DNA of 33,691 nt from a virus. Numbering within the stretch: the first letter of the stretch is position 1; the number at the start of each line of letters is the position of its first letter. Shown one piece after another: positions 1 to 33,691 of the stretch. The translations under genes were made by a program, and so were the position numbers. A model generated the notes under the pieces. The model ran no database searches and was not told the DNA's origin. It saw only the letters and a list, made by a program, of their open reading frames with translations. The stretch lies in the IMG/VR virus record IMGVR_UViG_3300049483_000041, positions 1-33,691 of that record; one strand, given 5' to 3'.

Positions 1-1508
1 TTGCTGTTCAGCGCCACATTAGCAGCCCGCCCGGTCGCCTCCCCCGCCACCAGTCCGGGAATCCCGCCGGTCGCTGCAGCACCTGCCCCAACGACGGCCC
101 TTTGCATCGCCCCGTGCTGGCCTTCGCGGGCCTTCACGAACTGCGCGGCGATGTCCGCCAGTTCTTGCAGCGGCTTGTTGTTGATGTTGCGCAGGTTGGC
201 CAGACGCGCCACCGAGATTTCGCCCTCGACGCCGTTCTTCGCCAGTTTTTCCAGCGCAAGCATGTTCCCATACTGCTCCCGCGTCTTCGCGAACGCGGCC
301 GCTTCGTTGGGGCCTAGGGATCGATCGAGCGCCCGCATGAGCGCGCCCTTCAAATCCAACGCGTACCATGCTTCCGGGCTGTTCCGATTGCCAATGCGGT
401 CGAGCGTCTTCTTGATGTTGTAGGCCGCCTGCCCGTCGATCTCACCGGTAGCGGCCTTCGCAACGATGTCGTCCACTTGCTTGGCGATGATCCCAGCCTG
501 ATCCGTGCCGAGTTCACGTGCTGCCTTGTTGGAAGCATCGGCGAGATCATTTAGGAACGTGGGATCGACCTTGACAGTGTTCCCGCTGAGCGTGGTTTCG
601 AACTTAGCGCCAAGGTCTGCGCCCGCCGCGCGAAGCGCCTTGTTCATGTTCGGCGTGTCCTGCCCCATGAGGCGAGCCCCGGCGCGGTTCAGTTGCTCGG
701 CCATCTTCGATTCCGTCGCCGCGCGGCCACTGAACGGGAGATAGTTGAGCCCGGACGCCACTGCGTCGAGAGGCTTGCTGTTGACGATGCGATCTGCCGG
801 AATGTCGATTCCGAGTTCATTCGCCCGCTGCGCGAGGCGCACAACTTCGGGAGAAACTTTGCCGCCGCGGAGGGCTGATCCGATGGCGTTTCCGGCCATG
901 CCAGCGGCTTTTGCCACGACGGGCATGGCGCCACCGATCAGCGCGCCGGTCTTCGCCTGGTCAGGATACACCAAGCCGGCCGATGCGCCACCGGAGATCG
1001 CGCCGCCGGCAATCCGCGCCAGCATATTTGCCCCACTCATCCCGGACGAACCGATAGCGCCTGTCAACGCGGCATTGGCCCCCAGTCCCGCGCCGATCTT
1101 CGCAAGCCCGCCGCCGACGCCGAGCGTGCCCGCGACTTCGCCGCCCAGCTTGCCAGCTTTGTAGGCGATCGACGACGGATCGGCCCCTAACATCTGCGTC
1201 GCCTCGGTCATAGCATTGCGCCGATCCTGCGAACCCGGGCCGCCGCCGATGATGTCCTCGCGAATCTGCTGCGGCGAAGAGAGTAGAGTCGCGCCGATGC
1301 TGCCCGCTCCGCGCAGGGCGCCGAGCGTCAAGTCCTTGTAGGCTCCCCAGATCGCGCCGGCCTGCATCTTGGCGTTATCGGCCATCCGATCCATCAGACC
1401 GGCCGGCTTCTCGCCCTTGAGCGCCAGCAGCCCATCGTCGGACACCTTGGACAGGTCGCCAGACTTCAGGGCCATCAAGTCGGCATCGGAAAGCTTGGAC
1501 AGGTCCAT
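1..1508 (-). CDS. DNA-ejection-type virion protein (P22 gp16 position), 3' end outside window
   Basis: The frame stays open from ATG 1508 to the window edge (at least 502 codons, no stop). The start overlaps the stop of the preceding gene as TGATG. The N-terminal ~35 residues hold short LS-D/LMALKSGDLS-like repeats. Residues ~60-190 are very rich in Gly/Ala with hydrophobic stretches, as in proteins ejected with DNA that insert into membranes. The rest is Lys/Ala-rich and probably helical. It is the last of three consecutive ejection-type genes, the place of gp16 after gp7 and gp20 in P22-like phages. The role is inferred from position and composition; I see no lysozyme or transglycosylase motif in the visible part. 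Confidence 0.8.
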   Translation of the reverse strand, partial: MDLSKLSDADLMALKSGDLSKVSDDGLLALKGEKPAGLMDRMADNAKMQAGAIWGAYKDLTLGALRGAGSIGATLLSSPQQIREDIIGGGPGSQDRRNAMTEATQMLGADPSSIAYKAGKLGGEVAGTLGVGGGLAKIGAGLGANAALTGAIGSSGMSGANMLARIAGGAISGGASAGLVYPDQAKTGALIGGAMPVVAKAAGMAGNAIGSALRGGKVSPEVVRLAQRANELGIDIPADRIVNSKPLDAVASGLNYLPFSGRAATESKMAEQLNRAGARLMGQDTPNMNKALRAAGADLGAKFETTLSGNTVKVDPTFLNDLADASNKAARELGTDQAGIIAKQVDDIVAKAATGEIDGQAAYNIKKTLDRIGNRNSPEAWYALDLKGALMRALDRSLGPNEAAAFAKTREQYGNMLALEKLAKNGVEGEISVARLANLRNINNKPLQELADIAAQFVKAREGQHGAMQRAVVGAGAAATGGIPGLVAGEATGRAANVALNS

Positions 1509-2926
1509 CACTTGCCCTTGCGACGGCGCGCGATCTCTGCATCGATGTCAGACATCGTAGGCAGCGCTGGCGCGGCCTTCGAATCGACCATCGCGGGCGG
1601 TTGATTCGCGGCCGGGCTGACGCTGCCGGACCCGTGCTTGAGGTTGTAGGCCTCGCGCATGCGATCCTTCGCCTTCTCCGCGTAATCGACGATCTTCGCC
1701 AAGTTCGACTTGAACTGCTCGATTGACTGCGATTTGTCCAGGGCGGCTAGGTTGGCCTCAAGCCGCTTGCCCTCGGCATCGGAGACTGCGCCCAGAGCCC
1801 CGCCGGTCTTGGAGTTGTTCCTAAGATCTTGCAGGACGCCGAAACCTACTTGCGACTTCAGCGTGCCCAGCAATGCCTCGGCGTTCGCCGCGTCGCTGCC
1901 CGGGATGTTCGGGAGCGCACCCATACGTCCGGTGATGCCCTTGAGGCCAGGATGACTCAACACCTCGTTGGCGGCTGTCGCGAGCCTGTCGAAGCTTGAC
2001 ACCGCTCCGGTGAGCGCCTGCGTATCCTGATTGAGTTGCCCGGCAATCTTCATGTCGGCCGGGCCACCCTTCACTGCGATCATGGTCTGTTGACCCGTCG
2101 CTGAATCAACGGGTCCCCATGCGTACCCCGGGGGCGCCTTGCCCATCGTCTTGTTGACGTTCTCGCGCTCCCGCGCGTCGACCATGTTCTGCCCGCGCAT
2201 CTGAACTGCTGTGCTCGCAACGCTGTCTGGGCTCTGCGTATTGCGCACGCTGTTCGTGACCTTCGCTCCGCCGGTCAGCGGATCGATGGCGAGCACATCC
2301 GTTGTTCCCCCGGTATTTCGGGTCTGAATCGTCGGCAGCAATTGCTCGGCCTTCAATGCGTGCGCCGCGGCCCACTGCTTGATCTGATCAGGTGTCTGAA
2401 GGCCACGAAGGCTTAGAAGTTCTTCTGTCGGGTCGGTTTTGTACTTCTGAGCCATTGCCAGAACGGCAGTGCGTGCGGCTTCTGGCGTCGGTCTGGACAA
2501 AACCTGTTTCGCGGCGTTCGAATAGTCCGAAAGCATCGTCTCTAGACTGATCTTCCCAGTCTCGGCCCCGATCTTGCCTACTTCAGCATATGACTTCGCT
2601 ACATCTGCGCCGGTTTTGATCCGACTCAGATTCTGCGTCTCTAGCGTGTCGGCCTGCTGCATCAGCCCGGGCAACCCGGAGTTGCGCAGCGAGGCGATGC
2701 GCGCCTCGGGCGTGGTGTCGGCCGTCCACCCAGCGGCGATTCGCTGAAGTGCGTTGCGCTCGGCCAGGCCTTGCTGCGTGGCCGCGCTTTGCTGCTGCAG
2801 GGTCAGGGACTGCAGCGCGTTCTGATTGCGCAGCTGATCAGCCCTTGCGTAGTCGTTAGCATAGTCCAACACCGAGCGCGGCGGCTGCAGGTAGGTCTGA
2901 AAAAGGTTCGAAGCGCCCATGCTCAA
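1508..2926 (-). CDS. Internal/ejection virion protein (P22 gp20 position)
   Basis: 472 residues. The N-terminal half is Gln/Ala-rich and helical (runs such as LQQQSAATQQG near residue 45), typical of phage internal virion proteins. The C-terminal part ends in a charged tail (IARRRKGK). There is no signal peptide and no catalytic motif. It overlaps the preceding gene by 4 bases (ATGA) and is followed by TGATG to the next ejection protein. Its place and size match the middle ejection protein of P22-like phages (gp20, about 470 aa). Sequence similarity to gp20 itself was not recognised, so the assignment rests on position and composition. Confidence 0.75.
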   Translation of the reverse strand: MSMGASNLFQTYLQPPRSVLDYANDYARADQLRNQNALQSLTLQQQSAATQQGLAERNALQRIAAGWTADTTPEARIASLRNSGLPGLMQQADTLETQNLSRIKTGADVAKSYAEVGKIGAETGKISLETMLSDYSNAAKQVLSRPTPEAARTAVLAMAQKYKTDPTEELLSLRGLQTPDQIKQWAAAHALKAEQLLPTIQTRNTGGTTDVLAIDPLTGGAKVTNSVRNTQSPDSVASTAVQMRGQNMVDARERENVNKTMGKAPPGYAWGPVDSATGQQTMIAVKGGPADMKIAGQLNQDTQALTGAVSSFDRLATAANEVLSHPGLKGITGRMGALPNIPGSDAANAEALLGTLKSQVGFGVLQDLRNNSKTGGALGAVSDAEGKRLEANLAALDKSQSIEQFKSNLAKIVDYAEKAKDRMREAYNLKHGSGSVSPAANQPPAMVDSKAAPALPTMSDIDAEIARRRKGK

Positions 2927-3621
2927 GGCCCAGCCTGCGGGTTAGTGTAGAAGCCGTCATTGGCGCCAGGCTGCCAGTTTCCCGCGCCATAGCTCGGCTG
3001 CGGCGTGGCGGCCGGCATGCGGCCATAAAGAGCGGCGATCTGGTTTCCAGCATTGCCCCAGATGTTGGCCTGGGCAAGCCGGGCGGCGCCTGCATTCGTG
3101 CCCTGCGTCATCATGATGTCGCTGATGTTGTTCGCCGCGTTCGCCCCTGCTGTTGCGCTTGCACTTGTCGAGGTCTGCCCGATTCCGGCAAGAGACGCAA
3201 GCCGGTTCAGTCTATCCTGCCGTCGTTGATAGGCTGCACTGTAGCCAGCGGTGGCGTAGTCGGCTCCATAGCGCGCCGACGCCTTCAGCGCAGCCCCAGA
3301 GACTCGCCCACCCATCGCAGCAATCTTACGGTCGAGTGCCTGCTGACCCTGGTTAAGGCCGAACTGGTAGCCCGGATCGGCCATCACATCGGCAGCAGTC
3401 GTCGGCGTGTTGATGTCCGTCTGCAGCTGGCCAAGCGCTGCCGTTCCCGCCGCTCGATACGGCGCGAAGTCTTCGCGTGTCAGATCGTACTGCCGACGCT
3501 GCTCAGCGGTGGCATTGTTGGCCGCGCCGGCTTGATCGGAAGCCGCGCTACTGGTAGCGTCGGACTGCATGGCAGACCCGATCAATACCGCGCCGGCTCC
3601 AAGGAGAGTTTCAATGCCCAT
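2923..3621 (-). CDS. P22 gp7-like DNA transfer (ejection) protein
   Basis: 232 residues. An N-terminal hydrophobic segment (LLGAGAVLIGSAMQS) is followed by an Ala/Gln-rich linker and a block I recognise from many phage DNA-transfer proteins: YDLTREDFAPYRAAG, then PGYQFGLNQGQQALDR, then GGRVSGAALKASARYG. Pro/Gly-rich tail. It lies directly upstream of the gp20- and gp16-position genes, as gp7 does. It presumably travels in the head and is ejected ahead of the DNA. It overlaps the preceding gene by 11 bases. Confidence 0.85.
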   Translation of the reverse strand: MGIETLLGAGAVLIGSAMQSDATSSAASDQAGAANNATAEQRRQYDLTREDFAPYRAAGTAALGQLQTDINTPTTAADVMADPGYQFGLNQGQQALDRKIAAMGGRVSGAALKASARYGADYATAGYSAAYQRRQDRLNRLASLAGIGQTSTSASATAGANAANNISDIMMTQGTNAGAARLAQANIWGNAGNQIAALYGRMPAATPQPSYGAGNWQPGANDGFYTNPQAGP

Positions 3622-3961
3622 ATGGATCCTCCTTCAGCCAATCTCGGCCACTCGGCCTAAACCCCAGACGCATGACAAACTCCATTCCCTCCTGAGTCGT
3701 CGCGGAAGTTCTGGCGAAACCATGCCGCGCAATGACATCATTCAAGATGAGAGCGCAGCGACGTGAGAACCAACGCCCACGGGCTTGTGAAAGAATGCAG
3801 GCATGGATGTCTGGCCCCTTGACAATCACGGCACCAACAATGTCACCATCTACGCAGACGGGATGAATATCGCAGCCAGCAGCGAATGCTTCGAATTGCT
3901 CAAACGAGAGATCGGCCCGTGCGCTGAGCGATTCAAAGGCCGCATGCAGTGCGTCCATCAC
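3611..3961 (-). CDS. Head-assembly-type small protein (P22 gp14/DUF2824-like, GNAT-like C-terminus)
   Basis: 116 residues. The C-terminal half (LILNDVIARHGFARTSAT then FVMRLGFRPSGRDWLKE) has the look of a GNAT acyltransferase C-terminal half, but the acetyl-CoA loop (Q/RxxGxG/A) is not visible, so enzymatic activity is doubtful. Small proteins of this type sit between the gp10/gp26 region and gp7 in P22-like phages; gp14 occupies this slot. ATGA overlap with the previous gene. Function inferred from position and fold impression only. Confidence 0.65.
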   Translation of the reverse strand: MMDALHAAFESLSARADLSFEQFEAFAAGCDIHPVCVDGDIVGAVIVKGPDIHACILSQARGRWFSRRCALILNDVIARHGFARTSATTQEGMEFVMRLGFRPSGRDWLKEDPYGH

Positions 3962-4293
3962 GCCACCTCGCGCCCAGTAGCTCGGACAACGACCTTCGTC
4001 GCCGCGTCAGCCTTGACGGTGATGAACCCGCCGGATTCAAGCGTGTGGCCGACGACGTGCGGCGACGAATAGGTCGCGCCTGCAGCGATTGAGGTGGCTT
4101 CGATCAGGTTCGTCGCGTCCGCTGAGCCCCCGTTGGGAACCAGGTGAACGGTGACGATGCGCGCCGAAGCGTCGCTGTTGTACGCCGTGAACTTGTCAAT
4201 GATCGTACGGACATTCGTTGCGGTGTATTCCGTGGCGTCGGTCGTCGCGGCGTACTTGGCAAGGATGAGCGGCCGGCTGGTGACTGTGGTCAT
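3958..4293 (-). CDS. Small head-tail region structural protein, function unknown
   Basis: 111 residues, Thr/Ala/Val-rich with alternating hydrophobic residues suggesting a beta-sandwich (TVHLVPNGGSADATN, GGFITVKADAATKVVVRATG). No signal peptide. ATGA overlaps on both sides tie it to the gp10-like gene and the gp14-like gene, so it is probably a virion component. I do not recognise the family with certainty. It is too short to be the P22 tail needle gp26. Confidence 0.7.
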   Translation of the reverse strand: MTTVTSRPLILAKYAATTDATEYTATNVRTIIDKFTAYNSDASARIVTVHLVPNGGSADATNLIEATSIAAGATYSSPHVVGHTLESGGFITVKADAATKVVVRATGREVA

Positions 4294-4625
4294 GCTGAGA
4301 GTCCCTGTTCTAGTGCTTGCACGCGGTCAGCCAATGCCTGAAGTGCAACGAGCAGTGCCTGCACGTCAGGCTCTTGGCTGTCATCCTGCGAAATCTGCTG
4401 GGCGACCGGCGCCTGTCCCGTCTCGCCACGCACATCCATGACAATGGCTTTCGTTTCTTCGATTCCTGCATCCTCAAAAGCTGACAGGGTAAGGTCTGTG
4501 GTGCTGTTTCCGGTGACACCACCGACGCGCTCGGTAATGTCTCGCGCCCACCGATACCAATCTTTCGACGGAGCATCGTCGCCAGCGATGGCGATGTCTG
4601 CTCTAGGTAGCGTGACAGTGCTCAC
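4290..4625 (-). CDS. Small virion-module protein with C-terminal coiled coil
   Basis: 111 residues. Residues 15-40 contain KDWYRWARDITERVGG. The last ~30 residues form a Leu/Ala heptad (VQALLVALQALADRVQALEQG) that predicts a coiled coil and so oligomerisation. It starts in an ATGA overlap with the gp10-like stabilisation protein and overlaps the next gene the same way. P22 has its needle gp26, a trimeric coiled coil, in this slot. This protein is half that length, so a needle role is only a suggestion. Confidence 0.7.
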   Translation of the reverse strand: MSTVTLPRADIAIAGDDAPSKDWYRWARDITERVGGVTGNSTTDLTLSAFEDAGIEETKAIVMDVRGETGQAPVAQQISQDDSQEPDVQALLVALQALADRVQALEQGLSA

Positions 4626-6010
4626 GATGCGTCCACCGCTGCGGCGTAGATAGAGAAAGCAACGGGGTCGGTACAGCGTACCCGGAACACCCGATCATTG
4701 GCCGATCCGAGGCCCAGCCAGCGCACTCGCTCGGCGTATCGGCCGATGGCCCCGAGGTTTCTCTGCAGCGGTGATCCCCAGCGCTGCCCGCCGTCATTGC
4801 TCAGCTCGAGCGTGACGATCCCACCGGCTCCGGTACTGCAGAGCAGTTCAAGCGCCCGGTAGTTCACCGGCTCGAAGCCTGGTGCGATGAGATGCGGCCA
4901 TGTCCGTTCGCGGGTCAAAACATCGCCGTCTAGGTCATAGACGCTTGAATCGAGGCGCAGCAGTTTCGTCCCATAGGCGGCGTAGTGCCCACCATCGTAG
5001 AACGTCACCGAATCAAGGCCGAGTGCTTCAGTCTCTCCGACTACGAGTCGGCAACGCTCATGCCATTGTTTCGTCGAGGCATCGTAGACCCAGGTCGTCG
5101 GCATGCCTGGCGCTTCGATGCCGACAAATTCGTTGCCCTCGACGTGGTAGGTCCAGAGAACGCACTGCGACAGGTCCACGCCAGTGGCGTTCAGTCTTTC
5201 CTCGACGGCCTGCGTGCTGATCCGCACTGGTTGATAGCCCTGCATGCCGTAAACGTAGCCGTGCCCGCGGTCGGTCTGCCCGACGAAGATCAGCGTATCA
5301 GAGGCCACGCATACCGCACGGCTGCCGACTGTGCCAACCTGAATGGGCGTCGAGTTGTAACGAGACAGCGGGAAGTCTGCGGCTCCAGAGTTGATCCACA
5401 CCTCGACAGAACGAAGCCCGAAGAAGTAGGCCTCGCGCTTGAACACGCGATGCGTGACGATGGTGTCAGGCTGCGTGTCGGCGCTGCTGAAGTCCAGGGC
5501 GTCTAGGTTCGATGCGTTGTCAATTGCCGAGACGTAAAACTGTTCGGTATCCGGCGCGACGAAAATGAAGTAGCCGTCCAGATGATCGACCCAGGCCGAG
5601 CCGCGCCAAGCCGCTGCGGTGATCCGCCCAAAAGTATTTGCGCTCAGGTCGAGGACATAGCCGTTTTCCCCGTCGACAGCAACAAGCTGCGAGCTGCCGT
5701 GCTTCATGCTCACGAAGCCGGACGAAGAAGCCAGCGTTCCACGGGAAACCAGCGCGCCAGACACGACTTCGTAAAGCGTCGTACCGGCTGCGACAAACCA
5801 TCGGCCATCGGCATTGTAGCTGCCGCGGATCGTGGCTCCTGCGGTGATGTAGGAGGCCAGGCCGGGGGCGCTGCGTAGAATCAACTGGCGGTCTTCTCCG
5901 ATGCCTTCGATTTGCGTGAGGTACAAATTCACGGACCGCTGAACAGCGGCTTTCCTGTCGGCCAGGCGATAGCTTGGGCCGATAGCTTGGACGGCGCGAT
6001 TGCCTGCCAT
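4622..6010 (-). CDS. P22 gp10-like packaged-DNA stabilisation protein
   Basis: About 462 residues, close to P22 gp10 (472). The N-terminus with the RKAAVQRSVNLYLTQIEG block (residues ~20-37), followed by repeated beta-strand segments (SYNADGRWFVAAGTTLYEV, DHLDGYFIFVAPDT, RGHGYVYGMQGYQP), is typical of the Phage_stabilise family. This hub closes the portal vertex after packaging. I prefer ATG 6010, which overlaps the previous stop as TGATG; an in-frame TTG at 6013 is the alternative. It sits directly after the gp4-like gene, as in P22. Confidence 0.9.
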   Translation of the reverse strand: MAGNRAVQAIGPSYRLADRKAAVQRSVNLYLTQIEGIGEDRQLILRSAPGLASYITAGATIRGSYNADGRWFVAAGTTLYEVVSGALVSRGTLASSSGFVSMKHGSSQLVAVDGENGYVLDLSANTFGRITAAAWRGSAWVDHLDGYFIFVAPDTEQFYVSAIDNASNLDALDFSSADTQPDTIVTHRVFKREAYFFGLRSVEVWINSGAADFPLSRYNSTPIQVGTVGSRAVCVASDTLIFVGQTDRGHGYVYGMQGYQPVRISTQAVEERLNATGVDLSQCVLWTYHVEGNEFVGIEAPGMPTTWVYDASTKQWHERCRLVVGETEALGLDSVTFYDGGHYAAYGTKLLRLDSSVYDLDGDVLTRERTWPHLIAPGFEPVNYRALELLCSTGAGGIVTLELSNDGGQRWGSPLQRNLGAIGRYAERVRWLGLGSANDRVFRVRCTDPVAFSIYAAAVDAS

Positions 6011-6681
6011 CAATAGCCCCTGAGGACGCGCGCCAGCGGGCCAGCGGTGTCACCGGCGCTGATGATGGCCGGGTTTGATGCCTGGGCGGCAAGGCGGCTG
6101 CGTGCGGACATCGCCGAGGCCCGAGCCGTCTGGAATAGCTCAGGCGCAAGCGTCGGGGCCATCTTCTCCGCGAGCAGTGCCGACAGCGCGGACCGGTAAC
6201 CCTTCGGCATCACGTAGTCGGTATCGAGGTCAGCGAACGCTGACATCACCTGCTTGGTCCGCAGGTTGATCGGCTTCGTCGGCACGGCCGGGTAGAAGTA
6301 GACAGCTGCCGCGCCGTCGTGCGCGAAAAACTCCGTAAGCGTCGTGATTGCCTTGATGGCGATATTCGCATACTGCCCGAGCGTGATCGAACGAAGCGGG
6401 ATGTCCAGACCAGTCGAGTAGGTGATCGTCGCGCCCAGGATCTCGTCACCCGACGCGAGTCCTGTCCAGTCGGTGCCGAGTGTCCCTGATGCCCCGGTGA
6501 TCGTCGCCGTCGAGATGATCTCGCGCCATAGAAATGACTTGCCGCCGTTCAACTCGTCGGCGATGTTGTTCAGCGCATCGATGCACCGATTGAACAGGTC
6601 AGCATCTTCCGCTTCGCCAGGGCTGAGCCGGTTCAGGTGGAAGGTAAGCGCGTCCCTGATGACGCCGCGAGCAGCCGTCAC
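6010..6681 (-). CDS. P22 gp4-like tail accessory / head completion protein
   Basis: About 223 residues from GTG 6681, which overlaps the previous stop as GTGA. An in-frame upstream start (GTG 6711) lies inside the previous gene and is less likely. The N-terminal pattern ARGVIRDALTFHLNRL, then ADLFNRCIDALNNIADEL and a conserved W in SFLWREI, resembles the gp4 tail-adaptor family, which binds the portal ring below the capsid. The C-terminal region has YRSALSALLAEKMAP. Position before the gp10-like gene supports the assignment. Confidence 0.8.
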   Translation of the reverse strand: MTAARGVIRDALTFHLNRLSPGEAEDADLFNRCIDALNNIADELNGGKSFLWREIISTATITGASGTLGTDWTGLASGDEILGATITYSTGLDIPLRSITLGQYANIAIKAITTLTEFFAHDGAAAVYFYPAVPTKPINLRTKQVMSAFADLDTDYVMPKGYRSALSALLAEKMAPTLAPELFQTARASAMSARSRLAAQASNPAIISAGDTAGPLARVLRGY

Positions 6682-6959
6682 AGCAAGGCGATGAGCCTTT
6701 GCAGGCCCCACCGTCCGTCGTAGGCAATGCCAAGGTCGTCGAGGCGCTTGCGTGCTTCCTCGACGGTAGAGGGTGGGGCGCCTACCGGCGTGGCGTCAAC
6801 CACGGGAGGAGAACCGCAACCGCCCACCGGCGGCGCCCCATTGAACTTGAGGCGATAGGCTTCCCCATCGTCGTCGACCCAGCCGATTTTGCGCATGGTG
6901 TGCTCTTCCTGAGCGTTCGCCATGTGCCATCCGTGCTTCGGGTGCATCAAGCGCTTCAT
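6678..6959 (-). CDS. Hypothetical protein in the coat-tail accessory interval
   Basis: 93 residues from ATG 6959, in an ATGA overlap with the glycosyltransferase stop. It has a short His-rich N-terminus (LMHPKHGWHMANAQEEH), a Gly/Pro-rich centre (PPVGGCGSPPVVDATPVGAPP) and a C-terminal helix (EEARKRLDDLGIAYDGRWGLQRL) that resembles the short helical HeH/SAP-like motif found in small phage head-tail proteins. This suggests a DNA- or neck-associated role, but the family is not certain. Confidence 0.7.
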   Translation of the reverse strand: MKRLMHPKHGWHMANAQEEHTMRKIGWVDDDGEAYRLKFNGAPPVGGCGSPPVVDATPVGAPPSTVEEARKRLDDLGIAYDGRWGLQRLIALL

Positions 6960-7681
6960 GCAACGGCCTTCAAGCGTGCCGGGTCTTTCATGCCGCCGGG
7001 CTGCTGCATCATGTACTCGTGGAAGTTGCCCGCGAACACTTCGGTACTCGTGTGATGATTCAGGTTCAGGTCCGGGACAATCCAGATCTGCCCGCCGGCA
7101 TCGCGCCAGTTCCGGGCGAATGCGTAGTCTTCGCCCCACCACACACCATTGTGCGCGCCGTGATTGAACAGATCGACCGAAGGCGCGCACGGGTCGCCAT
7201 ACAGCAACTCGGGATAGGCTTTGATGAACTTGGCGACCGCCTTGCGCGTCACCTTCAGAAAGCCGGCCGGGATCGAGTGCGCGAGCATGGCACCGTCGCC
7301 GCGAACGATTGGAGTCCCTTGGTCGTTAGCCATCAGCGCGCCCATGTACTCCACTTCGGGTTTCTTGAATCGGTAAACGCCAGCGACTACATCGCCTTCC
7401 GTCTCGAGCAGGGTCAGCAGATCATGCGGATTCCAGCTCAGGTCATGGTCGATGAAGACGATCGTGTCGGCCTTGGCATCCAACGCCTTGCGCAGCATCG
7501 TCGCCCGGGCGTTTGAGACGTAGGGGCAGCCGATCTCGTGAACGATGAAATCCTCCCACCCAGAGGCCTGGATGAGAGGAACCGACGCTGCGAGACTGTC
7601 CAGGCAGACCTGGTAAGGCCGCGTCAGGGTCGGTATGCAAAAGGCGACCCTCTTCGAGGGCGCCTCCGGCAGTTGCCGCAT
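6956..7681 (-). CDS. GT-A fold glycosyltransferase-like protein inside the virion module
   Basis: About 241 residues from ATG 7681; a GTG at 7702 is an alternative. KRVAFCIPTLTRPYQVCLDS near the N-terminus is the nucleotide-sugar-binding strand. NARATMLRKALDAKADTIVF leads into IDHDLSW, a DxD-like metal-binding motif. A late GVWWGEDYAFARNWRDAGG segment matches the E/D-D acceptor region of family-2-type transferases. It is co-transcribed with coat and tail-accessory genes, so it may modify virion proteins. The sugar and acceptor are unknown. Confidence 0.85.
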   Translation of the reverse strand: MRQLPEAPSKRVAFCIPTLTRPYQVCLDSLAASVPLIQASGWEDFIVHEIGCPYVSNARATMLRKALDAKADTIVFIDHDLSWNPHDLLTLLETEGDVVAGVYRFKKPEVEYMGALMANDQGTPIVRGDGAMLAHSIPAGFLKVTRKAVAKFIKAYPELLYGDPCAPSVDLFNHGAHNGVWWGEDYAFARNWRDAGGQIWIVPDLNLNHHTSTEVFAGNFHEYMMQQPGGMKDPARLKAVA

Positions 7682-7682
7682 G

Positions 7683-7922
7683 TCAGGACGTGGCCCAGAC
7701 ACCCAGGCCGATCAGCGTCTTTTGGATCTCCTGCAGCGCCGCGAGCTGCGTCGCACCGAAGTCCGTGGACGTTGCCAGTGCGGACGTGGCATGCACCGCG
7801 CTTGAATACGCGCGCTGAGCCACAGGAACGGCGCCGTAGACGCCGATCTTGTCCGCCGAGTTGAGGCCCCAGATGGAGCCGTCCGGGCTGTTGTAGCCGA
7901 TGGTTTCGTAGGTCGTTGCCAT
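7683..7922 (-). CDS. Small protein downstream of coat, probable virion component
   Basis: 79 residues. It contains a central GLNSADKIGVYGAVPVAQRA segment and a C-terminal helix (LAALQEIQKTLIGLGVWAT). This 'DKIGxYGxxPVAQ ... xxLxxLGLW' pattern is one I associate with small proteins encoded next to phage coat genes, possibly head-fibre or decoration proteins. It begins 15 bases after the coat stop with good spacing. Function is inferred from location only. Confidence 0.7.
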   Translation of the reverse strand: MATTYETIGYNSPDGSIWGLNSADKIGVYGAVPVAQRAYSSAVHATSALATSTDFGATQLAALQEIQKTLIGLGVWATS

Positions 7923-7937
7923 GTTGTCAGTCTCCGA

Positions 7938-9149
7938 TCACGAAGAAATGCGGCAGGCCCACTCGGGACGCAGAGCCGCGAAGCCGTAGAGGATGTCGAT
8001 CCGCATCAGCAGCTCGTCGTTGCGGATGTCCGAGGCCTGCCAGACACGCAGCGAAAGGCCATCCTGCACCCGTCGCACACACTTGGCCGCGTCGTCCATG
8101 ATCGGCAGATCGGCCGTCACGAACTGAAACGCTTCCTTGTGGTACATCAGGTTCTGGACGTAGCTGGTGCTCGCCCCGCCCCAGTACGTGACCGCCGCGC
8201 TGTTGAACGTGGCCGCGGTCAAGGTGCCGCCAGTGGCCGAGACGACATTCTTGCGCGGGCCGGTCAGGTAGATGGTCGGCGAAACCGTGCAAGCGCCGCC
8301 GCCACCAGTCACCGTCAGGAAGGTGAACTGCTGCAGGTTCGGGTACGCCGCCTTGGTTTCCGGGTGGCAGGCGTAGACACCAGCGATCGTGAACACCTGA
8401 CCGACTGACGGGGTCGTCGAGTTGGTCATGTTCAGAGCGTTTGTGCCGTCCACCACACCCGAAGAGGCGTCGACCGTCGCGGTGACATCCGAGCCGTTGC
8501 TCAGCGTCCACATGCGGTCGTTTTCGTACCAGTCCGCCATCGCGGTCCGGCCGATCATGCCCTCACGGTACTGCTCCTTGATCTGCGTCGCGTCTTGGAA
8601 CAGGCCCTTCAGGCCGTTTACCATGCCGCCCATCGTGACCGAATCCATCTGCACGAACCGGTTCCCATCCTTCGGGGCGAGATACTGATTCAGCTTGGCG
8701 CGGGCTGCACCGACAGCAACGAGGTCCACCGGCGGAGTGCCAGCGGTGCCTGCCGTGTTGTAGGTCGCCTTGGTCGAAGCCGCGATGTAATCGGACTCGA
8801 TGCCGGACACCAGAACCGACATCGCCGGCTCGATGTAACGCCGACTCACCTCATCGATGCTCAGGGCCAGCTCAGCGCTGTTGAATCGCATGTCGACGTG
8901 ATCCTGAGTGGCGACGGTGATCGTGCCGTTGATCTCGGACTGATCCTGCACGTCCATGACGCGAGAACCGGTGGTCCGCGTGTACATGTTCGGCTTGCGC
9001 ACCCGAAGGGCTGAGCCGATCTTGGCGCCGGTCTTGGCGTAGCTGTCGTCGTACTGACGGTCGGTGGTCCCGATGAACTGGCACTTCTCGTGCGCAATCC
9101 TCAGGGCCTCGCGGGTCACCATGTCAATGGTGAGAACGGTATTGCCCAT
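7938..9149 (-). CDS. P22-type major coat protein
   Basis: 403 residues, close to P22 gp5 (430). The N-terminus (LTIDMVTREALRIAHEKC) and the AKTGAKIGSALRVRKP segment near residue 42 are characteristic of the P22_CoatProtein family. The middle carries an inserted beta-rich stretch (residues ~230-330), consistent with the surface I-domain of this family. It assembles the T=7 capsid around the scaffold encoded just upstream. An AGGA-type ribosome-binding site precedes ATG 9149. Confidence 0.92.
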   Translation of the reverse strand: MGNTVLTIDMVTREALRIAHEKCQFIGTTDRQYDDSYAKTGAKIGSALRVRKPNMYTRTTGSRVMDVQDQSEINGTITVATQDHVDMRFNSAELALSIDEVSRRYIEPAMSVLVSGIESDYIAASTKATYNTAGTAGTPPVDLVAVGAARAKLNQYLAPKDGNRFVQMDSVTMGGMVNGLKGLFQDATQIKEQYREGMIGRTAMADWYENDRMWTLSNGSDVTATVDASSGVVDGTNALNMTNSTTPSVGQVFTIAGVYACHPETKAAYPNLQQFTFLTVTGGGGACTVSPTIYLTGPRKNVVSATGGTLTAATFNSAAVTYWGGASTSYVQNLMYHKEAFQFVTADLPIMDDAAKCVRRVQDGLSLRVWQASDIRNDELLMRIDILYGFAALRPEWACRISS

Positions 9150-9189
9150 TTCCTATTCCTTTCGGCCTAGGAAACGGGTTCCTAGACCA

Positions 9190-10017
9190 TTAGTGTCTGC
9201 GCGTGATCTGGGCCCGTCGCCATGCTGCGAATTCGCTGTCGGTCATGTTCGACGGATCCTTGTGCGCCACCCCCCCGCCCCTGATCGGTTCGATCGGGTC
9301 GGGGGAACTCGAGGGTTTCGGCTTGGCTTGCGCCTTCTTCGCTTCCATGAGTGCCTGCAGCTTGAATTCGAGCTTGGTGATGGCCCGATTGGCTTTGGCT
9401 TCATTCATGCGGGAGAGGGCCTCGGCTTCGTCCGAGTTGTCCGGGTCAGCGAGGTACTCGATGAGTGCCTGCGGATTCTCGGACTCGAAGATGGCGTCCA
9501 CGGCGGGCTTGGGCTTCCCGCCTTGCTCGATAGGCTTGTCTGTGAGCCCGTCGAATGCCTCGTTCAAGTCGGCCGCAAGCGAGTCGAATCGCTCTTTGCC
9601 CAGTGACTTTTCCAAGGCTGTGACAACGCTCCTGCGGTGCTCGATCTCGGACTCTTGTTCGCTGATCCTCGGGGCGAGCTGTTTGGCTCGTTCGGAGACC
9701 AGGCGATCAAGATCTGCCCGGGAGAGCGATAGGACTTCGCTATCGGTGCCTGCAGGTTGATTTGTAGCACCATTCGATGCGTTTTGCAAGACGCTTCCGC
9801 CTTGCAGCGCTTCTTCTAGCTTTCCGATGCGTCGAGTGCGCCGGTCGACGACCTTGCGAAGTCGCTCGATCTCGCGCTGCTCGGGGGTCTTTGGCGGCTT
9901 GGGCTCTTCTGCCTTCTGCTCGCCTTCCGGCTTGGCCTCGCCTTCGGCCGGCTTCGTTTCTTCGATTGCCGGCATTTCTTCAACTTCGGCCGGTGCTTCC
10001 GTGGTTTCGGTGTTCAT
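9190..10017 (-). CDS. Scaffolding protein
   Basis: 275 residues, highly charged. The first ~55 residues are almost entirely Glu/Pro/Ala/Lys. A coiled-coil stretch follows (EQREIERLRKVVDRRTRRI then KLEEAL), then more helical segments (SEQESEIEHRRSVVTALEKSL), and a positively charged C-terminus (AAWRRAQITRRH). A basic C-terminal end that binds coat is the known design of P22-type scaffolds. It lies immediately before the coat gene, the expected position. The start ATG 10017 has a GGAG site 7 bases upstream. Confidence 0.88.
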   Translation of the reverse strand: MNTETTEAPAEVEEMPAIEETKPAEGEAKPEGEQKAEEPKPPKTPEQREIERLRKVVDRRTRRIGKLEEALQGGSVLQNASNGATNQPAGTDSEVLSLSRADLDRLVSERAKQLAPRISEQESEIEHRRSVVTALEKSLGKERFDSLAADLNEAFDGLTDKPIEQGGKPKPAVDAIFESENPQALIEYLADPDNSDEAEALSRMNEAKANRAITKLEFKLQALMEAKKAQAKPKPSSSPDPIEPIRGGGVAHKDPSNMTDSEFAAWRRAQITRRH

Positions 10018-10032
10018 GCGGTTCTCCGTGGG

Positions 10033-12288
10033 TTAAAAAAGCAGAAGGTCTTCTTCCTGCCTACGTCTGCGTGCGCGCTTCGCTGCCTGGGCCTCGATGG
10101 CGTCCGCTTCTGTCGTGTCCGTGTTGGGGTTGGTGAGCTTGGTGAGCGACTTGAGGCTAATCCTCCCTTCGATGCGCCTGATGGCGGGCGACTGGATGGG
10201 GAGTTCGACCGCGCCCATGCCTTCGATGACGCGTTGATGCGCCTCGATAGCTTCTTTCTTGCGCCGATTGCGCTCGCGCAGGGTGCCGTAGTCGAAGTAG
10301 CCGCCGCTGAACGGGCGCACGCCTGTTTGCAGCAAGGTCGCGCTGCCGCTGATTTGGGCAGCGTCGGCAATCAAGTCACCGGTCGCCGCGTGAGTCCCAG
10401 CTGCGGTATGGACTGCCGTACCGCTGATCGTGGCAGCTTGCCCGGCCATCGCACCTGCAGCCGCATGCTCATGCGCTGCGATGCCGGCAATGGTCGCAGC
10501 CTGCCCAGCAAGCGCGCCAGTTGTCGTGTGCGGATGCACTGCAGCACCTGCCACCGTCGCCGCGCCTGCCGCGAGCGCTCCGGTAGTCGTGTGCAGCGTC
10601 AGATGCGTTGCCGTGCCCGCGACCGTTGCGGCGTCAGCGGCAAGCGCCCCGCTCGTGGCATGCCCAGCACCTGCCACGGTGTGATCCGCCGCGCCTGATA
10701 TCGTGGCGCTTCCTGCAACCAGTGCCCCGGTCGCCGCATGTTCATGCGCAGCCGTGCCGCTGATGGTCGCCGATTGCGAAACAAGCGCCCCGCTGCTGGT
10801 GTGCAGCGTCAGGTGAGCCGAGGTGCCTGCGATCGTGGAAGACGAAGCAGCGAGCGCCCCCGTTGCAACGTGCTGGTGCTCTGCGCTGCCTGCGATGACC
10901 GCAGCGGATCCCGCCAATGCACCCGAAGTGGTATGCAGAGTGAGGTGCGTAGCAGTGCCGGAAACGGTGGCCGCTTGCCCGCTCAGTGCCCCGGACCCAT
11001 CGTGAGAAGACCCAGAAGCAGGAAGGATCAGGTCTTTGTTGAACCACCCCGCGGGCTTTGCGCGGGTGTTGATCCACCCCTCGCGCCGCCACAGCTTGCT
11101 GTGCGTCCTGCCGCCGTTCTTGCGCCGCAGGGAGAACGCCGCCCACTGCTCAAGTTCCTGCAGCCCGAGCGCGCCCCATCCGCTGCCGGTAGACCAGACT
11201 TCGAACTGAAACGATACAACGGTGTTGACGGCATAGAACGTGCCATCCGCCGAGACGCTGACCCCGGTTGCCTTGTTCTCGTAGGAGACCTGATCGCCGT
11301 TTGCGAGATCAGGCGTCGCCGTCAGCCGGCCAGCCGAGTTCGTGTTCGGCGTGGTGATGTTGACGTACGACCAGCCGGTCGGCGGGGTCAGTGCGGTGAC
11401 GCCGTACGGAGCCGATGGGGTAAGCGCGTTGTCGGTGACGACGAGGTTGACCCCTGCGCCGTACTTGTTCGACCCGCGAACGACCGTGATGGTGATGGAC
11501 GTGTCAGCCCATGCCGTGACGGTCTGGGCATCTCCGCCAATGGTGACCGAGCCGGCACCTTGCGAGGCACCGAAGGTCGTTCCGGTGATGGTCAGCGAGT
11601 CTCCGATGCCCGGCGTCGAGCTGCTGATGCTCGTGATCGTCGGGCCGGCTACGCCATCCGTGAACGTGGCGCCCGCGATGCCCCACGCCGTCGAGGTGCC
11701 GAGCGTGCATTGCGGGGTCCAGTTGCCGCCCGGCGAGCTAACACGGTCGAAACCGTGCGATCCGTTTGTCGCGCCAGCGTCGTACTGCTCCGAGTCACCG
11801 CTTTGTGGCGTCGAGGTGGTTCCGGCGAAGTCCGCAACCACGCTGACCCCGAGATCTCCGGCAGTGATTGCCGTCGAGTTCGGGTTGTTCGATGCGCTGG
11901 CAGTGTTGTTTCCAGACTGTGCCGTGAAGCTCGCCGTACCACCTGGCGTGTAGATGAACGCCGCGATGTTGCGATACGTCGATCCGGTCGGCAGCGTAGC
12001 CGTCCAGATGTTCGAAGCATTGGAGAAGGCCGTGCTCAGGCAGTAGAACAACTGCACCGAGAAGACATCGGTCGCGTTGAACTGCTTCGTCAGCGCGGTA
12101 TAGGTATTCCCGGCCGTGTCCGCGACGTTACAGGTGCCGTCAGCACCCTCCCACTTGACACCGACGACAACCAGTTTTCCGGTCGCTAGGTTGAACCCCG
12201 CAGAGGTGGCCTGCGAAGTTGAGCCTATCCCGGACCCATCGGAACCGATCGGTGGCGATCCGTCGGTAAAGGCACGGGTGAACGCCAT
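10033..12288 (-). CDS. Large fibre/adhesin-like virion protein with IPT/TIG domain and Ala-rich tandem repeats
   Basis: 751 residues. Residues 1-210 look like a beta-sandwich of the type in phage adhesins (TGKLVVVGVKWEG, YRNIAAFIYTPGG). Residues ~217-295 are an IPT/TIG domain (GPTITSISSSTPGIGD then SLTITGTTFG). About ten imperfect repeats of roughly 20-25 residues follow, with consensus SGALAGQAATIAGTA and a His-containing spacer. The C-terminus is charged (KRARRRRQEEDLLLF). The start overlaps the previous stop as TAATG. Its place between portal and scaffold is unusual. Probably a surface or tail-associated attachment protein, by inference. Confidence 0.8.
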   Translation of the reverse strand: MAFTRAFTDGSPPIGSDGSGIGSTSQATSAGFNLATGKLVVVGVKWEGADGTCNVADTAGNTYTALTKQFNATDVFSVQLFYCLSTAFSNASNIWTATLPTGSTYRNIAAFIYTPGGTASFTAQSGNNTASASNNPNSTAITAGDLGVSVVADFAGTTSTPQSGDSEQYDAGATNGSHGFDRVSSPGGNWTPQCTLGTSTAWGIAGATFTDGVAGPTITSISSSTPGIGDSLTITGTTFGASQGAGSVTIGGDAQTVTAWADTSITITVVRGSNKYGAGVNLVVTDNALTPSAPYGVTALTPPTGWSYVNITTPNTNSAGRLTATPDLANGDQVSYENKATGVSVSADGTFYAVNTVVSFQFEVWSTGSGWGALGLQELEQWAAFSLRRKNGGRTHSKLWRREGWINTRAKPAGWFNKDLILPASGSSHDGSGALSGQAATVSGTATHLTLHTTSGALAGSAAVIAGSAEHQHVATGALAASSSTIAGTSAHLTLHTSSGALVSQSATISGTAAHEHAATGALVAGSATISGAADHTVAGAGHATSGALAADAATVAGTATHLTLHTTTGALAAGAATVAGAAVHPHTTTGALAGQAATIAGIAAHEHAAAGAMAGQAATISGTAVHTAAGTHAATGDLIADAAQISGSATLLQTGVRPFSGGYFDYGTLRERNRRKKEAIEAHQRVIEGMGAVELPIQSPAIRRIEGRISLKSLTKLTNPNTDTTEADAIEAQAAKRARRRRQEEDLLLF
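10325..11000 (-). repeat. In-frame tandem repeats of the fibre-like protein
   Basis: About ten imperfect coding repeats of 60-75 bases, each giving SGAL-x-x-x-AATI-x-GTA-x-H followed by either LTLHTT or a short His/Ala segment. The alternating spacers (LTLHT versus EHAAT) suggest a two-unit higher-order repeat. Repeat number is probably variable. Confidence 0.8.
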
Positions 12289-13025
12289 TACCAGTTCCCG
12301 ACTTCGATGCTCTTGAAGCCGAAGCTGGTCGGGACCACGCTCGCGTCAGGCCGCCAGAACGCGGCTACGCCCGGGGTTCCCGTGGCGAGAACCGGCGTGG
12401 TGTCCGTGATGGTGAGCGCCGCTGTGCCGCTGCCGTTCTTGAAGGCTTCGAAGACACCGTTCTCGTCCACGCGGAACAGCACCTCGTCGCCATCGACCAG
12501 GGCGCCGATGCCCGCTCCGGTCGGCCCGAGGATGGTCACGTCGTTCAAGTCGCCGTTCCATCGGTTCATCGTGCTGCTGTTGGCACTGTCCATCAGCAGT
12601 TCCATCGTCGAGACGGAGTTCGGGCCGATGGTGCAGCGCAGGTGCAGTTCGATCTCGTGCGTCATCGTCGGGGCATAGCCTCCGGCCCGCTTGATCACGC
12701 CCTTGATGTACTGCCGCGCTCCGAAGCTGAAGACAGTCGGGTTGATGCAAGCGACGTTGTCATCGTAGAATGACGGTGAGGCAGACACGCCGAACACGCC
12801 TGCGCCATTGGTCTGCATGTCGTTCCACTGCAGGCCATTGGTCAGGCCGTTGAGCCAGATGCCGCCCTGACTGACCGGGTTCTCGGTCGACGTGAAGGTC
12901 GTCGAGTAGGGCAGGGTCAAGAGCGCCGACGGCGTCTTGTTACCAATCGGGTAGTTACTGTAGCGTCTACCGTCTACGCTGGCCTTGAGAAACCAGGCCT
13001 TCGAATTGGCGTTCTTGGTCGGCAC
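12288..13025 (-). CDS. Beta-sandwich (lectin-like) virion protein
   Basis: 245 residues from GTG 13025, which follows the upstream stop within 10 bases. The protein is rich in aromatic residues, Thr and Asn with regularly spaced strands (PSALLTLPYSTTFTSTENP, THEIELHLRCTIGPNSVSTM, GDEVLFRVDENGVFEAFKNG). The DEVLFRVDENGVFEAFKNG pattern resembles jelly-roll carbohydrate-binding domains, so recognition of a surface glycan is a plausible inference. It lies within a block of four fibre-like genes. No named family is certain. Confidence 0.7.
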   Translation of the reverse strand: MPTKNANSKAWFLKASVDGRRYSNYPIGNKTPSALLTLPYSTTFTSTENPVSQGGIWLNGLTNGLQWNDMQTNGAGVFGVSASPSFYDDNVACINPTVFSFGARQYIKGVIKRAGGYAPTMTHEIELHLRCTIGPNSVSTMELLMDSANSSTMNRWNGDLNDVTILGPTGAGIGALVDGDEVLFRVDENGVFEAFKNGSGTAALTITDTTPVLATGTPGVAAFWRPDASVVPTSFGFKSIEVGNW

Positions 13026-13031
13026 ACTTCA

Positions 13032-14387
13032 TCACCAGGTGTAGACGATGCAATACCCGGCGCCGCCAGCACCACCAGCGCCGCCGAGGCCCGGATTCAT
13101 ACCGCAGCCACCGCCGCCGCCACCGTGACCGCCGACACCGCCGACACCACCAGCGCGGCCAGCCGTCGAGGCAGTGACAGTCGTTCCACCGCCGCCACCG
13201 GCCGAGCCGTGCGATCCGGTCGTGCGAGCGCTGCCCGCAGTGCCTGCTGTCGGGGATGCGCCATCCGTACCGACAGCACCGCCGCCACCGGCTACGTAGG
13301 ATCCACCAGCACCACCAGCACCACCAGCGATGTTCGCCGGGGTCGCGCTGTGGCTGCCACCCGCACCACCGCCTGCGCCGCCGAAGATCGACGATCCGCC
13401 GAGAGATGAGGCGACAGGGGTCGCAGCGATGCCGGCCCCACCGGCGCCACCATACTCGGCGTTGGCAGTCGTGGCTACCGCAGCCGTGCCGGTGACACCT
13501 TGCCCGCCCGCGCCGTTCGTGGCTGCAGTCGGCAGGCCACCGGTGCCACCACCACCCGCGCCTACACCGCCAGCACCGCCAGCACCACCGCCACCACCAC
13601 CGCCGTTGATCGCGGCCGAGATCGGGCCGCCCTGACCGCCGCCGCCGCCGAACGCGGTCAGCTTCGAGCCGAAAGTCGTCGAACCGCCGACGCCACCATT
13701 GCCACCAGCAGCGCCAGCAGCGCCAGGGGTACCACCCGTGCCGCCGGTGCCGATCGTGACAGTCTCGGTAGCGCCGAGATCGGCTGCATTGAAGGTACGA
13801 ATCGCGCAGTGTCCGCCACCACCACCACCACCACCGTGGGCTGCTGTAGCAGTCGCCAACGACGCCCCGGCGCCGCCACCTCCGCCAGCACCCCATTCAC
13901 AGACGGTGGTTACCTTCGGCGTGAACCCAGTCGGTTTCGTCCAGGTGTTCGCGCCGGGCGTCGAGAAGGTCTGAACGTCAGGAGCGCCGCTCGGCAGCTT
14001 CTGCAGGCCGTCCGAACTGTAGACGACCCAATCGCCGTTTTCGTTCAGCTTGACGCCCTCGCCGGGCTGAAGCGTGCCCTTCCACAACTCCGAAGTCGGG
14101 CCGCCGCTGTCGACGTAGCGGATCTCGATTGCATTGGCTGCGGCGTGATTGTTGAACGCCGAGTAATGCCCGATGTTTCGGACAGTCGAGGCGCCCGGAG
14201 CCGCCGGGCGATCCGTCGTCGTCGTGGCCGTCGTGATGTTTACCGGCTGAGTCGTCGGGCCGGCCGTGAAGCTCGAGCTGGTCGTGATCGGGTTCGGCGC
14301 ATCAACATAGCAATACGCCAGCTCCAAATCGCCAGCCGTCCCGGTGACAACCGAGATACTCTGCGTGGTGCCGATCAGTTGCAGCAT
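13032..14387 (-). CDS. Glycine-rich tail-fibre/adhesin protein
   Basis: 451 residues. The N-terminal ~135 residues are beta-rich (IEIRYVDSGGPTSELWKGTL). A segment FSTPGANTWTKPTGFTPKV then opens a Gly-rich domain with many GGGGGAGG runs and ends in YCIVYTW. This is the layout of phage Gly-rich adhesins with stacked polyglycine helices (Gly_rich_2-type domain). The polyglycine tracts would present receptor-binding loops. The DNA is strongly GGC/GGT-biased. Function in host recognition is inferred from the family. Confidence 0.8.
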   Translation of the reverse strand: MLQLIGTTQSISVVTGTAGDLELAYCYVDAPNPITTSSSFTAGPTTQPVNITTATTTTDRPAAPGASTVRNIGHYSAFNNHAAANAIEIRYVDSGGPTSELWKGTLQPGEGVKLNENGDWVVYSSDGLQKLPSGAPDVQTFSTPGANTWTKPTGFTPKVTTVCEWGAGGGGGAGASLATATAAHGGGGGGGGHCAIRTFNAADLGATETVTIGTGGTGGTPGAAGAAGGNGGVGGSTTFGSKLTAFGGGGGQGGPISAAINGGGGGGGAGGAGGVGAGGGGTGGLPTAATNGAGGQGVTGTAAVATTANAEYGGAGGAGIAATPVASSLGGSSIFGGAGGGAGGSHSATPANIAGGAGGAGGSYVAGGGGAVGTDGASPTAGTAGSARTTGSHGSAGGGGGTTVTASTAGRAGGVGGVGGHGGGGGGCGMNPGLGGAGGAGGAGYCIVYTW

Positions 14388-14388
14388 G

Positions 14389-14775
14389 TCAGGGCATCGC
14401 CGAGTAGGTCAGCGACGAACAAGACACGGTGTCGCCCGCTCCGATGGTCAGGCCGCCGGTCATGTTGATGTCCGACGACGACGCGGCCACGGCGCAGTGC
14501 GACACGACCGTGCCGCCTGAGGTTTCCAGCGTGGCATTCGCAACTGCCGAGGCATTGCCGGTTGCACTGGTATCGCTGGTGATGGCATTCGCCGTCGCCG
14601 TGCCGCCGCTAGACGCCCCGAACGGGGTCGCCGACAGAGTGAGGGTGGCAACGGCAGTGCCGGGAGCGCCAACAGTGCCAGACAGGCGGAACTTGAGCTT
14701 CGGCGAAGCGCCAAGCGCCGTGGTGTGCGCGTCGGCAACTGTGTTGCGGAACGTGGTGGAGTGGGTGACGGCCAT
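14389..14775 (-). CDS. Small beta-rich virion protein, function unknown
   Basis: 128 residues, rich in Ala/Thr/Ser with a GTAVATLTLSATPFGASSGG core and the segment ANAITSDTSATGNASAVANA. I associate this pattern with short structural proteins near phage portals or fibres (TLTFS..PFGA..G..TA). No charged active site is visible. It ends one base before the Gly-rich adhesin gene and starts 2 bases after the preceding one, so it is co-transcribed. Possibly a decoration or fibre-base protein. Confidence 0.7.
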   Translation of the reverse strand: MAVTHSTTFRNTVADAHTTALGASPKLKFRLSGTVGAPGTAVATLTLSATPFGASSGGTATANAITSDTSATGNASAVANATLETSGGTVVSHCAVAASSSDINMTGGLTIGAGDTVSCSSLTYSAMP

Positions 14776-14777
14776 GT

Positions 14778-14960
14778 TCAGGCCTCCTTCTCTTGCTGGG
14801 GTTCTTCGGAGCCTGGCGTGAAGGTCAGCGTGTAGTCCTCGACCTTGCCGGTGCCGGCACGGACGATCTGCACTTGCGCCGTCATCACTGCATGTTGGGC
14901 GATGAGCCGCGCCGGTTCAGGTTGTTGAGGCTGCTTCTGTTCGTCCATTGCTTCACTCAC
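14778..14960 (-). CDS. Small hypothetical protein after the portal gene
   Basis: 60 residues from GTG 14960 (GTGA overlap with the portal stop), or 56 from ATG 14948. Gln/Pro-rich N-terminus, then a short beta-like stretch (AQVQIVRAGTGKVEDYTLTF) and an acidic tail. It links the portal gene to the fibre block. I do not recognise it. Confidence 0.65.
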   Translation of the reverse strand: MSEAMDEQKQPQQPEPARLIAQHAVMTAQVQIVRAGTGKVEDYTLTFTPGSEEPQQEKEA

Positions 14961-17296
14961 TGAAGGGTCTGCGGTGTATCGATTTTGTCGATGACGTGCA
15001 GGATATCGCCGGTCTTCTTGTCCCGCACCGGAATCCGCTTGCGCGGCGCTTGCAACAGGTTGATGACGACCTCAAGCAGTTGGGAGACGTGCTCTTGCCC
15101 CTGCATGATCTCCTGCTCAGCCTCGCTCGGTCCCTCAGGCTCGGCTGGTTCAGGTGCTTCCATATCCTGCGCTCCTTGCATCGGAGGTGTGGCCGGCTGG
15201 TTCGCCATTGCTTCCGGCGCCTCGCCAGGCTCTTCGGCAGGGTTCGGCTGCGCCATGGCCTGCTGCACTGTTTCCATAGCGATCTGCTGTACCTGCTCAG
15301 GCGTGAGCGCAACAACCTGCATGCGCTTGGTCTGCGCGTCGTAGGCCTTGATCGCTACCTCGTCTTCCTTGGCGTCGGCCGCAGCTTTGGCCGCAGCCGC
15401 TTCGGCGTGCGTATCGTCGAGTTCCTGCTGCGCAGCATGAGCCTCTTGGATGGCCGCTTGCAAGGCCTGGCCGAGTTGCTGCACCTTGGCCGTCAGTTCC
15501 GCGGTCGTCGGCGCGTTGCTGTCCTGAGGCTGCAGGATCGCCTTGACTTCTGGCGGGGCAACGGCCGTTAGCACCTGGGCGAGCTTGTCAGCATGCGGCA
15601 CGTCCAGGCTCTGCGCCCACAGTGGCGCCAGCGCGGGAGTCATGGATGGATTCGCCCGCATCATCTCCGTGTAGGCCTGCTGTGCCTGCTGACGCTGCGT
15701 GCTGAAGCTAGCGCCCACTACTACGCGAACGTCATATTTTCCTACGTTCGGGTTGATGGACAGGCCCTGCGGGGTTTCCTCGATAGCTTGACCATCCGGG
15801 TTGACCGTGACGTGCCCGGGGGTCATGTCGATACCGAGCACGCGTAGCTGGCGCTTGGTATCGATCAGGCGCGATGTCATGTCCATGCAGAGCATGCCGA
15901 CTTGCCCCAATGCCGCGGCCAAGTGTGCCGGGAAATGGGCCGTCGAGGCCTCGCCCTGCTGCTTGCGGCTGTCGATTGCCACGCCGCTGGTTTCGTTGCT
16001 CGGTGCACCAAGGTTCGCTTGGTACATGCCGAAAGCGGCCTGAATGTCTTCCTTTGCCTGAATCGCGCCCTGCATGTGGTTCTGCAGGTTGATAGACACG
16101 TTCGGGCGGGATGGCGAGGCAATCGGGCCAGCTTCGTCCATGTCGTTATAGGGAAGGTAGGCCCGCGAGTCGACTGATGCCCGGTCCCACAAAGGTTCAA
16201 ATCCCCGGATAGCCCTTTCAGGCGTGATCCACGGCGCTTTCGGCGCCTGGTTCATGTAGGCCCGAATCTCTGAGACGTGGTAGTTGTAAGCCCGCTGCGG
16301 ACTCCTGCCACGCCGGGCAAGCCCGCAATAGGTCATGCGCCCCTTGTCCCAGCCGACGTATCCGTACACCGGGACGATGCCGATGCCGCTGGCCGGATAC
16401 TCGCGGTCCTCCTCGAGGATCTCGACGCCTGACATCACGGCCCAATAGACGCACCGGGTCTTGTCCGTGTAGTCGCGGACGTATTTGAACTGCTGGCCCT
16501 TGGCTAGGGCGTCCTCGTATTGGCCCTTCGGCAGGCTCGCGTCGCCGCCTTTCTCGTCGGTGAACACCACCACCGTCTGGGTCCTAGTCTCGACGCGCCA
16601 CTCCTCGACGATGAGAACGGATTCGCGCTTGTCATCCTGTTGCTGGCCATCCTCGCCGAAGCTGACCTTCTTGGCGTTGACCCCGAACCGGCGTTCGAAC
16701 TCGCTGTTGGACAGCGGGGACAGCAACTGACCGAAGTTGGCGTCGCTGCCATCAAGTTCCTGCGACCACGGATCGAGGATCACCCGCATCGGGTCGCCCT
16801 CGCTAGAGATGCGCGGTTCCTTGTACTTCAGCGGCCGGTCGGTGAACTCCGGGCGGACGATCAGATAGCCGACGCCAGCCCGTGCCGCCGATGTCAGAGC
16901 CCGCGCATAGTGCTGCTGGGCTCGCGAGGCGTGCTCGATCTGTCGAAAGAAGCCGTCGAGTTGCTCGGCTACTTTCCTGTCTGCACCATCTCCTACCGGG
17001 ATCGCATGCAACGAAGGCGGGCGCTGTTCGACTTGGCCGGCGACGTTTGACACGTACTGACCGATCTGGTCCATCACCAGGCAAGGACGCATGCCGCCTG
17101 GATCGTTCTCGCGCTGGCGTTTCTCGGTCGGATCCCACTGCTGCGGGTCGCTCGGGTCGGAGAACGCGAGATCTTCCTCGATCTGGCGCCGCTGTGCGCT
17201 CAGTGCGTCGAGGGAGTCACGGTGCCTTTCCTGCGCCTCTTTGAGCAAGTTATCCACGGCGCGGCGATGTCGTGACCATACGCCGCACGATAGCAC
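14957..17296 (-). CDS. P22-type portal protein
   Basis: 779 residues as drawn, near P22 gp1 (725). Characteristic segments are IEEDLAFSDPSDPQQWDP near residue 39, GQYVSNVAGQVEQRPP and AAFGMYQANLGAPSNETSG (residues ~425-445). The C-terminal ~150 residues are Gln/Ala/Glu-rich and helical, like the P22 portal barrel. It forms the dodecameric DNA channel. The start is uncertain: GTG 17296 has no clear Shine-Dalgarno, and a GTG 13 codons downstream is possible. It follows the large terminase after 43 bases. Confidence 0.92.
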   Translation of the reverse strand: MLSCGVWSRHRRAVDNLLKEAQERHRDSLDALSAQRRQIEEDLAFSDPSDPQQWDPTEKRQRENDPGGMRPCLVMDQIGQYVSNVAGQVEQRPPSLHAIPVGDGADRKVAEQLDGFFRQIEHASRAQQHYARALTSAARAGVGYLIVRPEFTDRPLKYKEPRISSEGDPMRVILDPWSQELDGSDANFGQLLSPLSNSEFERRFGVNAKKVSFGEDGQQQDDKRESVLIVEEWRVETRTQTVVVFTDEKGGDASLPKGQYEDALAKGQQFKYVRDYTDKTRCVYWAVMSGVEILEEDREYPASGIGIVPVYGYVGWDKGRMTYCGLARRGRSPQRAYNYHVSEIRAYMNQAPKAPWITPERAIRGFEPLWDRASVDSRAYLPYNDMDEAGPIASPSRPNVSINLQNHMQGAIQAKEDIQAAFGMYQANLGAPSNETSGVAIDSRKQQGEASTAHFPAHLAAALGQVGMLCMDMTSRLIDTKRQLRVLGIDMTPGHVTVNPDGQAIEETPQGLSINPNVGKYDVRVVVGASFSTQRQQAQQAYTEMMRANPSMTPALAPLWAQSLDVPHADKLAQVLTAVAPPEVKAILQPQDSNAPTTAELTAKVQQLGQALQAAIQEAHAAQQELDDTHAEAAAAKAAADAKEDEVAIKAYDAQTKRMQVVALTPEQVQQIAMETVQQAMAQPNPAEEPGEAPEAMANQPATPPMQGAQDMEAPEPAEPEGPSEAEQEIMQGQEHVSQLLEVVINLLQAPRKRIPVRDKKTGDILHVIDKIDTPQTLQ

Positions 17297-17339
17297 AATA
17301 CTATGGAGTTGCGCAATGCCATTGTTTTACGCTAAACGA

Positions 17340-18668
17340 TCAGATGCGCGCGCCGTGCGCCGCCGAGCGGCTGAAGTCGTATGCGACTTGTTTCGTGGAC
17401 GTGAGCGCCGGGAAAAGCTCGGCCAGCGCCCAGATAAGCGCATCGGCCCGGTTCGGTGAGCCCTGCCCCGTGTAGCCAAAGGTCGAGAAGCCGGCCAGTT
17501 CCTCTTCAAGCTTCGCAAACATGCCGACATGCCTCACCTTCCCCTGCTCGTATAGCGCAGAGAACGGCTCGGCCCGCTGCACCTTTCCTCGGCTTGCCGT
17601 CACTCGCTTGAAAGGCGTTCGCGGCCTGGCAACGCGGATGGTCTGCTCTACCATGGCGCCGCCGAAGTTCACCTCGCCGACCACCACGTCTGCGCTATGG
17701 CGTTCAAAGGCGTTCGTCGCCACACGGCCCCAGGTCGATGGCCCGGCCTTGATCGTGCAGTCTTCAATCACGTAGGCATTGCCGTCCGTGCCGATGCCAA
17801 CAACACAGATGCCAATCTCGTCATTGTCCGCGTTGTCCGTGTCGGCCGAGCCTGAAGGGTCGACCGCGACCACGATTCGTACCATGTCAGGCACGATGCC
17901 ATCGATGACCCGCCACCGGTCAATGTGCTCTTCCGGGAACAGCGCGCTCGGGTTGGCGTCCGCAAACTTTCCCTCAAGGAAGCGAGCGCGCATACGTGCC
18001 GGCAGCGCTTCAAGCGTCTTGAGATAGTCGGGCGACAGGTTCTCAATGTTGTCTGACGGGTTGATAAGGAAGCTGGCATAGATGCTAGGGTCGACGAGTT
18101 GCAGCTTCGTGTCAGGGTCAATCTTTTGGATGAACCTTTTGTAGGTCCAATGCGCCTTGTTCGGCGGGTTGCAATCGTAGTAGGCGCGTGGCTTCAGTAG
18201 CTGCTTATCCCGCCCCTCGATCTGAAACTCCGCCTTCTGGGCCAGACGGGTAAGCGCAGTGTCCACCGAACTCATCGGGATCTGTGAGCACTCGTTGAAG
18301 TATTCCGTCACGAACTCCATGCCGAGAATCTTCTCGGTGCGCTCCTTGTCGTCCAGGCCAGCAAACCAGATTTGAGATTCGCCCTGCAGCTCGGCAAAAC
18401 CGTCTTGCCCGTGCATCTGGTGCTTCACGCCAGGAAAGGCGATCCGCATGATCTTCGGGAACGTGTCAAGGACTATCGACGCCTTCAGGTGGTTGTAGCG
18501 GAAGCGGAAGATAGCGTGGCGCGAGCCTGGCGCCTTCAAGGCCCGGAAGATGATGTTCCTGACATGCAGCGCCGTCTTCCCGCTTCGGCTCCCCCCGAAC
18601 AGCATGACGTGTTGCGCCGGCCCAGCGCAGACCTTCTGCGCCTCGGTCTGCTTGGACGTCAGCTTCAC
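17340..18668 (-). CDS. terL: Terminase large subunit
   Basis: 442 residues. A Walker A-type motif FGGSRSGKT lies at residues ~24-32, and a probable Walker B/coupling region ends in VTEYFNECSQ. The C-terminal nuclease domain begins at VRIVVAVDPSGS (first catalytic Asp). SADVVVGEVNFGGAMVEQTI supplies the second acidic position, and SPNRADALIWALAEL the late Asp typical of large terminases. GTG 18668 overlaps the small terminase stop as GTGA. It packages DNA into the prohead through the portal encoded next. Confidence 0.93.
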   Translation of the reverse strand: MKLTSKQTEAQKVCAGPAQHVMLFGGSRSGKTALHVRNIIFRALKAPGSRHAIFRFRYNHLKASIVLDTFPKIMRIAFPGVKHQMHGQDGFAELQGESQIWFAGLDDKERTEKILGMEFVTEYFNECSQIPMSSVDTALTRLAQKAEFQIEGRDKQLLKPRAYYDCNPPNKAHWTYKRFIQKIDPDTKLQLVDPSIYASFLINPSDNIENLSPDYLKTLEALPARMRARFLEGKFADANPSALFPEEHIDRWRVIDGIVPDMVRIVVAVDPSGSADTDNADNDEIGICVVGIGTDGNAYVIEDCTIKAGPSTWGRVATNAFERHSADVVVGEVNFGGAMVEQTIRVARPRTPFKRVTASRGKVQRAEPFSALYEQGKVRHVGMFAKLEEELAGFSTFGYTGQGSPNRADALIWALAELFPALTSTKQVAYDFSRSAAHGARI

Positions 18669-18982
18669 AGCGTCTCGTCGTCCGGTGTCGCCACAATGCG
18701 CACCGGCCCTCCGTTCTCGCCCGTGTGTTCAACACGCGCCAGCTTCGGAACGTGGTACTCAAGCAAGTCACGGAAGCAGTCAAGCGCCGCTTTCGGCCCC
18801 TGCTTCGGGTCTTCGGCGATCTCGTCAAGCCATCCCTGAAGACGATCAGCGTTACCGTCGATGAATCGGGCGATGGCTTCTCTCGCGTTCTTGGTGGACT
18901 TGTTGATGGCACCCTTTGGTCGGCCCTTTCCGGCTGCTGGCGGCTTGCGCCTTGCAGTAGTGTTCACTAACTTAGTGTTCAC
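18665..18982 (-). CDS. terS: Terminase small subunit
   Basis: 105 residues from GTG 18982, with GGAG 8 bases upstream. It contains KGRPKGAINKSTKNAREAI, the basic N-terminal pattern of phage terminase small subunits with an RPKGxxNK signature, and an AALDCFRDLLEYHVPKLARV helix. It overlaps the large subunit by GTGA. The GTG lies in a direct repeat (AGTGTTCACT twice), so an alternative GTG 5 codons in is possible. It should bind the packaging site. Confidence 0.85.
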   Translation of the reverse strand: MNTKLVNTTARRKPPAAGKGRPKGAINKSTKNAREAIARFIDGNADRLQGWLDEIAEDPKQGPKAALDCFRDLLEYHVPKLARVEHTGENGGPVRIVATPDDETL

Positions 18983-19028
18983 TTCGCCAACTCCATCACC
19001 ATTACACGCTCATCTTACCTGCTGCGCC

Positions 19029-19064
19029 AAAGAAACGCCCCGGGACCGAGCGGTCAACCGGGGC
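19029..19064 (-). terminator. Rho-independent terminator ending the leftward early/cassette operon
   Basis: On the minus strand GCCCCGG, TT and GACCG are followed closely by the complementary CGGTC and CCGGGGC, then a T-rich run (GTTTCTTTG). The stem is perfect over 7+5 pairs. It overlaps the stop of the last early gene and lies 47 bases upstream of the terminase gene, so it separates early from late transcription unless antiterminated. Confidence 0.75.
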
Positions 19065-19254
19065 CAAGGCCCTCAGGGCCAGGGAGGAGAACAGAAGCGG
19101 GGTCAGTATGACTCGCCTGTGGATAACGTGTCAAGCACTGCAATTCGTCGATCTTGTCTCGAATGATCCGCATCGTGTCGGCTGCCGCGCGGTGATTGCC
19201 GGCCCAGCGCTGTAGTTCATACTGCTCGATCAGCGAGATGATGAACTCTTTCAT
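19054..19254 (-). CDS. Small hypothetical protein, last gene of the leftward early operon
   Basis: 66 residues from ATG 19254 (ATGA overlap with the zinc-ribbon gene). The N-terminal half is an amphipathic helix (IISLIEQYELQRWAGN, ADTMRIIRDKIDELQ). The last ~20 residues (PASVLLPGPEGLGPG) are encoded within the terminator stem and are probably not conserved. No recognised family. Confidence 0.6.
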   Translation of the reverse strand: MKEFIISLIEQYELQRWAGNHRAAADTMRIIRDKIDELQCLTRYPQASHTDPASVLLPGPEGLGPG

Positions 19255-19451
19255 GCCTTCCTCGAATCTATCCGCTCCTTGCACTCCCTGCACACCTTGG
19301 CCCGGCCCATGAGCGCGACGAACCGGATCCCGCTTCCTTTTGTATCACATCCGTTGCGTCCGCAGTCGGCGCATTTGAACCCGATCAGCGCGCTGCTTCC
19401 TGCGTGGCGCCAGCGGGTGTCTGATGGGCGCGTTACGTCGTCATGGTTCAT
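19251..19451 (-). CDS. Small zinc-ribbon protein
   Basis: 66 residues. FKCADCGRNGCDTKGSGIRF near residue 25 and VCRECKERIDSR near residue 53 form two Cys pairs (CxxC and CxxC), the pattern of a single zinc ribbon. Such small zinc-ribbon proteins are common in phage early operons and may bind nucleic acid or host proteins. It is linked by ATGA to the next gene and starts 11 bases after the preceding gene. Confidence 0.75.
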   Translation of the reverse strand: MNHDDVTRPSDTRWRHAGSSALIGFKCADCGRNGCDTKGSGIRFVALMGRAKVCRECKERIDSRKA

Positions 19452-19462
19452 TGTGCATGTGC

Positions 19463-19657
19463 TTAATATTTAAGCGAAGTCTTTGAACTGTCTGCCGAAA
19501 ACACGTTATGGCGCGTCAACTTCGCCACGGCTTTCTTGCACTTGGCGCACGTCACATCGAGCGTCTTCACCACGCGATGAGTTGGGCCGCCGCGCGATGA
19601 TTCCTGCCCGCATAGAGGCCGGCGCGGATCGGCTGGCAATGGTGCGTGCCACTTCAT
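19463..19657 (-). CDS. Small zinc-binding protein
   Basis: 64 residues from ATG 19657 (ATGA overlap). PRRPLCGQESSRGGP and later VTCAKCKKAV give Cys positions C-(x)n-CxxC like small phage and actinobacterial proteins that read PLCG ... VTCxxC. It probably binds zinc. The C-terminal KTSLKY tail is encoded in AT-rich DNA unlike its neighbours. Confidence 0.65.
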   Translation of the reverse strand: MKWHAPLPADPRRPLCGQESSRGGPTHRVVKTLDVTCAKCKKAVAKLTRHNVFSADSSKTSLKY

Positions 19658-19896
19658 ACCTGTTCCTTGCTCGGCCACACTGGCAGCGAGTTGCGCACGC
19701 CTTGCTCGGTCAGCATCAGCAGGCCACCGCGGCCGGTGAGTAAACCAAGCGCCACCAGTCGCGCGGCAGTTGTCGCGCCACTGGCATTCGTCTTTTCGCC
19801 GTCGTCACGCACCAAGCAACCGTAGGCGTCAATGCGCACCGCGCCAGCCTGGCGAATGAACGAAAGGGTACGGTCTTGCGTCTTGGTGAGCTTCAC
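19654..19896 (-). CDS. Small winged-helix-like protein
   Basis: 80 residues from GTG 19896, overlapping the previous stop as GTGA, with GGAGG 7 bases upstream. KTQDRTLSFIRQAGAVRIDA then ATTAARLVALGLLTGRGGLLM and LTEQG has the helix-helix-wing pattern of winged-helix DNA-binding proteins. It may be a small transcription regulator. The GTGA overlap couples it to the last left-array ORF. Confidence 0.65.
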   Translation of the reverse strand: MKLTKTQDRTLSFIRQAGAVRIDAYGCLVRDDGEKTNASGATTAARLVALGLLTGRGGLLMLTEQGVRNSLPVWPSKEQV

Positions 19897-20225
19897 TTCG
19901 TTTCCTCCAGCACAGCCCACGCGCGGCGCTCAATGGCGCCAGCCTGCGGCATTCCGTCTTCATCGTGGTAAGCGTCTTTCAGCCACTGCGCGAACTCGCG
20001 CAGAAGGTCAATGCGCGCCTGTTGGAATCTCCACGCCATCAGGGCTGCGTCGTGCTCTCCCATCGTCGTGTTTTCAGTCCAGTGGTAGTTCACGTCCCCG
20101 CGATCATCTAGCCGGCCTTTCGCGGCACGCAACCAGTCTGCAAAAGTCGTGCGCTCCGAAACCGGCGCCATAACCCTTCGCTCGAACGGACCCGCGTCGG
20201 CGGGCGTCTTCTGTGTGTTGCTCAT
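19893..20225 (-). CDS. Hypothetical protein starting inside attC L1
   Basis: 110 residues from ATG 20225, inside attC L1. AAGGAGG lies 12 bases upstream, also within the attC. Residues 9-17 (ADAGPFERR) are encoded by the second arm of the attC; the body begins after the R' box with VSERTTF. The middle reads LAFW/LRAAKGRLDDR-like phage filler and the C-terminus QWLKDAYHDEDGMPQAGAIE. No attC follows it, so it is the anchor gene beyond the left array. It overlaps the next gene as GTGA. Function unknown. Confidence 0.7.
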   Translation of the reverse strand: MSNTQKTPADAGPFERRVMAPVSERTTFADWLRAAKGRLDDRGDVNYHWTENTTMGEHDAALMAWRFQQARIDLLREFAQWLKDAYHDEDGMPQAGAIERRAWAVLEETK

Positions 20226-20269
20226 AGTGTTGCGGCGCCTCCTTGGTCCGCTCAGCTCAAACGTTAGGC
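20168..20269 (-). other. attC site L1
   Basis: 102 bp. R'' GCCTAAC (20263-20269, minus sense) and a degenerate R' GTTATGG (20168-20174). Arms AGCTGAGCGGACC and GGTCCGTTCGAGCG pair. Within the loop are AAGGAGG (20238-20244) and the ATG at 20225. It is the last attC of the left array; its R' has no downstream partner R''. Confidence 0.85.
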
Positions 20270-20731
20270 CACTTGCGGCGGGCCATCATCTTGTTCCGTG
20301 TGCTCGCGCAGTGGCGAACCCATCAAGCCGTACTTGCGCAGCAGTTCCATGGCCCGGCTCGGCAAGTCGCCCGGCTGCGGCGCGTGTGGCGTGTGCCGCT
20401 TCAGGCTGCTAGTCAACATGCGGATCATCATCGCCAAGTCTTCACGCTCGCGGTACACCTGAGCGTCGGAGACAATGCCGATGCAACGCTCGCGCGCTGC
20501 TGCTGCGGCAGCGTCAAGCGCGATTTGATCGTAGAGTCTTGTCCCACGTTCAACAGGACGGAGCCATTCAACGCCGGATGAATTCGGCATCGGTGTGCCA
20601 ACAATGCTTAGGGCCAGCACTACTCCACATGGTGTGACGCGCTCCGGCTCCACGCCTAACCCCTCGCTCGAACGGACAACGCCCGGCGTGTCAGGTTGTG
20701 CCGCTTCGGATAGGTTAGTTGCGCCGGTCAT
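20264..20731 (-). CDS. Cassette protein with start in attC L2
   Basis: 155 residues from ATG 20731 inside attC L2, in an ATGA overlap with the previous gene. Residues 1-24 are encoded by the attC; the cassette body continues with GVEPERVTP. The C-terminal half is helical (LDAAAAAARERCIGIVSDAQ, LAMMIRMLTSSLKRH). The stop TAA lies in the R'' box of attC L1. The first 21 codons nearly match those at 32275 in the other arm because the attC sites are almost identical. Function unknown. Confidence 0.7.
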   Translation of the reverse strand: MTGATNLSEAAQPDTPGVVRSSEGLGVEPERVTPCGVVLALSIVGTPMPNSSGVEWLRPVERGTRLYDQIALDAAAAAARERCIGIVSDAQVYREREDLAMMIRMLTSSLKRHTPHAPQPGDLPSRAMELLRKYGLMGSPLREHTEQDDGPPQVA

Positions 20732-20755
20732 TGCCGTTCAGCTCCATCGTTGGGC
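20654..20755 (-). other. attC site L2
   Basis: 102 bp. R'' GCCCAAC (20749-20755) and R' GTTAGGC (20654-20660), minus sense. Arms GAGCTGAACGG and CCGTTCGAGCGA pair. The upstream ORF runs through R'' and stops in the ATGA that starts the next ORF. Nearly identical to attC R9 (32251-32352) over the variable region, with a perfect run of about 54 bases. Confidence 0.9.
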
Positions 20756-20991
20756 GTCTTCAGGGTCGCCAGCAGAAGGCGCGCTTCCTTCTCGGCCTTG
20801 CTCGCGGCAGTCATGGCGGCCAGGTGCTGCCGGCTTTCACGGGCCGCGCCTGCGCTGTAGTTGTCGCTGGCCGTCTGGTAGGCAAAGTACGCTTTGGCCT
20901 CCTTCTCGCGGGTGTCCAGCACCTTTGCCAGCGCGGCCCGCAGGCTGTCCACCTGGCAGCGCAGCACATCGGCGTCAAGTTCGGTCGCCAT
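20728..20991 (-). CDS. Cassette coiled-coil protein
   Basis: 87 residues from ATG 20991, overlapping the preceding stop as TGATG. Predicted as one long helix or coiled coil: DADVLRCQVDSLRAALAKVL, REKEAKAYFAYQTASDNYSA, SKAEKEARLLLATL. The last residues (PNDGAERQ) are encoded by the R''/L'' arm of attC L2. It is the second gene of a two-gene cassette. Function unknown. Confidence 0.7.
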   Translation of the reverse strand: MATELDADVLRCQVDSLRAALAKVLDTREKEAKAYFAYQTASDNYSAGAARESRQHLAAMTAASKAEKEARLLLATLKTPNDGAERQ

Positions 20992-21182
20992 CAGTCGTCC
21001 CATCCTTCCATCCACTTCGGCGCGCTGGTCGTGGCGCGCATCCATTCCGGCCACTGCGCCACCTCGCGGCGGCACGCCTCGATCTGCGCCAGGAATCCCG
21101 CGCGCTCCGGCTCCAGCCGCCCAACTCCTCGCTCAACCGGAGCCCCGTCGGCAGCCGGCACCTGTGCATCTTCCTTCTTCAT
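20991..21182 (-). CDS. Small cassette protein with PER motif, start in attC L3
   Basis: 63 residues from ATG 21182 inside attC L3. GGAGG lies 4 bases upstream in the same attC, and the ATG overlaps the previous stop as ATGA. Residues ~12-18 (DGAPVER) come from the attC; the cassette body starts with VGRLEPERAGFLAQIEACR. The C-terminus is rich in Trp (QWPEWM, KWMEGWDD). It shares the GPxER + PERA N-terminal layout with the other left-arm cassette proteins. Confidence 0.7.
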   Translation of the reverse strand: MKKEDAQVPAADGAPVERGVGRLEPERAGFLAQIEACRREVAQWPEWMRATTSAPKWMEGWDD

Positions 21183-21218
21183 CTCGCCTCCGTGTCCCGG
21201 TTAGCTCGAACGTTAGAG
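21119..21218 (-). other. attC site L3
   Basis: 100 bp. R'' CTCTAAC (21212-21218) and R' GTTGGGC (21119-21125), minus sense. Arms GAGCTAACCGGGA and CTCCGGTTGAGCG pair. It contains GGAGG and ATG 21182. The upstream ORF crosses R''/L'' and stops in the ATGA overlap. Confidence 0.88.
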
Positions 21219-21577
21219 CGCATTCCGCGTTTCAAGATGCCTGCCTTCGTCTGGCGCACAACGATCCGCAGTGCTTCAGCGGATGCGTCGCGGTCGCTGC
21301 GCAGCACATCCCACATCGCGTCAGGCATCGCACCGGGAAGCTCGGGCTCATCAGTCACGGCGTCCATCCACGCCTTGCGCTCGGCACAAATGGCCGCTTG
21401 CCACGCATCCCATCCAGCCGAGTAGCAGGTGTCATGGTAGGTGCCGTCTCGGTATAGGGCGGGCGGCAAGTGGTAGCCACGCTTTGCCATCGCCGCCTCA
21501 AAGGCTGCGCGCTCCGGGTCGAGCGCGCTAACTGAGCGCTCAAGCGGACCCGTGCAGGCCTGCTGCTCTTGTTCCAT
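21179..21577 (-). CDS. Cassette protein with PER motif, start in attC L4
   Basis: 132 residues from ATG 21577, with AAAGG 6 bases upstream; ATG 21583 (ATGA overlap with the previous gene) is in frame and also possible. The attC encodes TGPLERS; the body begins SALDPERAAFEAAMAKRGYH. A GWDAWQAAICAERKAW segment follows; W/A-rich stretches like this are common in phage proteins of the 'SAWxAWxAA' type. The C-terminal RSNVRANRDTEAR is encoded by the R''/L'' arm of attC L3. Function unknown. Confidence 0.75.
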   Translation of the reverse strand: MEQEQQACTGPLERSVSALDPERAAFEAAMAKRGYHLPPALYRDGTYHDTCYSAGWDAWQAAICAERKAWMDAVTDEPELPGAMPDAMWDVLRSDRDASAEALRIVVRQTKAGILKRGMRSNVRANRDTEAR

Positions 21578-21628
21578 GCTCATCCTTTCGCGCGGGCCGT
21601 TGCGGTCCGCTTAGCTTCGACGTTGTGC
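21526..21628 (-). other. attC site L4
   Basis: 103 bp. R'' GCACAAC (21622-21628) and R' GTTAGCG (21526-21532), minus sense. Arms GAAGCTAAGCGGACC and GGTCCGCTTGAGCG pair. It holds the stop of the upstream gene and the start ATGs of the downstream gene in the loop. Confidence 0.88.
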
Positions 21629-21906
21629 GTCTTTCCGCTCGCCCTCGCCTCGCACTTGAGGCACAGCGGCGCCATCTGATGCACCGGCTTGCCGCGAGCC
21701 GTGAAGCCTTTCCAGCGCACCATGTGCTCGCTCAGTTCCTGCGGGTAGCGCCACAGTCCGCAGTTGCCGCACTGCTTCTGCCGCAGCCCGGCCTTGTGCT
21801 GCGCCTCGGCCCACTCGTGCCACGCGAGATAGCCTTCGGGCGCTTGGTCGCCTGGCTTGTAGGTCGCCTGCTCCAAGATGCAGGCCACGCGCAGCGGCTT
21901 ACTCAT
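21580..21906 (-). CDS. Cassette zinc-finger protein
   Basis: 108 residues from ATG 21906, overlapping the end of the small upstream gene (ATGAGTAA). QKQCGNCGLWRYPQELSEH and later PLCLKCEARASG provide CxxC ... CxxC, a zinc ribbon. The N-terminus has KPGDQAPEGYLAWHEWAEA, familiar from phage-encoded zinc-ribbon proteins. The last 15 residues are encoded by the first arm of attC L4. It may bind nucleic acid; the target is unknown. Confidence 0.75.
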   Translation of the reverse strand: MSKPLRVACILEQATYKPGDQAPEGYLAWHEWAEAQHKAGLRQKQCGNCGLWRYPQELSEHMVRWKGFTARGKPVHQMAPLCLKCEARASGKTHNVEAKRTATARAKG

Positions 21907-22042
21907 CGTCGTCCTCGTCGGCAGCGTCGTCCAAGTCGAACACCTCGCCGCAAGCCGCGCAGCGCTGCATCCGCTCGTCTTCGCCGTAATCCTCGTCATC
22001 AAACTGGTAGTGCACCTTGCATCCGCACTTCGGGCATGCCAT
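21899..22042 (-). CDS. Tiny zinc-ribbon protein with acidic tail
   Basis: 47 residues from ATG 22042, with AGGA 7 bases upstream. ACPKCGCKVHYQF and QRCAACGEVFDL give CxxCxC ... CxxC. The C-terminus is a run of Asp/Glu. The stop overlaps the next gene's start (ATGAGTAA). The compact CxxC-CxxC architecture and acidic tail suggest a protein- or RNA-binding zinc ribbon. It shares a cassette with the zinc-finger gene that follows. Confidence 0.7.
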   Translation of the reverse strand: MACPKCGCKVHYQFDDEDYGEDERMQRCAACGEVFDLDDAADEDDDE

Positions 22043-22115
22043 CTCTGTTTCCTATCGCTTTCGGAACCGGCCGCACAACCCGCCGGTAGAGCGGACCTCG
22101 TGTAGCACTGCGCAT
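21999..22115 (-). CDS. Possible attC-encoded leader peptide ORF
   Basis: 38 codons from ATG 22115 inside attC L5, with GGAGG 6 bases upstream. It reads RGPLYRRVVRPVPK across R' and then overlaps the tiny zinc-ribbon gene in another frame. It may be a translated leader or a start that lost its partner frame after cassette change. No family; low confidence as a functional protein. Confidence 0.35.
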   Translation of the reverse strand: MRSATRGPLYRRVVRPVPKAIGNRDGMPEVRMQGALPV

Positions 22116-22158
22116 CAGCTACCTCCGTGCCTCGGTCCGCTCACCGGCACCGTTAGGC
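22073..22158 (-). other. attC site L5
   Basis: 86 bp. R'' GCCTAAC (22152-22158) and R' GTTGTGC (22073-22079), minus sense. Arms CCGGTGAGCGGACC and GGTCCGCTCTACCGG pair. The unusual GTTGTGC is matched exactly by the R'' GCACAAC of the same cassette's own attC (L4). Confidence 0.88.
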
Positions 22159-22560
22159 CTCAGAGCGAATGCGCTTCGCGAGGTACGCCGCGTGCTGGGC
22201 CAGTCCCGTCCAGTCGCCCGGTTCGTTCTTCGGCTCGATCAGGCTCGCGCACCGCTCGCGCATCGCAGCGGCATTCGCCACCTCGACCGCCTTGCCAGTC
22301 AGTAGCGGCTCGGCATGTCGGTACAGCCAGAGCAGATCCAGCAACAACGTGCAGTCCAACTCGTCCATATCCGGGCTGCAGTGGTCTTCCTTGGCCGCCT
22401 CCAGGGCGCGCGTGATGTCGTCCCAGATTTCTTTGCCCACGTAACGCAAGCGCTCCAAGGCCTGCTGTACGGCCGGGTTAGCGCGCTCCGGGCCGAGGCC
22501 TAACGGGCGCTCAACCGGACCTGCGTCGGCGGGTTGCTTTGTGCCTTCTTCATGCGCCAT
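22153..22560 (-). CDS. Cassette protein with PER motif, start in attC L6
   Basis: 135 residues from ATG 22560 inside attC L6, with AAGGAGG at 22566-22572 (5-base spacing), the best start signal of the left array. Residues ~10-18 (PADAGPVER) are attC-encoded; the body continues GLGPERANPAVQQALERLRY. Helical segments EIWDDITRALEAAKEDH and a DELDCTLLLDLLWLYRHAE stretch follow. The stop TAA lies in R'' of attC L5. Function unknown. Confidence 0.75.
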   Translation of the reverse strand: MAHEEGTKQPADAGPVERPLGLGPERANPAVQQALERLRYVGKEIWDDITRALEAAKEDHCSPDMDELDCTLLLDLLWLYRHAEPLLTGKAVEVANAAAMRERCASLIEPKNEPGDWTGLAQHAAYLAKRIRSEA

Positions 22561-22595
22561 GTGCGCCTCCTTGTCCGGTTAGCTTTGCGTTAGGA
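22498..22595 (-). other. attC site L6 (first of the left array)
   Basis: 98 bp. R'' TCCTAAC (22589-22595) and R' GTTAGGC (22498-22504), minus sense. Arms AGCTAACCGGAC and GTCCGGTTGAGCG pair. AAGGAGG and ATG lie between the arms. No matching GTTAGGA start is visible upstream, so the cassette it ends has lost its left boundary. Confidence 0.88.
22566..22572 (-). promoter_or_regulatory. Shine-Dalgarno inside attC L6
   Basis: AAGGAGG, 5 bases from ATG 22560. It decides the start of the downstream cassette gene and lies between the two pairing arms of the attC, so RNA folding of the attC would enclose the initiation site. Confidence 0.8.
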
Positions 22596-22602
22596 CCCGT
22601 TT

Positions 22603-22710
22603 CAGTGGGGCCAAGCCGGAAGGCACTGCCATGCTGAGTTAGTGCCGGTACGGCATCGCCGGCTTGCCGCTCAGGCTCTGCTAAGGCCAGCAGCACTTTC
22701 TGCCCCACTG
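22603..22710. repeat. Nested inverted repeat at the entry of the left array
   Basis: CAGTGGGGC (22603-22611) pairs with GCCCCACTG (22702-22710). Inside, AAGCCGG (22613-22619) pairs with CCGGCTT (22659-22665) and GGCACT (22622-22627) with AGTGCC (22641-22646). All arms are perfect. It sits directly upstream of the first left attC in transcription sense and overlaps the end of the small gene before it. Confidence 0.7.
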
Positions 22711-22908
22711 GCTCCGGCATCTGTAGGCGCCGTCTCGTAGCTGGCCGCGTAGCAAATTCGGCGCGGCTGGCGCAGGGTTACCCTGCGCAGCGTTCAGAGC
22801 CCCGGCAGGCTCGGGCCACCACGCCAGCGCGCAGCGGCGCAGGAGCGATCCCACCAGCCGGCGCAGCGCGTCGGTCAGGCAGTCTCTGTGGTGGGTCTTG
22901 GTGTGCAT
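22681..22908 (-). CDS. Small hypothetical protein upstream of the left array
   Basis: 75 residues from ATG 22908; the ribosome-binding site is weak. HHRDCLTDALRRLVGSLLRRC then ALAWWPEPAGALN suggests an N-terminal helix. The C-terminus is Cys/Trp/Arg-rich and encoded in the arm of the nested inverted repeat. It starts 18 bases after the nuclease gene. Not recognised; may be only partly real. Confidence 0.45.
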   Translation of the reverse strand: MHTKTHHRDCLTDALRRLVGSLLRRCALAWWPEPAGALNAAQGNPAPAAPNLLRGQLRDGAYRCRSQWGRKCCWP

Positions 22909-22925
22909 GCAGTTGTTCGCTTCGG

Positions 22926-23207
22926 CTACACGGAGACTAGCGCGATGGCCTGCTCCGCCGATTCGACCACTGCATACTGCCCACGCCATGCCATGAAGAA
23001 TTCCGCCTGGTCTGGCGTCAGCTTCCGCCTGCTCGGCGGCTTCTTTCCGTCCTTCACCTCGATCATCCAATTGACCCCTCGAAACCCGCACACGATGTCA
23101 GGGAACCCCTCCCCGACGCCGCTCGTATCCGCCACGGTCGCGCCGATCTTGCGAAGGGCCTTGACCACTTCGGTGTGATTCGCATCGGTACGCCTGGCTC
23201 GAGTCAC
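22926..23207 (-). CDS. PD-(D/E)XK (VRR-NUC-like) nuclease
   Basis: 93 residues from GTG 23207, overlapping the previous stop as GTGA. RRTDANHTEVVKALRKIGA, then GVGEGFPDIVCGFRG (catalytic Asp in FPD) and NWMIEVKDGKKPPSRRKLT (E-x-K in IEVKDG) is the classic small phage resolvase/VRR-NUC-like core. It ends with DQAEFFMAWRGQYAVVESAEQ. Probably processes branched DNA during replication or recombination. Confidence 0.85.
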   Translation of the reverse strand: MTRARRTDANHTEVVKALRKIGATVADTSGVGEGFPDIVCGFRGVNWMIEVKDGKKPPSRRKLTPDQAEFFMAWRGQYAVVESAEQAIALVSV

Positions 23208-23368
23208 AGGAACATCCAAGGCGCCATGACCAGCGCGATGATGAACAGCACCACCCATACCGCGATGCGCCATAGCTGCGCGCTCGTGGGCGGCGCGTCT
23301 AGCGTGTGCGGTTCTCCGTCGGCACCGAGGTCGTTTGCGATCTCTTCGCGCTGGATTCGATCAAGCAT
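23204..23368 (-). CDS. Small single-pass membrane protein
   Basis: 54 residues from ATG 23368, with AAGGAG 6 bases upstream. The charged N-terminal 30 residues (LDRIQREEIANDLGADGEP) precede one membrane helix (LWRIAVWVVLFIIALVMAPW). It is linked to the nuclease gene by GTGA. It overlaps the zinc-ribbon gene by 70 bases in another frame. Function unknown. Confidence 0.7.
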   Translation of the reverse strand: MLDRIQREEIANDLGADGEPHTLDAPPTSAQLWRIAVWVVLFIIALVMAPWMFL

Positions 23369-23493
23369 GGTTCGCTCCTTGTGAGAATCGCCGCCAGCCG
23401 CTCAGCGTGGCACTTGGGGCACCTGTAGCTCCTGCCGGAACCTGATCCGCCTTCCGCATGCTGGCGGCACTTGCCGCAGAAGGACCTGTTCAC
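23299..23493 (-). CDS. Small zinc-ribbon protein
   Basis: 64 residues from GTG 23493 (GTGA overlap with the replication-type gene). SFCGKCRQHAEGGSG then YRCPKCHAERLAAIL give CxxC ... CxxC. The C-terminal ~25 residues overlap the start of the membrane-protein gene and are low-complexity. Similar ribbons with a trailing helix occur in phage early regions. Confidence 0.65.
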   Translation of the reverse strand: MNRSFCGKCRQHAEGGSGSGRSYRCPKCHAERLAAILTRSEPCLIESSAKRSQTTSVPTENRTR

Positions 23494-23810
23494 GATACCC
23501 GCCTGATCCTGTCGCGCTTCGCCTCGTCGGCGTGGCGCTTCTGCTCGGCGAGGTAGTTCGCTGTCTTGTCTGCTTCCGCCCGCTTGGCCGGCTCGATGAC
23601 CTTATCCCGCTTCGGGTATACATCGGCCCAGCACATGTTCGTAGACTGGTCTAGAGATGCATTCGGGCAATGGCCGGCATCCTTGATGCGCTGCAGCTCG
23701 TAGATGATGAGCTTTCGAGCGCGATCTGTCAGCGGCCTGTGGATAACTTTTCGCATGTCTTCGAATCCTTGCCACGCTTCTTGGTCTATGTACCCTGGTA
23801 ACGCTACCAT
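23490..23810 (-). CDS. Replication-protein C-terminal-like module
   Basis: About 106 residues from ATG 23810, preceded by GGGGGA; in-frame ATGs at 23846 and 23903 could extend it. PGYIDQEAWQGFEDMRKVIHRPLT, RKLIIYELQRIKDAGH, then NMCWADVYP follows the pattern 'W-x(n)-F-xx-R-xxxxPLT ... L-xxL-xxxG ... GW-xx-(L/V)(F/Y)P' at the C-terminus of many phage replication initiators. The C-terminus is charged and helical. The N-terminal DNA-binding half of such proteins is absent, so the gene may be a truncated remnant. Confidence 0.6.
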   Translation of the reverse strand: MVALPGYIDQEAWQGFEDMRKVIHRPLTDRARKLIIYELQRIKDAGHCPNASLDQSTNMCWADVYPKRDKVIEPAKRAEADKTANYLAEQKRHADEAKRDRIRRVS

Positions 23811-23867
23811 CGTTCCCCCATAGAGTCCCCAAGGGTGATAGCCCATGCTATCCGCCCTCGCCCGGAC

Positions 23868-23988
23868 CAGATGCTTTGTGGTGCCCTGTTTTCTGCCGTT
23901 CATCTGGGGATCACACCAGACGTAGTGGCAAGGTTGCATGATTCCCGCGTAAAATAGCATGCAACGAGCAAAGCACCACAAAACACCC
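23868..23988. repeat. Inverted-repeat unit 1
   Basis: TTTGTGGTGC (23875-23884) pairs with GCACCACAAA (23973-23982). An inner pair GTTGCATG (23933-23940) and CATGCAAC (23958-23965) is perfect. The ends share CAGATGCTTTGTGGT and CCACAAAACACCC with unit 2. It overlaps the uncertain 5' part of the replication-type gene. Confidence 0.7.
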
Positions 23989-24067
23989 TCCCAGCGCACC
24001 AAGAGGCAGCTATTCCATCCGCTCTACCGTTTGTCTTCACCGCTTGCCGGTAGTGCTTCCGCGGTCC

Positions 24068-24490
24068 CTAGCTGACAGGCCGCACGGCTCGCCTTCGGGT
24101 GAAGAAGGGCCGGTGTTTCTGACTGGCGGCCCATGCAGGCCCACTCTTGACGGAAGTCGTCCGGTCATCTTCGCAGATGCTTTGTGGTTCCCCCAGTCCG
24201 GCCTCTCTCATTCCAGACCATTTCGCCCAGGATACGCCCGGGTTAGAGGTAAGTGACTTGGCAGCTACTTGGCACGGGCCCACCCGCTCGAATGGCCTAG
24301 AGACTGCATGCCTGCAATCCCGTTCGCTGTTGCTCACAGGGAAACCACAAAACACCCGCCAGAACGAACGAAGGCCCTGGGTCTCCGTTCCCCCGCTGCT
24401 GGCACAACGGTCCCTTTCGGGTACGAAACGAAGGCCCAGGGCCTCGAATTCTTCCACCGTGCCAGCGATGACGGAATCACTATAGACCAT
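24068..24490 (-). other. Stretch without a convincing gene
   Basis: Between two early genes there is an open frame of 140 codons from ATG 24490. Its first ~27 residues (SDSVIAGTVEEFEALGLRF) look protein-like; the rest is Ser/Arg/Cys-rich and resembles no family. The DNA holds inverted-repeat unit 2 and a GGCCCTGGG/CCCAGGGCC pair near 24.38-24.44 kb. It may be a short gene, a decayed gene, or a structured non-coding region. Confidence 0.4.
24174..24357. repeat. Inverted-repeat unit 2
   Basis: TTTGTGGTTCCC (24181-24192) pairs with GGGAAACCACAAA (24339-24351) with one bulge. The outer 15 bases CAGATGCTTTGTGGT (24174-24188) and 13 bases CCACAAAACACCC (24345-24357) are direct copies of the ends of unit 1, while the interiors differ. 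Confidence 0.7.
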
Positions 24491-24492
24491 GA

Positions 24493-24744
24493 CTAGGGTT
24501 TCTGCAAGCGGTATTGCGTCACCCAGGCATTCCCGCGCTTGATGCGCTCGCGGGTGATGCGCTCCCCGGTGGCGCGCCAGTAGCCGTATGCATCCTGCTC
24601 GTAGACCTCCCATTGCGGGCCGACCATCTCGGCAATGCGCTTGTGTGGACAACTTATCCACAGGTAGATGACGATCTCCATGTTCGTCGCCTTCTTGTGC
24701 ACTCGCAGGTAGTCGAGAATCCGCTGGCACTGAGTGTCTTTCAT
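24493..24744 (-). CDS. Phage helix-turn-helix protein
   Basis: 83 residues from ATG 24744 (ATGA overlap). DTQCQRILDYLRVHKKATNM then CPHKRIAEM is the start of a small phage winged-helix family that opens 'QCxRILxYL' and has a recognition helix with RIAEM. A beta wing follows (WEVYEQ, then NAWVTQYRL). Likely a DNA-binding accessory regulator. Confidence 0.7.
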   Translation of the reverse strand: MKDTQCQRILDYLRVHKKATNMEIVIYLWISCPHKRIAEMVGPQWEVYEQDAYGYWRATGERITRERIKRGNAWVTQYRLQKP

Positions 24745-25271
24745 GCTTTCACCTCCGCGTGTCTGTCGCCACGACGGATTTTGCTGACCGTCGTGTGTTT
24801 GATACCGTGCTCTTCGGCGAGCTGGATGTTTGAAACCTCCGGCCCGGCAAGTCTGATCGCCTGGACTACGTGACTCGGCGTCACCTTGATGCCCAGCGCT
24901 TCGATGGCCTTGGCGATGTTTGCCCGCCTCTGCGGAAGACAGGTGCCCTTCCTGTTCCCCATGCGCTTGACGTGTGTGCCAATCTCGGCTTTCGACCGCG
25001 CCAGGCCAAGATGAACCGGGCAGCAGCAATCCGTCGTCTGGCATCTCCGGAACACGAGGAAGCCATCCGTAGGCGCCGCCTTGTGTGCGATGTTCCACAC
25101 CGCAAGCGGGCCGCTCATGGAGCGCTTCTCGACGCGGCGATAGTCGAGGGTCCAGATGCGCGGGCATCCGTCCGAAGACACGGCACCCTTCCAGTGCCAA
25201 CATCCGGTGATGCGGTCCACTTCGCAGCGGGAATAGAGATCGGCCACTGTTAGCACGCCTTTTGCAGTCAT
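24741..25271 (-). CDS. HNH-like protein with degenerate active site and C-terminal HTH
   Basis: 176 residues. GCWHWKGAVSSDGCPRIW, a central AVWNIAHKA, then FRRCQTTDCCCPVHL follows the layout of phage HNH nucleases ('GCWxWxG ... AHR ... H-x-C-xxxxCCNPxHL'). The usual His before the Cys pair is replaced by Arg, so cleavage is doubtful. The C-terminal ~60 residues contain an HTH (NIQLAEEHGIKHTTVSKIRRG). It could be a DNA-binding regulator derived from a homing nuclease. ATGA overlaps on both sides. Confidence 0.7.
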   Translation of the reverse strand: MTAKGVLTVADLYSRCEVDRITGCWHWKGAVSSDGCPRIWTLDYRRVEKRSMSGPLAVWNIAHKAAPTDGFLVFRRCQTTDCCCPVHLGLARSKAEIGTHVKRMGNRKGTCLPQRRANIAKAIEALGIKVTPSHVVQAIRLAGPEVSNIQLAEEHGIKHTTVSKIRRGDRHAEVKA

Positions 25272-25387
25272 TCTTGTTCCGTATCAACTGGCCCGAACAG
25301 CGCCCAGCACATCGCCGCACATCCCACGATACCGCCGAAGATGAAAGCGAAGATGCTGGCCGCGATCAGCAGGGAGTAATGGATCAC
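25268..25387 (-). CDS. Small membrane protein
   Basis: 39 residues from GTG 25387, overlapping the HTH gene stop as GTGA. One membrane helix (LLIAASIFAFIFGGIVGCAA) follows an N-terminal HYS. The C-terminus is acidic. ATGA-linked to the HNH-like gene. Function unknown; such peptides are frequent in phage early operons. Confidence 0.65.
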   Translation of the reverse strand: MIHYSLLIAASIFAFIFGGIVGCAAMCWALFGPVDTEQE

Positions 25388-25578
25388 GCCGACACCTTCC
25401 TGCGCATGACCCGCTTGTGAAGCCTCAGGAGCTTGTCTCCGATCTCCCAGGACACGGAGATCTGCTTCCCGTTCAATACGTCGTGAACGTGCCCCCTCGA
25501 GGCAAACCCGCAGGCATCGGCGATGCGCTGCAGTGTCCAACCACGGCCGAGTAGATCGGCGATTGCTTCTTTGAACAT
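25384..25578 (-). CDS. Cro/CI-type HTH repressor, probably leaderless
   Basis: 64 residues. LGRGWTLQRIADACGFASRG then HVHDVLNGKQISVSWEIGDK fits an HTH_3-type five-helix DNA-binding fold, with recognition around FASRGHVHDVLNG. There is no effector domain, so it is Cro-like. The start ATG lies 7 bases from the -10 box of the leftward promoter and has no Shine-Dalgarno, which implies a leaderless mRNA, as for lambda cI from PRM. The promoter spacer carries a palindrome, so autoregulation is likely. Confidence 0.8.
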   Translation of the reverse strand: MFKEAIADLLGRGWTLQRIADACGFASRGHVHDVLNGKQISVSWEIGDKLLRLHKRVMRRKVSA

Positions 25579-25584
25579 GGTCTA

Positions 25585-25613
25585 AGCATAGTTCGGCAGA
25601 CTGAACGAGTCAA
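25585..25613 (-). promoter_or_regulatory. Leftward early promoter
   Basis: TTGACT (25608-25613), 17-base spacer, TATGCT (25585-25590), minus sense. The spacer is filled by the palindrome GTTCGGCAGACTGAAC (25591-25606; outer arms GTTC/GAAC), an operator candidate. Predicted start is at about 25578. Confidence 0.75.
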
Positions 25614-25641
25614 GCGAATATTTTTGTTCGCAATGCTTGAC
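25609..25641. promoter_or_regulatory. Palindromic operator candidate between the divergent promoters
   Basis: GTCAAGC (25609-25615) pairs with GCTTGAC (25635-25641), and GCGAA (25614-25618) with TTCGC (25627-25631), around an AT-rich centre. It overlaps the -35 boxes of both promoters. Confidence 0.65.
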
Positions 25642-25665
25642 AGGATCGCGGGCATGTCCGATAGT
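25637..25665 (+). promoter_or_regulatory. Rightward early promoter
   Basis: TTGACA (25637-25642), 17-base spacer, GATAGT (25660-25665; 4 of 6 matches). The -35 box is part of the palindrome arm, so repressor binding would occlude it. It would drive the operon that leads into the right cassette array. Confidence 0.65.
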
Positions 25666-25702
25666 GAAGGCATGCGCTCGACGGTCGGGCCGGGAGAGGA
25701 AG

Positions 25703-26029
25703 ATGAAAGCATCAGCGGTTCTTGCGGCGGCACTGCTTGCCACTTCGGCGCAGGCCCAGTCAGAGATCTGGGGCGGTCAGGACAAGCGCCTGCACTTCGC
25801 TGGCGGCGCCTTGATCGCTACCGCAGTCACAGTCCATACCCGTGATCCGTGGATCGGTTTCGCTGCAGGCGCGGGGGTCGGCCTGGTCAAAGAACTGGTG
25901 GACGCTGGAGGGCTCGGTACGCCGTCTGCAAAGGACTTCCTCGTCACCGTGGCCGGAGCCGCCGTCGGCGCTTCGGTCGGGCACATCATCATCGCGCCGA
26001 ACTTCATCGGCTATCACGCGAAGTTCTGA
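25703..26029 (+). CDS. Exported YfiM/DUF2279-like protein
   Basis: 108 residues from ATG 25703 with GGAGAGGA upstream. Signal peptide at residues 1-~19 (KASAVLAAALLATSAQAQS). GQDKRLHFAGGALIATAVTV, FAAGAGVGLVKELVDA and AGAAVGASVGHIII follow the pattern 'DKxxHFxxG ... G(K/A)E ... D' of YfiM-type envelope proteins. First gene of the rightward operon. Exact role unknown; it could alter the envelope. Confidence 0.7.
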   Translation: MKASAVLAAALLATSAQAQSEIWGGQDKRLHFAGGALIATAVTVHTRDPWIGFAAGAGVGLVKELVDAGGLGTPSAKDFLVTVAGAAVGASVGHIIIAPNFIGYHAKF

Positions 26030-26036
26030 GGTCATC

Positions 26037-26441
26037 ATGCTGACGACACTTCAAAACTTCTCGCCGTTCATCGGGGCCAACGAACGCGCGCAACTGCCGG
26101 CCGAACTGTCGCACGATGACGCCGTGGCGATCAACATGGATGCGGAGTTCGAAGTGCTGGCCGACGTGGACACTTACGCCGAGTGGCTGTCCACGCACTG
26201 CATGGGCACTGACCCGAAGATGTGCCGCATCGGCTACGTGCCGACAAGCCGGGGCAGCCGTGGCGCCTACATCGAAGCGCTGAGCATCCCGCAACTCGTG
26301 GCCCTGCAGCTCCACGCCGACCAAGACGCGGCGGCACGGGCCTGCTGGGAACTCCGCACGCGCTACCTTGCCGCGCCGGAGACGCAGATGTACCTGACCC
26401 GCAAGGCCGAAGAGATCGCAGCCAACTGGGGAAACGAATGA
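26037..26441 (+). CDS. Hypothetical early protein
   Basis: 134 residues from ATG 26037 (GAGGT upstream). NFSPFIGANERAQLPAELSH, DVDTYAEWLSTHC and SIPQLVALQLHADQDAAARA suggest an alpha-helical protein; the C-terminus ends in RKAEEIAANWG. ATGA-linked to the next gene. No family recognised. Confidence 0.7.
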   Translation: MLTTLQNFSPFIGANERAQLPAELSHDDAVAINMDAEFEVLADVDTYAEWLSTHCMGTDPKMCRIGYVPTSRGSRGAYIEALSIPQLVALQLHADQDAAARACWELRTRYLAAPETQMYLTRKAEEIAANWGNE

Positions 26442-26701
26442 AGGACCATCGCATCAACTGGCAGATGCCAGCACAGCCGCTCGGGCCTGCAATTCGCACC
26501 GAGGAAGGCGATGAATTCACGGCAGTGACGGCGTTCGAGCAGATCCCGCACAACTACGGCATCGATGCCGATGGCGAGGTGCGTTATGTGGACGAAGCGG
26601 CCTGCAGGAGAAGCGGCAAGATCAATTACATGATCACGAAGCGGGTTGATGACATTGCGCTGTTCTGCTACGGCACTGTTCACGAATGGATGATCAGATG
26701 A
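26438..26701 (+). CDS. Hypothetical early protein
   Basis: 87 residues from ATG 26438 (ATGA overlap on both sides). It has an aromatic- and acid-rich composition (INWQMPAQPLGP, FEQIPHNYGIDADGEVRYVD, TVHEWMIR). No motif recognised. The tight overlaps support a real gene. Confidence 0.65.
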   Translation: MKDHRINWQMPAQPLGPAIRTEEGDEFTAVTAFEQIPHNYGIDADGEVRYVDEAACRRSGKINYMITKRVDDIALFCYGTVHEWMIR

Positions 26702-26793
26702 CCTGGGAAGACATCGCGCACAGCCTGATCGGCTGGGGCTGTACGGCCGGCATCGTGGCCTATCTCGTGCTCGTTGCGATGGGGGCGGCATGA
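26698..26793 (+). CDS. Tiny membrane protein
   Basis: 31 residues. After TWEDIAHSL comes one hydrophobic helix (IGWGCTAGIVAYLVLVAMG). ATGA overlaps both neighbours. Possibly a membrane-active early peptide; unproven. Confidence 0.55.
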   Translation: MTWEDIAHSLIGWGCTAGIVAYLVLVAMGAA

Positions 26794-26936
26794 ACCTGGC
26801 GCGAACGCATGCAAGCCACCGTCTGGCCTTCCCTGCCCACTGCGACTATGCCTGTCCGGTCACGATCTACCGAACGAGTTTCTTCGGGCGCCTGCTTCGC
26901 TTGTTCCGGTTTCGCCCATGCTGGGGGGATCAGTGA
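26790..26936 (+). CDS. Small Cys/Arg-rich protein
   Basis: 48 residues from ATG 26790 (ATGA overlap). HCDYACPVTIYRTSFFGRLL then RFRPCWGDQ. No domain recognised. Retained because of the unbroken chain of ATGA/GTGA overlaps. Confidence 0.5.
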   Translation: MNLARTHASHRLAFPAHCDYACPVTIYRTSFFGRLLRLFRFRPCWGDQ

Positions 26937-27031
26937 AGCGAGATCGAATCTGCCCGGTCGGCAAGCCGCTCGCGTGGCGGCTGATCGACTGGATATGGCG
27001 CATGGTTTCCAAGATCAAAGGGGCGAGATGA
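26933..27031 (+). CDS. Tiny basic protein
   Basis: 32 residues from GTG 26933 (GTGA overlap). RDRICPVGKPLAWRLIDWIW followed by RMVSKIKGAR gives a short amphipathic, basic peptide. Evidence is only the overlap pattern and composition. Confidence 0.45.
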   Translation: MKRDRICPVGKPLAWRLIDWIWRMVSKIKGAR

Positions 27032-27084
27032 TGGATCAAGAAGAGGGCTACGAAACCGACGCGGCCGGCACGTTCAAGGGGTGA
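27028..27084 (+). CDS. Very short acidic ORF before the annealing protein
   Basis: 18 codons from ATG 27028 (ATGA overlap). Acidic (DQEEGYETDAAGTF). Its end carries the AAGGGG that serves the next gene, so it may simply be a coupling leader. Confidence 0.3.
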   Translation: MMDQEEGYETDAAGTFKG

Positions 27085-27086
27085 GC

Positions 27087-27716
27087 ATGAGTGAACTACT
27101 TGCGGTCAACGTCAACGAGCATACCGAAAAAAAGGGAAAGCTCACATACCTGTCGTGGGCCTGGGCCTGGGCCGAGGTGCTGCGGCTTGATCCGCAAGCC
27201 ACCTGGGTTTGCCACACCTACGGCTCACAAGGTTCGGAACAGCCGTACATGAGTGTCGGGCAGACTGCCATGGTGCATACCTCCGTCACCATCAAGGGCC
27301 TGCGCCGGGAGTGCATGCTGCCCGTCATGGACCACACGAACAAGGCAGTGAAGAACCCGGACGCCTTCCAAGTCAATACAGCCATCATGCGCTGCATGAC
27401 GAAGGCCATCAGCATGCACGGCCTTGGCCTATACATCTATGCCGGGGAAGATCTTCCGATGGTCGAGGCCTCGACATCTGCCGAGGAGGAAAAGGCGAAC
27501 GCGCGCAAGGCAGAGCTGGAAGAGCTGGCCTTGTACATGATCGATTGCCACAAGCAAGACAAAGACATGGATGCAATCCGCGTCTGGTATGCGCCCGATA
27601 CCTTCGGCGGGGATGACCCGAACGAGGAGCGCAAATACGTCTGGGGCCTGCTGCGCGAGGAGTCGAAACTTCGCAGCACGATCAAGGCAAACAGCCCTCA
27701 CGTCAAGCCGGAATGA
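27087..27716 (+). CDS. Single-strand annealing protein (Sak3/DUF1071-like)
   Basis: 209 residues from ATG 27087 with AAGGGG upstream; GTG 27081 is in frame. GKLTYLSWAWAWAEVLRLDP, then GQTAMVHTSVTIKGLRREC, VMDHTNKAVKNPDAFQVNTA and MTKAISMHGLGLYIYAGEDL are the hallmark blocks of DUF1071 recombinases. It anneals complementary single strands in phage recombination. It lies 1 kb upstream of an array of attC sites, which are themselves recombined as folded single strands in integrons; any link is speculative. The C-terminus is acidic and helical. Confidence 0.9.
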   Translation: MSELLAVNVNEHTEKKGKLTYLSWAWAWAEVLRLDPQATWVCHTYGSQGSEQPYMSVGQTAMVHTSVTIKGLRRECMLPVMDHTNKAVKNPDAFQVNTAIMRCMTKAISMHGLGLYIYAGEDLPMVEASTSAEEEKANARKAELEELALYMIDCHKQDKDMDAIRVWYAPDTFGGDDPNEERKYVWGLLREESKLRSTIKANSPHVKPE

Positions 27717-28006
27717 ACTACCTGAAGCAACCTATCCACCGCAGCAAAGAATGGCTGAAAGCCGTAGCGTCTTTGCCGTGCGTTCGGTGCGGCTGCGAAG
27801 GACGCACCCAGGCCGCGCATCGTGATCAAGGCAAAGGCATGGGCATGAAGACGGATGACTGCCTCACGGCGGCCCTGTGCGTTGACTGCCATTTTGCGCT
27901 TGGAACGAGCGCGCAGTGGTCTAAGCAAGAGAAACGCGAGCAGATGGACGAGGCGATCCTCAAGACGCTTGTTCAACTCGCCAGGCGCGGGATGGTGAAG
28001 GCGTGA
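27713..28006 (+). CDS. HNH-like zinc-binding nuclease (DUF968/Ref type)
   Basis: 97 residues (ATGA overlap). SLPCVRCGCEGRTQAAHRDQ, MKTDDCLTAALCVDCHFALG gives CxxC ... AH ... C-xx-CH, the His-Me/HNH layout with structural zinc. Small phage recombination nucleases of this type often follow an annealing protein. Helical C-terminal tail (DEAILKTLVQLARRG). Confidence 0.8.
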   Translation: MNYLKQPIHRSKEWLKAVASLPCVRCGCEGRTQAAHRDQGKGMGMKTDDCLTAALCVDCHFALGTSAQWSKQEKREQMDEAILKTLVQLARRGMVKA

Positions 28007-28473
28007 CGCAGTGCTTCCTTACCCGAACGATGTCTGGCACGCTAGCCCCCGCTGATACGGAAACCTCTGCCTTCATCGCAAAGCTGAAGTTCGGCCAGGG
28101 TGTGACGGCAGACGTGAAGAGAGCACGGAACATCCTCTTCCATCGCAAGATGTTTGCGCTGTTCAAGCTCGCGTATGAGCTGTGGGACGCACCGAAGCTT
28201 GAGTACAAAGGCCAGCAGGTAGCGAAGAACTTTGATCGCTTCCGCAAGGATGTAACGGTACTTGCCGGGTTCTACGAGGCAGTGACAAACTTCCGTGGCG
28301 AGGTGCGGCTAGAGGCAAAAAGCCTGGCTTTCCATGCGATGGGCGAGGCGGAGTTTGAGGATGTCTACAACGCTGTCCTCGGGGTGATGTGGGTTCGGAT
28401 ACTGAAGGCCGTTGGATACAAGACGCCCGAAGCTGTCGATGTCGTCGTGCAAGAACTGCTGAGATTTGAGTAA
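28003..28473 (+). CDS. DUF1367 protein
   Basis: 156 residues from GTG 28003 (GTGA overlap). AFIAKLKFGQGVTADVKRAR, NILFHRKMFALFKLAYELWD, NFDRFRKDVTVLAGFYEAV and FRGEVRLEAKSLAFHAMGEA match the DUF1367 pattern found next to phage recombination genes. Role unknown, probably linked to DNA processing. It is the last typical phage gene before the right cassette array. Confidence 0.88.
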   Translation: MTQCFLTRTMSGTLAPADTETSAFIAKLKFGQGVTADVKRARNILFHRKMFALFKLAYELWDAPKLEYKGQQVAKNFDRFRKDVTVLAGFYEAVTNFRGEVRLEAKSLAFHAMGEAEFEDVYNAVLGVMWVRILKAVGYKTPEAVDVVVQELLRFE

Positions 28474-28484
28474 AAGGCGCAGAA

Positions 28485-28721
28485 ATGGCGGATGGAGCAG
28501 TTAGGCGGCTTGGCTGGATGGCGCGCATGCGTGTGCGCGCTTTTGACAGAGAGCTCGCGGGGCTGAGGGCAAAACTTGTTGCTACCCATAGGTGCGTGGC
28601 GATGATTCAAGACGGTACAAGCGTGCCGGGATCGCTTGTTTACGACATGCGCGACATTCCACGCCGCATTGCAGAGCTTGAAGAACATCGCAGGCAAATT
28701 GCCGCCCAATGTTGGAATTAG
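28485..28721 (+). CDS. Small coiled-coil protein at the phage/array junction
   Basis: 78 residues. Residues 5-9 are encoded by GTTAGGCGGC (28500-28509), a sequence identical to an attC R' box plus cassette start. The C-terminal half is helical (MRDIPRRIAELEEHRRQIAA). The stop TAG (28719-28721) is formed by the TTAGAAC that begins cassette 1. It looks like the gene of a degenerate cassette 0 that starts upstream of its boundary and ends in the next one. Function unknown. Confidence 0.6.
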   Translation: MADGAVRRLGWMARMRVRAFDRELAGLRAKLVATHRCVAMIQDGTSVPGSLVYDMRDIPRRIAELEEHRRQIAAQCWN

Positions 28722-28742
28722 AACTCACTTGGAGCCAAAGCG

Positions 28743-29066
28743 ATGAGCCTGGACGTGTATCTAAAAAACGAAGCCGGCGACGAACTCTACAGCCGGAACA
28801 TCACTCACAACCTGGGCAAGATGGCTAGAGAGGCTGGCATCTATGAATGCCTATGGCGACCCGACGAGCACAGCATCACGCATGCACGGCAGATCATTGA
28901 GCCGCTGGCCGCTGGCGTGGCACTGCTGGCGACGCAGAAGGCGCGGTTTGAGGAATTCAACGAGCCGAACGGTTTTGGCCTGTGGGAGCACTTCCTGCCG
29001 TTCTGCGCTGACTACCTGCAAGCGTGCCGCAACAACCAGGATGCGCTGGTGAAGGTGAGCCGCTGA
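28743..29066 (+). CDS. Cassette 1: conserved 'MSLDVYL' family small protein
   Basis: 107 residues from ATG 28743 with TTGGAG upstream. SLDVYLKNEAGDELYSRNIT then HNLGKMAREAGIYECLWRPD and FGLWEHFLPFCADYLQAC match a small protein family I know from phages and bacterial accessory regions ('SLDVYL ... NITHNLxxMAxxAGIYxxLWRP ... NGxGxYxxFxxFxxxYLxAC'). Biochemical function is not known. It is the best-conserved cassette product here. Confidence 0.8.
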   Translation: MSLDVYLKNEAGDELYSRNITHNLGKMAREAGIYECLWRPDEHSITHARQIIEPLAAGVALLATQKARFEEFNEPNGFGLWEHFLPFCADYLQACRNNQDALVKVSR

Positions 29067-29075
29067 ATTGGTGAG

Positions 29076-29133
29076 TTCTAACGTTTGAGCTAAGCGGCGA
29101 GCGAAGCGAGTCCGCTTGAGCGAATGGTTCTGC
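29076..29133 (+). other. attC site R1
   Basis: 58 bp. R'' TTCTAAC (29076-29082), R' GTTCTGC (29127-29133). Arms GAGCTAAGCGG and CCGCTTGAGCG pair. R'' matches the TTAGAACTCAC start of cassette 1, and R' matches the R'' of cassette 2. Sister of attC R4 (same GGCGAGCGA/GCGAGTCC centre). Confidence 0.9.
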
Positions 29134-29163
29134 GGCTGTAGCCGAAGCGAAAGGAAAGAGCCG

Positions 29164-29568
29164 ATGAATGCATTTGAAGAGGTGAGCCATGTTGAGCTTG
29201 TGGAGCGCCTGAGGTTTCGGCGCGACGCGATGTGCAGCGAGGCCGCCGATCGGTTGGATTACTTGCTCGCGCAGGAAGACCTGTTGGAGCAGGCTCAGCA
29301 GAAGGCCGCGCGCCTGGAGGCGCAGATTGCCGAGGTCCAGCGGCCGCTCGACGCAGAGATGGGGCGGCTTAATCGCAACCTCATCGAGGCGCGCCAGGCT
29401 GCGAACGCAATGGAAGCGTTGCTACTGTGGGCGTTGTACCACCATCAAGGCGGAAACTCCGCTGTTGGGCAACCGATCCGCAGGATGCTTGGCTATGGAC
29501 CGCATGAACATCTGAGGCCAGAGCACGTCGAACGCGCGAAAGCTGAAGCTGCGCGACAGGGCGCATGA
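29164..29568 (+). CDS. Cassette 2: coiled-coil protein
   Basis: 134 residues from ATG 29164 (AAAGGA upstream); an in-frame TTG in the attC is less likely. AFEEVSHVELVERLRFRRDA then QEDLLEQAQQKAARLEAQIA and EMGRLNRNLIEARQAANAME predict an extended coiled coil. The C-terminus GQPIRRMLGYGPHEHLRPEH is globular. Phage proteins with similar coiled coils over 'ELVERLRxR' are common. Role unknown. Confidence 0.75.
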   Translation: MNAFEEVSHVELVERLRFRRDAMCSEAADRLDYLLAQEDLLEQAQQKAARLEAQIAEVQRPLDAEMGRLNRNLIEARQAANAMEALLLWALYHHQGGNSAVGQPIRRMLGYGPHEHLRPEHVERAKAEAARQGA

Positions 29569-29569
29569 C

Positions 29570-29670
29570 GCAGAACGTTTGACATGAGCCGCCTCAGACG
29601 GCGGCACGGAAGGACAGAAATGGCACAAGTTGACCCGCCGGCTGAGGTCGGCTCGAACGGAGGTTTGGGC
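29570..29670 (+). other. attC site R2
   Basis: 101 bp. R'' GCAGAAC (29570-29576); R' has lost its first G (TTTGGGC, 29664-29670). Long imperfect arms GAGCCGCCTCAGACGGCG and CGCCGGCTGAGGTCGGCTC pair. It contains AAGGA and the ATG at 29620 that starts the next cassette's gene. Confidence 0.82.
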
Positions 29671-29928
29671 GCGTGGGTGCCGACGCGCGAACGCATGCCG
29701 CCGCCCGATGTGTGGCTGCTGGTGGTTTGGGGCGCTCACAAGGCCGTGGACAAGGCGCACACGTTCAACCAGTGGAAGCACCACGCGCACCCGCTTGGGT
29801 ACTTGATCCAAGGCCACCCAGGCGCGCATGTGGATGTGACGCATTGGATGCTTTTGCCGACCCCTCCTGAAGCGCCCAACGCCGGAGTTCAGCCGCGCCG
29901 TCAGGCGTCGGCTGGAACGACAGGTTAG
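29620..29928 (+). CDS. Cassette 3: DUF551 protein, start and stop supplied by flanking attC sites
   Basis: 102 residues from ATG 29620 in attC R2. The DUF551 domain begins exactly after the cassette boundary (GAWVPTRERMPPPDVWLLVV) and ends in VDVTHWMLLPTPPEAP, its diagnostic closing motif. The last ~18 residues are encoded by attC R3 and the stop TAG is in its R' box. The first 15 residues are attC R2-encoded. DUF551 proteins are common in phages; biochemical role unknown. Confidence 0.82.
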   Translation: MAQVDPPAEVGSNGGLGAWVPTRERMPPPDVWLLVVWGAHKAVDKAHTFNQWKHHAHPLGYLIQGHPGAHVDVTHWMLLPTPPEAPNAGVQPRRQASAGTTG

Positions 29929-29930
29929 GC
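29874..29930 (+). other. attC site R3
   Basis: 57 bp. R'' GCCCAAC (29874-29880), R' GTTAGGC (29924-29930). Arms GTTCAGCCG and CGGCTGGAAC pair. The upstream ORF reads through the whole site and stops at TAG in R'. Confidence 0.9.
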
Positions 29931-29950
29931 GTCACGGTGGAGAAAACGAG

Positions 29951-30253
29951 ATGACAACGAACCAACAAATTGCACTGTTCTTCGGAACCCTCTGGGGCGG
30001 CGCTCTTTGCACTTGGCTGTGGATTCGCTGGGCGATGAAGCGAGATGCAAAGGCGGAGGCCGAATTCGCGTGTCGAGTTCAACCCGTGGCGCCAAAGACT
30101 TACGAACAAGAAATGTTCAGCGCCTGGAGAGAAGCTCGGGTGCGCTTCATGCGCGAGAACCCGGACACCGCTCAGGCGCTTGGACTGAAGGAACCGCCAG
30201 AGGACGATGCGGTGTATTCACGCGGCCCGTTTTTTGAGCGCGGCTGGGACTGA
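29951..30253 (+). CDS. Cassette 4: single-pass membrane protein
   Basis: 100 residues from ATG 29951 (GGTGGAG upstream). N-terminal membrane helix (IALFFGTLWGGALCTWLWI) followed by RWAMKRDAKAEAE, then a cytosolic charged region (YEQEMFSAWREARVRF, then ENPDTAQALGLKEPPED). Positive charges after the helix predict N-out/C-in. Function unknown. Confidence 0.75.
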   Translation: MTTNQQIALFFGTLWGGALCTWLWIRWAMKRDAKAEAEFACRVQPVAPKTYEQEMFSAWREARVRFMRENPDTAQALGLKEPPEDDAVYSRGPFFERGWD

Positions 30254-30260
30254 GCATGAC

Positions 30261-30318
30261 GCCTAACAGCATGATAAGCGGCGAGCGATAGCGAGTCCGC
30301 TAGATCTAAGGGTTAGGG
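30261..30318 (+). other. attC site R4
   Basis: 58 bp. R'' GCCTAAC (30261-30267), R' GTTAGGG (30312-30318). Arms ATAAGCGG and CCGCTAGAT pair around GCGAGCGATAGCGAG. R'' complements the first 10 bases of cassette 4, and R' complements the CCCTAAC of cassette 5. Confidence 0.9.
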
Positions 30319-30364
30319 CGCTGGTGCCGAAGCGTTACCATGTTTGCGTGTTACAAAATAGTTG

Positions 30365-30392
30365 TTGACGCTGGCGGTTGCTGTGATACAGT
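30365..30392 (+). promoter_or_regulatory. Cassette 5 promoter
   Basis: TTGACG (30365-30370), 16-base spacer with an extended TG, TACAGT (30387-30392), 32 bases from the gene start. It lies in the 106-base leader of cassette 5, so the cassette carries its own sigma70-like promoter. A GCGTGTTACAAAATAG upstream is similar to the cassette 10 promoter. Confidence 0.65.
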
Positions 30393-30424
30393 AACTACAT
30401 CGCAACACGCAACCGGAGAGCAAC

Positions 30425-30652
30425 ATGACCAAGCCGAACCGCAAGAACTTCAAGGGCATTGCAATCAACGCCGCTGGCGCACAGATCGGCGCGATTTACG
30501 CCGAAGGCGGCGCCTACGTTGTCTACGGCTGGAAAGACAGCGGCGGCTTTAGCGGCGAAAAGAGCGCTCCGCTGACCGGCGACAAGTTCTCGTTTCTTTG
30601 CCGTTTTGACAACGGCTTCCAGATCGAAAAGCACTATCAGGTGGCAGCGTGA
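30425..30652 (+). CDS. Cassette 5: small beta-rich protein, first gene of a bicistron
   Basis: 75 residues from ATG 30425 (GGAG upstream). KNFKGIAINAAGAQIGAIYA, EGGAYVVYGWKDSGGFSG and FSFLCRFDNGFQIEKHYQV suggest a small beta barrel. Its stop overlaps the start of a ribbon-helix-helix-like gene (GTGA). Own promoter, small size and RHH partner resemble a toxin-antitoxin or autoregulated module; no toxin family is recognised. Confidence 0.75.
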   Translation: MTKPNRKNFKGIAINAAGAQIGAIYAEGGAYVVYGWKDSGGFSGEKSAPLTGDKFSFLCRFDNGFQIEKHYQVAA

Positions 30653-30831
30653 CCGACAAGAGCAAAGGGGGGCGACCCCCTGCGCCGCCAGGCCTGCGCC
30701 GGGTAAACGTGCCGCTGCGCCTGCCAGAATGGCTGGTGCAGTGGATGGCAGAGCAGGACAAAACGCCTGCGGAGTTGATCGAAGCCGCACTGCTGAAGGC
30801 GCACAAGCTGCGCCCGCCGCGTGCGCCCTAA
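30649..30831 (+). CDS. Cassette 5: ribbon-helix-helix-like protein
   Basis: 60 residues from GTG 30649. A basic Pro-rich N-terminus (GGRPPAPPGLRR) leads to VNVPLRLPEWLVQWMAEQ (beta strand and helix A) and TPAELIEAALLKAHKL (helix B), an Arc/CopG-like RHH. It probably dimerises and binds DNA, plausibly the cassette promoter. The stop TAA is in R'' of attC R5. Confidence 0.78.
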   Translation: MTDKSKGGRPPAPPGLRRVNVPLRLPEWLVQWMAEQDKTPAELIEAALLKAHKLRPPRAP

Positions 30832-30912
30832 CGTTTGACTTGAGCGGCCGAGGCACGGCCGGCGCGGAGCGGAACATTGATACCCGAGGTCCGCTCGAAG
30901 GAAGGGTTAGGC
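30826..30912 (+). other. attC site R5
   Basis: 87 bp. R'' CCCTAAC (30826-30832, preceded by G), R' GTTAGGC (30906-30912). Arms GACTTGAGCGG and CCGCTCGAAGG pair; the variable centre has GGCCGAGGCACGGCC. R'' complements the TTAGGGCGC start of cassette 5. Confidence 0.92.
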
Positions 30913-30937
30913 GTCTGGTGGATAACGAGGACAGAAA

Positions 30938-31186
30938 ATGAGTACCTACTACTACCTGGTGTGCGACAAGCACAAAGAGCGGACGGATGCTGCAAGTCGC
31001 ACGGCTGGAGGCGGTGTTTGCCATTTGGCCGATTCGGTTCACACACTGCTCCGTTTCATCGTGGCGCATGACGGCTGCCAGTTGCGCTCGGTCAACGAGC
31101 ACACCAACGACGCCTACGACAGCCAGTTTTCAGACTGGGATGAGGAAAACGTCGAAGCGATGTACCTCAAAGAACGGGACGCCTAA
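30938..31186 (+). CDS. Cassette 6: small acidic protein
   Basis: 82 residues from ATG 30938 (GAGGA upstream). STYYYLVCDKHKERTDAASR, then LRFIVAHDGCQLRSVNEHTN and an acidic C-terminus (SDWDEENVEAMYLKERDA). The 'YYYLVCDxHK' opening suggests a small phage-type protein with C and H near the N-terminus. Function unknown. The stop TAA lies in R''. Confidence 0.75.
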   Translation: MSTYYYLVCDKHKERTDAASRTAGGGVCHLADSVHTLLRFIVAHDGCQLRSVNEHTNDAYDSQFSDWDEENVEAMYLKERDA

Positions 31187-31238
31187 CGTTCGAGTTGAGG
31201 GGCGCCGATAGGCGTCCCGCTCGAACGAGGGGTTAGGC
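31181..31238 (+). other. attC site R6
   Basis: 58 bp. R'' GCCTAAC (31181-31187), R' GTTAGGC (31232-31238). Arms TTCGAGTTGAGGGGCGCC and GGCGTCCCGCTCGAA pair; a textbook short attC. Confidence 0.95.
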
Positions 31239-31291
31239 GGCGTGGTTGATAAACGAGCGTCTCGAACCGTAATAGAAGTAGGAGGCCTACC

Positions 31292-31516
31292 ATGATTGAC
31301 TACCCAGCGGACAAAGAAGCGGAAGACAACGTGAAGTCACTTCTATCGGAGGCGTTGCGATACCTCAAAGACGGACGGCTTTACTACAGCGAAGTGGATG
31401 GCCGGCGCAGGCGCGAGACCGCACAGCAGCATGCCGACCGCATCAGCAGTGAGGTTCAAGAGAACGAAGACTTGCGCGCCTTGGTAGACGAGATCGAAAA
31501 GCATCTGGAGAACTGA
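31292..31516 (+). CDS. Cassette 7: small helical protein
   Basis: 74 residues from ATG 31292, with AGGAGG 6 bases upstream, the strongest Shine-Dalgarno in the array. DYPADKEAEDNVKSLLSEAL then RRRRETAQQHADRISSEVQE, NEDLRALVDEIEKHLEN is helical and charged. Function unknown. First of two genes in the cassette. Confidence 0.75.
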   Translation: MIDYPADKEAEDNVKSLLSEALRYLKDGRLYYSEVDGRRRRETAQQHADRISSEVQENEDLRALVDEIEKHLEN

Positions 31517-31517
31517 C

Positions 31518-31622
31518 ATGAAACGCATTGACCCGTGGCTGGCTGCAGCAGTGACGCTTTATGCGGCGAACATCATTGGGTGGGCCGCATGGGCTGTCTG
31601 CAAAGTGACGCAAGGCGCCTAA
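31518..31622 (+). CDS. Cassette 7: 34-residue membrane peptide
   Basis: ATG 31518, one base after the previous stop. KRIDPW is followed by one hydrophobic helix (LAAAVTLYAANIIGWAAWAV) and CKVTQGA. The stop TAA is in R'' of attC R7. A small membrane peptide co-encoded with a helical protein; a hydrophobic-toxin role is possible but unsupported. Confidence 0.65.
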   Translation: MKRIDPWLAAAVTLYAANIIGWAAWAVCKVTQGA

Positions 31623-31701
31623 CGCCGAGTTGAGCGGCGCGCGCTCGGTGGACGCAAGAAGCACGGACGCCAACGCGCGTCCGCTCGAATGACAGTTAGG
31701 C
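31617..31701 (+). other. attC site R7
   Basis: 85 bp. R'' GCCTAAC (31617-31623), R' GTTAGGC (31695-31701). Arms GAGTTGAGCGGCGCG and CGCGTCCGCTCGAA pair. Confidence 0.93.
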
Positions 31702-31718
31702 TGGTGACGGAGCGAGGA

Positions 31719-31946
31719 ATGATGCAAGCAGCGGAATGGATTCACGACAGCAAGCCGCCGCGCTTTGGTGGCCCGCTGTTCTCTCAAGTGTGGCTTTATG
31801 ATGGCTCTGTGCGGCTTGTGCGACGCGTTGGAGATGAGTCAATGAGCATCACTCCGGGCGAGTTCGTGTATGCCGACAACCGGTTCCCATTGGCTCAGGC
31901 ATTGTGCGATCTTGGCCGTGTGGTGGCCTGGCGACCTGTGGCCTAA
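31719..31946 (+). CDS. Cassette 8: small hypothetical protein
   Basis: 75 residues from ATG 31719 with GGAG 6 bases upstream; an in-frame ATG at 31689 lies in the attC. QAAEWIHDSKPPRFGGPLFS, then WLYDGSVRLVRRVGDESMS and ITPGEFVYADNRFPLAQAL. It looks like a small beta-rich domain. No family recognised. The stop TAA is in R''. Confidence 0.72.
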   Translation: MMQAAEWIHDSKPPRFGGPLFSQVWLYDGSVRLVRRVGDESMSITPGEFVYADNRFPLAQALCDLGRVVAWRPVA

Positions 31947-31997
31947 CGCACAGTTCACCGGCGGCCGCAGGCCGTCCGGTGGAACGCAGGGTTAGAG
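31941..31997 (+). other. attC site R8
   Basis: 57 bp. R'' GCCTAAC (31941-31947), R' GTTAGAG (31991-31997). Arms GTTCACCGGCGGC and GCCGTCCGGTGGAAC pair. Confidence 0.95.
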
Positions 31998-32017
31998 CGC
32001 GCTGCTGGAGAAACTTG

Positions 32018-32263
32018 ATGACCTGGAATTACCGCGTCCTCCAATTTGTTGACCCGGCTACCGAGGAGTTGTGGCAGGCAATTCACGAGGTGCACTATGA
32101 CGAATCCGGTGATCCAGCCTCGTACTCGGAAGACCCAGCGGTGGTGATGTCGCACGACGCGAGCAACGCCCGGGCAGACTTGGGATGGGTGCTCGACAAG
32201 ATGCGCGAAGCACTGTTGAAGCCGGTTCTGGTGGAGCGCGACTTCAAGCGTTCTAACGTGTGA
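32018..32263 (+). CDS. Cassette 9: small hypothetical protein
   Basis: 81 residues from ATG 32018 (GGAG upstream). TWNYRVLQFVDPATEELWQA then IHEVHYDESGDPASYSEDPA, LDKMREALLKPVLVERDF. The 'TWNYRV ... IHEVxYD' opening is one I recall from cassette- and phage-borne small proteins. Function unknown. It stops inside attC R9. Confidence 0.75.
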   Translation: MTWNYRVLQFVDPATEELWQAIHEVHYDESGDPASYSEDPAVVMSHDASNARADLGWVLDKMREALLKPVLVERDFKRSNV

Positions 32264-32352
32264 GCTGAACGGCAATGACCGGCGCAACTAACCTATCCGA
32301 AGCGGCACAACCTGAACCGCCGGGCATTGTCCGTTCGAGCGACGGGTTAGCC
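32251..32352 (+). other. attC site R9
   Basis: 102 bp. R'' TTCTAAC (32251-32257), R' GTTAGCC (32346-32352). Arms GAGCTGAACGG and CCGTTCGAGCGA pair. ATG 32275 inside it opens the next gene. Nearly identical to attC L2 on the opposite strand. Confidence 0.92.
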
Positions 32353-32487
32353 GGCTACGCGCAGACGCTGCGTGAACTGCTGGCGTGCTGCCATGCGTGG
32401 GGGCCGAATGTGCGCGTCATGGGAAACGTGCGGGCCGGCGATGCGGCCGCAGCGATTGCGCATGTTTTGCAGCATTGGCATAGTTGA
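32275..32487 (+). CDS. Cassette 10: small protein with start in attC R9
   Basis: 70 residues. Residues 1-24 are encoded by attC R9; the cassette-borne part reads GYAQTLRELLACCHAWGPNV then RVMGNVRAGDAAAAIAHVL, which resembles a short phage protein domain ('LRxLLxACxxWxPxxRLxGNVRAxD'). There is no strong Shine-Dalgarno before ATG 32275. Its stop TGA lies inside the -35 box of the next promoter. Confidence 0.65.
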   Translation: MTGATNLSEAAQPEPPGIVRSSDGLAGYAQTLRELLACCHAWGPNVRVMGNVRAGDAAAAIAHVLQHWHS

Positions 32488-32512
32488 CATGACACGTCAT
32501 GCGTGTTATAAT
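32484..32512 (+). promoter_or_regulatory. Consensus sigma70 promoter inside cassette 10
   Basis: TTGACA (32484-32489), 17 bases, TATAAT (32507-32512), perfect in both boxes and with an extended TG. The spacer has ACACG/CGTGT and TGAC/GTCA inverted repeats, and CGCCAGC/GCTGGCG (32518-32536) flanks the transcription start. Strong, probably repressed by the RHH-like protein downstream. Confidence 0.88.
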
Positions 32513-32554
32513 AGCTGCGCCAGCGCGGTGCTGGCGACTACTTTGGAGCACAAC

Positions 32555-32797
32555 ATGCAAACAACGTTCACGGTGCTGGTGACCCTGCAACACGACGAAG
32601 GGCAGGGTCACTCGCCTTCTCGGATTGCCGAGATCGTTCAGTGCGCTCTCGAAGAAGGAACCTCGTGCAGCGGCGGATTTCACGCGGCGCAGGTTGATGC
32701 TTTCAAGGGGCTGGCGATCACGGACACGCGGGTCGGCTCGCGTAGCGAGTGCGACCGGCTGCACCGCATCATGCCGCTGCACACGGCTACGGCATGA
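32555..32797 (+). CDS. Cassette 10: first gene of the promoter-driven bicistron
   Basis: 80 residues from ATG 32555 (GGAG upstream). TTFTVLVTLQHDEGQGHSPS, then RIAEIVQCALEEGTSCSGGF and HAAQVDAFKGLAITDTRVG suggest a small alpha/beta protein. Its stop overlaps the next start (ATGA). Not similar to the first gene of cassette 5, although the arrangement is the same. Confidence 0.75.
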   Translation: MQTTFTVLVTLQHDEGQGHSPSRIAEIVQCALEEGTSCSGGFHAAQVDAFKGLAITDTRVGSRSECDRLHRIMPLHTATA

Positions 32798-32955
32798 CGA
32801 CCCCGGCCGCGAAGTGGAAAGCGGCCGAGCGCGCCCGGCACAAGGAAGCTGGGCGCGTGGCGGTGACGGTGTATGTGCTGCCAGAAGCGCGCGAACGGCT
32901 GCACCGCTACGTCAAGCGACTGAACGAGCGCGCATTACGTGGCCGAGCCGGCTAA
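32794..32955 (+). CDS. Cassette 10: small ribbon-helix-helix-like protein
   Basis: 53 residues from ATG 32794. A basic helix (PAAKWKAAERARHKEAGR) precedes VAVTVYVLPEARERLHRYVK and RLNERALRG. The strand plus first helix is RHH-like; the second helix is short, so the assignment is tentative. The stop lies in R'' of attC R10. Confidence 0.68.
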   Translation: MTTPAAKWKAAERARHKEAGRVAVTVYVLPEARERLHRYVKRLNERALRGRAG

Positions 32956-33050
32956 CGCCAGGTTAAGCGGGTGACCACGGCGCAGACACGCAACCCGGAG
33001 CGCGACACGGCCACCCGCCGTGGGCGCTCCGCTTGAACCGACAGTTAGGC
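32950..33050 (+). other. attC site R10
   Basis: 101 bp. R'' GGCTAAC (32950-32956), R' GTTAGGC (33044-33050). Arms GGTTAAGCGG and CCGCTTGAACC pair, with GACCACGGCG/CGCCGTGG-like pairing inside. The R'' region complements the first 10 bases of cassette 10 (GTTAGCCGGCT). Confidence 0.92.
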
Positions 33051-33075
33051 GTCACTGCGCGCCACAGGAGCAACG

Positions 33076-33273
33076 ATGAACATCTACCACATAGGCTGGA
33101 CGCAAAACGAGAGCTTCGGATTGAACGCGGTGGTGATTGCCGCCAATGAAGCCGAAGCGTTGAAGGAGTTGGACTTGGACGACTCCTACAACAGCGAGAT
33201 TCGCATCAGTCTGATGGGCGTGTGCACAGACGGCACAAAGACTGCGCAGACCGTGTGCAAAGAGTCTTTGTGA
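33076..33273 (+). CDS. Cassette 11: small hypothetical protein
   Basis: 65 residues from ATG 33076 (AGGAG upstream). NIYHIGWTQNESFGLNAVVI, AANEAEALKELDLDDSYNSE, then IRISLMGVCTDGTKTAQTV. Alternating strand-helix-strand like small ferredoxin-fold domains ('VVIAANEAEALKEL' is a common phage motif). Function unknown. Confidence 0.75.
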   Translation: MNIYHIGWTQNESFGLNAVVIAANEAEALKELDLDDSYNSEIRISLMGVCTDGTKTAQTVCKESL

Positions 33274-33274
33274 C

Positions 33275-33360
33275 GCCTAACGTTTGAACTGAGAGGCGGC
33301 CCGCTCGGTGGCGCCTGATGCGCAAACCTAGAGGCCGTCCTCTCGAGCGAAGAGTTAGAA
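33275..33360 (+). other. attC site R11
   Basis: 86 bp. R'' GCCTAAC (33275-33281), R' GTTAGAA (33354-33360). Arms TTGAACTGAGAGGCGGCC and GGCCGTCCTCTCGAGCGA pair. The 12 bases around R'' are the complement of the start of cassette 11. Confidence 0.93.
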
Positions 33361-33377
33361 CTCTGATGGAGAAAGCA

Positions 33378-33691
33378 ATGCACCTGTGGGAAGTGGACCA
33401 CCCGTACTACTGCAACGAAGGCAACTATTTCAGTTCCAAGTCGGTGTGCGACGAGCACAAGACGTTGGCCTCGTTCCTCGATGGCTACAAGGACGCCGAC
33501 ATGGACATGAACCTCGTGTTTCGGTGGGACTGGCGCGAGGGCGACGACTGGGGCGCGGGGCCGTTCACTGGTGACGTGAACTACCGAAACGGGCACTTGC
33601 TCATCTTCTGGATGGGCCAGCGCAAGGGCCTATATCGCTACTCTAAGGTGGAGGTGTGTCGCGCGGACGAGCACGCGGTGATCGAGTTCTT
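33378..33691 (+). CDS. Cassette 12: acidic/aromatic protein, open at window end
   Basis: From ATG 33378 (GGAG upstream; in-frame ATG 33366 possible) the frame is open for 104 codons to the edge. HLWEVDHPYYCNEGNYFSS, SFLDGYKDADMDMNLVFRWD, WREGDDWGAGPF and LLIFWMGQRKGLYRYSKVEV show a Trp/Tyr/Asp-rich beta protein. The opening resembles small cassette and phage proteins ('LWEVDHPYYCxEGNYF'). Function unknown. Confidence 0.8.
   Translation, partial: MHLWEVDHPYYCNEGNYFSSKSVCDEHKTLASFLDGYKDADMDMNLVFRWDWREGDDWGAGPFTGDVNYRNGHLLIFWMGQRKGLYRYSKVEVCRADEHAVIEF

Follow-up and report, generated by a model that had tools for sequence, protein, structure and literature searches.

What does it mean for a gene when its start codon lies inside a recombination site, and does such a site lend its start to whatever gene is inserted behind it? 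The question is raised by a virus record of 33,691 bases with terminase and portal genes, analyzed here at full length and called the window. Its 17 attC sites form two arrays: six lie at 20168-22595, an interval that had been predicted correctly at both ends, and serve minus-strand genes, and eleven lie at 29076-33360 and serve plus-strand genes. We consider it probable that these are reversed phage cassettes, in which each gene has its own attC at its 5' end and, in a long class of sites, starts within that attC.

All 17 sites scored 42-71 in a scanner trained on 62 attC, mainly bacterial with a few from phage contigs, against a maximum of 20.6 in 20 shuffled windows. Each has RYYYAAC and GTTRRRY boxes around imperfect L' and L'' arms and, read as R', L', variable region, L'' and R'' in gene direction, clearly outscores its own reverse complement; the extra L'' base that sets strand and orientation is evident from this difference and from the bacterial alignment. 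No IntI gene was found in the window contig, which corresponds to a CALIN (at least two attC without IntI) rather than to an integron with IntI and attI beside the array. An Rfam search of the window gave no match, the attC consensus matched none of the isolate phages, no isolate phage had a terminase more than 60% identical to that of the window, and the L4 protein had no relatives among the viral contigs searched. The sites L2 (20654-20755) and R9 (32251-32352) share about 95% identity over L' to R''; they lie in arrays of opposite direction, and the bodies on both flanks differ. The first ~120 bases past R'' of R4 (30318-30440) are 79-94% identical to bodies in other phage contigs, where they sit behind different attC (L280, L333, L347, L319, L342).

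Start codons were located within attC as originally predicted: in L1, L2, L3, L4, L6, R2 and R9 an ATG in the variable region opens a frame that continues through L'' and R'' into the body, and AAGGAGG or GGAGG is found in L1, L3, L5 and L6. The L5 site holds a leader only (38 codons in attC), and in it, as in R1, R3-R8, R10 and R11 (ten of the 17 sites), the gene starts past R''. The residues encoded before the R'' cut number about 14-24 (10-24 in the original prediction).

Table. Sites and genes of the two attC arrays (aa, amino acids; SD, Shine-Dalgarno sequence; for nine sites of the right array a single position is given).
Feature	Position	Strand	Scanner score	Properties
attC L1	20168..20269	-	71 (28 in the other direction)	gene-strand order R' (GCCTAAC), L', SD AAGGAGG, ATG at 20225, L'', R''
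L1 gene	19893..20225	-		110 aa, MSNTQKTPADAGPFERRVMA..., start within attC; no match in PHROG or Pfam
attC L2	20654..20755	-	54	SD GGAG
L2 gene	20264..20731	-		155 aa, attC start, phase 2; TAA stop in R' of L1; weak match to phrog_660 (unknown function)
attC L3	21119..21218	-	51	SD GGAGG, ATG at 21182
L3 first gene	20991..21182	-		63 aa, attC start, phase 0
L3 second gene	20728..20991	-		own ATG in body; TGA stop overlaps L2 start (ATGA)
attC L4	21526..21628	-	49	start at 21583 (ATGA overlap) or 21577 (SD AAGGA)
L4 gene	21179..21583	-		132-134 aa, attC start, phase 0; stop overlaps L3 start
attC L5	22073..22158	-	45	variable region with short leader ORF only
L5 gene	21899..22042	-		47 aa, cysteine-rich; start at 22042, in body past R''
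attC L6	22498..22595	-	49	SD AAGGAGG, ATG at 22560
L6 gene	22153..22560	-		135 aa, attC start, phase 2; TAA stop in R' of L5
attC R1	29076	+
attC R2	29570..29669	+	42	SD AAGGA, ATG at 29620; R'' altered to GTTTGGG
R2 gene	29620..29928	+		102 aa, DUF551 (Pfam PF04448, 26.9 bits against a cut-off of 22)
attC R3	29874	+
attC R4	30261	+
attC R5	30826	+
attC R6	31181	+
attC R7	31617	+
attC R8	31941	+
attC R9	32251..32352	+	56	ATG at 32275, without a good Shine-Dalgarno
R9 gene	32275..32487	+		70 aa, attC start, phase 2
attC R10	32950	+
attC R11	33275	+

The same anatomy is widespread among phage contigs. In a survey that counted an SD (at least 5 nt) plus an ATG in the variable region, whether or not the frame was open, such starts were present in 168 of 832 phage-contig sites and 2 of 686 bacterial controls (in the first phage set, 146 of 713, with phases 0/1/2 at 76/2/68). 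The 168 sites fall into phases 0, 1 and 2 as 91/2/75, phase 1 being blocked by TGA in the canonical L'' and TAG in the canonical R''; its sole open case is R2 of the window, where both stops are gone (CTCGAAC, GTTTGGG). Fisher tests gave p of 2e-43 against the bacterial controls and 7e-23 for phase, both overstated, as the sites are related. Unlike the bacterial controls, the phage set has a peak of attC length at 100-104 nt. Given the excess over bacterial sites and the mere two sites in the frame that L'' and R'' close, attC start codons are not due to chance, and the counts show selection for an open frame. Substitutions in the attC-encoded leaders display no codon-position bias (89/115/111, no excess at the third position), so that the open frame, rather than the leader peptide, appears to be kept. 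Purifying selection on the attC-encoded peptide was rejected on the same ground. The SD is no more accessible in attC loops than in shuffled ones, and the ATG only slightly more open.

The attC ATGs might nevertheless be incidental or open short leaders, with the true starts past R'' as in ordinary cassettes, a reading made conceivable by attI1 ORF-11, a short leader known to act by coupling (PMC8876359), by the few bodies with an in-frame start signal of their own, and by one identical body that has an in-frame attC start in one context but not in another (L135/L242). We find it very doubtful. Only 9 of the 147 bodies behind attC starts contain an in-frame SD and ATG of their own, compared with 261 of 382 other cassettes, and the absence of such a signal nearby from the remaining 138 bears out the prediction that many bodies lack a start. 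The near absence of closed-phase starts and the loss of both blocking stops in R2 also speak against incidental ATGs.

To which gene such a start belongs depends on which end of attC is cut, and gene direction is informative here. In bacterial genomes and viral contigs searched with the motif GCCTAACGNTTGAGYTNAGCGG, genes were antisense to the motif at 566 bacterial sites, sense at 37 and unclear at 83 (686 in all), whereas in phage contigs 641 were sense, 86 antisense and 105 unclear (832 in all); some tie or opposite calls arise because codon GC and length were the sole criteria applied to opposite-direction ORFs under cassettes. By locus, 177 phage arrays are mostly reversed and 18 mostly canonical. 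The latter form a minority of attC-bearing viral contigs with ordinary gene direction, L378 in record G046 among them, and phage TJE1, published as typical, is likewise canonical by our scoring. In the phage and the bacterial set alike, it is the downstream arm that contains the extra L'' base. In a canonical cassette attC follows its gene on one strand, and the start lies after the core site; the window genes are reversed.

Phages with an integrase of their own add evidence on geometry. IntI exceeded the TIGR02249 cut-off in five of the 48 attC-bearing records tested, and in all five the position and direction of attC relative to IntI are alike and canonical. Genes run toward IntI in G019, G031, G042 and G047, all of which carry phage structural or replication genes, and away from it, as usual, in G046. 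It is thus the genes that are reversed and not the recombination machinery. The four phage contigs have the integrase beside the array, and an attI-like stretch common to three of them, CTTCAATTCGAC or a close variant of it, lies between IntI and the last cassette; in G031 a 95-aa ORF ends with TAA at the R box of this stretch. The integrase lies downstream of the reversed arrays and co-directional with them in G031 (L394), G042 (L395), G047 (L399) and G019 (L392), while G046, also with IntI, resembles an ordinary integron. The window contig ends within its right array (33360-33691), where the geometry of these relatives would place IntI, and an IntI gene may lie beyond the right end.

Taken together, the L'/L'' asymmetry, the direction of bacterial genes and the position relative to IntI in four phages identify the gene-strand G^TTRRRY end as R'', so that the original prediction, which took it for R', had placed the crossover at the wrong end. 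With the canonical R' crossover upstream of the start, attC and the body downstream of it constitute one cassette: phage cassettes are mounted back to front, R' first, then the start, then the body.

The breakpoints of exchanged cassettes point the same way. Between contexts, full-length bodies at least 94% identical break at R' in 28 cases and at R'' in nine (R' 26 without one probably canonical G046 cluster), R' of the folded bottom strand being where IntI would be expected to recombine; this sequence comparison yields small counts from metagenome assemblies, in which joins at short repeats could mimic some breaks. Near-identical units of attC plus body recur between unrelated flanks (L297/L329 twice, L260/L286, and L242/L399, the last shared by two IntI phages), and pairs linked to the 5' attC but not the 3' attC outnumber the reverse by 7:1 (6:1 if one probably canonical pair is set aside).

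The rival view is that of start-donor cassettes, with the crossover at gene-strand G^TTRRRY, each attC belonging to the upstream body and its start lent to whatever follows. It draws on real exchanges. The same body occurs behind unrelated 5' attC with the junction at G^TTRRRY, that is at R'' (L310/L316, L260/L297, L328/L331), and seven of 24 body clusters have a changed 5' attC. Different start modules precede near-identical or similar bodies in the same phase (L227/L316, L249/L305, L008/L324, L262/L282, L369/L381), and start-module families such as MEQSSPPALVRLSEGLG are fused at that junction to varied bodies. The nine R'' breaks, moreover, mean that attC and body are separable, which counts against the reversed-cassette model. 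Near-identical attC sites also accompany different genes in ordinary chromosomal integrons, and pairs with identical attC and different bodies were for this reason left out as evidence for R'' exchange. At R'' breaks start modules are exchanged; in all pairs in which each version has a start, the two starts are in the same phase, as expected from the survival of working frames. Start donation as the rule is nonetheless quite improbable in view of the R' end as located above, the excess of R' breaks and the 7:1 linkage to the 5' attC. The single conserved phase expected as a donor signature is also contradicted by the about equal use of two phases, so that roughly one random R'' swap in two would disrupt the reading frame. 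A universal donor rule is excluded by this division into two phases and by the preference for R', which together leave room for occasional exchange of starts. Of the original proposal, it stands that attC carries the start and that modules swap; that this is the normal crossover, feeding any following cassette, does not, since R' is favored. Start donation is real but secondary, and as a rule a start-bearing attC is part of the cassette whose gene it starts and does not serve a neighboring one.

Integron integrase might be dispensable altogether, the shuffling being due to conserved attC repeats that recombine by homology or annealing, or to assembly joins. Conserved blocks are present at both attC ends, some junctions fall at R'', and IntI is missing from the window contig and from most others tested. 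We hold this to be unlikely, as breaks prefer the canonical R' cut to the longer conserved block at R'', four of the five records with IntI have reversed genes, and IntI1 acts on other phage attC sites in published assays (PMC9892861).

Gene ends relate to the R' cut as well. Of the phage genes whose end lies close to an R' box (492), 214 have TAA exactly at the cut, 378 end at or before it and 114 past it, in the next cassette; 14 of 173 genes overlap the following start by 4 bases or by 1. In the window, stop and start overlap between L4 and L3, between the second L3 gene and L2 and, by position, between a second L5 ORF and L4. These ATGA overlaps lie within the next attC (21580-21583, 21179-21182, 20728-20731), suggesting translational coupling across the R' cut.

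In the reversed-cassette model, the unit on the gene strand begins with C and L', continues with the variable region, L'', R'' and the body, and closes with GCCTAA, the cut being at R' (GCCTAA^C). In the long class (~98-104 nt) the variable region, which is the attC hairpin loop, holds the SD and ATG; ribosomes would initiate there and keep the frame across L'' and R'' up to the body belonging to that cassette, and the next R' often supplies the TAA stop, the frame otherwise continuing to overlap the next start. IntI, made by the host or, in some relatives, encoded by the phage, would move attC and gene together through R' recombination; with units cut at R', the start-bearing attC most likely arrives with its own gene. 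Occasional recombination at R'' could re-fuse start modules to other bodies, giving a protein only if the phase matches. In phages with reversed cassettes the sense strand of the gene would be the recombinogenic one. In ordinary arrays attC stem-loops hinder translation, a hindrance relieved by short ORFs in attI or attC (PMC8876359); a start inside the attC loop would have the same effect, and a plausible benefit is that the gene begins inside the stem-loop and not behind it. Whether all this amounts to a distinct phage form of integron, with genes directed toward the integrase, attC 5' of every gene, some attC encoding the start and N-terminus, R' exchange moving genes and rarer R'' exchange shuffling start modules in two frames, seems to us evenly balanced.

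A widespread phage pool of opposite gene orientation would hold cassettes that are read correctly in phage arrays only, partly separating phage from bacterial cassette exchange. An attC that encodes a start turns a recombination site into part of a protein and provides a clear means of locating the integrase cut by comparison. Annotation that assumes a start after the core site will misplace the N-termini of such genes. R'' exchange in two compatible frames, if true, would generate combinatorial N-termini and expression control.

The arrays resemble bacterial chromosomal integrons of the Piscinibacter/Rubrivivax/Rhodanobacter type in their R', R'', L' and L'' elements with the extra L'' base, their main breakpoint at R' and their small promoterless genes, but differ in that the phage gene is reversed to attC, which lies in front of it and may contain its start codon. 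Through bottom-strand selectivity, the cassette genes of ordinary integrons stay in sense behind the Pc promoter (PMC11023631). Arrays of attC in phage genomes, some with IntI, have been reported before; the accessible text of that study (Qi et al. 2023, PMC9892861) describes their structure as typical, unlike the reversed genes seen here, and contains no mention of reversed genes or attC-borne starts. No description of reversed cassettes with attC starts was found in a search of the open literature, which most subscription journals lie outside. As with the ORF-11/ORF-18 enhancers of attI1 in class 1 integrons (PMC8876359), SD and ATG come from a recombination site, and the reading frame may extend across the cut. 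Those are short leaders at attI that end before the gene and act by coupling, whereas the attC frame goes on to encode the gene's own N-terminus; only the L5 leader is comparable to them. The reverse integrons of Spirochaetota (mentioned in PMC9668308) share with the phage arrays an unusual orientation of one integron part: there the integrase gene is reversed, while here the cassette genes are reversed and the relation of IntI to attC is kept.
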